A DNA stretch of 64,000 bases from Cetobacterium sp. NK01 (GTDB lineage: Bacteria; Fusobacteriota; Fusobacteriia; Fusobacteriales; Fusobacteriaceae), in assembly GCF_024506395.1 (NCBI RefSeq), contig NZ_JANIBO010000003.1, positions 1 through 64,000 on the forward strand. The letters are read 5' to 3'. The first letter of the stretch is position 1. Every line of letters starts with the position of its first letter. The notes under the pieces were generated by a model that searched no databases, had not been told where the DNA came from, and was given only the letters and a program-made list of their open reading frames with translations. The position numbers were made by a program, and so were the translations under genes. Shown here one piece after another: positions 1-64,000 of the stretch.

Positions 1-858
1 ATGATATATACAGAAGACGCATCTTTTCCTTATCCGATAATGTGTTCAAATTCAACAGATTACATTAACAATAAATTTTTCTTTGATATTGATGTTAAAA
101 GTAATAATGAATTTTACTCTTTAGAGTTAAATATCCAAATGGAGTCAGATTTTTTAAGAGAACTTTTAAAATCTAAAGAGATTGAATACTATGTTATTAT
201 AAAAACTCAAGATAGTAGCTTTTACAAGCTTCCAGATAATAATATTTTAAATATAGACAGATCAAAACTATCTTTTAAAAGTAACAGTAAAATTCAATTA
301 ATTCTAAAAAGCAGTTCAGAATTAGATTTTAAAGATAATTATGATATAGATCCATTTTATACAGATGACAATGAAAGTATTATAATAGATAAAAATTCAA
401 TTGTTGGATTTTCAAATGTAGTTATATTTGATAGAAGTGAAAAAACCACAGTGGATCTATTTGAGAAAAAAATTGATAAGAGTATTTCAAGTGAAATAAA
501 AATTGAAGTTAGAGATGAAAATATTGTTTTAATATTTAAAGATGAAAAATATCAATATGGAAAGATTTCAGAATCTAAAAGATTAAATTATCCATATCTT
601 TATATAGGTTTACAAAAATTACTTATGGAGATGATTGTAGTAGATTGTAAAAATCAAGAGAACGTATTAGAGATAGACAAAAATAGTATTTCTAATGCAA
701 GCAAAGGAGTTTATCGAAAAATAGTTAAACTGCTTGAAAATAAGGGAATTAAAGAGGTCTCATTTGACAATATAGATGAGATTATCAATCAAATCTCTCC
801 GAATATAGTAAGTGAATATTATAAAGGAATTATGGGAGTGTGCAAAGATGAAGATTAG
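1..858 (+). CDS. Unknown defence-island protein, 285 residues (possibly 5'-truncated)
   Basis: An open frame runs from the first base to a TAG at 856-858. An ATG sits exactly at base 1, but the gene could begin upstream of the window, so the start is uncertain. The protein looks beta-rich and acidic, with no signal peptide, membrane segment or catalytic motif I recognise. It begins with an aromatic/proline patch (FPYPI at residues 10-14). The last 11 bases overlap the ATG of the next gene, so the two are probably translated together. Everything downstream for 30 kb is restriction or defence related, so a role in a multi-gene defence operon that starts to the left is likely but unproven. I do not recognise the family. 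Confidence 0.7.
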   Translation: MIYTEDASFPYPIMCSNSTDYINNKFFFDIDVKSNNEFYSLELNIQMESDFLRELLKSKEIEYYVIIKTQDSSFYKLPDNNILNIDRSKLSFKSNSKIQLILKSSSELDFKDNYDIDPFYTDDNESIIIDKNSIVGFSNVVIFDRSEKTTVDLFEKKIDKSISSEIKIEVRDENIVLIFKDEKYQYGKISESKRLNYPYLYIGLQKLLMEMIVVDCKNQENVLEIDKNSISNASKGVYRKIVKLLENKGIKEVSFDNIDEIINQISPNIVSEYYKGIMGVCKDED

Positions 859-1594
859 GAAACTAAATCCAGAGATAATAAGAAAGCCACAAGTTTTTGA
901 ATACTATATAGGCAATTATAAAAATGAAGATGAGATTTTTCTAGAGGAATTTTATGAGGTTGAATTATCTCAAGAAAATCTATTTTTTCCAATATATATA
1001 CCAGATAAAAATGAAGAAGCAAGAAAAGCAAAGTATCGTCAGGCATTTTTATGTATGAGAAATAACTATTTAAAATTAGGTAGAGAGATTTTATTAGATC
1101 GTAATTTTTGGTATTCTTTATTTTTAGATAAGTTAAAAGATAGATTGATTTCAGAATATCGAATCTCTTTAGATTCAGAAAAAGATTTTAGAAATATTGT
1201 TTTAAAGAAATTTGACTGGGAAAATTATGTGTATAAATTGATATTTGGGGCTGAATATATACAAGAGATGATACCTGACAAAGAGGATCATATTAGATAT
1301 TTTGATCTTATTACAGAGAATCTGGATGTTTATAACTATATTTTAAAATCTGAAATATTTAAGAATAGCAATTTTTTAATAAAATTTTTAGATACAATAG
1401 TTGAAACAGAATCTTCAGAGATTCTAAAGAAAAAAATAGATCTATCAAATGATAAAGATGAAAGAGTTGGCCGTAGAGTTATTAATGAATTTGCAAAGAG
1501 TTATCCTGCAGTGTTTGTTCATGCTTTGGATAAGGAGGAGTTTAAAAATTATTTTCTAAAATATTTAGATCATTATAGTAAATTTGTAAAATAA
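848..1594 (+). CDS. Unknown defence-island protein, 248 residues
   Basis: I chose the ATG at 848 over an upstream in-frame start at 812 because GGGAGTG lies just before it and it overlaps the preceding gene's stop by 11 bases, typical of coupled translation. The protein is charged and mostly helical in appearance, soluble, without a signal peptide or a motif I recognise. Its N-terminal third is acidic; the central part is Lys/Asp-rich with regular hydrophobic spacing. Only 23 bases separate it from the DUF262 gene that follows, so all three may be one transcript. No function can be assigned from sequence alone. Confidence 0.7.
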   Translation: MKIRKLNPEIIRKPQVFEYYIGNYKNEDEIFLEEFYEVELSQENLFFPIYIPDKNEEARKAKYRQAFLCMRNNYLKLGREILLDRNFWYSLFLDKLKDRLISEYRISLDSEKDFRNIVLKKFDWENYVYKLIFGAEYIQEMIPDKEDHIRYFDLITENLDVYNYILKSEIFKNSNFLIKFLDTIVETESSEILKKKIDLSNDKDERVGRRVINEFAKSYPAVFVHALDKEEFKNYFLKYLDHYSKFVK

Positions 1595-1617
1595 AATAAA
1601 AACAAAAGGAGTATGTT

Positions 1618-3296
1618 ATGGGGATCAAAAATTTTTCTTTTGAAAGTATTGAGACTTATTTACAAAAAAGTAAATATTATATTCCAGATTATCAAAGAGA
1701 GTATTCGTGGAGTAAGGAAACAGAAGTTGATGATTTTTGGAAAGATCTACAAACTATTATTTTAGAAAAAGATAGAGAGGAGCATTTTTTAGGGCAGGTT
1801 GTACTAAACGAAAATGATGGGAAAAAATATATAATTGATGGGCAGCAACGAACAACAACAATGATAATTCTTTTGGCAGTTTTAAGAGATTTTTTTATGA
1901 GTTGCATGAGAAGTTTAATATTTCAGATGCTCAAGATATCTATGAAGATATAAAGATAAAATTTATAGGAAGATATTCTGAAACTAAAAATGAGTTAAAA
2001 TTGACTTTAGGAGAGGTAGATAAGGAATTTTTTAGAACTTATATTCAAATGTTTAGAAAAAAAGAGTTTGAAGTAAATGTAGAGAAAATTCCTTCCCATA
2101 TTAAAATAAAAGAAGCATATAACTATTTTTATAATGAAATCAAGAAAAAGTTAGATGATTCTAAAAACTCAAATGAACAATATTTAAAATTAAAAGAAAT
2201 TTATGAGACTTTTTTATCAAAAATAAAAGTTATGTATGTAGAAACAGATAATGAATATGAAGCATTTATTATATTTGAAACTTTAAATGCTAGAGGAAAA
2301 GATCTTGAGACAGCAGATTTATTAAAAAATCATCTTTTTAGAATATCTAAAGGAAATCTTGAGTTAGTAAAAAATACTTGGCAAAAAATTTTGGAAACTT
2401 TAGAAGAAATAGATGTAACTAGATATATTAGGCATTATTGGAATTCAAAATATTCTTTTTCTAGAGAAAAAGATTTATATAAAAGATTGAGAGATAAAAT
2501 TTCTACTCCTGTTGATACAAAGGAATTTATTGAAGAAATCGAAAAGCTTTCACCATTATATAAATCTTTAGAAAAACCTGAAAATGGATTTTATTTTGAT
2601 GATAAGGATATAAATGAATCTTTAACAAACTTGAGAATAATGGATGCGAGTACTTTTTTCCCTTTGATATTAGCATTAGAGAATAAAGGTTTTAATGAAG
2701 AGATTATAAAAAAAATTGTTCATAATATAGAAACTTTATTTTTAAGAAATTGTGTAATTGGTGATAAAGTTGCAAATAAATATGAAATTTTATTTTCTAA
2801 CTTAGCATCCAAAATAACAACAGAAACATTGATAGATTTTGAATCTATAAATAAAGAATTAAAGGATAATATTTTAAGCGATGAGGAATTCTTAGTTGCG
2901 TTTGAAACAGCAGAAATTAAACAAGTAACTACGGCTAAGTATGTTTTAAGAGAGATTAATGATTTTTATGATAATGAAACAACAATAATCAAAGATAATA
3001 ATAAAATTCAGTTAGAACATATAATGCCAAAAGCATTGGGAGATAAATGGAATATAGACAACGAACTACATACTAAATATTTAAATAAAATTGGTAATTT
3101 AACACTTTTATATAATAAACTAAATAATAAAGTAAAAAATAATACATTTGAAGTAAAAAAGCAATCTTACAGTGAATCTACAATTCAACTTAATAAAGAA
3201 TTAATTAATTTTAAAGAATGGAGTATAAAAAATATAGAATCAAGACAAAAAAAATTATCAGAAATTGCAGTGAAAAGATGGAGTATTATTGAATAA
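1618..3296 (+). pseudogene. GmrSD-type DUF262/DUF1524 protein, frameshifted at a T7 run
   Basis: The first frame (1618-1953) encodes a DUF262 N-terminus with the signature YIIDGQQRT (residues 72-80). At the T7 tract 1890-1896 it goes out of frame. The other frame, open to the stop at 3296, continues the family sequence without a gap: one extra T would read DFFYELHEKFN. The C-terminus has the HNH-like DUF1524 motif LEHIMPKALG. The joined protein would be about 560 residues, normal for single-chain GmrSD-like type IV restriction enzymes, which use the DGQQR domain for nucleotide hydrolysis and DUF1524 for cleavage of modified DNA. The second frame has no convincing RBS of its own, only an internal TTG. 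It may be a pseudogene, a phase-variable gene, a slippage-expressed gene or a sequencing error. Confidence 0.85.
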
Positions 3297-3352
3297 AGGT
3301 TATTAGCTTACAATATAAAATGAACTAATTTATTCATAGAAGGAGAGAATAA

Positions 3353-6148
3353 ATGGATTTAGCAATTGAAAAATCGCTTATAAATAAAGATATAAATCAT
3401 TCAGATCATAATCCGAAAATAATAATAAATGGAAATACAAAAGGTATTCAAGAGAAGGTTAAAGAAATTTTAGAAAAATCATCTAGAATTGATATAGCTG
3501 TGAGTTATGCTGTTTGGTCAGGATTATCTCTTATACACGAAGGATTAAAAAAATTTGATTCTAAAAGCAGAATAATAGTTACAACAGATGGAACTGTTAC
3601 AGATATAAGATCATTGGAAGCTTTAAAAGAACTGTCAATTAGTTCTAAGGTTTATGATCCTGAATTTGGAGATATGGGATTTCATTTAAAAAGTTATTTT
3701 GGTGAAAATTCAAAAGAAAAAACTCTTCTAATCGGAAGTTCTAATATATCATTAAGGGCTTTTGGGTTTGTGCATGAGATGGGAGTTGAAATCAAGGCTA
3801 AAGATGAGGGAGAGATTGTAAAAGAGTATAGAGATACGTTCGATATGATTTGGAATGATAAATCATCAAAATTTATTACAGAAGAATTTATTAATGAATA
3901 CAAGGAAAAGTTTAATAGAAAAAAAGAGTTATTAAAAAAGATTTCTGATATAAAATTAGAATCTGAAATAACTCCAAATTATATGCAAAGAAAAGCTTTA
4001 GAGGAGTTAAAAGAGTGTCGAAAAGAATTTGATAGAGGATTAGTTATAGCTGCAACAGGAACAGGTAAAACATACTTATCAGCGTTTGATGTTAGAAATT
4101 CTAAAGCTAAAAAAGTTCTATTTTTAGTTCATAACAGACTTATTTTAACTGATGCAATAAAAACTTTTAAAAAAATATTTAAAGATAAAAAAATACTAGA
4201 GTTAAAAACTAATAATACTTTTGAGCAAATATCAAATGCAGATTTTATTTTTACAACAGATAAAACTGCTAAAAATACTTTTTATAAAAGTTCTAAATAT
4301 TCAAAAGATTTTTTTGATTATATTATTTATGATGAAGCTCATAAAATTGGAGAAGAGACTATATATAAAAATTTAATTGAATGGTTTAATCCAAAATTTT
4401 CTTTAGGAATTACAGCTACTCCAGAAAGAAGTGATAATCCTAAATACCTATTTGAAGTATTTAAATATAATGTTCCTTATGAAATTCGATTATTAGATGC
4501 TATGGAGCATGAATTAGTTTGTCCTTTTACTTATTATGGTTATAATCTAGATGAAAGGCTTTTAAAATCTAAAGAAAAATTTGATGTAGAAAAATTAGCT
4601 GTTTATTTAAAAGATCTTATAAAAGACAAAGGGCACTATGGAGAAAAATTAAAAGGTATTGTATTTTGTAAAGACGTTGATGAAGCAGAAAGCTTATCAA
4701 ATGAGTTTAATAAATTAAATATTATTAGTTTTTGTGCAAGTGGTTATGAGGTTGATAGAGAGAAAATAGAAGAACAAATTTTAAGTTTAAAATCTGATAA
4801 AGAAAAAAGTACTCAATTAGTTTGTGTTGTTGATAGATTTAATGAAGGTGTTGATATTCCAGGAGTCAATATGATTATTATGCTTAGAAATACTACTTCA
4901 TCAATAATATATTTACAGCAATTGGGAAGAGGGTTAAGAAGAACGAATGATCCACATAAATATGTTACAGTTTTTGATATAATTGGAAACTCTAAAAATA
5001 ACTATAGTATAGCAGAGGTTTTAACAGGAAATACAACTGTAGATAAAAGAAAATTATTCAAGTATGCTAATACTGGGTTTAAAACAGTATCTCCTTTTAT
5101 TAATGTTGAAATTGAAAAAGAAGCTATGGATAAAATAATAAAGTCTATTTCTAAGGAGTTCAAGGTAGAGAGTCAACTTAAGCAAAAGTTTAGAGATGAA
5201 CTTTACAGATTTAAAGAAATACCAACTTTACTAGAACTTTATAAAAATCCAAATTTTAAAGAGTTAGAACTTATTCAATTACTTTGTAAAAATTTTTATG
5301 ATGTATTTGTGGAAAAATATGTGGAAAAATATAATATAGTTAAAGATAGTGATTTTTTATCTAAGTTCTTTAAATTTATAACACAATTTATTTTTAGAGC
5401 TTATAATAAGGAAACTCTAGTTGATTATTCAAAACTTTTAAAAGGAGAGAAAAGCTCAAATTCTATTTTAATTAGGATTCTTGCTCATAAAGATGATTGT
5501 GAAAATAGTATATCTAGCGCTATTAAAAGTGACTATTATAATTTAAAGTACTCTTTACCTAAAGTATTTTTATACGAAAATGAAGAGTTGTTAATAAATA
5601 GTAAAATAATTAATAAATTAAAAGAAGAAAATGCATATGAATTATTCTTGGAACATATTGATTTAATAGAATATTTAAGTCAAAATCATGATTATAAAAT
5701 GAAAACATTTGATTTATTGGATAAAGGAGAGTTTCTTTTTAACTCTGGTTCAGAAGACTGTTATATGAATGCAATAGGAGAGTTAATGGATAAAAAAAAT
5801 AAAAAAGTATACTGTCCAATTACAATTTCTGAAAAAGAAACTTTTCATGATAATTCTATTTATGAATCTGATAAGATTATTTATTTAACAAAAACTTCAA
5901 TGACAAAAGAAGCTGCAGAAAAGAAATTAAAAGAGTTTATTGATAAGAATTACGAGTTTTGTATAGGAGTAAGATTCCCACATCTTCAATATAGTAATAC
6001 TTCATATTTTAATATGGGAAAAGTTAAAATTATAGGAGAACCGGAGTTAAATAAAGTAGATACAAAAAAATATAATCATAAGATAAAATTTCAATTAGAA
6101 GAAAAAATTCCAGATGAATTATTACAATATAAAAGTTTGGTAGAATAA
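3353..6148 (+). CDS. DEAD/DEAH helicase with N-terminal PLD nuclease-like domain and DUF3427
   Basis: This 931-residue protein starts at an ATG 6 bases after AAGGAGAG. Residues about 20-190 form a phospholipase-D-like domain with one HxK half-motif (H111, K113) and LLIGSSNIS near 125-133, as in PLD-type restriction nucleases. A superfamily 2 helicase follows: Walker A AATGTGKT (233-240), DEAH (327-330), TATPER (near 354) and the arginine motif QQLGRGLRR (near 520). The C-terminus resembles DUF3427. PLD-helicase-DUF3427 is a recurrent defence architecture thought to translocate on and cut foreign DNA. An intrinsic terminator follows 85 bases downstream, so this gene ends a transcription unit. 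The nucleic-acid substrate is not deducible. Confidence 0.88.
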   Translation: MDLAIEKSLINKDINHSDHNPKIIINGNTKGIQEKVKEILEKSSRIDIAVSYAVWSGLSLIHEGLKKFDSKSRIIVTTDGTVTDIRSLEALKELSISSKVYDPEFGDMGFHLKSYFGENSKEKTLLIGSSNISLRAFGFVHEMGVEIKAKDEGEIVKEYRDTFDMIWNDKSSKFITEEFINEYKEKFNRKKELLKKISDIKLESEITPNYMQRKALEELKECRKEFDRGLVIAATGTGKTYLSAFDVRNSKAKKVLFLVHNRLILTDAIKTFKKIFKDKKILELKTNNTFEQISNADFIFTTDKTAKNTFYKSSKYSKDFFDYIIYDEAHKIGEETIYKNLIEWFNPKFSLGITATPERSDNPKYLFEVFKYNVPYEIRLLDAMEHELVCPFTYYGYNLDERLLKSKEKFDVEKLAVYLKDLIKDKGHYGEKLKGIVFCKDVDEAESLSNEFNKLNIISFCASGYEVDREKIEEQILSLKSDKEKSTQLVCVVDRFNEGVDIPGVNMIIMLRNTTSSIIYLQQLGRGLRRTNDPHKYVTVFDIIGNSKNNYSIAEVLTGNTTVDKRKLFKYANTGFKTVSPFINVEIEKEAMDKIIKSISKEFKVESQLKQKFRDELYRFKEIPTLLELYKNPNFKELELIQLLCKNFYDVFVEKYVEKYNIVKDSDFLSKFFKFITQFIFRAYNKETLVDYSKLLKGEKSSNSILIRILAHKDDCENSISSAIKSDYYNLKYSLPKVFLYENEELLINSKIINKLKEENAYELFLEHIDLIEYLSQNHDYKMKTFDLLDKGEFLFNSGSEDCYMNAIGELMDKKNKKVYCPITISEKETFHDNSIYESDKIIYLTKTSMTKEAAEKKLKEFIDKNYEFCIGVRFPHLQYSNTSYFNMGKVKIIGEPELNKVDTKKYNHKIKFQLEEKIPDELLQYKSLVE

Positions 6149-6232
6149 AAAACTTGAATTAAGTTATTAATAACGGTTTAATTATTTTAATGCTATTAAT
6201 AAGTATAGAATATGTAGCATTAAATCCAGTGG

Positions 6233-6265
6233 AAACAAGAGTTTAAAAGCTCTTGTTTTTTTTGT
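6233..6265 (+). terminator. Intrinsic terminator after the PLD helicase
   Basis: A 9-bp perfect stem (AAACAAGAG at 6233-6241, CTCTTGTTT at 6250-6258) is followed by an unbroken T run. A second weaker inverted repeat (TAATGCTA / TAGCATTA) lies just upstream at about 6189-6222. It separates the helicase from the RNase III-like gene. Confidence 0.85.
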
Positions 6266-6331
6266 TTTTGCTGTTGTTTTATGGTAAAATAATAATAGGA
6301 TTTTATTGCTTTTGTGGGGGAGGTAAAGAAA

Positions 6332-9300
6332 ATGGAAACTTGTTTATTAAGGAAAAAGAAGATTTGTTCATTTGATATTTTAGAGGAAAATGGAAAGAAA
6401 AATATGGAGTTAGAAACTATTTGGAGAATTGCAAGTCAAAAAAATTTATTATACTGTGATGAATGTGGAGAAGCAGTTTTTCTTAAATCTGGAAATATTA
6501 AAGTTCCTCATTTTGCACATAATTTAAGTCATGATAACAAGTTTTGTTCTAAAAGAAATTTTATAACAAGTGAAGAGTATATTAATAACAAGAAAAATAT
6601 TTATACAATTTTGAAAAAAATACCTGAAATAAGTTTTTTAGAAGTTGATTTTGAAAATAAAGTGGAATTTTTAACAACTTATAATAATATGAATATAAAA
6701 GTGTATCTGAAAAAAATTGAAGAGTTTTTAGAAAGCAAAATAAAATATGAAGGAATGGTTTTTTTATATGGAAATGAAAAAAATATTAAGTCTATAAAAA
6801 AAGATAAAAATCTTTTTTATTTAAATAATAGAGAAATTACTGTATTAGAACCTCTGCTAAACCCAAGAAAGATAAATTTAGATATGGAGGCTTTAAAAGA
6901 GCTTTATCTAAAATATATAGCTTTAGAAAAAGACAAAAGAAGAAGTAATATAGATTTATTTATAAAAGAAAATATTAATAATTTTTACGAAAAGTTTCAA
7001 TTTTCAAAATTTGATAACTTAGAAAAAGAGATAAAAGATTTAATAACTCATAGTACGGTAAAAAATATGAAACTTCAGTCATCTAGCCAAGAGGATAAAA
7101 TATCAGATGATTATTATTTAATAAGCGGAAGAAGTTTGGTTAATATTTTAGTAGGAACATATTTTTATGAAAGAGGAATTAAAGAGGACTATAGGATTTC
7201 AAATAAAATATCTAATTTTCTAACTGTAAAATTATTTGATTGTTTAAAGTTAGAAGATATATTGGTTATAGAAAAAAATGTTGATATGACTGATTCAGTT
7301 AAGCAGATATTTTTAAATAAAATAATAGGATTTTTATTCTATAAAAAAGGGTTTGTATACTTAAAGAGATTGATTTTTAAATATATTGGATTAGAAGAAA
7401 ATTATATGAAAAACTATGAAGAAATATTTAATCAAATAATATCAAAAACTGGGTTATCGGCACAATATACAGTAGTTAGTGAATCAGGTTTGGATCACTG
7501 TAAAATATTTGAGATTAAAATGAAAGTTCAAAACAAAGATTATTATGCAAAAGCTAAAAGTAAAAAAGAAGCAATGAAAGAGTGTAAAAAAATTTTTTTA
7601 GATAAAAATCCAGAATTATTAAAGTTTAGTAATTTAGAAAAAACTAAAACTTTTCAGAAAAATCGTAAAAATATTGAGTATACTCTGAATCAAGAAAAAC
7701 AATATGAAAAACTTAGAAGTAATTTTAAATGCGATATGTCAAGAGTAAAAAGTTATTTTATACATAAATCTATGTACTTAGATTATAACGCTTTAGATAT
7801 AACTGGTGCTGTTACTATAGGAGCTGAAGTAAAAAGATTGGTAATCTTAAATATAATATTTGAAAATAGAATGAAAATTGATGATGATATTTTAAAAATT
7901 TTAGAATACTGTATTTTAAATGATCGAACTACAGAGATATTAAGAGATAATAATTTCGAAAGTTTAATAATTAAAAAGAAAGCACATGAAAATTTAGATG
8001 GACAATTGGAGAATAAAGATGTTTTTCAATCTCTATTGTTTTTAAATTTTCAATGTGATCCAAGTTGTAATTATCTGAAAACATTAATGGAGCCATTCTA
8101 TAAGAATGATATTTTAAATATAAATAAATTAGAAATAACTCAAGCACAAGAAATCTTCCAAAAAAATTATATAGATTTTGAATATAGTTATGTAGATAGT
8201 AATATAGATTTTTCTTTAGAGAAAATAACTTGTAATTTAAAGGTTAATCTATTAGAAGATATAGAAGAGGATTTTTTCTATTATGGAGTTGGAAAAAATA
8301 AAAAAGAAGCTAAAAGAAAAGCTGACGAAAAATTTTTAAAAACTTGGAGTGAAAATTTAGAATTTTTATTCTCTACATTTAGAGTGCAAGACTATAATAA
8401 TGAAAATATAGTGGAGCAAGTCAATAATAAAAAATTTTTAAATTCGTATATAAATCATTTTTTGAATATCTCAAAGGATAACTTAATTCAAATTTTAGAT
8501 TTTTATAAATATTTAAAAAAGTATAATTTAAAAGAATTTTCAGAAATAAAGAAATTTGTAGAAAAAATAGCAGGAACCTTTAGGGAGAATGAAGAGATTT
8601 TAGATAAATTATTAAAAATAGTTTTTATAGGAGTAGAGAATTTAAACGAAGAAAACTATGAGAAGTGTTTGAATAATAGATGGAATAATAATTTAGAAAG
8701 TATTTTATTAGGAATATACATACAAAATTCAAAAGATTTATTTTTAACGAATAATTTAGAAGATATTTATAGATTGGTGGAAACGCTTTTAGGTGAGGAG
8801 GAGTTTGAGCTTTCAAAAAATATTTTAGAATCTTTATTAATTGCAGATATTCCTTTAAATAACTTAGAAAAAGCATTAGAGATTTATGATAAATTAGAAC
8901 TTTTAGATGAAGATGTTTTCAAAGAGAAAAGAGAAGTATATTTAAAATTAGATAAAAGTAATAAAGATTTTTTAGAAAATGAGCCTTTGAAAGAAGAAGT
9001 TTTAAATAAACACTTTGTTATTAATAGGGTAATTGGAGATTTATATTTTCTAAAAAACACTGACTTAAATCTAGAGTTTCAAATTTCATCTAAGAGCATT
9101 CCAGGAAAAGTAAAGCCTTTAACAAATGGTGATATATTAGAGTGTAAAATAATAAAAAATCAAAAAAATGAATTTGATTTTCTAGAAGCGAATTTTTTTA
9201 AGAACACGATTACAGGTACGATTAAATATATCGATTTAGAAAATAGAATAGTATATGTTCAAGATTTATTGGATAAAATTTATTATCAATATTGTTTTGA

Positions 9301-9364
9301 AAAACATGAGAAAGAATTTATTGGAGTAGGACTAGAAAAAGAAGTAACTATAAATTTAAAATAA
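6332..9364 (+). CDS. CoiA-like zinc-finger protein with tandem degenerate RNase III and dsRBD units
   Basis: 1010 residues from the ATG at 6332, chosen because GGGGGAGG lies 7 bases upstream; an in-frame GTG at 6314 overlaps that RBS. Numbering below counts from the GTG (subtract 6). Residues 45-80 hold a CoiA-like zinc finger (C48, C51, H66, H69, C78). Residues 243-372 fit an RNase III fold (THS at 245-247, SGRSL, then an IIGFLF helix), followed by a clear dsRBD at 378-432 (GLSAQYTVVSESG, then KSKKEA). A second RNase III-like segment (FIHKS at 482-486, to about 600) and second dsRBD (615-680, KNKKEA) follow. By alignment, acids are replaced by L269, R273, I332 and N335 in copy one; copy two has V500, A504, D569 and Q572. 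Hence cleavage is unlikely and dsRNA binding probable. The C-terminus (900-1016) looks like two small beta-barrel domains. It is flanked by terminators on both sides, so it is probably monocistronic. Confidence 0.8.
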   Translation: METCLLRKKKICSFDILEENGKKNMELETIWRIASQKNLLYCDECGEAVFLKSGNIKVPHFAHNLSHDNKFCSKRNFITSEEYINNKKNIYTILKKIPEISFLEVDFENKVEFLTTYNNMNIKVYLKKIEEFLESKIKYEGMVFLYGNEKNIKSIKKDKNLFYLNNREITVLEPLLNPRKINLDMEALKELYLKYIALEKDKRRSNIDLFIKENINNFYEKFQFSKFDNLEKEIKDLITHSTVKNMKLQSSSQEDKISDDYYLISGRSLVNILVGTYFYERGIKEDYRISNKISNFLTVKLFDCLKLEDILVIEKNVDMTDSVKQIFLNKIIGFLFYKKGFVYLKRLIFKYIGLEENYMKNYEEIFNQIISKTGLSAQYTVVSESGLDHCKIFEIKMKVQNKDYYAKAKSKKEAMKECKKIFLDKNPELLKFSNLEKTKTFQKNRKNIEYTLNQEKQYEKLRSNFKCDMSRVKSYFIHKSMYLDYNALDITGAVTIGAEVKRLVILNIIFENRMKIDDDILKILEYCILNDRTTEILRDNNFESLIIKKKAHENLDGQLENKDVFQSLLFLNFQCDPSCNYLKTLMEPFYKNDILNINKLEITQAQEIFQKNYIDFEYSYVDSNIDFSLEKITCNLKVNLLEDIEEDFFYYGVGKNKKEAKRKADEKFLKTWSENLEFLFSTFRVQDYNNENIVEQVNNKKFLNSYINHFLNISKDNLIQILDFYKYLKKYNLKEFSEIKKFVEKIAGTFRENEEILDKLLKIVFIGVENLNEENYEKCLNNRWNNNLESILLGIYIQNSKDLFLTNNLEDIYRLVETLLGEEEFELSKNILESLLIADIPLNNLEKALEIYDKLELLDEDVFKEKREVYLKLDKSNKDFLENEPLKEEVLNKHFVINRVIGDLYFLKNTDLNLEFQISSKSIPGKVKPLTNGDILECKIIKNQKNEFDFLEANFFKNTITGTIKYIDLENRIVYVQDLLDKIYYQYCFEKHEKEFIGVGLEKEVTINLK

Positions 9365-9373
9365 GATTTTATG

Positions 9374-9403
9374 TAGAGATGCAAAATGCATCTCTATTTT
9401 TTT
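9374..9403 (+). terminator. Intrinsic terminator after the dsRBD protein
   Basis: A perfect 10-bp stem (TAGAGATGCA 9374-9383, TGCATCTCTA 9387-9396) with an AAA loop is followed by T7. It ends the 6332 gene and insulates the following operon. Confidence 0.92.
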
Positions 9404-9500
9404 AAAGTAAATAATATACTGTTAAAAAAAACAAAAAAACTATTGACTTTTTACAAAATAAAGATTATACTTCAAACATAAAAGTAAATGATATACTGTT
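9404..9500 (+). repeat. Pair of 20-bp direct repeats flanking a promoter (probable operators)
   Basis: Positions 9404-9423 and 9481-9500 carry the same 20 bases except one (AAAGTAAAT[A/G]ATATACTGTT). They lie 77 bases apart and bracket the promoter at 9443-9471. Each has a partial dyad (AGTA/TACT). Two near-identical sites around one promoter are typical of repressor operators, possibly with DNA looping. The regulator is not identified; products of the operon itself (specificity subunit or methylase) are candidates by inference only. Confidence 0.7.
9443..9471 (+). promoter_or_regulatory. Consensus sigma-70-type promoter of the half-S/methylase/Z1 operon
   Basis: TTGACT at 9443-9448, a 17-base spacer, and TATACT at 9466-9471. 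It lies 51 bases upstream of the first gene and between two direct repeats. It is the cleanest promoter in the defence island. Confidence 0.85.
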
Positions 9501-9521
9501 TTTAAAACGGAGGTAAATGAA

Positions 9522-10091
9522 ATGAAGTTAAAATCATGTATGACTATTGTGAATCCCTTTAATATTAAGAAGAGTGAAGTGGAAAGTGACTATAAATTAA
9601 TTACACCTTCTTGTATAAAGGATAGTAAAATTGAATCTTTTGAGTACGGAAGTGTAGATAATGATAAAGAGATTCATTCAAAATATTTTTTAGTAAAAGA
9701 TGATATATTGTTTCAAGCAAAGGGAAATAAAAGTGATTCAATATTAATAGAAGAGGATATTGAAAACTTATTACCGAGTACTTCGTACTTTATACTGAGA
9801 CCTGATTTAACAAAAATCGTTCCTAAGTATCTACAGTGGATTTTAAAAACTGAGGTAGCTGAAAAGTATTTTGAAAAAAATACATCAGGTGCGACAATTA
9901 AGGTTATTAGAAAGAACATTCTAGAAGATTTTGATTTTAATTTACCACCTTTAGAGGAGCAAAAAGAGTTTGCCACTTTAATAGAGGCTTTTGAAATAGA
10001 AAAAAAAGAAACTGAAAAGTATTTAAAAGCTAAAGAGGAGTTAATAGAAAGAAAGATATTATCAAAGTATGAGGTGATTATTGGTGGATAA
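9522..10091 (+). CDS. Half-size type I specificity (HsdS-like) subunit
   Basis: 189 residues, with RBS ACGGAGG upstream of the ATG. It resembles one target-recognition domain of HsdS plus one conserved helix: the N-terminal TRD is followed by LPPLEEQKEFATLIEA (residues about 146-161) and a Lys/Glu-rich coiled coil. Full HsdS proteins have two such units (the one at 15863 has 394 residues), so this probably acts as a homodimer, giving a palindromic target. It would direct the neighbouring N6-adenine methylase to DNA. It overlaps the next gene by 8 bases, indicating translational coupling. Confidence 0.8.
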   Translation: MKLKSCMTIVNPFNIKKSEVESDYKLITPSCIKDSKIESFEYGSVDNDKEIHSKYFLVKDDILFQAKGNKSDSILIEEDIENLLPSTSYFILRPDLTKIVPKYLQWILKTEVAEKYFEKNTSGATIKVIRKNILEDFDFNLPPLEEQKEFATLIEAFEIEKKETEKYLKAKEELIERKILSKYEVIIGG

Positions 10092-11358
10092 AATAATTAA
10101 ACTTAAAACTGAGAATTTAAAAAGAAGATTAAATAATGAGGAACTAGTAAAAGCTTTAGAGTTCAAAATGACATATGAATTTATGTATTCACTTAAAGAT
10201 GGAAGAGAGCATTTAAGAGAGCCTCATAAACTAGAGAGATACTTAGATAATATATCTTTTGAAAAAGAGGTAACTATTGAAAATTTAGCTAGTGAGTTTT
10301 CTGAAGTTTTAAAGAATTTTGATTTTTTAAATGAGAATTTAAGAGTTTTATCAAAAATTTCTTTAGAAGAGCTTCAAGAGTTTTTAAAAATAGACAGATT
10401 ATTTCAGCAAAAAATAGATAGAGGTCAATTTTTAGAGATAGCCTTAGAAATCATAGAGACAATTAATAGTTTTCAAAATTCTGGAATAGGGCAATTTTCC
10501 ACTCCAAAAGAGGTTGGAGAGTTATTAAAAGAGATTTTAGAGGTTAAAAATACTGAAAAATGTATTGATATAACTTTTGGTAAGGGAGATTTAGCTTTAA
10601 GAGTTGGAAAAAAAGAGATAGGTGGCTATGAAATAAACTTTACTCTAGGTAGTTTCGGTAACTTAATGCTAAGTATAGCTAATAAAGATGGTGAGGTAGA
10701 GATAATAAATTCTTTAAATGGTGACTTTGAAGAGAGTGATGTGGTTGTTTGTGATCCACCATATAGTATGAGTAGTGTAAATTTAGAAGAGGATAGAAAT
10801 TATTTAAAATGGGGAGTTCCAAAGAGAACTACAGATTTATATTTTTTATCTTTAGCAATAGATAAATCAAAAAAGCGTGGAGCTATTATATTACCTGAAG
10901 GAGCACTTTTTAGAGGTGGTGTAGAGGGAGATGTAAGAAGTAATATTATAAAATCTGGATTTATTGAAGGAGTTATCTCATTACCAAGTAACTTAATGCA
11001 TCATACTGGAATTCAAACAAGTTTAGTTATATTTAATAAAACTAAGAAGAGTAAAAAGATATTCTTCTTAGATGCAAAAGAGAAGTTTAAAAAAATTAGA
11101 GGTGGTGTAACTATAAGTAAAGAGGAGTTACAAGATCTAGCTAGAATTTACAAGGAGTTTCAAGAGATTGAAAATATATCTAAATTTGTATCATGTGATG
11201 AGATTCTAAAAAATGATGGAGTTTTAAATATAGTTAGATATATTGAACCAAAGGTTTATATGAAAAGTACAGAAAGGATTGTTGAAGAGATGAAGGTATC
11301 AATGGAGAAAATAACTAAATACAGAGATATTTCTGATAAGATTTTAAGTAAAATATAA
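10084..11358 (+). CDS. N6-adenine DNA methyltransferase (HsdM-like)
   Basis: About 424 residues. The start is GTG at 10084 (a TTG at 10081 is also in frame); GAGGTGAT at 10071-10078 serves as RBS inside the preceding gene. An HsdM-like N-terminal helical part (GIGQFSTPKEV near residue 137) precedes the methylase fold. Motif I is weak (DITFGKGDLALRVG) and the catalytic motif IV is DPPY (VVVCDPPYSM), a variant of NPPY typical of adenine methylases. It also retains the HsdM-type stretch RGGVEGDVRSNII. It lacks some motif I glycines seen in the second methylase of this window, so activity is probable rather than certain. It likely works with the half-size specificity subunit to mark self DNA. Confidence 0.82.
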   Translation: MDKIIKLKTENLKRRLNNEELVKALEFKMTYEFMYSLKDGREHLREPHKLERYLDNISFEKEVTIENLASEFSEVLKNFDFLNENLRVLSKISLEELQEFLKIDRLFQQKIDRGQFLEIALEIIETINSFQNSGIGQFSTPKEVGELLKEILEVKNTEKCIDITFGKGDLALRVGKKEIGGYEINFTLGSFGNLMLSIANKDGEVEIINSLNGDFEESDVVVCDPPYSMSSVNLEEDRNYLKWGVPKRTTDLYFLSLAIDKSKKRGAIILPEGALFRGGVEGDVRSNIIKSGFIEGVISLPSNLMHHTGIQTSLVIFNKTKKSKKIFFLDAKEKFKKIRGGVTISKEELQDLARIYKEFQEIENISKFVSCDEILKNDGVLNIVRYIEPKVYMKSTERIVEEMKVSMEKITKYRDISDKILSKI

Positions 11359-11386
11359 AATTTAAATTAAGGGGGAGTTCCAAGAG

Positions 11387-12079
11387 ATGAAGGAGATATT
11401 AAATTTTTTAAAAGAAACAAAAAATAGCAAATATAATGATTTACTAGCATGTTTGGAATTAAAAAAAGATATATTAGATGAAATTAGAGATAAGATAGCT
11501 CATGAAAACATTCCAGAAATAGCCAAGTTAGGTGATATGGAAAAAATGACAAATATTATGAATATAATGAGCCAATTGAAAGAAAAATCTGAGTTGATTG
11601 ATGATATATTGGAAAAAGATTTGGATGTTGAAGAATATGAAGAGATTGAAAAAACAAGTCCTAAAGATTATGAAAATTATAAGGTAGATGATCAAGTAGA
11701 GCATAATCTTTATGGTACTTTTACTTTTAAAAGACCTTGTGGAATAAGAATAGAGAATAAAAAAATAGACACTAACAATTGGAAAGAGGTTTTAATAAAT
11801 ACTTGTGAGTATTTAGTACACAAAGATAAAAATACATTTTTAGATATAATTATCAGTAAAAAAATAACTGGAAGAAAAAGGGAGCTAATATCATCATCTA
11901 AAGATAACTTAAGAGATCCTAAATATATAAAAGAGGTAAATGGGTATATAGAAACTAATTTAAGTGCCAATGGTATTAAAAATATTATAAAAAGACTTTT
12001 AAAAGAGTATAAGATTCCAGTTAAAGATTATGGTGTTTATTTAAGAGCTGACTATACAGAGTTAAATAATCAAAAATAA
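11387..12079 (+). CDS. Unknown protein of the Z1 operon, 230 residues
   Basis: It starts at an ATG after AAGGGGGAG. Residues 1-90 are helical and charged, possibly a coiled coil. Residues about 110-228 form a compact C-terminal module containing RPCGIRIENKKIDTNNWKEV and ETNLSANGIKNIIKRLL. That layout (a short beta strand pair, a conserved Trp, then a helix beginning with ETNLSA) recalls an accessory domain I have seen in restriction-linked proteins, but I cannot name it. No nuclease motif is visible. Its position between methylase and Z1 ATPase suggests an adaptor or regulator in the same system. Confidence 0.7.
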   Translation: MKEILNFLKETKNSKYNDLLACLELKKDILDEIRDKIAHENIPEIAKLGDMEKMTNIMNIMSQLKEKSELIDDILEKDLDVEEYEEIEKTSPKDYENYKVDDQVEHNLYGTFTFKRPCGIRIENKKIDTNNWKEVLINTCEYLVHKDKNTFLDIIISKKITGRKRELISSSKDNLRDPKYIKEVNGYIETNLSANGIKNIIKRLLKEYKIPVKDYGVYLRADYTELNNQK

Positions 12080-12128
12080 CATTTGTTTAAAATTGCTTAA
12101 AATAAAGTATATATTTTGGAGGAGTAAG

Positions 12129-14249
12129 ATGATTTTAGAAGGAGAATTTTTTAGAGTAAAAAAACAAGAGTATAATGAAAAAACTTTAGCATGTATTGAA
12201 AAATCTGTAGAAAAACTTTCTGAAATAGAAGATAAGCCTTTAATGATGTTAGGGAAAATTCAAAGTGGAAAAACTAAATCTTTTATAGGTGTTGTATCAT
12301 TAAGCTTTGATAATGGGTATGACTTAGCTGTTATTTTAACTAAAAATTCAAATGCACTTGCAAAACAAACTGTTGCAAGAATGAAACAAGAATTTTCTGA
12401 ATTTTTAGAAGAAGATAGTGTTGAAATATTTGACATAATGAATGCATCGCCTAATATGACTAAATTTGAATTAGAAAAAAAACTTATAATTGTTGTAAAA
12501 AAAGAAAAAAATAATTTACCTAGACTGATGGATTTTATTCAAACTTATTCTCTAGCTCAGAATAAAAAGTGTCTAATTATTGATGATGAAGCTGATTTTG
12601 TGAGCGTTGGATATGATAAAAACAAAGAAACAGAAGAGTTTGATTTAAGAAAAATAGCAGCTCAAATTAATGAGTTAAAAATTCAGACAGAATGCAAATT
12701 TATCCAGGTAACTGCGACTCCTTATTCCTTATATCTTCAGCCTGAAAATATAGATCTAGGGAACGACATAGAAATAAAACCAGTGAAACCTTATGAAACA
12801 GTTTTAGTTCCGTCTGGAGAAGGATATATAGGTGGAGAATATTATTTTGACAGAGAAAAGAATCCTTTAGGAGAATATCTATTTCATGCAATAGAAGAGA
12901 CTGAACTAACAATATTGAAAAGCAGTGATCGTAGAAAGTTCAAAGAGGAAGATATTTTAGTAAGCAATAAAATAGAAGGATTAAGAACAGCTATTTTAAA
13001 CTTTATAACAGGAGGCTGTATTAGGATTCTACAAAATGGAGGAAATCCTAGAGGAAAAAGTAATAAATTTAGTTTTATAATTCATACGGAAATTTCTAAA
13101 AACTCTCATGCAAGACAGGAAAATATAATAGAAGAATTATTATCGCAATTAAAAAATGAGGTTCAGAAAAAAGATACCTCTTTATTAGATAAGTTTATTG
13201 AAAATAGTTATTTTAATATAATTCAATCTGTAGAAAAATATGGATTTGAAAACCCATCCTTAGATGAGGTTATAGACTATGTAAAAAAGGCTATAAAAGA
13301 TGAATGGTTAAGTAAAGTAATTGTTAATTCAGAAAATGATATAAATACTTTATTAGATGATGATGGACAACTTAGGTTGCGTACACCCTTAAATATATTT
13401 ATTGGTGGACAAATATTAGATAGAGGAATTACAATAAATAATTTAATTGGATTTTATTATGGAAGAAACCCAAATAAAATGCAGCAAGATACAGTTTTGC
13501 AGCATTCAAGAATGTATGGTTATAGAAGTGAAAAAGATTTGGCAGTTACAAGATTTTATACAACTAAAAATTTATATGAAAAAATGTCTCAAATAAATGA
13601 TTTTGATGCAAAACTTAGAGAAGATTTTGAACAAGGTAATTTTGATAAAGGAATTATATTTATAAGTACTGATAGTAATGGGAAAATAATACCATGTTCT
13701 CCACAAAAAATAAGAATAAGTAATACTCAATTTTTAAAAGAAGGTAAAACTATAACTCCAATAGGATTTCAGACTGGATATAAAACCCATATTAAGGATT
13801 ATATAAAAGAAATTGATAGAATTCTTAGAGAAAATAATAAAGGTGAATTAAAAGGTAAATTTACAATATCAAAAGATGAAGCTTGTAATATAATAGATTT
13901 AATTTATAAAACAATAGAAATAGAAAATAATAATTGTGTTGATAGAAATACATTTATTTCATTAATAAACTATTTAAGTACTTCTAATAAAATTAATGTT
14001 TATTGTGGAGTAGATAGAAATATTAGTAGATTAAGAAAAACTTCAAGATACTATTCAGATATGCCATATAATAGAGACAACGATTTAAGACAAGCTAAAG
14101 AGTTAGCTCATAAGGAGCCAACGTTAATGTTAATGAGACAGAACGGTTTAAAAGCTAATGATTGGATGGATGCTGAATTTTATTGGCCTGTACTTGTAGT
14201 ACAAAAGAATGTTCCTAAAGCCGTTTATACTTCAGAAGTTTTAAAGTAA
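12129..14249 (+). CDS. Z1-domain ATPase/putative endonuclease
   Basis: 706 residues from the ATG at 12129, 6 bases after GGAGGAG; an in-frame start 36 bases upstream lacks a good RBS. The helicase-like motifs are Walker A GKIQSGKT (42-49), IDDEAD (151-156), TATPYS, and a C-terminal GGQILDRGITINN...QHSRMYGYR block. These are the hallmarks of the Z1 family (PF10593), described in MORC/MutL-linked restriction-modification systems. Here there is no MutL-type ATPase, AIPR or PD-(D/E)XK partner nearby; instead a half-S subunit and adenine methylase precede it. It is the likely effector or motor of the four-gene unit. Confidence 0.85.
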   Translation: MILEGEFFRVKKQEYNEKTLACIEKSVEKLSEIEDKPLMMLGKIQSGKTKSFIGVVSLSFDNGYDLAVILTKNSNALAKQTVARMKQEFSEFLEEDSVEIFDIMNASPNMTKFELEKKLIIVVKKEKNNLPRLMDFIQTYSLAQNKKCLIIDDEADFVSVGYDKNKETEEFDLRKIAAQINELKIQTECKFIQVTATPYSLYLQPENIDLGNDIEIKPVKPYETVLVPSGEGYIGGEYYFDREKNPLGEYLFHAIEETELTILKSSDRRKFKEEDILVSNKIEGLRTAILNFITGGCIRILQNGGNPRGKSNKFSFIIHTEISKNSHARQENIIEELLSQLKNEVQKKDTSLLDKFIENSYFNIIQSVEKYGFENPSLDEVIDYVKKAIKDEWLSKVIVNSENDINTLLDDDGQLRLRTPLNIFIGGQILDRGITINNLIGFYYGRNPNKMQQDTVLQHSRMYGYRSEKDLAVTRFYTTKNLYEKMSQINDFDAKLREDFEQGNFDKGIIFISTDSNGKIIPCSPQKIRISNTQFLKEGKTITPIGFQTGYKTHIKDYIKEIDRILRENNKGELKGKFTISKDEACNIIDLIYKTIEIENNNCVDRNTFISLINYLSTSNKINVYCGVDRNISRLRKTSRYYSDMPYNRDNDLRQAKELAHKEPTLMLMRQNGLKANDWMDAEFYWPVLVVQKNVPKAVYTSEVLK

Positions 14250-14367
14250 TAAACTTTAGATACTTTCTATAGTATCAAGAATATGGCATAAAGTATGTCT
14301 TTATGGTAAAATTAAGAGTGATAAAATAAAGATTATTAAATAGAAATTTATTTAGAAGGGAGTTAAT

Positions 14368-15858
14368 ATGATAACAGGTGAAATAAAAAATAAAGTGGAT
14401 CAAATGTGGGAATATTTTTGGACGGGAGGACTAACTAATCCAATAGATGTAATAGAACAACTAACATATCTTATGTTTATGAAAAGATTGGACATAGAGC
14501 AAATGTCAAAAGAAAAGACAGCAATACAAAGTGCTGCTTTATTAGGAATACAGGAAGATACAAGTAAATATATATACCAAAAAGATAAAGAATACTTAAG
14601 ATGGTCAAGATTATTAGACAATTCAAAAGCACATGAAATAATTAGAAATGACGGAATGGAATTTTTAAAAACACTTTCAGGAGATGAAGAAAGTGCGTAT
14701 TCTAAATATATGAAAAATGCAGTTTACAAAGTTCCTAGTGCTAAGGTACTTAAAAATACTATGGATGTAATGGAAGATATATTTTCTGATGAAAGTTTTG
14801 TAAAAGATAGAGATGCAAAAGGAGATTTATACGAATATTTATTATCAAAGCTATCTACAAGTGGAACAAATGGACAATTTAGAACACCAAAGCATATAAT
14901 AAACATGATGGTAGAATTAATGAAGCCAACACCAGAGGATACAATAATAGATCCAGCTTGTGGAACAGCAGGATTTTTAGCTAGTAGTGTAGATTATCTA
15001 ATGAGAAATCATAAAAATGAAATAATGGTAAGTAAAGATAAAAGAGATCATTTTAACCAAAAAGCCTTTAATGGAAATGATACAGATGCAACTATGTTAG
15101 GGATATCAGCTATGAACTTAATGCTTCATAATGTTGAAAATCCTAATCTTTATTTAGAAAATTCCTTATCAGTAGATTATAAAAAAGAAAATGAATATTC
15201 TCTTGTTCTTGCAAACCCTCCATTTAAAGGAAGTTTAGATTATGAAGATGTAAATTCTACTTTATTAGAAGGAGCGAAAACAAAGAAAACAGAACTATTA
15301 TTTTTAAGACTTATAACAAGAATATTAAAAATAGGGGGAAGAGCAGCAGTAATCATTCCTGATGGAGTATTATTTGGATCGTCTAATGCACATAAGAGTG
15401 TAAGAGAGGAAATAATAGAAAAACATAAGTTAGAGGCTGTAATTTCAATGCCAAGTGGAGTGTTTAAGCCATACGCAGGAGTTAGCACAGGAATCCTTAT
15501 TTTCACTAAAACAGGAGATGGAGGAACTGATAAAGTTTGGTTTTATGATATGACAGCAGATGGATATTCTTTAGATGATAAAAGAAATCCTATAGAAGAA
15601 AATGATATTCCAGATATAATTGAAAGATTTGGGAATCTAGATAAAGAAGTTGAAAGAAAAAGAACAGAAAAATCATTCTTTGTACCTGTATCTGAAATAA
15701 AAGAAAATAATTATGATTTATCTTTAAATAGATATAAAGAAGTAGAATATGAAGAGGTAGAATATGCAAAACCATCTATAATATTGTCTGAGATAAAAGA
15801 ACTTGAAAAGAAAATTATGGAAGGCATACAAGCTCTTGAAGCTATGTTAGAGGTGTAA
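14368..15858 (+). CDS. hsdM: Type I restriction-modification methylase subunit
   Basis: 496 residues with RBS AAGGGAG. It has an HsdM N-terminal domain, then the AdoMet motif DPACGTAGF (195-203) and catalytic NPPF (283-286), with GNDTDATML between. It forms the M2S core of a type I enzyme and methylates adenine in the sequence read by HsdS. hsdS follows after 4 bases. The length and motifs are intact, so it should be active. Confidence 0.95.
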   Translation: MITGEIKNKVDQMWEYFWTGGLTNPIDVIEQLTYLMFMKRLDIEQMSKEKTAIQSAALLGIQEDTSKYIYQKDKEYLRWSRLLDNSKAHEIIRNDGMEFLKTLSGDEESAYSKYMKNAVYKVPSAKVLKNTMDVMEDIFSDESFVKDRDAKGDLYEYLLSKLSTSGTNGQFRTPKHIINMMVELMKPTPEDTIIDPACGTAGFLASSVDYLMRNHKNEIMVSKDKRDHFNQKAFNGNDTDATMLGISAMNLMLHNVENPNLYLENSLSVDYKKENEYSLVLANPPFKGSLDYEDVNSTLLEGAKTKKTELLFLRLITRILKIGGRAAVIIPDGVLFGSSNAHKSVREEIIEKHKLEAVISMPSGVFKPYAGVSTGILIFTKTGDGGTDKVWFYDMTADGYSLDDKRNPIEENDIPDIIERFGNLDKEVERKRTEKSFFVPVSEIKENNYDLSLNRYKEVEYEEVEYAKPSIILSEIKELEKKIMEGIQALEAMLEV

Positions 15859-15862
15859 AATA

Positions 15863-17047
15863 ATGGCATGGAAAAAAGTAAAATTAGAAAAAATATGTGA
15901 CATTTCAAGTGGAGGGACACCATCTAGAAAAGAAAATTTTTATTATAATGGTCAAATACCATGGTTAAAAATATCAGATTTAAATGTAAGAGGAAAATTT
16001 GTTTATGATAGTGAAGAAAAAATTACAAATAGAGGGTTAAATGCAATTAGAGATAAAATTTTTGAAAAAGGAACTTTAATGTTTGCAATGTATGGCTCGA
16101 TAGGAAAAACTGCATTTGCAGGTGTGAATCTATCTTGCAATCAAGCTATTTTAGGTATTTCTTCTAAAGATAATAATAGGACTAATTTAGATTATATAAA
16201 TTATTGGTTGAAATCAAAAAAAAAATTATTAAGTAAGCTAGCAAATGGAGTAGCACAAAAAAATTTATCAGCCACAATCATTAAAGAATTAGAAATCCCA
16301 TTACCTCCAATGGAGATCCAGATAAAAATAGCAGAAGCCTTAGATAAAGCTCAAGAGCTTATAGATAATAGAAAACTGCAATTAGAAAAATATGATGAGT
16401 TAATTCAATCGACATTTATAGATATGTTTGGAGATCCAGTTTTAAACACTAAGAAGTGGAATAGTAAAAAGCTTGGTGAGTTAACAGAAGTAGGTTCTAG
16501 TACAAGAGTTTTTACAAGCGAGTTAGTACTAGAAGGGATTCCTTTTTATAGAGGCAGTGAAATTGGAAAATTAAGTATGGGAGAAAAAATAACTTCAGAG
16601 TTATATATTTCATTAGACCATTATAATAAAATTAAAAAGAAATATTCAATACCTAAGATAGGAGATCTGTTAATGTCATCAATTTGTCCAGATGGAAAAA
16701 TTTGGTGTGTAGATAATGATAATCCTTTTTATTATAAAGATGGAAGAGTGTTATGGATAAAGAGAAATGAAGAAATAATTTGTAGTAAATATCTTCAATA
16801 TTTTTTAAAAATAATATTTAGATTAAACTATAGTAAGATAGCTTCTGGTACAACTTTTTCAGAATTAAAAATATTTATATTAAAAGAACTTTTGATTTAT
16901 CTTCCACCAATAGAACTTCAAAATAAATTTGCTTCTATTATAGAGGCAATAGAAAATGAAAAAAAATTATGTGAAGAATCATTAAAACAGATAGAAGAAA
17001 ATTTTGATTCTATGATAGATAAAGCGTTTAAAGGGGAATTATTTTAA
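15863..17047 (+). CDS. hsdS: Type I restriction-modification specificity subunit
   Basis: 394 residues with two target-recognition domains in tandem. The first ends near LPPMEIQIKIAEALDKAQELI (about 150-170) and the second near LPPIELQNKFASIIEAI (about 350-367); these are the two conserved helices that set the spacer of the bipartite target. It begins WKKVKLEKICDISSGGTPSR, typical of HsdS. It sits 4 bases after hsdM. The target sequence cannot be read from the protein. I see no inverted duplicate or recombinase suggesting a shufflon. Confidence 0.93.
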   Translation: MAWKKVKLEKICDISSGGTPSRKENFYYNGQIPWLKISDLNVRGKFVYDSEEKITNRGLNAIRDKIFEKGTLMFAMYGSIGKTAFAGVNLSCNQAILGISSKDNNRTNLDYINYWLKSKKKLLSKLANGVAQKNLSATIIKELEIPLPPMEIQIKIAEALDKAQELIDNRKLQLEKYDELIQSTFIDMFGDPVLNTKKWNSKKLGELTEVGSSTRVFTSELVLEGIPFYRGSEIGKLSMGEKITSELYISLDHYNKIKKKYSIPKIGDLLMSSICPDGKIWCVDNDNPFYYKDGRVLWIKRNEEIICSKYLQYFLKIIFRLNYSKIASGTTFSELKIFILKELLIYLPPIELQNKFASIIEAIENEKKLCEESLKQIEENFDSMIDKAFKGELF

Positions 17048-17150
17048 TACTTTGTAGAATTTTTAAAGGAGAGCCAATAACTAAAAATAAAAATAAATAT
17101 AATTTATAATTGGATATAAAAAGATTTAAATTTTACTAGTAGTTAGTGAG

Positions 17151-17179
17151 TAGCAAACAATAGTTTTTATTGTTTGCTA
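17151..17179 (+). other. Hairpin between hsdS and hsdR
   Basis: A perfect 12-bp inverted repeat (TAGCAAACAATA 17151-17162, TATTGTTTGCTA 17168-17179) with a 5-base loop. No T run follows, so it is not a plain terminator. It lies in the 166-base gap before hsdR and could modulate hsdR expression or protect the hsdMS message end. Confidence 0.5.
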
Positions 17180-17213
17180 AACAACAGTTATTAGTTTATA
17201 AAGGGGGAAAGTG

Positions 17214-20200
17214 ATGTCAAATTTTAGTTTTTTAGAAAATGATTTTAAAGAATTATATCTTGATTGTAAAGAAGCAGAGGAAAATGTATATATAAAACCA
17301 AGAACAAGTTGTTTTTATAGTAGAAGAGCTTTAGAATTAGCAGTTAATATACTATTTGATTTAGAAGGATTGGATAAACCCACTAAAGAAATAAATGGGA
17401 AAATTATTACAGATAAAACTTTAGGAACTTTAATAAGAACTTCAGAATTTAAAAGTATAATAGATAATTCAGAAGAGTTAGAAAAAATAAATATTATAAG
17501 ATTATCTGGAAATGAGGCTGTTCATAAAAATAGTGCTATAACAAGTGAAGTCGCACTAATTTCTTTAGAGATATTATATGATTTTACTTCATGGATGGCT
17601 TATTGTTACGGTAGTTTAAAAGAAGAAAAACCTTTTAATATAAATATTATAAACAAATATTCTTCTATGAGAGAGGAAGAGTTATTAAAAAGAATAGAAA
17701 TTTTAGAAAAAGAGAAAAATGAAAATTTAAATAAATTAAATTACTCAAAAGTAGAGCAAGTAAATAAAAAACACAGAGAGCTCACTATTAAAAACATAGA
17801 TGAAGCTAAAACTAGAAAGTTATATATAGATATTCTCTTAAGGGAAGCTGGCTGGGATATTAATCAACCTAATGTTAAAGAATTTAAGGTTAATGGAATG
17901 CCAAATAAAAAGGAAGAGGGATATGCTGATTATGTTTTGTGGGGAGATAATGGAAAACCTTTAGCTGTTGTGGAAGCGAAAAGAACTTTAAAAAACCCAG
18001 AAGAAGGAAAACATCAAGTAACTTTATATGCTGAGTGTTTGGAAAAAGATTGGGGACAATATCCTGTAAGATTTTATACAAATGGATTTGAAACTTATAT
18101 ATGGGAAAAAAATGAGATTCCTAGACAAGTTTATGGATTTTATAGAAAAGAAGAACTTGAAACTTTAATTATAAGAAGAACACAATCTTTAGATTTAGAT
18201 AAAGCAAGAAAGCTGATTAATCCAGATATTGCAGGAAGAAGCTACCAACTTAGAGCCATAACAAAAGTAATTGAAAATTATTATGATAATTATAGAAAAG
18301 CTCTTTTAGTAATGGCTACAGGATCTGGAAAAACTAGAACTTCGATATCAATTGTAGATGTATTATTAACTGCTAATAGAATTAAAAGAGTATTATTTTT
18401 AGCAGATAGAACAGCTCTTGTAAATCAAGCTCAAAAAAATTTTTCTAAACTAATTGGAAGCGACCATACTTTGGAGAATTTAATTGAGACTAAAGGAAAT
18501 AGTAAAGCTAGAATAGTATTTTCTACATATCAAACAATGATAAATGAAATAGATAAACTAAGGGAAGATGGGACAAGACAATTTGGTGTAGGGTATTTTG
18601 ATTTAATAATAGTGGATGAATCTCATAGAAGTATTTATAAAAAATACGGTGCAATTTTTGATTATTTTGACAGCTTGTTATTAGGATTAACTGCAACACC
18701 AAAAGATGAAATAGATAGAAATACATACAAAGTATTTGATTTAAAAGATGGAGAACCAACAGATTCATATAATTTATTTGATGCTGTAAATGATGGTTAT
18801 TTAGTATTACCTGAAGTTAAGGAGATTGATTTAAAATTTCCAGAAAAGGGTATTAAATATAGTGAATTAAGCGATGCTGATAAAGAGGAATATGAATTGA
18901 AATTTTCAGACGATGAGGGTAATATTCCTGATGAGATTGGATCTGAAGCACTTAATAGTTGGTTATTTAATAAAAATACAGTTGAAAAAGTTATTGAAAC
19001 ATTAATGTCTCAAGGACATAAAGTAGAAGGTGGAGATAAACTAGGAAAAACTATTATATTTGCCAAAAATGATAAACATGCTGAGTTCATAGTAGAAGTT
19101 TTTAATAAAATGTTTCCACAATTAGGTGGAGAGTTTTGCCAAAAAATTACAAATAAAGTGAATTATGCTCAAGATTTGATAGATAGATTTTCTATTGTTA
19201 CTAAATTTCCTCAAATAGCTGTTTCTGTTGATATGCTTGATACAGGAATAGATGTTCCTGAAGTTTTAAATCTAGTATTCTTTAAGAAGATAAGATCGAA
19301 ATCAAAATTCTGGCAAATGATTGGAAGAGGAACTAGACTTTGTCCAAATATATTTTCACCTGAAATTGATAAGAAAAATTTTTATATTTTTGATTTTTGT
19401 AAAAATTTTACATTTTTCGAAAGCAATCAAAAAGAGATTGAAGGATGTGTTCCAGAAAGTCTTACACAAAAGATATTTAATTCTAGAGTTAATCTTACTT
19501 ACTTTTTACAAGATATTAAATATCAAGAAATTAAGGAATATAAAGAGTTTTGGAATAATTTATTAAATACAATACATAATGATATTTTAGAAATCGATAT
19601 ATCATCAGCTTTTGCAAGAAAAGAAGTAAGATATATTGAAAAATATAAAGATAAAGATGAACTAACAAATTTAAATGAAATAAAAATAAATGAACTTAAA
19701 AATAATATAAGTTATATTGTTTATTCTAAAGATTTAGATGAGAAAGCAAAGAGATTCGATTTACTTATAATGAAGTTACAACTATCAATACTTGATGAAG
19801 GTAAAGTTATTCCAAGTGCTATTAAAGGATTGAGAGAGTTAGGAAAAGGGCTTGAAAAGTTAGGAAGCATTCCTAAGGTTCTTGAAAAAAAAGAAGTAGT
19901 TAAATTACTTAATAATGATGAATTTTGGGAAGATATTGATATTATTGCTTTAGAAAAAATTAGAAATGATTTAAGAGATTTAATCAAATATTTAGATGGA
20001 GATAATTCTTCTCAAAAAATTATTTATACAGATTTTTCTGATGAGATAATAAAAACTGAAACTAAGGGGATTTCTTTTGGGGTATATGATTTTTTACCAA
20101 CAAGAGATCGTGTTAGAAAAATAATGCTTGAAAATAAAGAAAAAGCATCATTAATTAAGTTAAAAAACAATATTGTTCTAGATGATATAGATATTAAAGA

Positions 20201-20594
20201 GTTAAATGATATATTATTTGGGAATAAGATAGTTACAGTGGATGAAGTTTATGAAGAAGTAAAAAAAGAAAATGAAGTAAAACAAAATAAAGATATAACT
20301 TTAGGGTTATTTTTGAGATCTATAATAGGATTAGATGGTAAAGCTGTAGAAGAGCAGTTTTGCGAGTTGATTTCTGGAAAAGGGTTTAGTGGGGTTCAAA
20401 TAGAGTTAATTGATTATATTATAAAGCATTATGTTAAAAATGGAGTGTTTTATAAAAAACAATTAAGAGATCCAGATATTAAGAATTTTTATGGTGCTGA
20501 ATTTTTCTCTATTTTTCCAAATATGGAAGATGCAAAAAGTTTGGTAGATATTATAGACAGTATTAATGGTACTGCTAATTTTAGAATTAATTAA
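17214..20594 (+). CDS. hsdR: Type I restriction endonuclease subunit with N-terminal DUF4145
   Basis: 1126 residues; the ATG at 17214 is preferred to a GTG just before it, with RBS AAGGGGG. Residues 1-130 resemble DUF4145, a helical domain often attached to HsdR; a coiled coil follows (about 150-195). The nuclease domain has D and ExK in GYADYVLWG...VVEAKRT. The translocase motor shows MATGSGKT, VDESHR, LTATPKDE and GRGTRLCP. It cuts unmodified DNA after translocation, together with the upstream HsdM/HsdS. The long C-terminal part has the usual helical assembly region. The domains appear intact. Confidence 0.94.
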   Translation: MSNFSFLENDFKELYLDCKEAEENVYIKPRTSCFYSRRALELAVNILFDLEGLDKPTKEINGKIITDKTLGTLIRTSEFKSIIDNSEELEKINIIRLSGNEAVHKNSAITSEVALISLEILYDFTSWMAYCYGSLKEEKPFNINIINKYSSMREEELLKRIEILEKEKNENLNKLNYSKVEQVNKKHRELTIKNIDEAKTRKLYIDILLREAGWDINQPNVKEFKVNGMPNKKEEGYADYVLWGDNGKPLAVVEAKRTLKNPEEGKHQVTLYAECLEKDWGQYPVRFYTNGFETYIWEKNEIPRQVYGFYRKEELETLIIRRTQSLDLDKARKLINPDIAGRSYQLRAITKVIENYYDNYRKALLVMATGSGKTRTSISIVDVLLTANRIKRVLFLADRTALVNQAQKNFSKLIGSDHTLENLIETKGNSKARIVFSTYQTMINEIDKLREDGTRQFGVGYFDLIIVDESHRSIYKKYGAIFDYFDSLLLGLTATPKDEIDRNTYKVFDLKDGEPTDSYNLFDAVNDGYLVLPEVKEIDLKFPEKGIKYSELSDADKEEYELKFSDDEGNIPDEIGSEALNSWLFNKNTVEKVIETLMSQGHKVEGGDKLGKTIIFAKNDKHAEFIVEVFNKMFPQLGGEFCQKITNKVNYAQDLIDRFSIVTKFPQIAVSVDMLDTGIDVPEVLNLVFFKKIRSKSKFWQMIGRGTRLCPNIFSPEIDKKNFYIFDFCKNFTFFESNQKEIEGCVPESLTQKIFNSRVNLTYFLQDIKYQEIKEYKEFWNNLLNTIHNDILEIDISSAFARKEVRYIEKYKDKDELTNLNEIKINELKNNISYIVYSKDLDEKAKRFDLLIMKLQLSILDEGKVIPSAIKGLRELGKGLEKLGSIPKVLEKKEVVKLLNNDEFWEDIDIIALEKIRNDLRDLIKYLDGDNSSQKIIYTDFSDEIIKTETKGISFGVYDFLPTRDRVRKIMLENKEKASLIKLKNNIVLDDIDIKELNDILFGNKIVTVDEVYEEVKKENEVKQNKDITLGLFLRSIIGLDGKAVEEQFCELISGKGFSGVQIELIDYIIKHYVKNGVFYKKQLRDPDIKNFYGAEFFSIFPNMEDAKSLVDIIDSINGTANFRIN

Positions 20595-20670
20595 AAAATA
20601 TTGCTGAATAAATTCATAAGCAACATACAATAAAAAGAACTTTTAAAATAAAAAGGGGAATTAATAAATT

Positions 20671-21576
20671 ATGGAAATTAAAAAGGAATTGTTGATTCCT
20701 CTATGGGGTATCTTTATTACATCAATAATAAAAGTTATTCAAAAACAAATTTCATTATATTATGTAAAAATTCAATTGAAAGATATACTAAAAAAAATAT
20801 CAGAAAATAGAGAAGATGATTATTTCAAATTAAATAAAGAGTTTACAATGGGTGTTTTTAATGAGTTATCAAAAAATTCAACAGACAATGTTTATAGTAA
20901 GGTATTTTTTTTAGATGAATTTTTATTGTCTTTAAAAGGAACAAATATGTTTAATGATGCTTTAGAAGTTAATGTTTTAATTAAAGAGAATCAAAAATAT
21001 TTCGAGCAATTAAAAAAATTTGATAAATTAAATATAATAGAAAAAATAGAAGAATCAATGAGTATATCTATAGATGGGCGTCACTTAGAGCCTTGTAAAG
21101 ATGAAAAATTAATTATTAAATTAATGCATGAATTTAATATTTATAAAGTATTCTGGGTAAACGATACAACTCACGAGCATAAAGAATATTTTTTAAAAAA
21201 ATTTGAAGAATTTCAAAATAATTTTTCTTGTAAAAAAAATGAGATATATAGTCTAATTTTAGAAGAAAAATTAAAACTTTTACAAACAAATATAGATTCA
21301 ATTACCTATATTAAGATTCTGAATAATTTAAATATTTTATTTTTTAAACTTATTATAAATTTAGATTTTATAGACTATAATTTCTATAATGAAAAAAAAA
21401 TGAAAATTAAATTAGAATTACTTACTATGATTGATTTAGTTGAAAAATATGAAAAAAATAACAATATAATAATGGAGATACTTAATAAGATTAATTCTAA
21501 AGAATATCTTTATTTTAAGAAAAAAGTTAAACTTTCTTATTTTAAATTAGGAATAATTTTCTCAGATTTTTTCTGA
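20671..21576 (+). CDS. Unknown helical protein, 301 residues
   Basis: The start is an ATG at 20671 preceded by AAAAAGGGG. The first 35 residues contain a moderately hydrophobic stretch (LLIPLWGIFITSIIKVI) that may anchor it to the membrane. The rest is a Lys/Asn/Glu-rich helical protein with leucine-rich helices. No enzymatic motif is seen; a short segment SISIDGRHLEPC (about 130-141) stands out as non-helical. It lies between the type I system and a nuclease-ATPase gene, 38 bases before the latter, so the two could be a two-gene defence unit with a membrane-tethered component. I do not recognise it. Confidence 0.7.
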   Translation: MEIKKELLIPLWGIFITSIIKVIQKQISLYYVKIQLKDILKKISENREDDYFKLNKEFTMGVFNELSKNSTDNVYSKVFFLDEFLLSLKGTNMFNDALEVNVLIKENQKYFEQLKKFDKLNIIEKIEESMSISIDGRHLEPCKDEKLIIKLMHEFNIYKVFWVNDTTHEHKEYFLKKFEEFQNNFSCKKNEIYSLILEEKLKLLQTNIDSITYIKILNNLNILFFKLIINLDFIDYNFYNEKKMKIKLELLTMIDLVEKYEKNNNIIMEILNKINSKEYLYFKKKVKLSYFKLGIIFSDFF

Positions 21577-21614
21577 TGGATTTCAAATTTATCTGAAAGA
21601 AGGGAGGGGTTTTA

Positions 21615-23396
21615 GTGAAGAGATGTTTTGATTCAGATATCAAAAAATTTATAGAGATAGAACAAGATCAGTGGCTAGGAGAGATGATAAACAATTTTAA
21701 ATTGATCTTTGCTGGAGAATTTCCATCTAATGAACAAGTTATGGCTTGGAAAGATTGCTTTGTAAAATTACAAAAGGAGTTAAAAAAATTATCTTCTTTA
21801 GAGGGTCATATTATCTTTGAATATCTTCTTCCTATGGAAGGTGGAAGAAGGCCTGATGTTATACTTCTTTTAGAAGATAAGGTTTTTATACTAGAATTTA
21901 AAATGAAAAAAACCTATTCTCATAGTGATCTTGATCAATTAAAAGGATATTATAGAGATATTACAGGTTACCATAGAGAAAGTCAGAAACTTACAGTAGT
22001 TCCTTTTCTTATAATCACTATGATTGAGGATAAAAAGATAGTAATAGATGGCAGATATAATATATGTTCTTGTAATATGCTAGTAGATACATTAAATACT
22101 TTATTAAGTGGAGAAAATCTAAATATTGATCCAAAAATTTGGATGGGATCTGAGTATTCTCAACTTCCTACGCTAATTAATGCTGCTATAGATATATTTA
22201 ATAATAATGATATAAAGGAGTTGAGATCAGCTAAAAGTGCTGGTATATATACTGCACTAGAAAAATTAAAGACAATATCAGAATGGACTACAGATGATAA
22301 AGAGAATAAAAGTAGATCTAATTCTATATCATTTGTAACTGGAGTACCTGGGGCAGGTAAAACTTTACTTGGCTTGGAATTTATACATCATAGTAAGGGT
22401 GGGAGTTTCTTATCTGGGAATGGTCCTTTGGTGAAGGTACTTCAATATGCTTTACAAAGCCGTACATTTGTTACAGATTTATATAAATTTAAGAGTGAAT
22501 ATACTAGTAATTCAAAACAGCCTCATACGAATATAATTGTTTTTGATGAGGCACAAAGAGCTTGGGACGCTTTACAGAATAAACGTTATAAAAAATCAGA
22601 GCCGCAATGTATAATAGAAATAGCAGATAAGACTGCAAAACCTTGTCACTATTTGGGGTTAATTGGAGAAGGTCAAGAAATACATCATGGAGAAGAACAA
22701 GGGATAAAGCTCTGGAGAGAAGCTTTAAGAAGTAGTAAGAAGCTCTGGTATGTTACTTGTCCAGAAAGTTTAAAAATTTACTTTGAAGGGTTGGATAATG
22801 TTAAAATTAAAATCATAAAAGAATTTAATTTAGATTCATCTTTAAGAACTCATGCAGCTAATGAATATCCAAAATGGGTGAAAAATCTCTTAGAAAATAT
22901 TCTAGATGAAAAGTTAGCTGAAAAAATTCAAGAAAATAACTTTAATATGTACATTACAAGAGAATTAGGAAAAGCTAAAAAATATTGTTTAAATAGATAT
23001 AAAGATTCTAAATATAAAAAATATGGACTATTAGGTTCTTCAAAGGTTTATAGAGATAAAACTGAAAAATTTGATCCAGGACCTTGGTTCCATGATCCTG
23101 TTTCTTCGCTAAATTCTTGTTGTAGTTTTAAAAGTATTGCTACAGAGTTTGATTGTCAAGGGCTTGAAATTGATATGCCTATTATTTATTGGGGTGAAGA
23201 TCTTTTACATGATGAAAATGATTGGATAAAATATACTTTAGATACAAAGTTGCAGGATCCACATAAGATAAGACTTAATAGTTATAGAGTTCTATTAACA
23301 AGAGGAAGAGATGGTGTTATTGTCTATATTCCTAAAGATGAGAAGTTTGATGAAACACATAAATTTTTAATTAAAGCAGGAATGAAAATATTATAA
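21615..23396 (+). CDS. PD-(D/E)XK nuclease fused to DUF2075 P-loop ATPase/helicase
   Basis: 593 residues, GTG start after GGGAGGGG. Residues 60-120 carry a restriction-type nuclease core: E69, D81 (RRPDVILL), E94 and K96 (FILEFKMK). A DUF2075 P-loop ATPase follows: Walker A GVPGAGKT (243-250), DEAQ (311-314) and, near the C-terminus, RVLLTRGRDGVIVYIP, typical of superfamily 1-like motors. The nuclease plus DUF2075 combination recurs in defence islands. It probably processes foreign DNA in an ATP-dependent way. The neighbouring HNH gene starts 44 bases downstream and may be its partner. Confidence 0.87.
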   Translation: MKRCFDSDIKKFIEIEQDQWLGEMINNFKLIFAGEFPSNEQVMAWKDCFVKLQKELKKLSSLEGHIIFEYLLPMEGGRRPDVILLLEDKVFILEFKMKKTYSHSDLDQLKGYYRDITGYHRESQKLTVVPFLIITMIEDKKIVIDGRYNICSCNMLVDTLNTLLSGENLNIDPKIWMGSEYSQLPTLINAAIDIFNNNDIKELRSAKSAGIYTALEKLKTISEWTTDDKENKSRSNSISFVTGVPGAGKTLLGLEFIHHSKGGSFLSGNGPLVKVLQYALQSRTFVTDLYKFKSEYTSNSKQPHTNIIVFDEAQRAWDALQNKRYKKSEPQCIIEIADKTAKPCHYLGLIGEGQEIHHGEEQGIKLWREALRSSKKLWYVTCPESLKIYFEGLDNVKIKIIKEFNLDSSLRTHAANEYPKWVKNLLENILDEKLAEKIQENNFNMYITRELGKAKKYCLNRYKDSKYKKYGLLGSSKVYRDKTEKFDPGPWFHDPVSSLNSCCSFKSIATEFDCQGLEIDMPIIYWGEDLLHDENDWIKYTLDTKLQDPHKIRLNSYRVLLTRGRDGVIVYIPKDEKFDETHKFLIKAGMKIL

Positions 23397-23440
23397 AAAT
23401 TTTTAGAACAAAATAACAAAATAGCAGGAGATTTAAAATA

Positions 23441-24763
23441 GTGAGAATAAGTAAAAAAAACTGGCTTAAAAATAATGGAAATACTAAGAAAACTTTAAAA
23501 TCTAATGATTATCAAAAATTTATAGATGGATGGTTAGATATTGAAACCTTAGAAGAAAGAGTTGAAATTTTAAAATCAGAATATTCATACTACACTGTAG
23601 AATTAGAAGGTAATGAAGATAAAATATTTATTATTAGAGAACTTAGAAGAAGAGTAGCAGATCAAGGACTATATATTTTATATAAAGATAGTAAACTAGT
23701 CGGTCCTATTATGATTAGGCATAAGAAGGGAACCTCTTTAATAGATTGTTATGATCCTTCTTTACCCTCGTTTGATTATGTTGATAAAAAATTTGTAGTA
23801 AATATAGATAATATAGAAATGTATTCCTTTGAGACCTTTAAAGAACTTAATCAATTTTACAATAACCAATATCCATCTAACTCTATTACAAAAGTATTTA
23901 AAGAAAAGTTACTTAAACTTTTATTTGATTTAGAAAATTCTAAAGTTAATCTAACATACAAACTTAAAAAAAATGACTATAGATTATTAGAGAATGAGAT
24001 TGAAGTTTTCCATTCTTCAGAAATGGATGAGATACGTGATTTTCTAGTAAAATTTTATCCTATAAGTGAGCACCGTAAATATATCTCTCTTTATATAAGC
24101 TCAGCTATATATGATTTGTTTAGTAATGTGCAAATTAATTACTTTAATTTTGAATATGAATGTTCCAAAGATGATAGTATTATTAAATATACTAAAAATA
24201 GAGATGAAGCTATTAAATTTCTAAAAGAAAACGCAAGAGATAATGAAGCTTATATTTATGCTTTAAAATCACTTGAAGAACGGGAAAGTTATTTTAAAGA
24301 ATTAGAAGCACTATTAAATAAAGATAGTATCTCTCCCTCTGATGACAAAATAAATGAAATTAAATCTATTCAAAGTAACACTTTAAAACTCAAGGCAGCA
24401 CCTAAGAGATCTGAAGTAATTACACCAAGACAAGCTTTTTCTAGAAATAGTAGCATTGCTGATCAAGCTTTAAAATCTGCTAATTACAAATGTGAGCATC
24501 AAATAAATCATGAAACTTTTATAAGTGGTAAAGGAATTCCATATATGGAAGCACATCATCTTGTTCCTATGAATGCTCAAGAACAATTTGAGTGGGATTT
24601 AGATATTCCAGAGAATTTATTTTCACTTTGTCCTATGTGCCATAGAGAAATACATCATGGAAATAGATCTGGAATAAGAAAAATTGTGACTAAACTTTAT
24701 AATGATAGGGGTTATTTACTACCTTTAAGTTTAGAAGAAATTTTAGAGTTGTATTATAAATAA
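23441..24763 (+). CDS. HNH endonuclease (McrA-like)
   Basis: 440 residues, GTG start preceded by GCAGGAG. The C-terminus is an HNH/zinc nuclease: C348, the EAHHLVP motif (H372, H373), N392, a CPMCH knuckle (C397, C400, H401) and HH at 405-406. The first 330 residues are unfamiliar, with a central alpha/beta part and a charged linker; they may recognise the DNA target or a modification. In the island it follows the nuclease-DUF2075 gene on the same strand. A modification-dependent (type IV) restriction role is plausible from HNH family precedent. Confidence 0.85.
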   Translation: MRISKKNWLKNNGNTKKTLKSNDYQKFIDGWLDIETLEERVEILKSEYSYYTVELEGNEDKIFIIRELRRRVADQGLYILYKDSKLVGPIMIRHKKGTSLIDCYDPSLPSFDYVDKKFVVNIDNIEMYSFETFKELNQFYNNQYPSNSITKVFKEKLLKLLFDLENSKVNLTYKLKKNDYRLLENEIEVFHSSEMDEIRDFLVKFYPISEHRKYISLYISSAIYDLFSNVQINYFNFEYECSKDDSIIKYTKNRDEAIKFLKENARDNEAYIYALKSLEERESYFKELEALLNKDSISPSDDKINEIKSIQSNTLKLKAAPKRSEVITPRQAFSRNSSIADQALKSANYKCEHQINHETFISGKGIPYMEAHHLVPMNAQEQFEWDLDIPENLFSLCPMCHREIHHGNRSGIRKIVTKLYNDRGYLLPLSLEEILELYYK

Positions 24764-24791
24764 AAACTAAAAATATAATATAAGAGAAAAT

Positions 24792-25091
24792 ATGAGACCG
24801 AGAAGATTTACTAGAGGATGGAGTCCATCGTATAATTATAGCCCTGTTAGAGAACATGGCAATAAAACAGTTAAAGAACCTAAAAGTAAACTTGAAAAAG
24901 AATTGGATACTAAAAAATTTATAAGTAAACAATGTTTAAAATTTGGAGTTGAAAATATATTTAAAATGGTGAAATATTTAAATTCTAAAAAGATGCAATG
25001 TAAACCTATTAGAGTGAATGAAATAACAGGTAAAAGATTTACATTTTTTCAAGATCCTGATAATCTTTCACTTGAAATTTATGAATTATAA
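24792..25091 (+). CDS. Truncated VOC/glyoxalase-like protein fragment, 99 residues
   Basis: Residues 50-99 match the C-terminal half of a vicinal-oxygen-chelate (glyoxalase) domain: FGVENIFKMVKYL, then GKRFTFFQDPDNLSLEIYEL. The N-terminal half expected for the family (metal-binding His strand and first beta-alpha module) is absent and replaced by a basic, Pro/Arg-rich stretch (MRPRRFTRGW). The start ATG has a weak RBS (AAGAGAA). It is most likely the remnant of a metabolic gene disrupted by island turnover, and its product is probably not functional as a VOC enzyme. Confidence 0.55.
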   Translation: MRPRRFTRGWSPSYNYSPVREHGNKTVKEPKSKLEKELDTKKFISKQCLKFGVENIFKMVKYLNSKKMQCKPIRVNEITGKRFTFFQDPDNLSLEIYEL

Positions 25092-25189
25092 AAATTAGTA
25101 ATAACAAAAGTTGCAATACATAAATTAAGGAAAGAGTTTGGGAATAACTAATTTTTTATCTCTTTGACTTGTGCTACTAAGGAGGCAAA

Positions 25190-25918
25190 ATGGATATAAT
25201 TGATGTTATGCAGCTTATTGAGAACTTTGGATTATTAGGGAAAGATTTTATATTTCTAGAGAGCAAAGAAGAGCAAAAGGATTTTGATCTTATGTGTGTT
25301 GAATTGTTAGAAATAAAATATCAAGAAGTTGAAGATGGATTAATGTTAAGTACTAGTGCACTGGCATATTGGTTAAGAGAATATCGATGGATTTTATCAA
25401 CAACAAAGGAGTTTGATATTAGATTAATATTACAAACAGGATATGTTTATATTAATAAAAAATTTGAAAAAAATTTAAAAATATCAAATGAAGATACTAT
25501 AAAAAAATTATATTATATGGGTGTAGATTTTGATTTAGATGAAGATGGAACTCATACAATAGATGAGTATATGATAAATAAATTTTTTAATAAATATGGA
25601 AGCATTGACTTAACAGAAATAGAAAACCATTTTTGTAAATTTAGTCATTTGGAATTAAATATTTATATTGATAAATTTTATAAAAAAGAACTCGAAAAAA
25701 GAAAAATTGAATTAATTCAAAAATTAAAAAAATTAGAAATAGAATACACTTTAATTGATGGGGAAATAATTATGAGCAATGAAGTTTTAAAAGTTATTGC
25801 TAAAAAGTTTTCAAAAGTTAAAAGAGATCTTTTTCTTACGGATGAAGAAAATAAAATTTTAAGATTAAAAAATACAGATTTTAAAAAGATAGAGTTACAA
25901 ATAAACTATATATATTAA
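25190..25918 (+). CDS. Unknown protein, 242 residues
   Basis: The ATG at 25190 has the strong RBS AAGGAGG. The protein is soluble and charged. Residues 1-110 are mixed alpha/beta with several Trp/Tyr (LAYWLREYRWIL); residues 110-180 are helical; the C-terminus has a Lys/Glu-rich helix (about 165-185). No motif or family is recognised. It stands alone between a VOC remnant and a small decayed ORF, within the defence island. Confidence 0.65.
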   Translation: MDIIDVMQLIENFGLLGKDFIFLESKEEQKDFDLMCVELLEIKYQEVEDGLMLSTSALAYWLREYRWILSTTKEFDIRLILQTGYVYINKKFEKNLKISNEDTIKKLYYMGVDFDLDEDGTHTIDEYMINKFFNKYGSIDLTEIENHFCKFSHLELNIYIDKFYKKELEKRKIELIQKLKKLEIEYTLIDGEIIMSNEVLKVIAKKFSKVKRDLFLTDEENKILRLKNTDFKKIELQINYIY

Positions 25919-25942
25919 AGAGACTTAAAAGTTATTATCTGA

Positions 25943-26062
25943 CTTAATAAAATCAAGGGATACAGAGAGTGTAATGAGACTACAGCAAAAATAAAAAAAG
26001 TGTTATTGGGAATATTGCTAATTGAATCTGTTATTATGGTTGTGCAGTCTGTTAATAAATAA
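25943..26062 (+). pseudogene. Remnant or uncatalogued small membrane peptide
   Basis: A 39-codon frame after a TGA ends in VLLGILLIESVIMVVQSVNK, a clean single hydrophobic helix capped by charged residues. The upstream part reads KGYRECNETTAKIKK. There is no ATG or convincing RBS, so it looks like the tail of a lost small membrane protein; translation from an alternative start cannot be excluded. Confidence 0.35.
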
Positions 26063-26076
26063 AAAAGGAGAATTTC

Positions 26077-28308
26077 ATGAAATATTATATCTTCAGGATA
26101 GATAGGAATGACTTCGTATTGAAGGAGTTAGAACAGGGAAGATTGCGGCAGGGGTGGGGAGTTAGCAATATGTCTTTACTAGATAAAGAAGGACAGGGTG
26201 TTCCTCAGGAAGTATGGATTGAAAACTATTATTGGTCAGAGGAATCTAAAGAAAGAAAAATATCCAAATATAATAACCTAAAAAATATGCTGAATATGGA
26301 AAGTGGGGATTTTATTGTAATTCCTAGGGCCCCAAAGTGGGATAGTTTTACAGTTGGAAAGGTGAAAGAAAAGTATAAATTCTCTTTGGAGGAGGAAGAT
26401 TTTGGACACCTAATAGGACTTTGCCCTGATTCAATAAAAATCTATGAATACGGTACCAGTGAGATAATAAAAGAGATAACCTCAAAATTCAGATCCTACC
26501 AGTCTCCTATAAATAATATTAAGAATGAAGGACTAATAGAATCCTTAGGAAAACTTTTAGAAAAAGCCACGAAAGAAGAGGAAGAGGATGATAGTTACGA
26601 GGATAGCTCTGAGTCCTTTTTTATAGAGTCTTACTGCCTTAACTTAAAGGAACTGGAAGAAAAAGATATGAAGCTTACAATTCCTATCTATCAGAGGCCT
26701 TATTCTTGGGGGGAAGCTCAGATTAGTAGATTTTTGAATGGAATAATGGAATCCTTGGGAAAAAATATGTTTATAGGAACCATTCAGCTAGGAAGTAATG
26801 AGGAGGGTGGGTTTGATATTATTGACGGGCAGCAGCGTCTCACAACACTAAACCTTTTAATGCTGTATCTACAGGATAGAGAGGGAAATCCCAAGCCGTA
26901 CTTCAAGACTGATGTAGGAGGTCAGCAGGATAATTTTGAGAGACTTTTTGAGCAATACAGAGGAAGAGACTTTTCAGCCGTAGATATCGAAACATCAAAT
27001 ATCTATGAATTAAATCTGAAGACAATAGCTGAGTTTGTAGAAGGTAGTAACGATATATTGAACACTATGAGAGTGAAATTCATCGACCATATAAAGAATA
27101 ACCTCAAGTTTGTCGTTGTAGAAACCAGAGCAACTCTTACAGAAACTCTGAATATTTTTGATACTATAAATACCAGTGGAATGGATTTAAATGGAGCCGA
27201 TGTATTCAAAATAAAGATTTATGAATATATGAAGAAATCACTCCAGGTTGGGAAAGAAGTTTTTAGTGAAATAGACGGGTTATATAAAAAAGTTATCGAA
27301 GAGAATAAAAAATACGGTACTGCTATTACAATGGGTCAGATCTTAGAGCTGTATAAAGATTATCTGATTTCAGTAAATGAATTACCACCAACTGTTATTA
27401 AAATGGGAACAGATTCCTTCTTTGAGAAGGTCTTTGACGGACTGATTAGGAACAAATTTTATTCCAACCTTCTTTCAGAAGAAAATATTAATAAGATAAA
27501 GTTAGATTTATCCGACATAAAGAGTCTTATTGAAGCCAGATTTTTATGGGAAGAGATACGTAAGAATCTTTCTACAGAGGCAAAATTTGAAGAACAGCTT
27601 ATCTACTGGTCAAGATATGGAAAGCACTTTAAAATTATCTACTACAGATTGTTTAAAGAACAAAATTTCAATTTAGCAGAGATATCCATGCTGATTAAAA
27701 AGCTGTGTAAGCTCTTTACTGTATATAGTATTGTCTATGACAAACAGATAAATATTATGATGACGTTTATGAAAGAAATATATGCTGGAGTTCTCAAAGG
27801 AGAGTCTCTGGAAGCAATTTTTTCAAAAATAGAAGAAGTAACTAAAACTCATCCTCATGGAGGAAATATATCCCACTGGTTTAATAACAAGATAAACGAA
27901 CCTTTGGCAACTAAGACCACAGCAAAAAACTTACTTTGTAGAATATATGCTATGCTACATGAAAACCTTGACGAGTATACTTCAGATAACCTTATAAAGC
28001 ACTTTTTCAAAGATCATATAGATATAGAGCATATTCAGGCCTATAATGACCGTAATAATGCTGAAAAGGTCCGTGATATATGGGGAGATGAGATAAACAG
28101 CATAGGAAATTTGATGATACTGGAATCAAATATAAATAGATCAATAGGTAATTATGATTTTTCACAGAAAAAAAATAAGTATAAAGACAGCAAATATGAA
28201 GTCGTAAAAGCTATTACAAGCCTTGAACACTGGACAAAGGAAGATGCTGCAAAAAGAAGAGAAGAGTCAGTAAAAAAAATCTTAGAGTATATCTATCCAA
28301 ATTTATAG
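26077..28308 (+). CDS. GmrSD-type DUF262/DUF1524 restriction protein with N-terminal PUA/EVE-like domain
   Basis: 743 residues, RBS AAAAGGAG. Residues 1-145 look like a PUA/EVE-type sensing domain (ESGDFIVIPRAPKWDSFTVGKV near 75-96), a fold known to read modified bases. An acidic linker (165-180) leads to DUF262 with IPIYQRPYSW and DGQQR (250-254). The C-terminus has DUF1524 with the HNH-like DIEHIQAY near 652. The likely role is NTP-dependent cleavage of modified foreign DNA. Base use differs from its neighbours: there are many GGG/CAG/CTC codons, and the first 100 bases are near 45-50% G+C against under 30% around. This suggests recent acquisition. Unlike the gene at 1618, it is intact. Confidence 0.88.
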   Translation: MKYYIFRIDRNDFVLKELEQGRLRQGWGVSNMSLLDKEGQGVPQEVWIENYYWSEESKERKISKYNNLKNMLNMESGDFIVIPRAPKWDSFTVGKVKEKYKFSLEEEDFGHLIGLCPDSIKIYEYGTSEIIKEITSKFRSYQSPINNIKNEGLIESLGKLLEKATKEEEEDDSYEDSSESFFIESYCLNLKELEEKDMKLTIPIYQRPYSWGEAQISRFLNGIMESLGKNMFIGTIQLGSNEEGGFDIIDGQQRLTTLNLLMLYLQDREGNPKPYFKTDVGGQQDNFERLFEQYRGRDFSAVDIETSNIYELNLKTIAEFVEGSNDILNTMRVKFIDHIKNNLKFVVVETRATLTETLNIFDTINTSGMDLNGADVFKIKIYEYMKKSLQVGKEVFSEIDGLYKKVIEENKKYGTAITMGQILELYKDYLISVNELPPTVIKMGTDSFFEKVFDGLIRNKFYSNLLSEENINKIKLDLSDIKSLIEARFLWEEIRKNLSTEAKFEEQLIYWSRYGKHFKIIYYRLFKEQNFNLAEISMLIKKLCKLFTVYSIVYDKQINIMMTFMKEIYAGVLKGESLEAIFSKIEEVTKTHPHGGNISHWFNNKINEPLATKTTAKNLLCRIYAMLHENLDEYTSDNLIKHFFKDHIDIEHIQAYNDRNNAEKVRDIWGDEINSIGNLMILESNINRSIGNYDFSQKKNKYKDSKYEVVKAITSLEHWTKEDAAKRREESVKKILEYIYPNL

Positions 28309-28363
28309 AATAAACCGGAACAGTAATTTAATTTAGGATTTTATTTCAAACTGGAGGTTTTTT

Positions 28364-28891
28364 ATGAAAAAAATAATTTATGCTTTATTCTTAATAGTAT
28401 CAACTTACTGTTTTGCTTTAAGGGAAGTGGATGGAGTTTTATATAGACAATATGTTAATAGTAGATTTGGATTTTCTTTAGAATATCCTGCTGAAATATT
28501 ATTTATGCAACCACCTCCTGAAAATAATGATGGAAGAGAATTTCTTTCTCCTGATGAAGAAACCTCGATGCTGATATTTGGTACTTATTCATTGCTTCTT
28601 ATCAATGATGAAATTGATGATTCTAATCTTTTAAAGAACGTTGAAAATAATTACTATTATACATTGTACAATGATTATGGAAATGCAAACGTAACGTATA
28701 AAGTGTTGAAAGAGTCAAAAGGGTTATATATTATCTCAGGTATTATTAATGATAAAATCTTTTATAAAAGAGTTCAATTAGTAGCAAATTCAGAACCATA
28801 CTTTATGGTATTTGAGATAGAGTACCCTATAATTGATAAAGATATATACAATAAGATTGTAGAAACTGTTGTTAAAAGTATAGAAATATAG
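28364..28891 (+). CDS. Secreted/lipid-free exported protein of unknown function, 175 residues
   Basis: The ATG follows CTGGAGG. Residues 1-18 are a classic signal peptide (MKKIIYALFLIVSTYCFA) with cleavage probably after YCFA; no lipobox cysteine follows. The mature part begins with REVDGVLYRQYVNSRFGFSLEYP, a short beta segment similar to that seen at the start of many small secreted beta-sandwich proteins ('FGFSLEYP'), and carries no enzyme motif. It is Gram-negative periplasmic in style. It does not obviously belong to the defence genes around it. Confidence 0.75.
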   Translation: MKKIIYALFLIVSTYCFALREVDGVLYRQYVNSRFGFSLEYPAEILFMQPPPENNDGREFLSPDEETSMLIFGTYSLLLINDEIDDSNLLKNVENNYYYTLYNDYGNANVTYKVLKESKGLYIISGIINDKIFYKRVQLVANSEPYFMVFEIEYPIIDKDIYNKIVETVVKSIEI

Positions 28892-28963
28892 AATAAAAGG
28901 TGTGAAAATAGAGGGTGTGGACCTTGTAAAGTTTATCATTAATAAGTAGGGGGAACAAATATA

Positions 28964-30100
28964 ATGTTTAATTTGGATAAATACAAAATAGATAAAATAA
29001 AAATAAAAGGAGAAGAATTTATTGATTGTAAGAGTAGAAAAAAATTAATAAAAGTAACTCCTGAAGAAGAAGTGAGACAAAAAGTAATAGAATTTTTACA
29101 AAAAGAAATTAATGTTCCTGAGAAGATGTTAGAGGTAGAATTTCCATTGTCAAGAATAGAAAGTGGAAATAAATTAAGAGCAGATATAGTTGTATTCGAA
29201 GAGATTGATAATAAAAAAACTCCATTATTAGTTATTGAATGTAAAGAGCCTAAGATACCTTTGTGTAATGGAGTATATGAGCAATTAAGAGAATATGATG
29301 AAGTTTTAGAACCCAAATATATAGCTATGACAAACGGAATTGATATTTACATTGAAAAATATAAAGAAGATGATAATGAATTTCTGAAGTTAGAGAAGAT
29401 ACCTAAGTATTCAGATATGTTATTAAATAAAGGCCAAGAAATTATTAAGGAACAAAAATGGATAAGATGTAACGAAGAAGATTATAATGATATAGAATTT
29501 TTATTAGAATGCTATTACCCACTTATAACAGAGCATATAGATGATAAAGAAAAAATAGAGATAATAAAATTTATAGATTCTTTATATGATACATCTGTAA
29601 GACTTGAAAATTGTGGGAATGATTTAATATATATAGAAAAAGATAATGGTAATTTAAATAAGAGCTTTGGAAATTCTAGTGGTGATGGTTGGAATGGTTT
29701 ATATAGAATTTTTTTAGTGAAATATAAAGAAAACTATTATACGATATCACTAGGAATAAATTTTGGATATATCTTAGTTGGAATAGAAGATAATACAATA
29801 AAACATCATTCATTACAACTGAGATTGACTAAAAGTACTTTTAAGAAAATTAAAAATGGATACCAAGTTATTCATAGTGGAAGAATGACAGTTGGAAATA
29901 AAGGATCTGTAAAAAATCAAATAGTATTAGATTATATAAAAGAGAAATGCCCAAGAATACTGAATGATAATAGAATAATATTAGGTGATTTGAAATTAGA
30001 TAAAGATTCAAAAATAACTGATATAAAGGATTTTATTTTTAATCTAATAGAATATTCTTTATTGAGAGATGAAATAAGAGAAATAGAAAAACAGAGTTAA
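28964..30100 (+). CDS. Stand-alone type I HsdR-N-type nuclease domain protein
   Basis: 378 residues with RBS AGGGGG. Residues 30-130 match the HsdR N-terminal nuclease domain: EEEVRQKVIEFL, then D74 (RADIVVFE), E92 and K94 (LLVIECKEP), the PD-(D/E)XK core. There is no helicase. The C-terminal 200 residues are of unknown fold, with a Gly/Asn-rich segment (NSSGDGWNGLYRIF) that resembles a beta structure. Such solo nucleases are common orphan effectors in defence islands. It is the last + strand gene before the IS21 copy, and the hairpin at 30394 may terminate it. Confidence 0.8.
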   Translation: MFNLDKYKIDKIKIKGEEFIDCKSRKKLIKVTPEEEVRQKVIEFLQKEINVPEKMLEVEFPLSRIESGNKLRADIVVFEEIDNKKTPLLVIECKEPKIPLCNGVYEQLREYDEVLEPKYIAMTNGIDIYIEKYKEDDNEFLKLEKIPKYSDMLLNKGQEIIKEQKWIRCNEEDYNDIEFLLECYYPLITEHIDDKEKIEIIKFIDSLYDTSVRLENCGNDLIYIEKDNGNLNKSFGNSSGDGWNGLYRIFLVKYKENYYTISLGINFGYILVGIEDNTIKHHSLQLRLTKSTFKKIKNGYQVIHSGRMTVGNKGSVKNQIVLDYIKEKCPRILNDNRIILGDLKLDKDSKITDIKDFIFNLIEYSLLRDEIREIEKQS

Positions 30101-30393
30101 AGAAGTTGGAGAAATAAGTAAGAGATTATCAGAAATATTATTTATAAATAAAAAGTATAACAAAATTAAATACACAATAAAGGTCCCATAATCTATACAT
30201 AGAAAATAAAAAATTTAACTTCCACATTTGTAACAATTTTTTTAATTAACGTAAATTAGAAAAAAAATTATTTGAAAAAACAAAAAAGTATGTAGTTATT
30301 ATTTTGATGACTTTTTTTATAGTAGTTGAATTTTATTATGGAAAAGGATTCTTATTCTAAAAATTAGCCATATAAAAAATATTAAAATAACAA
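30101..30393. other. AT-rich stretch without a gene
   Basis: I see no coding frame with an RBS here. The stretch is strongly AT-rich and leads to a terminator at 30394. It lies between the last defence gene and the IS21 left end. Confidence 0.6.
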
Positions 30394-30430
30394 AAACAGG
30401 TACCGGAAAGGTACCTGTTTAGTTTTATTT
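30394..30430 (+). terminator. Strong hairpin terminator upstream of the IS21 copy
   Basis: A perfect 11-bp stem (AAACAGGTACC 30394-30404, GGTACCTGTTT 30410-30420) with a GGAAA loop, then AGTTTTATTT. It probably ends the 28964 transcript. Confidence 0.8.
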
Positions 30431-30530
30431 AACTTGTGAGAAGTTAAATAGATTATTAAAAGTTCAGGTAAATATATTATACATAAAATGTGTGTGTTTT
30501 GCAACTTTTTTTAGCAGCACTGTAGCATTT

Positions 30531-31265
30531 TTAAAGAGCACCACCATTTTTTCTTGATATAGCATTTTTTAATCTGTAACTTTCTCCACTAAAAATTATT
30601 AAATGTCCGTAATGAATTACTCTATCTAATATTGCAGTTGTAATTTTTTTATCCATGAAAATTCCATTCCACTTAGAAAATTCAATATTAGTTGTGATAA
30701 TTAAACTTTTTCGCTCATAACAATCAGCGATGACTTGAAATAGCAGTTCTGCGCCCTTTTCTCCTATTGGAACATATCCCAGTTCATCTAGAATAATTAG
30801 ATCATACTTTTTTAAATTCTTTAGAAATCTACCAAGTGTTGCCTTATTATATGCGTCTATTAATTCATTTATTAAAGTAGCAACCTTAAAAAATCTAACC
30901 CTTTTGCCTTGATTACAAGCTTCAACACCAATCGCTGTTGCTAAATATGTTTTTCCTGTTCCTACGGAACCATAAAAAATTAAATTGTGACTCTTTTCTA
31001 TGAAATTACCAGTTTTAATTTCCTCTAAATTTAAACCTTCGGGTAACTGTATGTCATCAAAGCAATAGCCTTCGAATGTTTTTACAACATCGAATTTAGC
31101 CTCAGCAATCAGCCTATTTTTTCTTCTAATTTCTTGAGAATTTATACTTATTTCTAGTACGTTTGTTAAAAAATCTTTTTTATCATCTAGAGGAATAGAT
31201 TCATATTCCTCTAAAATCTCACTGCCTAACTTAAGTTTTTTACAGTACTTTTCTAGTGTGTCCAT
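30531..31265 (-). CDS. istB: IS21 transposition helper ATPase
   Basis: 244 residues with Walker A GSVGTGKT (about 100-107), Walker B LIILDELGYVP and the IstB-specific GEKGAELLFQVIADCYERKS. It is an AAA+ ATPase that assembles on DNA and activates IstA. Its ATG directly follows the TAA of istA, so translation is coupled, as in other IS21 elements. Full length. Confidence 0.95.
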   Translation of the reverse strand: MDTLEKYCKKLKLGSEILEEYESIPLDDKKDFLTNVLEISINSQEIRRKNRLIAEAKFDVVKTFEGYCFDDIQLPEGLNLEEIKTGNFIEKSHNLIFYGSVGTGKTYLATAIGVEACNQGKRVRFFKVATLINELIDAYNKATLGRFLKNLKKYDLIILDELGYVPIGEKGAELLFQVIADCYERKSLIITTNIEFSKWNGIFMDKKITTAILDRVIHYGHLIIFSGESYRLKNAISRKNGGAL

Positions 31266-32771
31266 TTAGTTCCCTCCCATTAAAATATCATATATTGATA
31301 ACTCTGGTTCCATTGAATTTTGATAAGGTGTATTTATCTCATCAGGATTAAGCTCTGCATATATTTTATTTGGCTCATTAAATGCCCTAAAAGTTGTAAT
31401 TAGCGATGAAATATCATTTATACCTTTATCTAAATTAGATTCAAGCGCTCTTGTTGCCATACTTAAATCACTGCTTATTAGCATTTCAGCAAGAGCTGAA
31501 ACAATTTTTCTTTTTTCAATGCAATCTTTAGATTTAAAATATATTTTCCAAATTTCAGGGAGTTCTTGATAGAAATCAGTGTATTCAAGTGCTGATATTT
31601 TTCGCTCTAAGACTTTGAGCCAATCCTTCCAATTAGTTGATTTTGTATTTTTTTTATATATTCTTTTATGATCTGTTAAAAGTTTATAGTTATTATCTAA
31701 AATTTCAATTTTATCAACAAATATTTTTAACCAAACTTCACTACTTAAAAAATTTGGAAGAACTGAATAATCGTTACTTTCGAATTTAACAAAACCAACT
31801 TTATTACTTTTATATTTTTGTAACTTATATACTTCAAAAGCATATGAATTAAGAGGAATCATTTCTGATAAATCAACTTTGAAAAGATCATTAATATTCT
31901 TATTTTTTTTGTAATGATCTCTATTAGAGTCTTGCTCACATTTTATTAATAATTCTTTATTAAAATCGCTTAAAGAATCAAAGTTGGGAACAGGTACAAA
32001 TAGATTTCTTCGAGTATAGCCTACTTTATTTTCAACATGTCCCTTTTCATTGCCACTTGCAGGATTACAAAATTTTGCTTTAAACCCATAGTGAGTCATA
32101 AATTGAATAAATCTATCTGTTAATTTTCTTTCTTTTCCTTTTTTTATTTGAGCAACAGCAGTAGACATATTATCGAACCAAATTTCTTTTGGTACTTTTC
32201 CAATATGATCAAATATATTTTTCATACCTTGAAATAGAGCTTCTTGATTTTGACTCGGAAAAATTTGAACGTATGAATGATTGCTATATGGGAAAGAAAT
32301 TACCAAATGATAACCGTTTATTAGTTCTCCATTCATAGAAAACTGCGTTTCACCAAAGTCAAGCTGAGCTTCTCCAGGTAAATGAGTTAAAGAAAGAAGT
32401 CCTATATTTTTATTTGAGAAATCTTTTAAAGTTTTTTTCTTTTCATTCACATATTTACAAACTGTTCTATAGCTAATATTAAAAGTATCCGAAAATTCTT
32501 CGCATAATCTTTCAAAAATTCTTTTAGCAGTATGGCGCTGTTTTCGAGGAGAACCTAAATCACTAATCAACCACTGATTAATTATTTCTTTAAATGGATC
32601 AAGCGAACTTACTCCTGGTCTTCTAATAATTTTATCTGAAAAATCTTCAGTTAAGGCATATTTTTTAACAGTTCTAAAAGTATGTCCAGTTTCTCTAGCA
32701 ATTTCTCTTAAAGATTTTCCTTGAACAGAATACATAGTTTTGATATTATATTTATTGATCATTGGCAACAT
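31266..32771 (-). CDS. istA: IS21 DDE transposase
   Basis: 501 residues. An N-terminal helix-turn-helix (GKSLREIARETGHTFRTVKKY, split around residues 18-38) binds the ends. A rve/DDE integrase core follows: the first D in AQLDFGE (about 155-160), the second in IWFDNMSTAV, and E in GNEKGHVENKVGY. The C-terminal beta domain is present. It catalyses cut-and-paste or copy transposition with IstB. No frameshift was found. Confidence 0.95.
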   Translation of the reverse strand: MLPMINKYNIKTMYSVQGKSLREIARETGHTFRTVKKYALTEDFSDKIIRRPGVSSLDPFKEIINQWLISDLGSPRKQRHTAKRIFERLCEEFSDTFNISYRTVCKYVNEKKKTLKDFSNKNIGLLSLTHLPGEAQLDFGETQFSMNGELINGYHLVISFPYSNHSYVQIFPSQNQEALFQGMKNIFDHIGKVPKEIWFDNMSTAVAQIKKGKERKLTDRFIQFMTHYGFKAKFCNPASGNEKGHVENKVGYTRRNLFVPVPNFDSLSDFNKELLIKCEQDSNRDHYKKNKNINDLFKVDLSEMIPLNSYAFEVYKLQKYKSNKVGFVKFESNDYSVLPNFLSSEVWLKIFVDKIEILDNNYKLLTDHKRIYKKNTKSTNWKDWLKVLERKISALEYTDFYQELPEIWKIYFKSKDCIEKRKIVSALAEMLISSDLSMATRALESNLDKGINDISSLITTFRAFNEPNKIYAELNPDEINTPYQNSMEPELSIYDILMGGN

Positions 32772-33076
32772 CCTTTATACACTCCTTAATAATTAGATTT
32801 GGTCGTCTAACTTATTAAAGTGTTATTTTGGTTATTTGTCAATGGTCTCTTTTTTTATGCTAAGTGTTGCTTTTTTAAGTTGCATTTCTGCTGTCTTTTT
32901 ATATTACCATAAACAAATGTGTATAAATGTACAAATTTAAAACGATTAAAATGTTATCTGAGCAAGATTAATAAAATTTCGTTTTGGTGTAATTATGTGA
33001 ATTTTAATAATAAAAAGGATATATAAGATAAATTATGAAAATATAATATAAAATAACTTATGAAATGGAGGAATGA

Positions 33077-33259
33077 ATGTATAGGATAATTCTATTAGAA
33101 AATGAACAAATTTTATCATCTAAAGAGATAGAAGATTATGATGAAACTTTTAGCTATATTAATAGTTTAGTAAAACAGCTAGATAAAAATAAAAAAATTA
33201 TAGTTCATGAAATGAGAAATGAGAAATGGGAAAAGTTTGGAGAGTGGAAGCTAGAATAA
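33077..33259 (+). CDS. Small unknown protein, 60 residues
   Basis: ATG after TGGAGG at 33067-33072. The protein is charged and soluble, ending EMRNEKWEKFGEWKLE, which looks like a small DUF fold with a terminal Trp-rich strand. No family recognised. It precedes another small gene (33331) with similar RBS strength. Confidence 0.6.
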   Translation: MYRIILLENEQILSSKEIEDYDETFSYINSLVKQLDKNKKIIVHEMRNEKWEKFGEWKLE

Positions 33260-33330
33260 GAGAGATTATTTTAGCAATATTTAAAAATGAGAAAAATTAA
33301 AAAGTAAAGATAGTTAGTAATGGAGGAATT

Positions 33331-33564
33331 ATGAAGTTAGAAAGTTTTGAAAATAAATATAAAGATGTGGTAGATGAAGGTTGTATATTAAGTGGATATT
33401 TAAACTCCTATAAACTAACTATATTCGGTACATATAATGAAGATGGAACTTCTATGGTAAACTATATAATGCAGTGTGAATTAGAAAGTGGTGGCTCTAG
33501 TGTTAAGAACTTTGAGAACTGGGAAGGGTTAGTTCTATATGTAAAAAATTTAGAGTCGTTTTAA
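33331..33564 (+). CDS. Small unknown protein, 77 residues
   Basis: ATG with RBS AATGGAGG. The sequence reads as a short alternating beta protein (YKLTIFGTYNEDGTSMVNYIMQ) with a C-terminal helix. No signal peptide or catalytic residues are obvious. It lies 44 bases before the PH-domain gene on the same strand. Confidence 0.6.
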   Translation: MKLESFENKYKDVVDEGCILSGYLNSYKLTIFGTYNEDGTSMVNYIMQCELESGGSSVKNFENWEGLVLYVKNLESF

Positions 33565-33607
33565 AATATAGTTTCTTAGATATAGAAATAAAAAAGGAGG
33601 AGTGAAA

Positions 33608-33985
33608 ATGTCTTTGGATACGAAAAATATTTCAATTTTATTGCATGAGAAAGTGGATCCCAAAAAAGGAGCAGAAAAGTTTGAGGAGATGTTACTAGAA
33701 ACTGAAACAGTGGAGTTAGCATATATGGCTGTTAGAGATAGAATTTTATTTACAAATAAAAGGTTGATTATAATTAATGTTCAAGGATTAACTGGTAAAA
33801 AAATAGATTTCCATACAATTCCATATAATAAAATAAATTCTTTTGCTATAGAGACCTCAGGAACATTTGATTTAGATGCAGAATTAAAAGTTTGGGTATC
33901 TGGTTTAGCAGGAGTAGAGATAAAGTTTTTAAAAGGGATTGATATTAAAGAAATAGGTAAATTTTTAACAAAAAAGATAATTTAA
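33608..33985 (+). CDS. Bacterial PH-domain protein (DUF1696/bPH_1)
   Basis: 125 residues from the ATG at 33608; AAGGAGG lies 7 bases upstream, whereas the GTG at 33602 is too close to it. The residues RDRILFTNKRLIIIN (about 44-58) followed by KKIDFHTIPYNKINSFAIET are the hallmark of the bacterial pleckstrin-homology family (PF08000). These are small cytosolic or membrane-associated proteins without known enzymatic activity. Full length for the family. Confidence 0.88.
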   Translation: MSLDTKNISILLHEKVDPKKGAEKFEEMLLETETVELAYMAVRDRILFTNKRLIIINVQGLTGKKIDFHTIPYNKINSFAIETSGTFDLDAELKVWVSGLAGVEIKFLKGIDIKEIGKFLTKKII

Positions 33986-34018
33986 ATAGAAAGTAACTTT
34001 AAAATATGGGGTGAGATT

Positions 34019-34462
34019 ATGAAGGGCGGATTTAAAATGCCAATTTTTATACTTTTTATAGCTTTATCTATAACTTCACTAGGTAGCGTAGTAGATGACT
34101 ATGAAAAAGAGATTTCTAGATTAGAAAAACAGTGTGAAGAAAAAATGTCTAAAGATTATTCAACAACTGGGATGGTATTAGCTACGCAAGAGTACTATGA
34201 GGAGTTAGATAAGGTTTTAAATAAAGTATATAAAGAGCTTATGGTAACTCTTGATGACGAAGGAAAAGTGGCTCTTAGAGACTCTCAAAGGGAGTGGATA
34301 AAGTTTAGAGATAAAGAGATAGCTTTTGCAGCAAATCTCTATTCTAAAAAAGATGGCTCAATTTGGAGCCTATCTACACCAAGCGTTATGACAAATTTAA
34401 TGGAAAATAGAATTAGAGAGTTAGCTAGTTATATAGGAGATCAAAGAGATGAGCTGTTTTAA
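34019..34462 (+). CDS. LprI/DUF1311-like exported protein
   Basis: 147 residues. The first 25 contain a signal-peptide-like hydrophobic stretch (MPIFILFIALSITSLGS) after a short basic start. The mature region holds the DUF1311 pattern: YYEELDKVLNKVYKELMVTL, then LRDSQREWIKFRDKE. LprI relatives inhibit lysozyme in mycobacteria; in Gram-negatives the role is mostly unknown. A hairpin terminator follows at 34472. Confidence 0.82.
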   Translation: MKGGFKMPIFILFIALSITSLGSVVDDYEKEISRLEKQCEEKMSKDYSTTGMVLATQEYYEELDKVLNKVYKELMVTLDDEGKVALRDSQREWIKFRDKEIAFAANLYSKKDGSIWSLSTPSVMTNLMENRIRELASYIGDQRDELF

Positions 34463-34471
34463 AAAAAAGGA

Positions 34472-34500
34472 AAGAGCCTCTGGGGGGGATAGAGGCTCTT
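34472..34500 (+). terminator. Hairpin after the LprI-like gene
   Basis: A perfect 9-bp GC-rich stem (AAGAGCCTC 34472-34480, GAGGCTCTT 34492-34500) with an unusual G7 loop. No long T run follows on + (TAAGGGG); on - the A8 tract upstream gives a U tail, so it may work mainly for transcripts reading leftward or as an mRNA 3' end. Confidence 0.65.
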
Positions 34501-34608
34501 AAGGGGATTAATTATGTTCTCATTTTTTTGTTACAATATTTAGACTGAAAACTGTATAAAAAAAGTTTGAAAATTATATAAAAAAATTATTTTAAAGTTA
34601 AAAAGCAA

Positions 34609-34860
34609 TTAGAAATTAAAATCTGGATCTGGAATATGAGTATGTCTAAATCCCTTTTCAGCATCTCTAAGCTCTTCATAATCTAGTTCATCCTCTTCGT
34701 AAAAGTCGTTAAATTCATCTTCCCACTCTTCATTTTCATCATAGTCGTCTTCTAAAGCATTTTCTTTTTCAAGCTCTTCATCATTATTAAGTTGTTCTTT
34801 ATCAAGTTTTTCTCCAGGAAAATCTTCATAGTCATCTTCAAAAAAAGTATTTTTTGACAT
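34609..34860 (-). CDS. Small highly acidic protein, 83 residues
   Basis: About half of the residues are Asp or Glu (EENALEDDYDENEEWEDEF and similar), ending FRHTHIPDPDFNF. RBS AAGGAGG (complement) precedes the ATG. No hydrophobic core is visible, so it is likely disordered; it may act as an electrostatic binding or chaperone-like partner. Nine bases separate it from the upstream exported-protein gene, suggesting a two-gene transcript. Confidence 0.75.
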   Translation of the reverse strand: MSKNTFFEDDYEDFPGEKLDKEQLNNDEELEKENALEDDYDENEEWEDEFNDFYEEDELDYEELRDAEKGFRHTHIPDPDFNF

Positions 34861-34869
34861 ACATCCTCC

Positions 34870-35235
34870 TTAATTTAAATAGATTATATTGTAGTTAAAG
34901 TCATAGTAGTAGTATTTTCTATGATGTTTATGGTAGTAATAATATATTTTAGCTCGAATTAAATCATTTTTAAGGCTTTCTCTTTCTGTAATAATTCTAT
35001 ATTCAGCATCTCTATAAAGAAATTTAAGCTGTTCTTTTTGAATCTCTCCTTTGGATTTTAAAAGCTGAAGTTCTCTTAAATCCTCATTTAATCTTAAATC
35101 TAAAACTTGATTTTTCCATTTATTGTAACCCTCAACTATGTCAATAGAGCTAGAAGTCTCAGGAAAACTAGTATAAACGAGTTCTTTTCCATATACAAAA
35201 GTATTCAGTATTAAAAATATAATTAATCTTTTCAT
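34870..35235 (-). CDS. Exported protein of unknown function, 121 residues
   Basis: The ATG at 35235 is preferred over the GTG at 35241 because AAAGGAGTG lies about 7 bases upstream. A signal peptide covers residues 1-16 (MKRLIIFLILNTFVYG). The mature part is helical with Lys/Glu-rich repeats, and the C-terminus is a Tyr/His-rich run (YYYYHKHHRKYYYY) of unusual composition. It is probably a periplasmic protein. No family recognised. Confidence 0.72.
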   Translation of the reverse strand: MKRLIIFLILNTFVYGKELVYTSFPETSSSIDIVEGYNKWKNQVLDLRLNEDLRELQLLKSKGEIQKEQLKFLYRDAEYRIITERESLKNDLIRAKIYYYYHKHHRKYYYYDFNYNIIYLN

Positions 35236-35408
35236 ATTCACACTCCTTTATAAAAAATATTTAATTTTAAACTCTTTTTAAGGTTCTACTAAAAGAATTC
35301 AATTATCTTTTTTAGATTGACTAATTATATTTGAAATTTTAAAAAATTTGATTTTTTAAAAAAAATGGGGTATATATAATATCAATTATAGTTAAAGAGG
35401 AGGCTTTT

Positions 35409-35660
35409 ATGTCGTTACAAGATAAATTTATTGATTTAGTTACATCAGAAAAAATAGAAGATTTTTTATCTAAAGACTCCTTGGTTTGTTTTTCTTTTAC
35501 ATCAGAAATTGATAGTTGGCAAACTTTGGCAGAGTACGATGGATGGAAGTTACAAATTAATCCTAAGAATGGAATATGTAGAGTAGTGGATTCGCATATT
35601 ATAAGAAAAGTATCATCTTCTGTGAAAAAGATAGAGGAGTTAATAGAAAGTTATATGTAA
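35409..35660 (+). CDS. Small unknown protein, 83 residues
   Basis: ATG preceded by AAAGAGGAGG. It is soluble, with a central WKLQINPKNGICRVVDSH segment suggesting beta strands and a C-terminal helix. A TATAAT box lies at 35375-35380 with a poor -35. The strong terminator at 35671 ends its message, so it appears monocistronic. Confidence 0.65.
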   Translation: MSLQDKFIDLVTSEKIEDFLSKDSLVCFSFTSEIDSWQTLAEYDGWKLQINPKNGICRVVDSHIIRKVSSSVKKIEELIESYM

Positions 35661-35670
35661 AAAGTTAATA

Positions 35671-35702
35671 AAAAAGTAGAGTTTATGACTCTACTTTTTT
35701 GT
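35671..35702 (+). terminator. Intrinsic terminator
   Basis: A perfect 12-bp stem (AAAAAGTAGAGT / ACTCTACTTTTT) with loop TTATG and T run. It ends the 83-residue gene. Confidence 0.92.
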
Positions 35703-35823
35703 TACAATAGTTTCTTGTTTATCTCTTGAAGAAATTTTAAAAAAATTTAAAAAAGCTTCTAATAGATATAATCAAAATTACGTTGTATAATATAACCAAC
35801 ATTATTAAAATCGGGAGGGAAAT

Positions 35824-36024
35824 ATGTTAAAAGGAACAGTTAAATGGTTTAATAAAGAGAAGGGATTTGGATTTATAACTTGTGAGAATGGAGAGGATCA
35901 TTTCGTTCATTTTTCAGCAATAAACGCTGAGGGGTTTAGGGTTTTAGAAGAGGGGCAAAAAGTATCTTTTAGAGCTGAGGGAGCAGATAAAGGATCTCTA
36001 GCAAAAGACGTAACAATAGGATAA
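35824..36024 (+). CDS. cspA: Cold-shock protein
   Basis: 66 residues, the standard CspA length. The RNA-binding motifs KGFGFIT (RNP1) and HFVHFSAI (RNP2) are intact, with the [10 protein letters not shown] start. It is a single OB fold that melts RNA structures, needed for cold or stress translation. RBS GGGAGG. A TATAAT box at 35786-35791 could be the promoter, and a terminator lies at 36034. The paralogue number in this genome is unknown. Confidence 0.96.
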
Positions 36025-36033
36025 GCCAATTTT

Positions 36034-36066
36034 AGAGTGAACATCAAGTTTCACTCTTTTTTTTTA
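36034..36066 (+). terminator. Intrinsic terminator of cspA
   Basis: An 8-bp stem (AGAGTGAA 36034-36041 / TTCACTCT 36050-36057) followed by T9. It ends the cold-shock transcript just before the sigma factor start. Confidence 0.88.
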
Positions 36067-36084
36067 ATACAAGGGGGAAACTAT

Positions 36085-36657
36085 ATGGATGGTGAAAGAG
36101 TAATTTTAGCAAGAAATGGGGATGAAGAGGAGTTAGAGAAAATTTTTTTGGAATATAAAAAAAACATATTAAAGTATAATAAAATGTTTTATTTAAAAGG
36201 TGGGGACTCTAACGACTTACTTCAAGAGGGATATATAGGTTTAATGAAAGCTATAAAAGGATATGATAAAAAAAGAGAGGTATCTTTTTCATATTTTGCA
36301 AGTATATGTATAAAAAGACAGATAATCACAGCTATTAAAAACTATAATTCAAGTAAAAATTTATCACTAAATAATAGTTCAGTAGATGAAGAGATTGATA
36401 TAGATCATTACTTTAAGTCATCAGCTTACTACTCTCCTGAAGAGATGATTTTAGGAAAAGAGTTTCTAGAAGGGTTAAAAAAATATTTAGATGTAAATTT
36501 AACTTCACTTGAAAAAAAGGTGTTTCCATATATGTGCCAAGGATACACATATTTGGAAACATCTAAAAAATTAAATGAAAAAGTAAAAAGAATAGATAAT
36601 GCAATTTGTAGAACTAAGCAAAAAATAAAGATATATGTTGAAAGTTATTTAAAGTAA
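36085..36657 (+). CDS. RNA polymerase sigma-70-family factor (sigma-H/ECF-like)
   Basis: 190 residues from the ATG at 36085 (AAGGGGG at 36071-36077); the open frame from 36037 would cover the cspA terminator and is rejected. Region 2 is clear: NDLLQEGYIGLMKAIKGYD and FSYFASICIKRQIITAIK (about 50-95). Region 4 is at 140-185 (LEKKVFPYMCQGYTYLETSKKL), a helix-turn-helix for the -35 box. No anti-sigma gene is adjacent. It resembles the sporulation/competence SigH group used by Fusobacteria for non-sporulation roles, but the regulon is unknown. Confidence 0.88.
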   Translation: MDGERVILARNGDEEELEKIFLEYKKNILKYNKMFYLKGGDSNDLLQEGYIGLMKAIKGYDKKREVSFSYFASICIKRQIITAIKNYNSSKNLSLNNSSVDEEIDIDHYFKSSAYYSPEEMILGKEFLEGLKKYLDVNLTSLEKKVFPYMCQGYTYLETSKKLNEKVKRIDNAICRTKQKIKIYVESYLK

Positions 36658-36796
36658 GTAAAAAATATTCTACATTAAAAAAGAGCGATGATAAGATTAT
36701 TGTGAATCTATAAATAAAATTCTGGTTATAGCTAATTTATTTTTATGAAATTGTGGTTTCACACAAAATGAGTTTCAATTGTAATAAAATTTATGG

Positions 36797-36888
36797 TATA
36801 ATTTAAATGAAACAATATCAAACTTCTTTTATAATTTTTAAATACGCAAAAAAGAATGGTTTAGTCTATGCCATTCTTTTTTTCTATT
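36797..36888 (+). ncRNA. Candidate small RNA (promoter plus intrinsic terminator, no ORF)
   Basis: An extended -10 box TGGTATAAT (TATAAT at 36797-36802) precedes about 50 AT-rich bases and a terminator (AAAAGAATGG 36850-36859, CCATTCTTTT 36871-36880, T7). This predicts an RNA of about 80 nt starting near 36809. No open frame with an RBS is in it. The -35 is weak (TTTCAA, 18-base spacer). Confidence 0.45.
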
Positions 36889-37440
36889 TTAATTTTGTCC
36901 TATAATAAAAAATAAAGAATAGACATGTGAATCATAAATTTTTATCTATTTTTTACTTATTTTATTACTTCAATTTTCTTTATATTTTTTCTCGCATTAT
37001 ATAAATTTGTATCTCGGTATTTTTATGTTAATTTTAACTATATAGCTCTATCTTAATAAAATCAATAAAATAAATCTCGTATTATTAGGAGAATACGAGA
37101 TTTATAGAATTTTATAAAAAATATCGATCAAAAATAATCGGTTCTTATTTTTATATTTATATTTATATCAAAAATGTTGTATATCTTTTTTTATATACAT
37201 ATTATAAATAACAAAAATTAAAAATTATTACAAATAATTTTTAATTTTTGTATAAAAATATTTTTCTTTTTTTAATTAAATTAATGACTAAAAAGTTAAA
37301 GTATATATATTTAATTTTTATAATTTATTACTACATTAGATTTACTATAGAGAAAGATAAAATTTTATCTCCAACTGAAGAAATTGGTGATAGCTCAAAT
37401 TTTCAAAAATTAATTAATGAAATAGACTAATAAAAGCTTT
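36889..37440. other. AT-rich gene-poor stretch with two large perfect hairpins
   Basis: No credible gene is seen. Two perfect inverted repeats occur: 37071-37104 (13-bp arms TAAATCTCGTATT) and 37212-37250 (18-bp arms, A/T only, three-base loop). They may be terminators or miniature element ends. Confidence 0.5.
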
Positions 37441-37862
37441 TAAGAATTTATATATGAATAGTGGAATGGCTTTAAAAAAATTTTTTGTTTTTAAATTTAA
37501 AGAATTGAATACTTCATTATCCGAATTTTTTAGATTATATAACGAGCTATTCATAGATGGTCTATTAAGTATGATAATGATTAATTTGAGGTTTATAGTA
37601 TTGAAAAATTTTGTAAGTCCATCAGCACAAGCGATTAATACATCCCATCCCTTCTTCTAGCCCATCTTGGTAAAATTCTTCTACCATAATTTTCATCATA
37701 TTTTTTTTAATAGTATTAAGATCATCAGGACTAGAAATAAGGATTTTGTTTTAAAACCTCCTCTTACTTTAATTCTTTTTCCTCAGACATATTTCTTCTC
37801 ATAAAAAAACCTCCAGGTTAGATAATTTAATATTACCCCAACTTGAAGGTTTACACAAATAT
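37440..37862 (-). pseudogene. Decayed IS256-family transposase
   Basis: On the - strand near 37735-37640 a frame reads SSPDDLNTIKKNMMKIMVEE then FYQDGLEEGMG, the N-terminus of IS256-type transposases. It then runs directly into CADGLTKF, which belongs about 150 residues later in the family, so the middle is deleted. The start MSEEKELK is followed by a stop and the frame is broken. A possible end sequence (TTTGTGTAAACCTTC) lies at about 37847-37861 complement. The element is dead and can only be recognised from these motifs. Confidence 0.65.
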
Positions 37863-38005
37863 TTAATTAGCCCTAATTCTTGATTTTATTAATCCATGGA
37901 GGAATATAATTATTTGGATTAGGTTTTAATCTTAGGATTTTTTTTTGCAAAAATTATATAGTAATTCAATCGTATTTTAAATTAATTCTAAAATAAATAG
38001 AAATT

Positions 38006-39676
38006 CTAATATTTTAAAATAGCTCCATTCGCTGCAGAAGTACATAATTTTCTATAAATTTTTAAATATCCATTAGGGACTTCTTTAACTAGTACTTTTA
38101 AATTTTTGTATCTTTTTTTTATTTCTAATTCATCTACATTTAATGTTATTAAATTATTATATATATCAATTATAATTTCATCACCGTTTTTAACAATTGA
38201 AATTATTCCCTTTTCATAAGCCTCTGGAGAAATATGTCCTACAAAAAGTCCTCTATTTGATCCTGAAAATCTTCCATCTGTTATAAGAGCACAACTACTA
38301 GACAAACCCATTCCCTCTAAATATTTCATTGGTTTGTACATTTCAGGCATTCCAGGACCTCCTTTTGGCCCTTCATATCTTATTAATATAACCGACTTTT
38401 CCTTAATATATCCTGAAATAATTGCTTTATTAGCTTCTTCTTCACTATTAAATACAACCGCTTTTCCTTTAAAATATTTTAAATTTTCTGGAATTGCTGC
38501 TGGCTTGCAGATAGCACCATCAATGGCTAAATTACCTTTTAAGATATCTACACCACTTTCATTATTAAAAGGATTATCAAAAGATTTAATCATATTTCTA
38601 TTTTTAGCATATGATATTTCTTCAAGAATATTCTTTAGTGTTTTATTGAGTATATTTTTACAGTTTAAATTCAAATTACTTTCTAATTCTTTTAAAATTG
38701 ACAAAACTCCACCATCTCGATAAAAATCTATAACATCATATTCTGAAGCAGGATATATAGAAGCAATTGTTGGGATTGATTTTGAAATCTCAGATATATA
38801 TTCTAAAGTTAAATTTTCATCAAAATATTCTTTATAAATACTTTGTAAATGTAATATCGCATTAGTAGACCCTCCCATAGCTAATAAAAACTTAAGAGCA
38901 TTATCAAAGGAATCTTTTGTTAATATATCTTCGAATTTTATTTTATTTTTTATTAATTCTACAATTGCTTCTCCAGATTCAACTGCTATTCTAAATCGTT
39001 TTGCTTCAACAGCTGGAATCATAGCACTGCCTGGTATACTTAATCCTAAAACTTCTCCTAAACAACACATGGTATTTGCAGTTCCCATCATTGAGCATGA
39101 TCCAATACATGGTTCAGCTATTTCTTCTATATTTTTAAATTCTTCTTCTGTAATTAATCTTTGTTTTTTCCAACCTATCGCTTCTGTAATAATATTACCA
39201 TCCCAATCTTTATTATTATAATATGCTGGGTACATTGGTCCACCATTTACAAAAACAGCAGGTATTTTCAACCTTGCAGCTCCTATCAACATCGCAGGAA
39301 CTATTTTATCACAGGATCCTAGCAATACAATTCCATCAAAATTATGAGCTCTTCCCATTATTTCTATTGAAGAAGCTATTATTTCTCTTGCAGGAAGTAT
39401 ATATTTCATTCCAATATGACCTTCAGCAATTCCATCGCATGGGGCGATTGTTCCAAATTCTATAGGAGTTCCTCCGGCTGCTATAATTCCCTCTTTTACT
39501 TTTTTTGAAATTTCATTTAGATTATAATGTCCTGGTGTACCACTAGTGAATGAATTTGCTATACCTATCAAGGGTTTTTTTAATTGACTATCTGTAAATC
39601 CCATAGACTTATACAAAGCTCTTTTTAATGCCCCTTCATCTCCTGAAAATATCTTATTAAATGTTTTTGTTTCCAT
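38006..39676 (-). CDS. IlvD/Edd-family dehydratase, probable sugar-acid dehydratase
   Basis: 556 residues, full length for the family. The [Fe-S] cysteines appear in LGSCDK and EPCIGSCSMMGTANTM, and the C-terminal GRFSG block is intact. The family includes dihydroxy-acid dehydratase and gluconate/xylonate/arabonate dehydratases. Here it is the last gene of a galactonate operon with no other branched-chain amino acid genes, so a role in an aldonate route is more likely. It lies 12 bases after the RraA-like gene. The exact substrate is undetermined; its redundancy with DgoD suggests a second sugar acid. Confidence 0.85.
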   Translation of the reverse strand: METKTFNKIFSGDEGALKRALYKSMGFTDSQLKKPLIGIANSFTSGTPGHYNLNEISKKVKEGIIAAGGTPIEFGTIAPCDGIAEGHIGMKYILPAREIIASSIEIMGRAHNFDGIVLLGSCDKIVPAMLIGAARLKIPAVFVNGGPMYPAYYNNKDWDGNIITEAIGWKKQRLITEEEFKNIEEIAEPCIGSCSMMGTANTMCCLGEVLGLSIPGSAMIPAVEAKRFRIAVESGEAIVELIKNKIKFEDILTKDSFDNALKFLLAMGGSTNAILHLQSIYKEYFDENLTLEYISEISKSIPTIASIYPASEYDVIDFYRDGGVLSILKELESNLNLNCKNILNKTLKNILEEISYAKNRNMIKSFDNPFNNESGVDILKGNLAIDGAICKPAAIPENLKYFKGKAVVFNSEEEANKAIISGYIKEKSVILIRYEGPKGGPGMPEMYKPMKYLEGMGLSSSCALITDGRFSGSNRGLFVGHISPEAYEKGIISIVKNGDEIIIDIYNNLITLNVDELEIKKRYKNLKVLVKEVPNGYLKIYRKLCTSAANGAILKY

Positions 39677-39688
39677 ACATCCCTCGCT

Positions 39689-40366
39689 CTACATAATTCC
39701 AAATTTTTTAAATGCCTCTGAGGCCAACATTCCTTCTTTTATTTTTAATTGAACAATTTTTTCTCCTCTTGCTTTTTCCAAAGATTTGGTTATTATTTCT
39801 AATTCCTTTTCTTTAGGTACAACTAGAACTCCATCTATATCTGCAATTATTAAATCTCCTGGATTTATCTTCACTCCATTTATTTGTACTGGAACTCTAT
39901 AATCTATAACCATTCCTCTCCCTCTTTGATCTTGAGCATAAAATCCAGTAGAATAAACCGGAAAATTTAATTCTTTAATTCCTTCTACATCCCTTATAAA
40001 ACTATCACTAATAGCTCCAACTGCTCCTCTAGCAATCATAGCAGTACACATTAACTCTCCTATTGTTGCATAATTTTTAGCTGCTCCTGCACAAATATAA
40101 ATTTCATTTTCTTTTAAGTTATCTAACGCTTCTAACATTTTACCAAAAGGTAACCCTTCTTTTGGTTCTTCAAAAACATTTACTTCAACAACAGGCATAG
40201 CTCTTCCAACCATTACCGGAACTCTTTTATGGGTTTCTATAGGTCTTATATCTTGAGATAGAAATTGATTATGATAATCTATTTCATCACATATATCTCC
40301 AACTACAGATGTATATAACTCTTTTCTTATAAGCTCTAATAACTCTTTTTCGTTATCCCATTCCAT
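39689..40366 (-). CDS. RraA-like aldolase/decarboxylase family protein
   Basis: 225 residues. It carries the family signature with RD (DSFIRDVEGIKELNFPVYS, about 121-139) and a GDLIIADIDGVLVVP block near 190, typical of RraA/4-hydroxy-4-methyl-2-oxoglutarate aldolases (PF03737). Catalytic members use a divalent metal to cleave 2-oxo-acids by retro-aldol reaction; RraA itself only binds RNase E. The conserved RD and context in a sugar-acid operon support an aldolase role on a 2-keto-3-deoxy acid, possibly following the IlvD-like dehydratase. Start at the ATG 40366 with an AAGGAGA RBS. Confidence 0.82.
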   Translation of the reverse strand: MEWDNEKELLELIRKELYTSVVGDICDEIDYHNQFLSQDIRPIETHKRVPVMVGRAMPVVEVNVFEEPKEGLPFGKMLEALDNLKENEIYICAGAAKNYATIGELMCTAMIARGAVGAISDSFIRDVEGIKELNFPVYSTGFYAQDQRGRGMVIDYRVPVQINGVKINPGDLIIADIDGVLVVPKEKELEIITKSLEKARGEKIVQLKIKEGMLASEAFKKFGIM

Positions 40367-40407
40367 AATTTTTTCTCCTTTCTTAAATTTATTAATAACT
40401 TAATTTT

Positions 40408-40599
40408 TTAATTCTTCTCTTGTAAACTTTCAATTTCTTTTTCTTTTAAAATTAAAACTTCTTCAATTACATTATTTATTTTTTTTAGAGCTGTTTCTCC
40501 TCCAATAATTACTATTTTATTATATTTAAAACAATCTTTTTTTAATTGATTACTTATCGTTAAATCAACAAAACTTTCTGGTAAAATAATACTTTCCAC
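40408..40599 (-). CDS. Small conserved-looking operon protein, 63 residues
   Basis: It starts 16 bases after the groEL stop, with RBS GAGGTGAGGAG. The sequence forms a short alpha/beta unit (KIVIIGGETALKKINNVIEEV) followed by a charged helix. No cysteine cluster, signal peptide or known family. Its placement between chaperonin and aldolase genes suggests a function tied to the pathway, perhaps as an enzyme accessory, but this is guesswork. Confidence 0.6.
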   Translation of the reverse strand: MESIILPESFVDLTISNQLKKDCFKYNKIVIIGGETALKKINNVIEEVLILKEKEIESLQEKN

Positions 40600-40615
40600 T
40601 CCTCACCTCAAAACA

Positions 40616-42190
<1,575 letters not shown>

Positions 42191-42207
42191 CTAATTCCTT
42201 TTATATA

Positions 42208-42468
42208 TTATTTAATTGCATATATATCTTCAATTTCTAAAACTATATAAGTTTCATTTTTATACTGAATTTCTACTCCACTTTTATTATTAAAATAAAT
42301 TATGTCTCCTATGTTCAATTCTTTATTTTCTAAATCTTTACTTATATTTTTCACTATTCCTATTCCAATTTTTTCATTGTGATTTGAAATCAATATAATT
42401 CCATTATTAGATTTTTTTTCTAAATCATTTTTTTTAATAATTACTCTTTGTCCAATTGGTCTTAACAT
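42208..42468 (-). CDS. groES: GroES co-chaperonin
   Basis: 86 residues from the ATG at 42468 with RBS AAGGAGA; the longer frame from 42516 runs through a terminator hairpin and is rejected. MLRPIGQRVIIKK and the mobile loop (NNGIILISN) are the family marks. It is divergent from typical GroES in the loop. It pairs with the downstream GroEL as the ring lid. Confidence 0.88.
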   Translation of the reverse strand: MLRPIGQRVIIKKNDLEKKSNNGIILISNHNEKIGIGIVKNISKDLENKELNIGDIIYFNNKSGVEIQYKNETYIVLEIEDIYAIK

Positions 42469-42484
42469 TTTTATTCTCCTTTTT

Positions 42485-42514
42485 AAAAAAAGGGTGACGT
42501 AAATTACGTCTCCC
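42485..42514 (-). terminator. Intrinsic terminator or attenuator between dgoD and groES
   Basis: Reading on -, GGGAGACGTAATTTACGTCA then CCC folds into a stem (GACGTA/TACGTC plus GGG/CCC, one A-A mismatch) followed by T7. It lies 17 bases before the groES ATG, leaving no room for another promoter, so groES-groEL and later genes should depend on readthrough or on processing. Confidence 0.75.
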
Positions 42515-42531
42515 ATCTTATTTCCTAATTT

Positions 42532-43683
42532 TTACCATTCTGCAAATGAACCATCCTTATGACGCCAAATAGGATTTTTCCAATTGTGTTCTTGTTTAGA
42601 CAACTCTCTTACTAATTCTTCGTTTATATCTACTCCTAATCCGGGACCAGTTAAAATATCGACCATTCCTTCTTTAAATTCAAAAACTTCTTTATTTATC
42701 AAATAATCTAAAACATCTTTTCCCTGATTATAATGAATTCCCATACTTTGTTCTTGGATAACTGCATTATAACTCGTCGCATCAACATGTAAACATGATG
42801 CTAATGCTATTGGTCCCAATGGACAATGAGGAGCTAGTGCTACATCGTATGCTTCTGCCATTGCTGCTATTTTTTTTACTTCTGTTATTCCACCAGCATG
42901 TGATAAATCTGGTTGAATTATATCAATATAACCACTATTTAATATCTCTTTAAAATCCCATCTAGAAAATAATCTTTCTCCTGTTGCTAAAGGAATTGAA
43001 CAAGAATTCGCAATATCTCTAAATGATTCTTTATTTTCGCAAAGCACAGGTTCTTCTATAAACATCAAATCGTATGGCTCTAATTTTTTAGCTAATAATT
43101 TTGCCATAGGCTTATGTACTCTTCCATGAAAATCAACAGCAATTCCAAAATATTTTCCCGTTGCTTTTCTTATAGCATCAACTCGTTCTAAAACTTGATC
43201 TACCTTTTCATAGCTATCTATAAACTGTAACTCTTCTGTAGCATTCATTTTAATCGCTTGAAATCCTTGATCTTTTTTTTCTTTTGCTGCCATTGCTACA
43301 TCATTTGGTCGATCTCCACCAATCCAAGAGTATACTTTCATTTTATCCCGACATTTTCCACCCATTAATTCATATACAGGTTGATTCAAATATTTTCCTT
43401 TTATATCCCATAAAGCTTGGTCAATTCCTGCAAGGGCGCTCATCATAATTCCGCCACCTCTATAAAAGCCACCTCTATACATTACATTCCAATGATCCTC
43501 AATATCTAAAGGGTTTTTTCCTATTAAATAATTTTCAATTAATTCTTTTACTGCAGCTTTTACGGTAGAGGCTCTTCCTTCAAGAACAGGTTCTCCCCAT
43601 CCCACTATCCCATTATCAGTTTCTAATTTTAAAAAAAGCCATCTTGGGGGTACTTCAAATAATTCATAACTTTTAATTTTCAT
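42532..43683 (-). CDS. dgoD: D-galactonate dehydratase
   Basis: 383 residues, an enolase-superfamily TIM barrel. It aligns along its length with E. coli DgoD from memory (e.g. [45 protein letters not shown]). Catalytic metal ligands are in AVDFHGRVH and EEPV, and the general base His sits in APHCPLGP. It dehydrates D-galactonate to 2-keto-3-deoxygalactonate, the first step of the De Ley-Doudoroff route. It is flanked by TRAP transporter genes upstream and a terminator downstream. Confidence 0.95.
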
Positions 43684-43693
43684 AATTCATCTC

Positions 43694-44977
43694 CTAAAAA
43701 AATAATTTTGGTACAAACATAACTATCGATGGAAAAAACATCAACAACAGCTGTGTTATTGTCATTGCTACTAAAAATGGTGCCACTCTTCTGGAGATCG
43801 TTACCATTGAACAATTCGTTAATCCTTGTGCGACAAATAAATTAACTCCTACAGGAGGTGTCAAAAATCCTAATTGTGCAGCTATTATAAATATAATTCC
43901 AAAATGTATTGGAGAAACTCCAAGATTTTTTAATATAGGCAAAAACATTGGGGTAAATATAAGTATTTGTGCTTCTGTTGCCATAAAAGTTCCTGTTATA
44001 AAAGCTAATATAATAAAAAGTAAATAAATCATATATACATTATTTGTCCAACTTAATATTATTTGTGCTAACTGCTGAGGAATTTGCGCTAAAGTCAAAT
44101 ATCTAGCAAAAGCTATGGCAAATCCTAAAATAATAACGACTGTTGAAGTAGTTAAAGCTGCTTTTGTTAAAATATCTGGAATCTCTTTTAATTTTATTTC
44201 TTTATGAACAAATACTCCTATAATGAAAGCATATAAAACTGCTACTATTGCTGATTCTGTTGGAGTAAAAACACCACTATAAATTCCTCCTAATATAATT
44301 AAAGGAGTTGCTAATGACCATTTAGCATCTGAAAAAGCTGCTAAAAAATCTTTTAAATTAGCTTTTTTAGCATGTACATTCCTATATCCCTTTTTTTTAG
44401 AAATAAAATATACTGTTATCATCAAACTTATAGCTATCAAAATACCAGGCAAAAATCCTGCCATAAATAATTCACCTATCGAAACTTCAGCAGTGATAGC
44501 ATAAATAATCATTGTTATAGATGGTGGAACTAAAACTCCTAATGACCCTGCTGCTGCAGTTAAAGCCCCTGCAAATGCTGTATCATATTTTTCTTTTTCC
44601 ATTGCTGGAATCATCATTGAGCCTATCGCAGCAACAGTTGCTGGTGAAGACCCTGATATTGCAGCAAAGAAAAAACATGCAAAGATTGTTACAATTCCTA
44701 ATCCACCATAAATATCTCCAACCAAAGATGAAGCTAACCTTACTAATCTTTTTGATATTCCACCTGTTTCCATTAAAAGACCTGCTAAAATAAACATTGG
44801 TATTGCTAAAAACGTATAGCTATCAAGTCCTGTAAATGCTGTTTTAGCTATAAATTCAATGCTCATTCCGCTCATTACTAAAGCTGTTATACCAGAGATA
44901 CCTATCGAATATGCTATTGGCAATCCCATAAAAATTGTTATTCCAAATACTGCCATCATTATTCCAAATATATGCAT
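43694..44977 (-). CDS. dctM: TRAP transporter large membrane subunit (DctM)
   Basis: 427 residues with about 12 hydrophobic segments, typical for DctM. Family regions: GLPIAYSIGISG near the start and LTPPVGVNLFVAQGL near 370. It forms the sodium-coupled transport channel with the small DctQ subunit, fed by the DctP binding protein. In this operon the cargo is most likely D-galactonate or a related sugar acid. 5 bases from dctQ. Confidence 0.94.
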   Translation of the reverse strand: MHIFGIMMAVFGITIFMGLPIAYSIGISGITALVMSGMSIEFIAKTAFTGLDSYTFLAIPMFILAGLLMETGGISKRLVRLASSLVGDIYGGLGIVTIFACFFFAAISGSSPATVAAIGSMMIPAMEKEKYDTAFAGALTAAAGSLGVLVPPSITMIIYAITAEVSIGELFMAGFLPGILIAISLMITVYFISKKKGYRNVHAKKANLKDFLAAFSDAKWSLATPLIILGGIYSGVFTPTESAIVAVLYAFIIGVFVHKEIKLKEIPDILTKAALTTSTVVIILGFAIAFARYLTLAQIPQQLAQIILSWTNNVYMIYLLFIILAFITGTFMATEAQILIFTPMFLPILKNLGVSPIHFGIIFIIAAQLGFLTPPVGVNLFVAQGLTNCSMVTISRRVAPFLVAMTITQLLLMFFPSIVMFVPKLFF

Positions 44978-44982
44978 ATTAA

Positions 44983-45450
44983 TTAACCCCTTTCCTTATT
45001 TTTTAAATTTTCAATAAAAACTTGCACTCCTCTGAATGCCCCTAAAAAGAAAGTTACTGGTATTATTGCATAAACTAAATACATTGGTAATTCCATAGCT
45101 GGTGATAATTGTTCCATTTCCCAAGTACTATAACATATCTTAAGTCCTGCAAATCCTATCCATATTAATAAAATAATTAAAATACAATCATTAATAGCAT
45201 ATAAATATTTTTTTCCAGTTTTCGACAACATATTTTCTAATATATCTACTTTAACATGTTTTCTTTGCTTAATTGCTAAAGAGGCTCCAGTATACACCAT
45301 CAGAACAAAAAAATATCTTGTTAATTCTTCTGTCCATGAAAGAGAAAAATTTAATAAAAATCTAAATAAAATTTGTAATGTTCCTAAAAGAATTAACATA
45401 ATCATTAATGTCATTATTATATAATTTTCAAACTCTTTTTTTTCTTTCAT
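44983..45450 (-). CDS. dctQ: TRAP transporter small membrane subunit (DctQ)
   Basis: 155 residues with four predicted membrane segments and the DctQ landmark LSWTEELTRYFFVLMVYTGA. It is a membrane partner of DctM that docks the binding protein. RBS AAGGGAG precedes the ATG. Full length for the family. Confidence 0.92.
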   Translation of the reverse strand: MKEKKEFENYIIMTLMIMLILLGTLQILFRFLLNFSLSWTEELTRYFFVLMVYTGASLAIKQRKHVKVDILENMLSKTGKKYLYAINDCILIILLIWIGFAGLKICYSTWEMEQLSPAMELPMYLVYAIIPVTFFLGAFRGVQVFIENLKNKERG

Positions 45451-45461
45451 AATACTCCCTT

Positions 45462-46463
45462 CTATTGATTAACTTTATTTTTTGCCTCTTTGAAATCTTC
45501 ATATAATTTTTTATTAACTTTTTGTCCTGCTTTATCCACTATTGGTTGCACTTTTTCTTTTATTTGTTGCTTAAATTCTGGTGAAGGGTCTATAAAATTT
45601 AACTTTGTCTTAGCCATCTCTTCTCTAGCCATCTTATCATCAGAAATTACTGCTGCATCCATATAATCTATAGCCAAATCTGCTGCATCATGAAGAGTTT
45701 TCTGTTGTTCTGGTGTTAATGAGCTATAAAAATTTTTTCCTACAACTAATACTACCCAACTAAAAACATGCCCTGTCATTGTTCCATATTTTTGAACTTC
45801 ATTTAATTTATTTGAATAAATGTTCATTAAAGGATTTTCTTGACCATCTACTACACCTTGTTGCAGTGCTGAAAATAACTCACTAAAAGGCATTGGTGTT
45901 GGATTAGTCCCTAACGCTCTAAACACTTCTAAATGAATTGGATTTTGCATTGTTCTTATTTTCAGACCTTTGAAATCTTCTATACTTTTTATTTCTCTTG
46001 CATTATTTGTAACATGTCTAAACCCAAAAGGAGCAAATCCTAACCCTACGTATCCAGCTTTATCTAATTTTGTTAATAATTCTTTACCCCATTCTCCCTT
46101 TGTAATTTTAACTGCTTCTTCCTGTGAATCAAATATATATGGTAAACTTAATATTTGAAAATCTTTTACTAAATTTCCTAAAATAGCAGGATCTGGTAAA
46201 TTCATTTGTGCCGCACCAAATTTTATTTGCTCTAAAACTTCCTGATCAACTCCCAATTGATTTGAAGGATATAATTCTACTTTTACTGCCCCATTTGTAT
46301 TTTCTTCAACATTTTTCTTAAATAACTCCATTCCTTTATATTCAAAATGAGATTCAGGTACACCTAATCCTACTCTCATAATTTTTTGAGCTAATGTAAA
46401 TTGAGACATTGATAATAATAATAAACCTGTTAATAATAATTTTGAATTTCCAATTTTTTTCAT
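45462..46463 (-). CDS. dctP: TRAP transporter substrate-binding protein (DctP)
   Basis: 333 residues, with a signal peptide in the first ~25 (KIGNSKLLLTGLLLLSMSQF). The mature protein has the TRAP SBP fold with the conserved Arg-bearing stretch LKIRTMQNPIHLEVFRALG and NPTPMPFSELFSALQQGVVD. The Arg in IRTM binds the ligand carboxylate. Exported to the periplasm, it delivers the substrate to DctQM. The cargo is probably galactonate, from operon context only. Confidence 0.94.
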   Translation of the reverse strand: MKKIGNSKLLLTGLLLLSMSQFTLAQKIMRVGLGVPESHFEYKGMELFKKNVEENTNGAVKVELYPSNQLGVDQEVLEQIKFGAAQMNLPDPAILGNLVKDFQILSLPYIFDSQEEAVKITKGEWGKELLTKLDKAGYVGLGFAPFGFRHVTNNAREIKSIEDFKGLKIRTMQNPIHLEVFRALGTNPTPMPFSELFSALQQGVVDGQENPLMNIYSNKLNEVQKYGTMTGHVFSWVVLVVGKNFYSSLTPEQQKTLHDAADLAIDYMDAAVISDDKMAREEMAKTKLNFIDPSPEFKQQIKEKVQPIVDKAGQKVNKKLYEDFKEAKNKVNQ

Positions 46464-46517
46464 TTATAATTTCCTCCCTAATTTTTATAATTTTCCAAAT
46501 TAATTTGTTTTTTATTT

Positions 46518-47471
46518 CTATAAGTTAATTAAGCTACTTACTTTAGCAATTTCTAGTGCTCCTATTGATGAAAGTTTATTGTCATTAATAATTTTAACTT
46601 TAACATCAGGAATATTTTCTTTTAATAAATAATCCATTGCTTTTACAAAATTTCCTGCTCCTCCAATTATTACTGTTCTTTCTTTTGTTAAAAATTTATT
46701 TAAAACTAGTGATTCTATATCCTGCTGAATTATTATTCCTAATAAATAGCTAGATTTTTCATTTAAAGATAAATCGTTAAATAGATCTAAAGATCTCAGA
46801 GAAAAAAGAGCTTTACCAAAACCTTTTTCTTTCGAAAAAAAATACCCTTTTTGTAAAAATTTATAATTTAATTCATCACAGAATGAGGCATCTAAAGAAT
46901 TTTTAAGTATGCTATTTTTCGTTATTATTTCTAATAATTCACCACTTATAGTTGTTGAGAAATCTAGTATTTCATGATTTCTATTTACAAGTATAAATTT
47001 ATTATGTGATCCTGGTAAAATTATGATACACTCCTCTTTTATTTGAAGTTTTTTCAATATTCCAAAAACTTCAACTTCTTCTCCTCTAATAACATCATTT
47101 AAATTTAATTCATCTAATTTTTGTGTTGTTTTTATTCCTGTTATATAATATGTTGGAATTCCACATATCTCTTTTTTTTCAATATTTTCAGCTAATTTAT
47201 TTAATGTCACTGGTAAAGTTAAGTGATCTATATGGCATAATCCTAGATTAGATGTTATCATTCCAGAAGCTATTATTCCCTCTATTTCACTTTTTTTATT
47301 TTTTAGAATGTTTATATTTTCTTGTATTTTAGAAGTTAATATTTCTTTATCAGACTTTATCCCTATAGGAATTTTTATTTCTTCTTCAAGGACATTTCCT
47401 ACCCAACTTCTGATTCTTGAATTAGTTGTTCCAACATCTAAGGTTAGTATTCGCTTCTCCACTCTCTTCAC
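46518..47471 (-). CDS. dgoK: 2-dehydro-3-deoxygalactonokinase
   Basis: 317 residues with GTG start. The initial GTGA overlaps the TGA of the aldolase gene, implying coupled translation. N-terminal phosphate-binding motif LTLDVGTTNSR, PGSHNKFI in the middle and GGAGNFVKAMDYLL near the end, matching the DgoK ASKHA-type kinase family. It phosphorylates KDGal at O-6 using ATP, the second galactonate step. A hairpin or promoter is not seen before it. Confidence 0.92.
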   Translation of the reverse strand: MKRVEKRILTLDVGTTNSRIRSWVGNVLEEEIKIPIGIKSDKEILTSKIQENINILKNKKSEIEGIIASGMITSNLGLCHIDHLTLPVTLNKLAENIEKKEICGIPTYYITGIKTTQKLDELNLNDVIRGEEVEVFGILKKLQIKEECIIILPGSHNKFILVNRNHEILDFSTTISGELLEIITKNSILKNSLDASFCDELNYKFLQKGYFFSKEKGFGKALFSLRSLDLFNDLSLNEKSSYLLGIIIQQDIESLVLNKFLTKERTVIIGGAGNFVKAMDYLLKENIPDVKVKIINDNKLSSIGALEIAKVSSLINL

Positions 47472-48112
47472 TTCCTTTTATTATATAGTATTATTTTTTC
47501 TTTAACTCTTTTAACTCTTTCTTCTATATTTATCCATTTTTTTTCTTTTATATCATCCTTTTTTAAAAGACTACTTCCCATACCAACTCCTATGTGACCA
47601 GCTTCTAAAAACTCATCTAAGTTTTCTTCTGTTACACCTCCAACTGCCATAACATCAAAATCATTATAAGGACCCCTTAAGTTTTTTATATAATTCATCT
47701 TTACACTATTTGCTGGAAATAATTTTAATAACTTTAATTCATTTTCTATACAATATTGAAATTCTGATGGAGAAAAGACCCCTGGTATTATTGGAATTTT
47801 AAATTCTTTAGAATAGTCCAAAACTTCCTTACATATTCCTGGTGTTAAAAAAAAATCTGCATTTAATTGATGAGATCTTATTGCTTTCTCTTTATTTGTT
47901 ACAGTTCCTGCTCCTACTAGAACATCTTTATTTGTAAAATATTCTTTTAACTTTTTAATTTGTTGATATGATTGTTCTTGATTTAAAGATACTTCAAATA
48001 CTCGCGCTCCTCCTCTATATGCACTTTCAGCTACTTCTATTAAATCTTCATCCGAAATATTTCTGATAATTACAATTAAACCATCATCTTTAATACTTTT
48101 TAAAAGTTTCAT
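47468..48112 (-). CDS. dgoA: 2-dehydro-3-deoxy-6-phosphogalactonate aldolase (KDPG/KDPGal type)
   Basis: 214 residues, full length. The Schiff-base Lys is in LLKLFPANSV (about 129-138), with GAGTVTN and GGVTEENLDEF completing the KDPG aldolase TIM barrel. It cleaves KDPGal to pyruvate and glyceraldehyde-3-phosphate, the last step of the galactonate route. The paralogous KDPG aldolase would look alike; gene order with dgoK and dgoD favours the galactonate enzyme. It is the second gene after the promoter. Confidence 0.92.
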   Translation of the reverse strand: MKLLKSIKDDGLIVIIRNISDEDLIEVAESAYRGGARVFEVSLNQEQSYQQIKKLKEYFTNKDVLVGAGTVTNKEKAIRSHQLNADFFLTPGICKEVLDYSKEFKIPIIPGVFSPSEFQYCIENELKLLKLFPANSVKMNYIKNLRGPYNDFDVMAVGGVTEENLDEFLEAGHIGVGMGSSLLKKDDIKEKKWINIEERVKRVKEKIILYNKRK

Positions 48113-48121
48113 TTTTCCTCC

Positions 48122-48892
48122 TTAATAAAGTTTCTCTTCATAATACCCATACTTTTTTGATATTTCTAAGGCTGTTTCGATCATCATTTTACTTTGTTGC
48201 TCTACTATCTGAGGTGTAATTTTTGTAAATAAATTTGCCATACTAATAGCTCCTAAAACATTTTTATTCATATCATATATTGGAACTGCTATACAATAAA
48301 CATTATCTTCTCCTTCTTGATTATCTATTGAATATCCCCTTTCTCGTATTCTTTTCAAATCATTTAATAGAACTTCTTTCGAGACTATTGTTTTTTCGGT
48401 TCTTGGATATAATTCTATTTCATTTAAATAATTTTCTATTTTTTCATTTGAATAAGTCGCTAATATAGCTTTTCCTAATCCCGTATAGTAAAGTCCATTC
48501 TGAGATCCCAACTGAGCAGTTGTTCTAATTCCTCCTTCATTAACTTCAAATTTTGAAAGATAAACAATTTTTTTATTATTTTCAACTGCAAAAAAAACTG
48601 TATTATTTGTTTTTTCTTTTAATTCTTTTAAAAATGGATCAACCACTTGATTTATTTCCAACTTACTTTGAAATAAATTTGAAATTTGAAATATTTTTAA
48701 GCCTAATTCATATGTTTTTTCTTTTTTATTTTTTATAGAAATATACCCCTTCTCTAAAAGTGGCATTAATATATCATGAGTACTACTTTTAGGAATCTCT
48801 AAATCTTTTGAAATTTCAGATACTGTCATATCCTTACTTGAATTACTTAACAATTCAAATATCTCTAAAACTCTTAAAACCGTTTTATTCAT
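48122..48892 (-). CDS. IclR-family regulator of the galactonate operon
   Basis: 256 residues from the ATG at 48892, chosen because GAGGAGAG lies just before it; an in-frame start at 48961 would place the operator in the coding region. The N-terminal winged helix (VLEIFELLSNSSKDMTVSEI, about 6-25) precedes the IclR effector domain. It is the first gene of the galactonate operon and a palindromic operator sits at 48908-48923. It probably represses the operon and itself until a sugar-acid ligand binds. It is similar in architecture to KdgR-type regulators. Confidence 0.93.
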   Translation of the reverse strand: MNKTVLRVLEIFELLSNSSKDMTVSEISKDLEIPKSSTHDILMPLLEKGYISIKNKKEKTYELGLKIFQISNLFQSKLEINQVVDPFLKELKEKTNNTVFFAVENNKKIVYLSKFEVNEGGIRTTAQLGSQNGLYYTGLGKAILATYSNEKIENYLNEIELYPRTEKTIVSKEVLLNDLKRIRERGYSIDNQEGEDNVYCIAVPIYDMNKNVLGAISMANLFTKITPQIVEQQSKMMIETALEISKKYGYYEEKLY

Positions 48893-48907
48893 TCTTCTCT
48901 CCTCACT

Positions 48908-48923
48908 GTTCGAAATGTCGAAC
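48908..48923 (-). promoter_or_regulatory. Palindromic operator of the IclR-type regulator
   Basis: A perfect dyad GTTCGA-AATG-TCGAAC, located between promoter and RBS of the IclR gene. It is the only such GC-rich dyad in the surrounding AT-rich DNA. IclR-family proteins bind short inverted repeats of this type, so autoregulation is likely. Confidence 0.75.
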
Positions 48924-48949
48924 GTCATACGCAATACCGAATTTGATAG

Positions 48950-48978
48950 TTTATACTTCATAAAGTTTTATTTGTCAA
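48950..48978 (-). promoter_or_regulatory. Promoter of the galactonate operon
   Basis: On -, TTGACA (48973-48978), 17-base spacer, TATAAA (48950-48955). The predicted start near 48943 lies just upstream of the dyad operator, fitting repression by road-block. It faces the divergent tpl operon. Confidence 0.85.
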
Positions 48979-49187
48979 CTTTTTTTTTGTTTTTTCTACA
49001 CTATAAAAAAACTAAGTAAAGAGTTTATAAAAAAATTTATATTTTTTAATTATTTATAAATTAAATATACTAATAAAAAATACTTAAATAAACCATAAAT
49101 AAACTTTTTTTCGGTTTATTTTTTTTTAAAATTTAAAAGAAAAAAAGAAAAAAATATTTTTAAAATTTATATTTAAAAGTGAACTTG
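48979..49187. other. Divergent intergenic region, AT-rich, with competing hairpins
   Basis: No gene. AAATAAACC (49086-49094) and AAATAAAC (49097-49104) can each pair with the single arm GGTTTATTT (49113-49121), which is followed by a T run. This could be a terminator or alternative folds in a leader if a promoter exists further left. Confidence 0.4.
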
Positions 49188-49217
49188 TTGACAAAATATT
49201 AATAGATGAGGTATATA
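49188..49217 (+). promoter_or_regulatory. Promoter of the tyrosine phenol-lyase operon
   Basis: TTGACA at 49188-49193 and TATATA at 49212-49217 (18-base spacer), followed by AGGAGGAATTATTATG at the tpl start. No TyrR-like box was recognised. Confidence 0.7.
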
Positions 49218-49230
49218 ACACTAATAGTAA

Positions 49231-50640
<1,410 letters not shown>

Positions 50641-50670
50641 GAAATTATTGGTTTTATAAGGAGATTAAAT

Positions 50671-51813
50671 ATGGAAAATATCTATGATTTAATAATTGTT
50701 GGTGCAGGCCCAGCTGGACTAGCTGCAGGAGTCTATGGAGCTAGAGCTAAAATGAAAACTTTAATTTTAGAAAAAGGAACCATAGGTGGAATGGCTGCAA
50801 AAACTACTGAGATAGTTAATTATCCTGGAATACCTAAAACTTCTGGAGAAAAACTAGGTGAAGTTATGTCTAAACATGCGGAAAAATTAGGTGCTACAAT
50901 TGTAAGAGATAGTATACGAACGGTAGAATTAAATGGCGAAATAAAAATTTTAAAAAGTAGAAGAAAAGAATACAAAGCTAGAAGTGTGATTTTTGCAACA
51001 GGAACTAGACCTAGAGTTTTAGGAATTCCTGGAGAAGTAGATTTTAAAGGTAGTGGTGTGGCTTATTGTGCTACTTGTGATGCTGAATTTTTCTCAAATC
51101 AAGAGGTTATTGTTGTTGGAAGTGGAGATCAAGCTATTGAAGAGGGAATGTTTATATCCAAATATGCTTCAAAAGTAAAAGTTATAGTTCTTCACGATGA
51201 AGGAGTATTAGATTGTAATAGATTAAGTGCAGAAGAAGCTTTTAAAAATCCTAAAATAGAGTTTATTTGGAATTCCACTCTTGATGAAATCATAGGAGAT
51301 GAATCTGTAGAAAGAGTAAAAGTTAAAAATTTAAAAACAGGAAATATAACGGATATTCCTTGTAAAGGTGTATTTTTCTTTGTTGGAATGATTCCTAACA
51401 CTGAATTTTTAGAAGAAACAGAATTAAAACTTGATAAGAGAGGTCATATTGAATGTGATAGTTTATTAAATTCATCAATCTCTGGAGTTTTTGTAGCTGG
51501 AGATGTAAGAGAAAAATATTTAAAGCAAGTTATAACTGCTGCTGCCGATGGAGCTATAGCAGCTGTAGCAGCTGAAAAATATTTAGAGGAGATGAATATT
51601 TATATAAATAGAATTAAAGATAAAAATGTAGCCATTGGATTTTGGAACTCTTTAGATAGCGATGGGCTAAAATATCTTTCTGAAAAAGAAAAAGAGTTGA
51701 GAGAAAATGATGTAGATGATTTTATATATGTTGATATTAGAAAAAATAAACACTTAGCTAAATTTTTTAACAAAGAAAATATAGATAGTCCAGAGTTAGT
51801 AATAAACAAATAA
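50671..51813 (+). CDS. Thioredoxin-reductase-like flavoprotein with a cysteine-less Trx-like tail
   Basis: 380 residues, RBS AAGGAGA. The TrxR part (1-300) has the FAD motif GAGPAGLAAG (11-20), redox-active CATC (C133-C136), NADPH motif GSGDQA and the GVFVAGDVR end. The C-terminal ~75 residues resemble a thioredoxin fold (VAIGFWNSLDSDGLKYL, later VDIRKNKHLAKFF) in which the WCGPC active site is replaced by WNSLDSDG with no cysteines. The tail probably serves as a docking or dead Trx domain. It lies directly before the AssT-Trx fusion, so it most likely reduces that fusion's CKNC centre. Family-wide precedent is not known to me. Confidence 0.85.
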   Translation: MENIYDLIIVGAGPAGLAAGVYGARAKMKTLILEKGTIGGMAAKTTEIVNYPGIPKTSGEKLGEVMSKHAEKLGATIVRDSIRTVELNGEIKILKSRRKEYKARSVIFATGTRPRVLGIPGEVDFKGSGVAYCATCDAEFFSNQEVIVVGSGDQAIEEGMFISKYASKVKVIVLHDEGVLDCNRLSAEEAFKNPKIEFIWNSTLDEIIGDESVERVKVKNLKTGNITDIPCKGVFFFVGMIPNTEFLEETELKLDKRGHIECDSLLNSSISGVFVAGDVREKYLKQVITAAADGAIAAVAAEKYLEEMNIYINRIKDKNVAIGFWNSLDSDGLKYLSEKEKELRENDVDDFIYVDIRKNKHLAKFFNKENIDSPELVINK

Positions 51814-51841
51814 AATAAATATAAAATGGGGAGGTTACAAA

Positions 51842-53644
51842 ATGGGTCATCCAACGATTTATCCAACAGGAGCAACGATTTATAATCCAGAAAAAGCATG
51901 GAGTGGGTATACACTTTTTCCTTTAAAAGGACAAGGGGTAATGCTAATAGATATGAATGGAGGAGAGATTAGACTTTGGGAAAATTTAAAAGGTTTTCCT
52001 GCAAAGATGTTTCCAGGAGGATATGTTTTAGGTAGTAAAAGAGAGAGAAGTTCAAAATTTGGAATGCAAGATTATGAGGATGTTGTGCAACTAGACTGGG
52101 ATGGAAACGAAGTTTGGAGATTTGATAGATATGAGTATATCGAAGACGAAGGAATAGAACCAAAATGGATGGCTAGACAACATCACGATTTTCAAAGAGA
52201 GGGTAATCCAGTTGGATACTATGCACCTGGTATGGAACCAAAAGTTCACGGTGGAAAAACTTTAATACTTGGACACAAAACAGTAAGAAACTTAAAAATA
52301 TCAGATAAATTATTATTAGATGATGTTATTTATGAAGTTGATGAGGATGGAAAAATAATTTGGGAATGGATTTGTAATGAACATTTTGATGAATTCGGAT
52401 TTTCAGAAGAAGCTAAAAATGTTTTATTTAGAAATCCAAATTTAAGAAGTGTTGAGCCAGAAAAAGTTGGGGACTGGATGCACATAAACTCAATGTCAGC
52501 TTTAGGTCCTAACAAGTGGTACGATGCTGGTGACGAAAGATTCCATCCAGATAATATAATTTGGGATGGAAGAGAAACAAATATAATTGCTATTATCAGT
52601 AAAGAAACTGGAAAAGTGGTATGGAAAATCGGTCCATATTATAATACTCCAGAGTTTAAGCATTTAGGATGTATCATTGGACAACATCACGCTCATATGA
52701 TTCCAAGAGGATTACCTGGAGAAGGAAACGTTCTTGTATTTGATAACGGTGGATGGGCAGGATATGGTGCACCAAATCCTGAATCTAAATATGGAGAGAA
52801 AAACGCAAGAAGGGACTATTCTAGAATATTAGAAATAGACCCAGTTACATTGGAAATTGTATGGCAATATACACCAAAAGAAGCTGGATTTGTAATGCCA
52901 TTAGATGCTTCAAGATTCTATAGCCCATTTATAAGTGGAGCTCAAAGATTAGCAAATGGAAATACTTTAATAACAGAGGGATCTAATGGAAGACTAATCG
53001 AAGTAACTCCAAGCTATGAAATTGTATGGGAATATATAAATCCATATTGGGATAAAGAGATTATGAACATGAATATGATTTTTAGAGCTTATAGAGTTCC
53101 TTATGAGTGGGTACCTCAATTGGAAAAACCTGAGGAAACTCCAATTAAAAAAGTAGATGTTTCTACATTTAGAGTTCCTGGATCAAAACCTTTGGGTGGG
53201 GCAACGAGAATATTTGTTGAAGGTGTTTCTCCTTGGGAAAAATCAAATGCTTTAAATGCATGTGTAGCTGCTGGAGATGAAACAGAAGAAAAACCTAAAT
53301 TATTTAAAATAAACTCTACATTATTTGCACATTTAAATGAAAAAAATCTTAAAGACGAAATTTCTAAAGTTGAAGATATAGGAATAATATTTGTTGGAGC
53401 TGAAAGATGTAAAAACTGTATGGCTCTTCAACCTATATTAGAAGAGTTAGTTCCAATTTATAAAGAGGAAGCTAATATGGTCGCATTCCATTTAGATGCT
53501 GATAAAAATAAAGAGTTTATGAGCAAGCATAGTTTAAAGTCAATTCCAGTTTTATTATTAGTAAAAGATAATGAGATTGTTGACAAACTTTCAGGATTTA
53601 ATCCAATTGATGAAGTTGAAGAGTTTATAGAGAAAAATCTATAG
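51842..53644 (+). CDS. Arylsulfotransferase (AssT)-like protein fused to a C-terminal thioredoxin domain
   Basis: 600 residues, RBS GGGGAGG. Residues 1-440 match the arylsulfate sulfotransferase family (PF05935) beta-propeller: HHDFQREGN, GDWMHINSMSALG, GQHHAHMIPRG, LVFDNGGWAGYG and GAQRLANGNTLITEG. Classical AssT is periplasmic and transfers sulfate between phenols through a sulfo-histidine. This one has no signal peptide, so it is likely cytosolic. Residues about 500-600 form a thioredoxin domain with C523-K-N-C526 and cis-Pro SIPVL. In uropathogenic E. coli AssT depends on a dedicated DsbL/DsbI pair; here the redox partner is fused and its reductase is next door. Its position after tpl suggests phenol as acceptor. 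The exact sulfo-donor is unknown. Confidence 0.85.
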   Translation: MGHPTIYPTGATIYNPEKAWSGYTLFPLKGQGVMLIDMNGGEIRLWENLKGFPAKMFPGGYVLGSKRERSSKFGMQDYEDVVQLDWDGNEVWRFDRYEYIEDEGIEPKWMARQHHDFQREGNPVGYYAPGMEPKVHGGKTLILGHKTVRNLKISDKLLLDDVIYEVDEDGKIIWEWICNEHFDEFGFSEEAKNVLFRNPNLRSVEPEKVGDWMHINSMSALGPNKWYDAGDERFHPDNIIWDGRETNIIAIISKETGKVVWKIGPYYNTPEFKHLGCIIGQHHAHMIPRGLPGEGNVLVFDNGGWAGYGAPNPESKYGEKNARRDYSRILEIDPVTLEIVWQYTPKEAGFVMPLDASRFYSPFISGAQRLANGNTLITEGSNGRLIEVTPSYEIVWEYINPYWDKEIMNMNMIFRAYRVPYEWVPQLEKPEETPIKKVDVSTFRVPGSKPLGGATRIFVEGVSPWEKSNALNACVAAGDETEEKPKLFKINSTLFAHLNEKNLKDEISKVEDIGIIFVGAERCKNCMALQPILEELVPIYKEEANMVAFHLDADKNKEFMSKHSLKSIPVLLLVKDNEIVDKLSGFNPIDEVEEFIEKNL

Positions 53645-53656
53645 GAGGATTAAAAA

Positions 53657-55090
53657 ATGAAAGAAATGGAGAGTGAAAGAGCCTTAAAAGGCTCTTTCTA
53701 TACAATAAATAGTGATTTTTATAAATGGATTGGAACATTTATAATCTTAATTATGATTTGGGCAATATCTCAAAGATATAATTTAGATTATAAAACGTCA
53801 TCATTTTTTACAATTACCATATTTGCTGTTTTACTTTGGTGTTTTTCATTAATTCCAGACGCTATAACAGGTTTGTTACTTCCAACTTTATATGTTGTTT
53901 TTAAAGTGGCCTCACCGAATACGGCTTTTAAACCTTGGACTTCAACAATTCCTTGGCTGGTTTTAGCAGCTATGTTAATGTCAACAATGCTTAATGAAAC
54001 TGGTGTGGCTAGAAGAATAGCTATTTGGAGTATTGCAAAATTTGGAAAAACATTTGCAACTATCCTTTTAGGGATAACCTTAGCAGGAATAATTATAACT
54101 CCATTTATTCCATCGGTTATTGCTAAAATAGTAATTTTTAATATTATAACAATGGGGCTGATTGAAACTTTAGGTTATAAACCTAAAAGTTTAGAAGCAA
54201 CTCTTATAACTATAGCAGGGTTTTTTGTTATCTCAACTTTCAGATTGGGATTTGCAACAGGAGATTCTGGAATTATAATTGGACTGAACTATGCTCAACA
54301 AGTAACAGGACAAACTCTAACTTGGATGCAGTATTTAATTCATAATCTACCATATATATTTTTTTATACTTTTGGCTCGTTAGGTGTTTTAATTTTATTC
54401 ACAAAAAATACAGAACCACTAACAAAAGAAAAAATAGAGCTACTAAAGAAAAAATATTTAGATTTAGGTAAAATAAAAGATAAAGAGAAAAAAGCTTTTA
54501 TAGTTATGGGAGTTGCACTTCTATTTATGTCTACAGAAAGTATTCATAAAATCAACTCTGCTTGGATTTTAGTTATTTTAGCAAGTTTCTTTTTTGTTCC
54601 AAAAATAAATTTATTAAATAATGAAAGTTTAAAAAAAGTAAACTTATTGCCACTTCTATTTATTGTAGGTGCCATGAGTATTGGGAGCGTTGCAGCAGAG
54701 ACTCAGGCTATAAATATAATAAAAAATTTTCTACAACCATTTTTTAAGGGAAATGCCTTTTCAATAATAACAGTATCATATATTTCTGGTATCTTATTAA
54801 ATTTTTTACTTACACCTCTAGCAGCTATGTCATCTTTCACAATGCCTTTAATACAACTTGGACTTGAAAATAATATAAATCCCTATGTAATGACATATAT
54901 TTTTCAAGTTTCTTTAGATCAATATCTATTACCATATGAATTTGCAGGATTATTATTAGTTTACACTTCAGGATACGTATCTTTAAGTACTTTAGTAAAG
55001 ATTCTTATAGTGCGTATGTTTTTAGGGTTAGTTATTTTATTAGGAATAGCTTATCCTTGGTGGAATATTTTAGGAATAATTTCAATTTAA
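53657..55090 (+). CDS. DASS/SLC13-type anion permease
   Basis: 477 residues, about 12 membrane segments, RBS AGGAGG. It has the SLC13/CitT-style N-terminal hydrophobic block and an SSFTMPLIQLGLE-type turn near 390, resembling DASS sodium-anion symporters. These carry dicarboxylates or sulfate. In the tpl operon it may export an aryl sulfate or import sulfate or an aromatic anion; that is inference. A perfect hairpin (53675-53698) lies within its first codons. Confidence 0.8.
   Translation: MKEMESERALKGSFYTINSDFYKWIGTFIILIMIWAISQRYNLDYKTSSFFTITIFAVLLWCFSLIPDAITGLLLPTLYVVFKVASPNTAFKPWTSTIPWLVLAAMLMSTMLNETGVARRIAIWSIAKFGKTFATILLGITLAGIIITPFIPSVIAKIVIFNIITMGLIETLGYKPKSLEATLITIAGFFVISTFRLGFATGDSGIIIGLNYAQQVTGQTLTWMQYLIHNLPYIFFYTFGSLGVLILFTKNTEPLTKEKIELLKKKYLDLGKIKDKEKKAFIVMGVALLFMSTESIHKINSAWILVILASFFFVPKINLLNNESLKKVNLLPLLFIVGAMSIGSVAAETQAINIIKNFLQPFFKGNAFSIITVSYISGILLNFLLTPLAAMSSFTMPLIQLGLENNINPYVMTYIFQVSLDQYLLPYEFAGLLLVYTSGYVSLSTLVKILIVRMFLGLVILLGIAYPWWNILGIISI
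53675..53698 (+). terminator. Hairpin inside the first codons of the DASS gene
   Basis: A perfect 9-bp stem GAAAGAGCC/GGCTCTTTC with loop TTAAAA, 18 bases after the ATG. The short following T content (TATA) makes it a partial terminator at most, possibly reducing transporter expression relative to assT. Confidence 0.5.
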
Positions 55091-55103
55091 AAAAGGAGGC
55101 TTT

Positions 55104-56543
55104 ATGAATAATAAAAAAGAAATCCCTTTATATATAGCATTATTGCCTATATTTTTTCTTCTTATGATAATATCTTATGCAGTTATAATAGCTAAATTAC
55201 CTGTCCATTTTCCTGTTTTTGCTTCAGCAATGTTTGCAGCTTTAGTAGCAAAAATTTTATTAAAATGTAATTGGAAAGATTTAGAGAGTGGAATTTCAGA
55301 TACTTTAAAAATGGTTGTAATCCCAATCATGATACTACTAGTTATTGGAATGTCCATAGGAACATGGATACTATCTGGAGTTGTACCTACAATGATATAC
55401 TATGGTCTTAAAATGATAACGCCAGATATATTTTTGCCAGTAGCTTTAATTAGTTCATCATTAATATCAATTTCAACTGGTAGCTCTTGGACAACAATGT
55501 CAACAATAGGAATTGCCTTAATTGGAATGGGAGAAGGACTAGGAATTCCGCGAGAAGTTATAGTAGGAGCTGTACTTTCTGGAGCATATTTTGGTGATAA
55601 GATGTCACCACTCTCAGATACAACAAACTTAGCTCCGCTTATGGCTGGAGCAAAATTATTTGATCATATAAAACACATGCTTTATACAACTGTACCAGCA
55701 TATATTTTAGCTCTTATAGGTTTTATTATTTTAGGAAATAAGTATTCTAATGCAATAATTGATGATATTGGAGTAGATTTAATGTTAACGACTTTAAATC
55801 AAAATTTTACAATAACTCCTTGGCTAATTTTAATTCCAATTTTAACAATAGGATTAGTTATGAAAAAAGTTCCAGCTTTACCTGGATTATTTTCTGGTGC
55901 TTTATTAGGTGGAGTTGCAGCAATGATAATTCAAAAGAAAACTTTAATAGATATTATGAGAGTTTTGCAGTTTGGATATAAAAGTAATACTGGAGTTAAA
56001 GCTATCGATAGTTTACTAACTCGTGGTGGAATGTCTTCAATGCTAATGACAATATCTTTGATTATTTCAGCTCTAGCTTTTGCAGGAATAATGGAAAAAT
56101 CTGGAATGTTAGATAAATTAGCAACAACAATATCCAAAGTGGCTAATACTAAGAATAAAATTGTAGTAGCTTCTGTGATTACTCCAATTTTAACTAATTT
56201 ATGTGCTGGTGGACAATATATGTCAATTGTAATAACTGGTAGAATGTTTAGAAAAAATTATGAGAAATTAAATTTAGCTCCAAAGAATTTATCAAGAGCT
56301 TTAGAAGATGGAGGAACAATAACATCACCTTTAGTTCCATGGACTGTTTGTGGAGCTTTTGTAGCAAGCACTTTTGGAGTTCCAACATATATTTATGCAC
56401 CATTCTGTTTATTTAATTTAATTTGTCCTGTTATTTCAATATTTTATGGAATTTTTGGAATAACAATAGAAGAAAATAATAAATCTGTGAATGCAATACT
56501 AGAAAACGATGAGATAGAAGAACTTGCTTCTGAAAATAATTGA
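55104..56543 (+). CDS. nhaC: NhaC-family Na+/H+ antiporter-type carrier
   Basis: 479 residues, 11-12 membrane segments, RBS AAGGAGG. Conserved NhaC blocks: STGSSWTTMSTIGIALIGMG, GAYFGDKMSPLSDTTNL and LCAGGQYMSIV. Family members exchange Na+/H+ or malate-lactate. NhaC-like carriers are common next to amino acid lyase genes, so tyrosine uptake or charge balance for TPL products is plausible. It is the last gene before a long terminator. Confidence 0.85.
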   Translation: MNNKKEIPLYIALLPIFFLLMIISYAVIIAKLPVHFPVFASAMFAALVAKILLKCNWKDLESGISDTLKMVVIPIMILLVIGMSIGTWILSGVVPTMIYYGLKMITPDIFLPVALISSSLISISTGSSWTTMSTIGIALIGMGEGLGIPREVIVGAVLSGAYFGDKMSPLSDTTNLAPLMAGAKLFDHIKHMLYTTVPAYILALIGFIILGNKYSNAIIDDIGVDLMLTTLNQNFTITPWLILIPILTIGLVMKKVPALPGLFSGALLGGVAAMIIQKKTLIDIMRVLQFGYKSNTGVKAIDSLLTRGGMSSMLMTISLIISALAFAGIMEKSGMLDKLATTISKVANTKNKIVVASVITPILTNLCAGGQYMSIVITGRMFRKNYEKLNLAPKNLSRALEDGGTITSPLVPWTVCGAFVASTFGVPTYIYAPFCLFNLICPVISIFYGIFGITIEENNKSVNAILENDEIEELASENN

Positions 56544-56675
56544 TGCTAGTAATGAACTTCTAATAAATAGTGTGGCTTCGCGAGAAGTATCTGTCTAATG
56601 TCAGATATGTAATCATACTAAATGAATAGTTACTATCGTGTTATATTTTTTTAATAGGCTAGTAGGTTTTGATGT
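56544..56675. other. Gene-free stretch with unusual local GC
   Basis: No coding frame. A short GC-richer piece (GGCTTCGCGAGAAG, ~56574-56587) with arms ACTTCT/AGAAGT may fold. It could be decayed sequence or part of the operon 3' end. Confidence 0.3.
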
Positions 56676-56736
56676 GCTTCCTTCATAATAGATAGATTTA
56701 TATTATTTCATCTATCTATTATGAAGGAAGCTTTTT
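56676..56736 (+). terminator. Terminator with a 22-bp perfect stem
   Basis: Left arm 56676-56697 (GCTTCCTTCATAATAGATAG then AT), loop of 12, right arm 56710-56731, then T5. The stem is unusually long and perfect; it ends the tpl operon and may also block convergent transcripts from lrgB. Confidence 0.9.
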
Positions 56737-56946
56737 ATATAGGTAAAAAATCAAGATGTTAAAACTAATATGTTAAAATAATAAGATATACTGGGATCGA
56801 TAGTCAAATTTTTCAGAAATCTGAAAGGTAAAAATTATTATTAAAGTAAATTTCTAAAATACAAAAATATTACAAAAAATTAAATAGCTTAAGCTATTTA
56901 AAATATAAAGCTTAAGCTATAAAGAAAGTTCTTTTCATTTTAAATT
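56732..56946. other. AT-rich intergenic stretch at the convergent junction
   Basis: No gene or clear site besides an A/T-rich inverted repeat with TAGCTTAAGCTA (around 56885-56920) that could terminate lrgB on -. Confidence 0.4.
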
Positions 56947-57621
56947 TTAAATAAAATTAATTAAAATAGGTATTAAAAATACAGTTATAATCCCTGCAAT
57001 TCCAATAGCTAGTCCTGACATAGCTCCTTCTACTTCTCCAATTTCAATAGCTTTTGATGTCCCAACAGCATGACTTGCAGTTCCTATTGCAACTCCTTTT
57101 GCTATACTATTATCAATTTTACTCCATTTACATATAGTTGGACCTATAGCAGCTCCAACTATTCCTGTTGAAACAATTGCAACTATAGTCAAAGCTGTAT
57201 CTGCATTTAAAGCTTTAGTAATCTCTATCCCTATAGCTGTTGTTATAGATTTAGGAAGTATTGATATTAATACATCTTTTTCTAAATTTACAAGCTTAGA
57301 TAAGAAAATTACTGATAATATTGCTGAAGTTGATCCAACAGTTATTCCAAAGAGTATTGGTACAATATTTTTTTTCAAGGTTTCAATTTGGTTATACAAT
57401 GGAACTGCTAAAACTACTGTAGCTGGAGCTAGAAAAAATGTAATAATCTCAGTTCCTTTATTGTATTCATTCAATGGAATATCAAATATAACTAATATAG
57501 ATATAACAAAAATAATACCTAATAATAGAGGATTTAAAAGAGTTATTTTAGTTTTTCTATATATAAAAACTCCTATTTGATAAGCAACTAATGATATAAG
57601 GATACTAACAAGTGGACTCAT
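56947..57621 (-). CDS. lrgB: LrgB-family membrane protein
   Basis: 224 residues, 6-7 membrane segments; conserved motif PKSITTAIGIEI (about 124-135) and GTASHAVGTSKAIEIGEVEGA. LrgAB were first tied to autolysis but also act as pyruvate or glycolate carriers (B. subtilis PftAB, plant PLGG1). Next to lactate dehydrogenase/Etf genes a monocarboxylate transport role is the better reading. The frame overlaps the lrgA end by 17 bases. Confidence 0.9.
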   Translation of the reverse strand: MSPLVSILISLVAYQIGVFIYRKTKITLLNPLLLGIIFVISILVIFDIPLNEYNKGTEIITFFLAPATVVLAVPLYNQIETLKKNIVPILFGITVGSTSAILSVIFLSKLVNLEKDVLISILPKSITTAIGIEITKALNADTALTIVAIVSTGIVGAAIGPTICKWSKIDNSIAKGVAIGTASHAVGTSKAIEIGEVEGAMSGLAIGIAGIITVFLIPILINFI

Positions 57622-57973
57622 CTTTTTTAGCCTCCTCTTTTCTTTTTATAATAAATTGGACACTCCAACCAGTAACTACTAAAGTTATTATTGTAGTTAT
57701 GACAACTACAAAGAATAGTTTATGCCAATTATTTGCTAAAATATTAATTGATTTAAGTAATCCTACTCCTGGTGGCAAAAATAAAAAAGCTAAATTTGTT
57801 AGCATTAAATTCGTTGCATTCTTTATATTTTCAACTTTTAAAATTTTAAAGTTAAGTAAAATAAATAGCAAAAGTATTCCTATTACAGGGCCTGGAATGG
57901 GAATAGGTGTATACCTACTTATTATAGAACTTATATACGTTATCGCTAAAATAATAGCAAACTCTCCTATCAT
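57605..57973 (-). CDS. lrgA: LrgA-family membrane protein
   Basis: 122 residues, four membrane helices, with PIPGPVIGILLLFIL near the start and LFLPPGVGLL centrally, the signature of the CidA/LrgA family. It is the partner of LrgB in a hetero-complex. It follows the lactate dehydrogenase gene by 19 bases. No LytR/LytS regulator is present here. Confidence 0.9.
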   Translation of the reverse strand: MIGEFAIILAITYISSIISRYTPIPIPGPVIGILLLFILLNFKILKVENIKNATNLMLTNLAFLFLPPGVGLLKSINILANNWHKLFFVVVITTIITLVVTGWSVQFIIKRKEEAKKDESTC

Positions 57974-57992
57974 AAATCCTCCTGTTAAAAAA

Positions 57993-59387
57993 TTATTTTA
58001 CAACTTTTCCTGGATTTAAAATAAACTTAGGATCAAAAACACTCTTTATTCCTTGCATGATACCTATTTGCACATCTCCTATTTGCTCAAATAGATATTT
58101 TTTCTTAGCAAAGCCTATTCCATGCTCTCCAGAAACTAAACCTTTGTACTCTCTTGCTCGTGAGTACATCTCTTCAAAAACATCTTCTAAAACCTTTTCC
58201 CATTTACTCTCTTCCATGCCATCTTTGCATACATAAATATGTAAATTTCCATCTCCAGCATGACCAAAACTTGGAATTCTAACCTTATACTTTTCTTCTA
58301 GCTCTTTCGTGAATTTTATAAAATCAGCTACTTTATCTCTAGGAACAACAACATCACACTCATCCATTAAATCTGTACTTGCTTTTATCGCTTCTAAAAA
58401 TGCTCCTCTAGCTGACCAAACATCTTTTTTTCTTTCTTCAGTGTCAACAATATATGCATCTAAAGCTCCCTCTTTTATACATAAATCAGCTACTTTAGAA
58501 TAATCATTCTCCACTGATTCTAAAGTATTTCCATCAAATGATAGTAAAATATAGGCTTCTGCTGATTTATCTGGAAATTTTTTCCCTAGAAAGTCCTCAG
58601 CATAAAGCAAAACCTCTTTTTGAATAAATTCTATAGCTGTTGGAATAGCCTTAGATTTTATGATTTTAGGAACACACTCTATAGCTAACTCTATACTTGG
58701 GAAAGGTAACAATAAACTTATAGAATATTTTGGTAGAGGTAAAAGTTTTAAAGTTGCTTTAGTTATTATTCCTAGAGTCCCTTCTGCACCAATCATAAGA
58801 TCTTTTAAAGCATAACCTGAGGAATTTTTTACAACCTTTCCACCTGTTGTAAAAAGCTCTCCATTTGGCAGAACTACTTCTAATTCTCTAATATAATCTC
58901 TAGTTACTCCATATTTAACTGCTCTCATACCACCTGCATTAGTTGATATATTTCCTCCTATTGTTGCAGATTTTTCTCCTGGATCTGGAGGATAAAATAG
59001 ATCTTGTTCCTCTACATGTTTATATATATCCATTAAAAGAACTCCTGGCTCTAAAGTTAAAGTTAGATTATTTAAATCTAAATCTAAGAATCTATTCATT
59101 TTTGTCATATCTATCATTATTCCTCCATGCATAGCAACAGATGCTCCAACTAATCCTGTTCCAGAACCTCTTACAACAACAGGAATAGTATTTTCATAGG
59201 CATATTTCATAATTTGAGATATTTGAAAAGCATTATCAACTTTTAAAACAAGATCAGGTGGATTTGATATCCCTCCTAGTTCATCTTTATGATAATCATG
59301 TCCTACTTCATTTTCAAATAATGTATTTTCAATTCCAACTATATTTTTTAAATGCTCATAATCTTTAATATCTATCTTTTTATACAT
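57993..59387 (-). CDS. lctD: FAD-linked lactate dehydrogenase subunit (LctD/GlcD-like)
   Basis: 464 residues from the ATG at 59387 (GGGGAGGAG upstream); the longer frame from 59417 lies inside etfA. It has a PCMH-type FAD domain ([31 protein letters not shown]) and C-terminal [11 protein letters not shown] and GEHGIG blocks. Together with the ferredoxin-EtfA and EtfB it should form the electron-confurcating lactate dehydrogenase known from Acetobacterium: lactate oxidation with NAD+ driven by reduced ferredoxin. D-2-hydroxyacid relatives such as glycolate oxidase are the alternative. Confidence 0.9.
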
Positions 59388-59397
59388 AGCTCCTCCC

Positions 59398-60594
59398 CTA
59401 GTAAATTGATTTTCCACTTTTTATATTCTCTATTAATTTAGGAACAATCTCATACATATCTCCAACAATTCCATAATGAGCTATATTAAAAATAGCTGCA
59501 CTTTCATCACTGTTTATAGCAATTATTGTATCTGAACTATTCATACCTGCTGTAAATTGTACTGCACCTTGAATTCCACAAGCTATTATAAGTTTTGGTT
59601 TTACTGTTCTACCACTTAATCCAATCTGTTTTTTAGCTCCTAAAGTTCCATTTTCAATGATAGGTCTAGTACACGCTAGTTTCCCATTTAATAAATCAGC
59701 TAATTCTTGGAAAATTTCAATATCTTTAGCATTTTTTAAAGCTCTACCTACAGCAACAATAACTTCTGCTTCTGAAATATCCTCTTCAACCTCTTTTTTT
59801 GTAACCTCTATAATTTTTATCTTTGTATCTAAATGTTCCTCTTTTACTAAGAATTTATGTATTTCTCCAGAAGGAATCTCTTGTCTTTCAGGAGCTGAAA
59901 ATATTTTATATCTAACTGTACATAGTTGTGGTCTATGATTTTGAGTTATAATTTGAGCCATTATATTTCCACCGAAAGCTGGTCTTATTTGGATTAAATC
60001 TGTGTTTTCTTTCATATCTAATATTGTACAGTCTGCAGTTAACCCTGTTCTAAATCTTGCTGCAATTCTTGGAGCCAAAGATCTTCCAATATTAGTAGCT
60101 CCAACTAATATAGAAGATGGCTTTACTCTTTCAATTAAATCTTCAAAAACAGCTGCATAAGGTTCTATAACAAAATGTTTCAAGTCTTTTGATTCATAGA
60201 TAAAAATATCATCAACTCCATAATGTCTCAACTCTTGAGCACTCGTTTCAATATCATCTCCAATCATAAGAGCATAAACTGGATGATTAATCTTAGATGC
60301 TAACTCTTTAGCTTTTCCAATAAGTTCTAAACTTACTGGGTGTATCTTTCCATCTAAATGATCAATATAAACTAGAATTCCTCTCCATTTTGATTTATCT
60401 ATCTCAATGATTTCATCCTCTTCATAACTTATTGCTCCTGCAGAGTTTTTAACACATATTTTACACATTTTACATGCTGATGTAATGTCAATACTATCTC
60501 CTAATTTTTCAATAGCTTTAAATGGACATATATTTATTAAACTTTCAATAATATTCTCTTGAAGCATAGATTGATTAACTATTAGTCTTCCCAT
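59398..60594 (-). CDS. lctC: Ferredoxin-fused electron transfer flavoprotein alpha subunit (LctC-like)
   Basis: 398 residues. The N-terminus has a [4Fe-4S] ferredoxin-like domain (C23, and C41-xx-C44-xx-C47) before the EtfA fold. Its C-terminal FAD-binding segment shows [23 protein letters not shown]. This fused ferredoxin is characteristic of LctC in electron-confurcating lactate dehydrogenase, not of ordinary EtfA. It sits 11 bases after lctB. Confidence 0.92.
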
Positions 60595-60605
60595 TTAATT
60601 CCCTC

Positions 60606-61394
60606 CTAAACAAATTTTAGTTCTCTTAATTTATCTGAAAGCTTTTCAACTAACTCTTCACTACTACCGTTCCAAATAACTTTAGAACTATTTTTTTCAG
60701 GTGGAAATATTCTTTCAACTTGAGTTGGAGATCCTTTTAATCCATAATATTCCTCTCTTTTATCTTCCATATGACTTAAATTAAAAATAGGAATATCTTT
60801 ATTTAAAGTTTCTAGTTTTTTCTTATAAGAAGGTAGTCTTGGAGTATAAATTCCTTTTTCAACTGTAATTAAACATGGAAATTTAACTTCCTGAATCTCA
60901 ATAGTATGATCCATATCCATTTCAACTAATATTGAGTCCTCTTTAATATCTATAATTTTTCTAACATTTGCAACATGAGGTATATTTAAAAATTCAGCTA
61001 ATTCTGGTCCTACTTGAGCTGTATCTCCATCTGTTGTTTGCTTTCCACAAATGATTAAATCATAGTCTTTTACAGTTCTGACACCTTGAGAAATAGCATA
61101 AGAGGTAGCTAATACATCTGCTCCTGCAAATTTTCTATCTGATAAAATAAATCCCTCATCAACTCCCATCATATAGGCTTCTTTTATAATATCTTTTGCC
61201 ATAGGTGGTCCCATAGTTAAAGCTGTTATTTTTCCTTGGGTGTCCTCTTTTAACTTTAAAGCTGTTTCTAAAGCATAAAGATCATAAGGATTTATTTTTG
61301 AATCCACTCCATCTCTAATTAGAACTCCTGTAATTGGGTCAACATTAACATTGGTACTTCCTGGAACTTGTTTAATACAAACAATAATATTCAT
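60606..61394 (-). CDS. lctB: Electron transfer flavoprotein beta subunit (LctB-like)
   Basis: 262 residues, EtfB with [17 protein letters not shown] (about 36-52) and [21 protein letters not shown], the nucleotide-binding blocks of bifurcating EtfB. It carries the bifurcating FAD/NAD+ site of the Lct complex. It is the first gene after the operator-bearing promoter; RBS AAGGAGG. Confidence 0.93.
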
Positions 61395-61411
61395 ACAGCC
61401 TCCTTTTTAAT

Positions 61412-61426
61412 ATTGGTCTAACCAAT
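61412..61426 (-). promoter_or_regulatory. LldR/PdhR-like operator
   Basis: A perfect dyad ATTGGT-CTA-ACCAAT between promoter and lctB RBS. The pattern TTGGT-N3-ACCAA is the recognised FadR-subfamily GntR site (LldR/PdhR). The adjacent GntR gene is the obvious binder. Confidence 0.85.
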
Positions 61427-61440
61427 TTATTAGTGATAGG

Positions 61441-61469
61441 AGTATACTTCATAGAAAAACCATTGTCAA
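61441..61469 (-). promoter_or_regulatory. Promoter of the lactate operon
   Basis: On -, TTGACA (61464-61469), 17-base spacer, TATACT (61441-61446): full consensus but for one base. Start of transcription near 61434 lies just before the operator. Confidence 0.9.
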
Positions 61470-61496
61470 ATTTATTTCGAATACAAATTCAAAATA

Positions 61497-61527
61497 AAAA
61501 GCACATATCTTTTCAATATGTGCTTTT
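61497..61527 (-). terminator. Intrinsic terminator after the GntR gene
   Basis: A perfect 12-bp stem (AAAAGCACATAT / ATATGTGCTTTT), loop of 7, positioned between the gntR stop and the lactate promoter. The regulator therefore has its own message. Confidence 0.85.
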
Positions 61528-61545
61528 CAAGAGGTATTTTAAATA

Positions 61546-62220
61546 TTAAAAAATATTTTTTTTCATTAATAAAAAATGCTCTTTTATAACTTCTCTTCCC
61601 AAATCAAGATTTTTTTCAATTAAAGCTTGATAAATTATTTTATGATGCTTTAAAAGTATATCTTTATTGTTTGAATTTTTTAAAATACTTATTCTTATAT
61701 TCTTAATAAATTTTTCTAAAGTTAATCTAGAAGAGTTATATAAGCTTATAAAAAAAATATTATGACTAGCTTCTACAATAGCTCTATGGAACTCTGCATC
61801 TAAAAGAGAACTTTCATCCTCTGAAGCTGCATTTTTTAAATCTTTAAATATCATATCTATTTTTATTAAATCTTCATCTTTTATATTTGTTAGAGCTAAT
61901 TCAAAAGCTTTAATTTCTATTCCTTCTCTAAAGTCTATTAAGTCAGAAACATTTTGCCCTGTTAAAAGAAAAAAAAGATTAAAATTTTCAAAAAGAGAAT
62001 CTTTAAAATCATCTTTTAAATAATATCCACTTCCTTGAATACAATTTGTTATTCCCATTGCAGTTAAAACTTTTAAAGCTTCTCTAACTGTAGTTCTGCT
62101 AAGATTCAATTTTTCTGCCAAATCTCTTTCTGTTTCTATTTTCTCTCCTGGTTTTAAAGTATTATTTTCAATTTTTTCTTTTATATATTCTAAAATTATA
62201 TTATAATTTTTATCTTTCAT
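61546..62220 (-). CDS. GntR-family (FadR/LldR-type) transcriptional regulator
   Basis: 224 residues. An N-terminal winged helix (LSRTTVREALKVL, about 40-52) is followed by an all-helical FCD effector domain with metal-binding residues (DAEFHRAIVEASHN, about 139-152). It is a likely lactate-responsive repressor of the adjacent lctBCD-lrgAB operon, whose promoter carries the matching TTGGT-N3-ACCAA operator. A half-similar TTGTACCAA sits at about 62253 upstream of its own start, so autoregulation is possible. RBS AAGGAGA. Confidence 0.92.
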   Translation of the reverse strand: MKDKNYNIILEYIKEKIENNTLKPGEKIETERDLAEKLNLSRTTVREALKVLTAMGITNCIQGSGYYLKDDFKDSLFENFNLFFLLTGQNVSDLIDFREGIEIKAFELALTNIKDEDLIKIDMIFKDLKNAASEDESSLLDAEFHRAIVEASHNIFFISLYNSSRLTLEKFIKNIRISILKNSNNKDILLKHHKIIYQALIEKNLDLGREVIKEHFLLMKKNIF

Positions 62221-62325
62221 TTTTCTCCTTTAATATTCAATATATCTAGGGATTGTACCAAATTGTGTGAAGATTTTCAAGTGTTTATAATTTTGATAAT
62301 TAAATAGACAATTTTATATAGTATA

Positions 62326-62358
62326 AAAAAACACAATTTTTAACTAATCGTGTTTTTT
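62326..62358 (-). terminator. Intrinsic terminator after the PTS gene
   Basis: On -, AAAAAACACGATT pairs with AATTGTGTTTTTT (one G-U), then continues with T. It lies 7 bases past the EIICB stop. Confidence 0.85.
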
Positions 62359-62364
62359 ATATTT

Positions 62365-63858
62365 TTATCTTTCATTTTTTAAAAGATTTTTTATATCTCC
62401 AGCAATAAATTGAGCTTTTGCTCCAAATATAACTTGAACTCCATATTTTCCTACTTTTATTGTTCCACTTGAACCTAATTTTTTTAAACCTGCTTCATCT
62501 ACTAATGACGTATCTTTTACCTCTACTCTTAATCTTGTTATACAATAATCAATAGAGGTAATATTTTCATTTCCTCCTAAATAATTTATAGCCATTGCAG
62601 CAATCTCTTTATCTGTAAAATTATCATTTTGGTTTTCTAAGTCGTTTATAACTTCTCTACCTGGTGTTTTTAAGTCAAACTTTCTTATTAAAAATCTAAA
62701 ACCAAAATAATAACACATAGCCATAACAGTTCCGAAAACAAGAACCATTATATAATTTGTTTCATACCCAGAAAATGATGGTAATATTCCAAATGATAAG
62801 AAATCAATAAATCCTGCAGAAAATGACTTTGCTATATGTACATTTAATAAATACATCATCATATAAGATATCCCTGCAAAAACAGCATTGAAAAGATAAA
62901 GTACTGGTGCTACAAATATAAATGTAAATTCAATTGGTTCTGTTATTCCAGTTAAAAAACAAGTAAATGCTGCTGATAATAATATTCCTGCAACTAATTT
63001 TTTATTCTTAGGAAGAGCTTCATGATACATTGCTAAACCTGCAGCTGGTAAAGCCATTAACATTAATGGATACTCTCCTTGTAAAAATTTTCCTGCATTT
63101 TTATAACTTTCTGATGAAAAACTTTTTATTCCTTCCTCAAACATTTTAAACCAAATAGCTTGATCTCCATTAATAATATTTCCAGACTGTGCAGTATATT
63201 CTCCAAAGTTGAACCAATAAGGAGAATAAAAAATATGATGTAATCCAGTAGGAATTAACGCTCTTTCAGTAAATCCAAAGATAAAAGTTGATAATGCTTG
63301 ATTTTCTCCATTTGCTAATTTAGATAGTAATCCAATCGTATTTTGAATTGGTTCCCAAACAAACGGAAACCCTAAACCTATTAAAAAAGCAAAAAGTGCT
63401 GTAATAATTGGCACAAATCTTTTCCCTGAAAAAAATCCTAAAAAATCAGGTAGTTTTATATTGAAAAATTTATTATACATTGTTGCAGCCAATACTCCAG
63501 ATATAAGTCCACTAAATATACCACTTTGTAAAGTTGGAATACCCATAACACTAGCATAAGCTCCACCTTGAGAAGCCATTTCTGGAGTTACACCTGCAAC
63601 AATTCCAGCAGTTGAATTTATTATTAGTATAGCTACAATTGAAGCTAGTGCCGCTATTCCAGACTCTCCGGCTAATCCTACAGCTGCTCCAACAGCAAAT
63701 AATAATGGTAGATTATCAAATAATATTCCACCGGCATTAGTCATTAACGGAAGATTTAATCGATCGCCAAAAGCCAGTAGTATTCCAGCAGCTGGTAAAA
63801 TAGAGATGGGTAGCATCAATGCTTTTCCTATCTTTTGTAAATTAGAAAATATTTTCAT
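62365..63858 (-). CDS. ptsG: PtsG-like glucose-type PTS EIICB
   Basis: 497 residues from the ATG at 63858 (GGGAGG about 8 bases upstream); the longer frame from 63885 overlaps the RBS. The membrane EIIC domain starts KIFSNLQKIGKALMLPISIL, contains LPDFLGFFSGKRFVPII, and the ligand-binding ITEPIEF. A DLKTPGRE linker joins the EIIB domain, with phospho-Cys in DYCITRLRV near residue 440. No EIIA is fused or adjacent. It takes up and phosphorylates glucose or a related hexose; GlcNAc or maltose subtypes cannot be excluded. Monocistronic. Confidence 0.88.
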   Translation of the reverse strand: MKIFSNLQKIGKALMLPISILPAAGILLAFGDRLNLPLMTNAGGILFDNLPLLFAVGAAVGLAGESGIAALASIVAILIINSTAGIVAGVTPEMASQGGAYASVMGIPTLQSGIFSGLISGVLAATMYNKFFNIKLPDFLGFFSGKRFVPIITALFAFLIGLGFPFVWEPIQNTIGLLSKLANGENQALSTFIFGFTERALIPTGLHHIFYSPYWFNFGEYTAQSGNIINGDQAIWFKMFEEGIKSFSSESYKNAGKFLQGEYPLMLMALPAAGLAMYHEALPKNKKLVAGILLSAAFTCFLTGITEPIEFTFIFVAPVLYLFNAVFAGISYMMMYLLNVHIAKSFSAGFIDFLSFGILPSFSGYETNYIMVLVFGTVMAMCYYFGFRFLIRKFDLKTPGREVINDLENQNDNFTDKEIAAMAINYLGGNENITSIDYCITRLRVEVKDTSLVDEAGLKKLGSSGTIKVGKYGVQVIFGAKAQFIAGDIKNLLKNER

Positions 63859-63917
63859 TTCATTTTCCTCCCTTTTATTAAACAATAAGTTTTTTTAAAA
63901 CACACTTTATATTCGTA

Positions 63918-63946
63918 ATAGTATATAATTTATATATTTTTGTCAA
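63918..63946 (-). promoter_or_regulatory. Promoter of the PTS gene
   Basis: On -, TTGACA (63941-63946), 17-base spacer, TACTAT (63918-63923). No RAT antiterminator site is visible in the ~60-base leader. Confidence 0.6.
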
Positions 63947-64000
63947 GTTTTTTCGAAATTAAATGAGCCATATATTGACAATATTTTAAAATAATAGTAT

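Follow-up and report, generated by a model that had tools for sequence, protein, structure and literature searches.

A rare gene in a bacterial defence island predicted to encode two RNase III-like and dsRNA-binding units that have lost most catalytic acids

Introduction

The sensing of viral dsRNA by dsRNA-binding domains (dsRBDs) is central to animal immunity, PKR being one example, and a tandem of RNase III domains defines Dicer. The protein described here, encoded in a stretch of Cetobacterium sp. NK01 DNA of 64,000 nucleotides (the window), has features of both kinds. It is colinear, in each of its two copies, with bacterial RNase III (rnc; PDB 2nug, 3n3w), in which an RNase III domain is followed by a dsRBD. 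Unlike the bacterial enzyme, however, it carries the two copies in tandem in one chain, it has lost three or four of the four catalytic acids in each copy, and it adds a zinc finger and C-terminal regions, while its host has a separate intact rnc. With Dicer and Drosha, which are also among its Foldseek matches, it would share the presence of two RNase III-like domains in one polypeptide. It differs from them in that no active site is retained, no helicase, PAZ or platform domain was detected in the chain, and a dsRBD follows each copy, whereas in Dicer and Drosha the dsRBD is found at the end only. A first-pass annotation of this DNA had called the arrangement Dicer-like. That description suits the tandem order, but not the rest: there is no cutting site in either copy, and Pfam gave no match to a helicase or a PAZ domain in the chain.

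Catalytically dead RNase III folds with RNA-binding extras are known from mL44, a top structural match of our protein, and from the trypanosome KREPB proteins. These differ from the present protein in being single-copy and eukaryotic, and in belonging to ribosome or editing complexes. The nearest described architecture is that of the cyanobacterial HEPN-RNase III-dsRBD proteins, which are bacterial multidomain proteins of the conflict type and are predicted to be active (PMC3710099). They also join RNase III to a dsRBD, but with a single RNase III domain and a HEPN RNase, and neither a tandem nor a zinc finger is mentioned for them. The N-terminal zinc finger (PF25164) is shared with the competence protein CoiA. 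In CoiA the PD-(D/E)XK nuclease domain carries a PD-EXQ motif (PMC1189080), whereas no PD-(D/E)XK nuclease domain was detected after the finger here. Finally, the CBASS cyclase CdnE03 shows that structured phage RNA can trigger immunity in bacteria (PMC10686824). The likeness is a functional analogy only, as CdnE03 is a nucleotide cyclase.

The component domains are known, and their combination was found described in no bacterium in the literature searched, which included few subscription papers or bioRxiv preprints. Within that literature, the earlier statement that no described bacterial system has this architecture stands.

Results

The open reading frame of the focal gene is intact over 1010 codons from an ATG start, whereas no open stretch in 600 shuffled frames exceeded 122 aa. 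Its codon-position GC resembles that of the neighbouring genes and its composition is coding-like, and its GC content is the lowest in the window. An alternative GTG start at 6314 would give the protein six extra residues. The features of the gene and its surroundings are collected in Table 1.

Table 1. Positions, in the window, of the focal gene, its predicted domains and the flanking signals
Feature	Position	Strand	Basis and remarks
Intergenic element: terminator and promoter-like tail	6188..6291	+	Recurs ahead of other cargo in the genome and genus
Intrinsic terminator hairpin between PLD-helicase and focal gene	6231..6260	+	13 pairs, then T run
Ribosome-binding site GGGGGAGG	6316..6323	+	Read directly in the sequence; SD 8 nt before ATG, graded strong
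Focal gene	6332..9364	+	1010 aa: CoiA-type zinc finger, two (RNase III-like, dsRBD) units, middle-to-C-terminal region without family
CoiA_N zinc finger, residues 36-65 (C42, C45, H60, H63)	6437..6526	+	Pfam PF25164, E 1e-9, above its cut-off
Putative pseudo-RNase III copy 1, residues 215-358; L263, R267, I326, N329	6974..7405	+	Alignment, shuffle test, model
dsRBD 1, best match residues 366-418; GLDH and KSKKEA (409-414) retained	7424..7585	+	Pfam dsrm
Putative pseudo-RNase III copy 2, residues 456-606; V494, A498, D563, Q566	7697..8149	+	Alignment, shuffle test, model
dsRBD 2; KNKKEA (655-660) retained, GPxH loop lost	8147..8323	+	Pfam dsrm
Residues ~687-879, probably alpha-helical (inferred from sequence)	8390..8970	+	Pfam: no family found
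C-terminal part, residues ~881-1010, beta-like pattern by eye	8972..9361	+	Searches without support
Intrinsic terminator 3' of focal gene	9373..9397	+	Terminator scan

A scan of the sequence gave five terminator-like sites against 1.5 in shuffles, so that such sites are plausible rather than proven; the two that enclose the focal gene are favoured by their T-runs and intergenic placement. With terminators on both sides, the gene looks like a single transcription unit separate from both neighbours, a view that is supported but not proven. A promoter-like TTGACT-17-TATACT at 9443 lies ahead of the gene downstream.

The zinc finger that the first-pass annotation had placed at the N-terminus is a Pfam CoiA_N match. 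Within the phylum, such a finger is present in just one further genome. The dsrm model of Pfam is significant twice, placing one dsRBD after each RNase III-like copy, and the two lysine-rich signatures noted earlier are both there (Table 1). While dsRBD 1 retains the GxDH loop together with the KKEA lysines, dsRBD 2 retains the lysines without the loop. By whole-genome profile search, the host has one other dsRBD gene, an ordinary and catalytically intact RNase III, and another of its frames, 132 codons long, contains an RNase III domain, as Mini-III would. Because these genes lie elsewhere in the genome, the focal protein is not the housekeeping RNase III. No model of NCBIfam, PHROGs or PADLOC matches the focal protein, the PADLOC-DB 2.0.0 defence-protein models included.

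The evidence for the RNase III-like regions is of another kind. Profile searches for the families named in the first-pass annotation recovered CoiA_N and, twice, the dsRBD, but the Pfam RNase III models matched neither copy. A phmmer comparison with the Campylobacter RNase III (PDB 3n3w) aligned residues 219-425 (E 3.7e-7), with the dsRBD carrying most of the score, and an RNase III profile match at E 2.4e-9 likewise includes the dsRBD, which dominates it. For the RNase III part without the dsRBD, P was 0.026 in copy 1 and 0.48 in copy 2. Copy 2 together with its dsRBD nevertheless aligns colinearly across nearly the full RNase III length. In shuffle tests against 21 RNase III sequences, the copies without their dsRBDs gave z values of 7.2 (copy 1) and 6.1 (copy 2), whereas the values for eight further stretches of the chain ranged from -0.6 to 2.4 against the same set; as 20 of the 21 references come from the same phylum and are mutually related, these z values overstate independence. 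No shuffle out of 300 reached the real score, and one out of 300 did so for shorter cuts. Against six phage RNase III sequences, z was 2.3 for copy 1 and 2.2 for copy 2, with one control stretch at 2.0. Between the two copies themselves, the RNase III parts gave no signal of kinship (z -1.25) and the dsRBDs a weak one (z 2.8). Taking these scores together with the models described below, we regard copy 1 as very likely, and copy 2 as likely, RNase III-like in fold.

When the alignment included phage RNase III rows, AlphaFold2 modelled copy 1 with pLDDT values mostly of 70-80 and dsRBD 1 with values of about 75-93. Copy 2 was unreliable, with no confident fold, when homologue rows were omitted; with RNase III rows its pLDDT was mostly 60-80 (mean 65.7). 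RNase III was the top Foldseek match of both models (E 7e-8 and 1e-7), and mL44, Drosha and Dicer were also returned, with mL44 among the best matches of both. The TM-scores, normalised to the isolated RNase III nuclease domain 3o2r, were 0.63 and 0.66. Since the RNase III rows steer the models, they express compatibility with RNase III and are not independent proof. The structure prediction suggested in the first-pass annotation thus gave models of both copies that match RNase III, copy 2 doing so only with RNase III rows. As for its central claim, two RNase III-like folds each followed by a dsRBD, the dsRBDs are confirmed, and both folds are supported, though not proven, by the shuffle test and the steered models, Pfam being silent on them.

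The catalytic positions were aligned with the GD and IGA motifs as anchors. The four acids of active RNase III (E, D, D, E) correspond to L, R, I and N in copy 1 and to V, A, D and Q in copy 2, which reproduces exactly the residues read in the first-pass annotation. In copy 1, both alignments agree on the loss of three acids, and the better of the two shows the fourth as lost as well; the second alignment has a gap at the first position, the call for which is alignment-dependent, and the other three positions are stable. In copy 2, three of the four are lost and D563 is retained. Because the acids are lost, two-metal catalysis of the RNase III type would not be expected from established enzymology, and the loss argues against dsRNA cleavage by this protein.

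Residues 66-214, 690-880 and 881-1010 gave no convincing match in Pfam or the PDB, and no effector domain was recognised in the protein. Two beta modules had been proposed for the C-terminus, a proposal that found no backing: there was no Pfam match, no meaningful PDB match and no cold-shock signal. The comparison for a cold-shock-like C-terminus was made with two cold-shock sequences. A degenerate CoiA nuclease after the finger was also considered and rejected, as sequence methods gave no Pfam match and a z of 0.7 for residues 66-200 against a CoiA-like protein of the same genus.

Searches of the tblastn type in 97 other genomes of the phylum and about 290 further ones (388 others in total, a limited reach) returned no homologue of the focal protein, the sole matches being ordinary RNase III genes, and tblastn in plasmids and phages gave none either. 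Peptide-pattern scans of viral and genome collections, which are weak tests, were negative. With a DNA pattern for the shared YYxxxK[SN]KKEA, 72 frames were compared among the matches listed, and none was related to the focal protein. When dsRBD genes were sorted by profile and frame length, RNase III-sized frames were seen throughout the phylum and, among the matches listed, a few longer ones elsewhere. Judged by these searches the gene is rare, and we do not claim that it is unique.

The focal gene is surrounded by a PDC-M33-like module (partly in the window), a GmrSD-like gene, a SauUSI-like PLD-helicase and an HsdS/HsdM-like/Z1 unit, with a type I RM system, a Schlafen-type helicase and another GmrSD further on. 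These genes bear out its earlier assignment to a defence island. The PLD-helicase and the methylase/Z1 unit, which had been named as its flanks, are indeed neighbours, but a partnership with the focal gene is not supported, given the terminators that separate them from it and the helicase relatives without a dsRBD gene nearby. For the same reasons, a two-gene system of PLD-helicase and focal gene was considered and found to be unsupported. Relatives of the helicase occur in 71 of the 98 phylum genomes, this one included. The closest (57-59% identical) are fused to or adjoin a NUDIX-like protein amid metabolic genes, and the flanks retrieved contain no dsRBD gene. In the window, the last third of the helicase (3353-6148) does not align to plasmid relatives, and no NUDIX-like protein is adjacent. 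On a 29-kb contig, the 3' part of this helicase gene occurs twice as a relic, 91% identical in DNA and containing stop codons (G008:C1:3175-3370 and 17799-17994).

Positions 1-1594 of the window, which hold the PADLOC candidate PDC-M33 genes, correspond to G008:C2:137797-139390 in a same-genus genome, at 97% DNA identity. After the matched stretch, that genome has short PLD-helicase scraps and then a Zorya-like ZorA/B/C set instead of this island. This indicates a swap locus, at which defence cargo is exchanged. Copies of the intergenic element upstream of the focal gene occur at G000:C8:18148-18211, G000:C7:44811-44930 and G005:C50:83395-83454 (78-94% identity). In the host genome, one copy lies immediately 3' of an ORF that resembles a plasmid replication initiator, and another precedes a type I RM operon. 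The element may mark a point of cargo exchange, its recurrence being in line with mobile cargo.

Discussion

Our preferred reading, which we hold tentatively, is that the focal protein is an accessory scaffold or sensor that binds dsRNA without cutting it and serves in phage defence. The candidate dsRNA sensor of the first-pass annotation would be compatible with the anatomy of the protein. The sequence shows the ORF, both dsRBDs, the zinc finger, the loss of catalytic acids and the swap locus; beyond these, we infer the actual binding of dsRNA, the internal pairing, the relay and the role in defence. The gene would be a horizontally moved, accessory single-gene dsRNA-binding pseudonuclease, whose two RNase III-dsRBD units may pair inside the chain as a pseudo-dimer, much as RNase IIIa and IIIb do in Dicer. 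The pseudo-dimer would clamp a dsRNA helix by means of its dsRBDs without cutting it, and the zinc finger and C-terminal half could relay a signal or recruit a partner. In view of the gene's location in a defence swap locus, phage-derived dsRNA or structured RNA, either sensed or sequestered, would be the most likely ligand.

Several observations favour this reading. Two significant dsRBDs keep the KKxA basic motif, both are preceded by RNase III-like regions whose models match RNase III and the dead mL44, and three or four of the four acids are gone in each copy while the host RNase III is intact. Moreover, this is one gene between two terminators amid defence genes, another genome of the genus has a Zorya-like system at the corresponding place, and CdnE03 is a precedent for immunity that reads structured phage RNA (PMC10686824). 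On the other hand, the reading is weakened by the lack of a homologue, and thus of conserved residues or a partner to cite, by the folding of copy 2 only with RNase III rows, by the weak similarity to phage RNase III, by the lack of a recognised effector domain and by the missing GPxH loop of dsRBD 2; nor does a location in an island prove a function in defence. That the protein is a new type of bacterial dsRNA sensor, a nuclease-dead Dicer-like pseudo-dimer for phage dsRNA which signals through its zinc finger and C-terminal half as a counterpart of PKR, seems unlikely to us. A defence-island protein in which two dead RNase III-dsRBD units are combined would be a sign that dsRNA readers without cutting activity are made by bacteria as well, and it would offer a small, testable entry to dsRNA as a cue in anti-phage immunity.

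Other explanations were considered. RNase III acts as a dimer, and pairs of an inactive with an active chain exist (PMC9508840). In trypanosome editing complexes, for instance, the partners of the catalytic RNase III proteins are KREPB proteins, which are non-catalytic. A pseudo-RNase III domain of the focal protein might therefore pair with an active chain of the host RNase III, which is intact, and steer or inhibit it. The higher scores of the copies against same-phylum than against phage RNase III would suit such pairing, but this likeness may reflect origin alone, and the tandem copies favour pairing inside one chain, so that a role as partner of the host enzyme is rather doubtful. The protein could also belong to plasmid biology, binding antisense-RNA duplexes or shielding them from RNase III and thereby tuning the replication or stability of an element. 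That antisense RNA and RNase III control plasmids is well established, and in the host genome a copy of the element ahead of the focal gene lies immediately 3' of an ORF resembling a plasmid replication initiator. However, that element also precedes a restriction operon, and the focal gene now lies amid defence genes, which makes a plasmid function distinctly improbable.

A structural role in an RNP, or in association with the ribosome, was also weighed, since both models have mL44 of mitoribosomes, a dead RNase III plus a dsRBD, among their best structural matches. A protein that is not in 97 other phylum genomes is not a core RNP part, however, and the tandem copies and the zinc finger set it apart from mL44, so that we regard this role as very unlikely. 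We give equally little credence to the view that an RNase III-type gene is in decay here and no longer has a function. The lost catalytic residues, the orphan status, the lowest GC in the window and the relic pieces of the neighbouring helicase gene in a relative would all agree with decay, but 1010 intact codons, a strong SD, a coding-like codon composition and the basic motif kept in both dsRBDs speak against it.

Some further features of the surroundings were noted. The GmrSD-like gene (1618-3296) is split into two overlapping ORFs, 1618-1953 and 1902-3296, a pattern suggestive of a frameshift. A 230-aa ORF (11387-12079) separates the HsdM-like gene from the Z1 gene; it matches no family, but a genome of the same family (G030) has 70% identical DNA. 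The Schlafen group 3 helicase protein encoded at 21615-23396 matches the PADLOC candidate PDC-S41.
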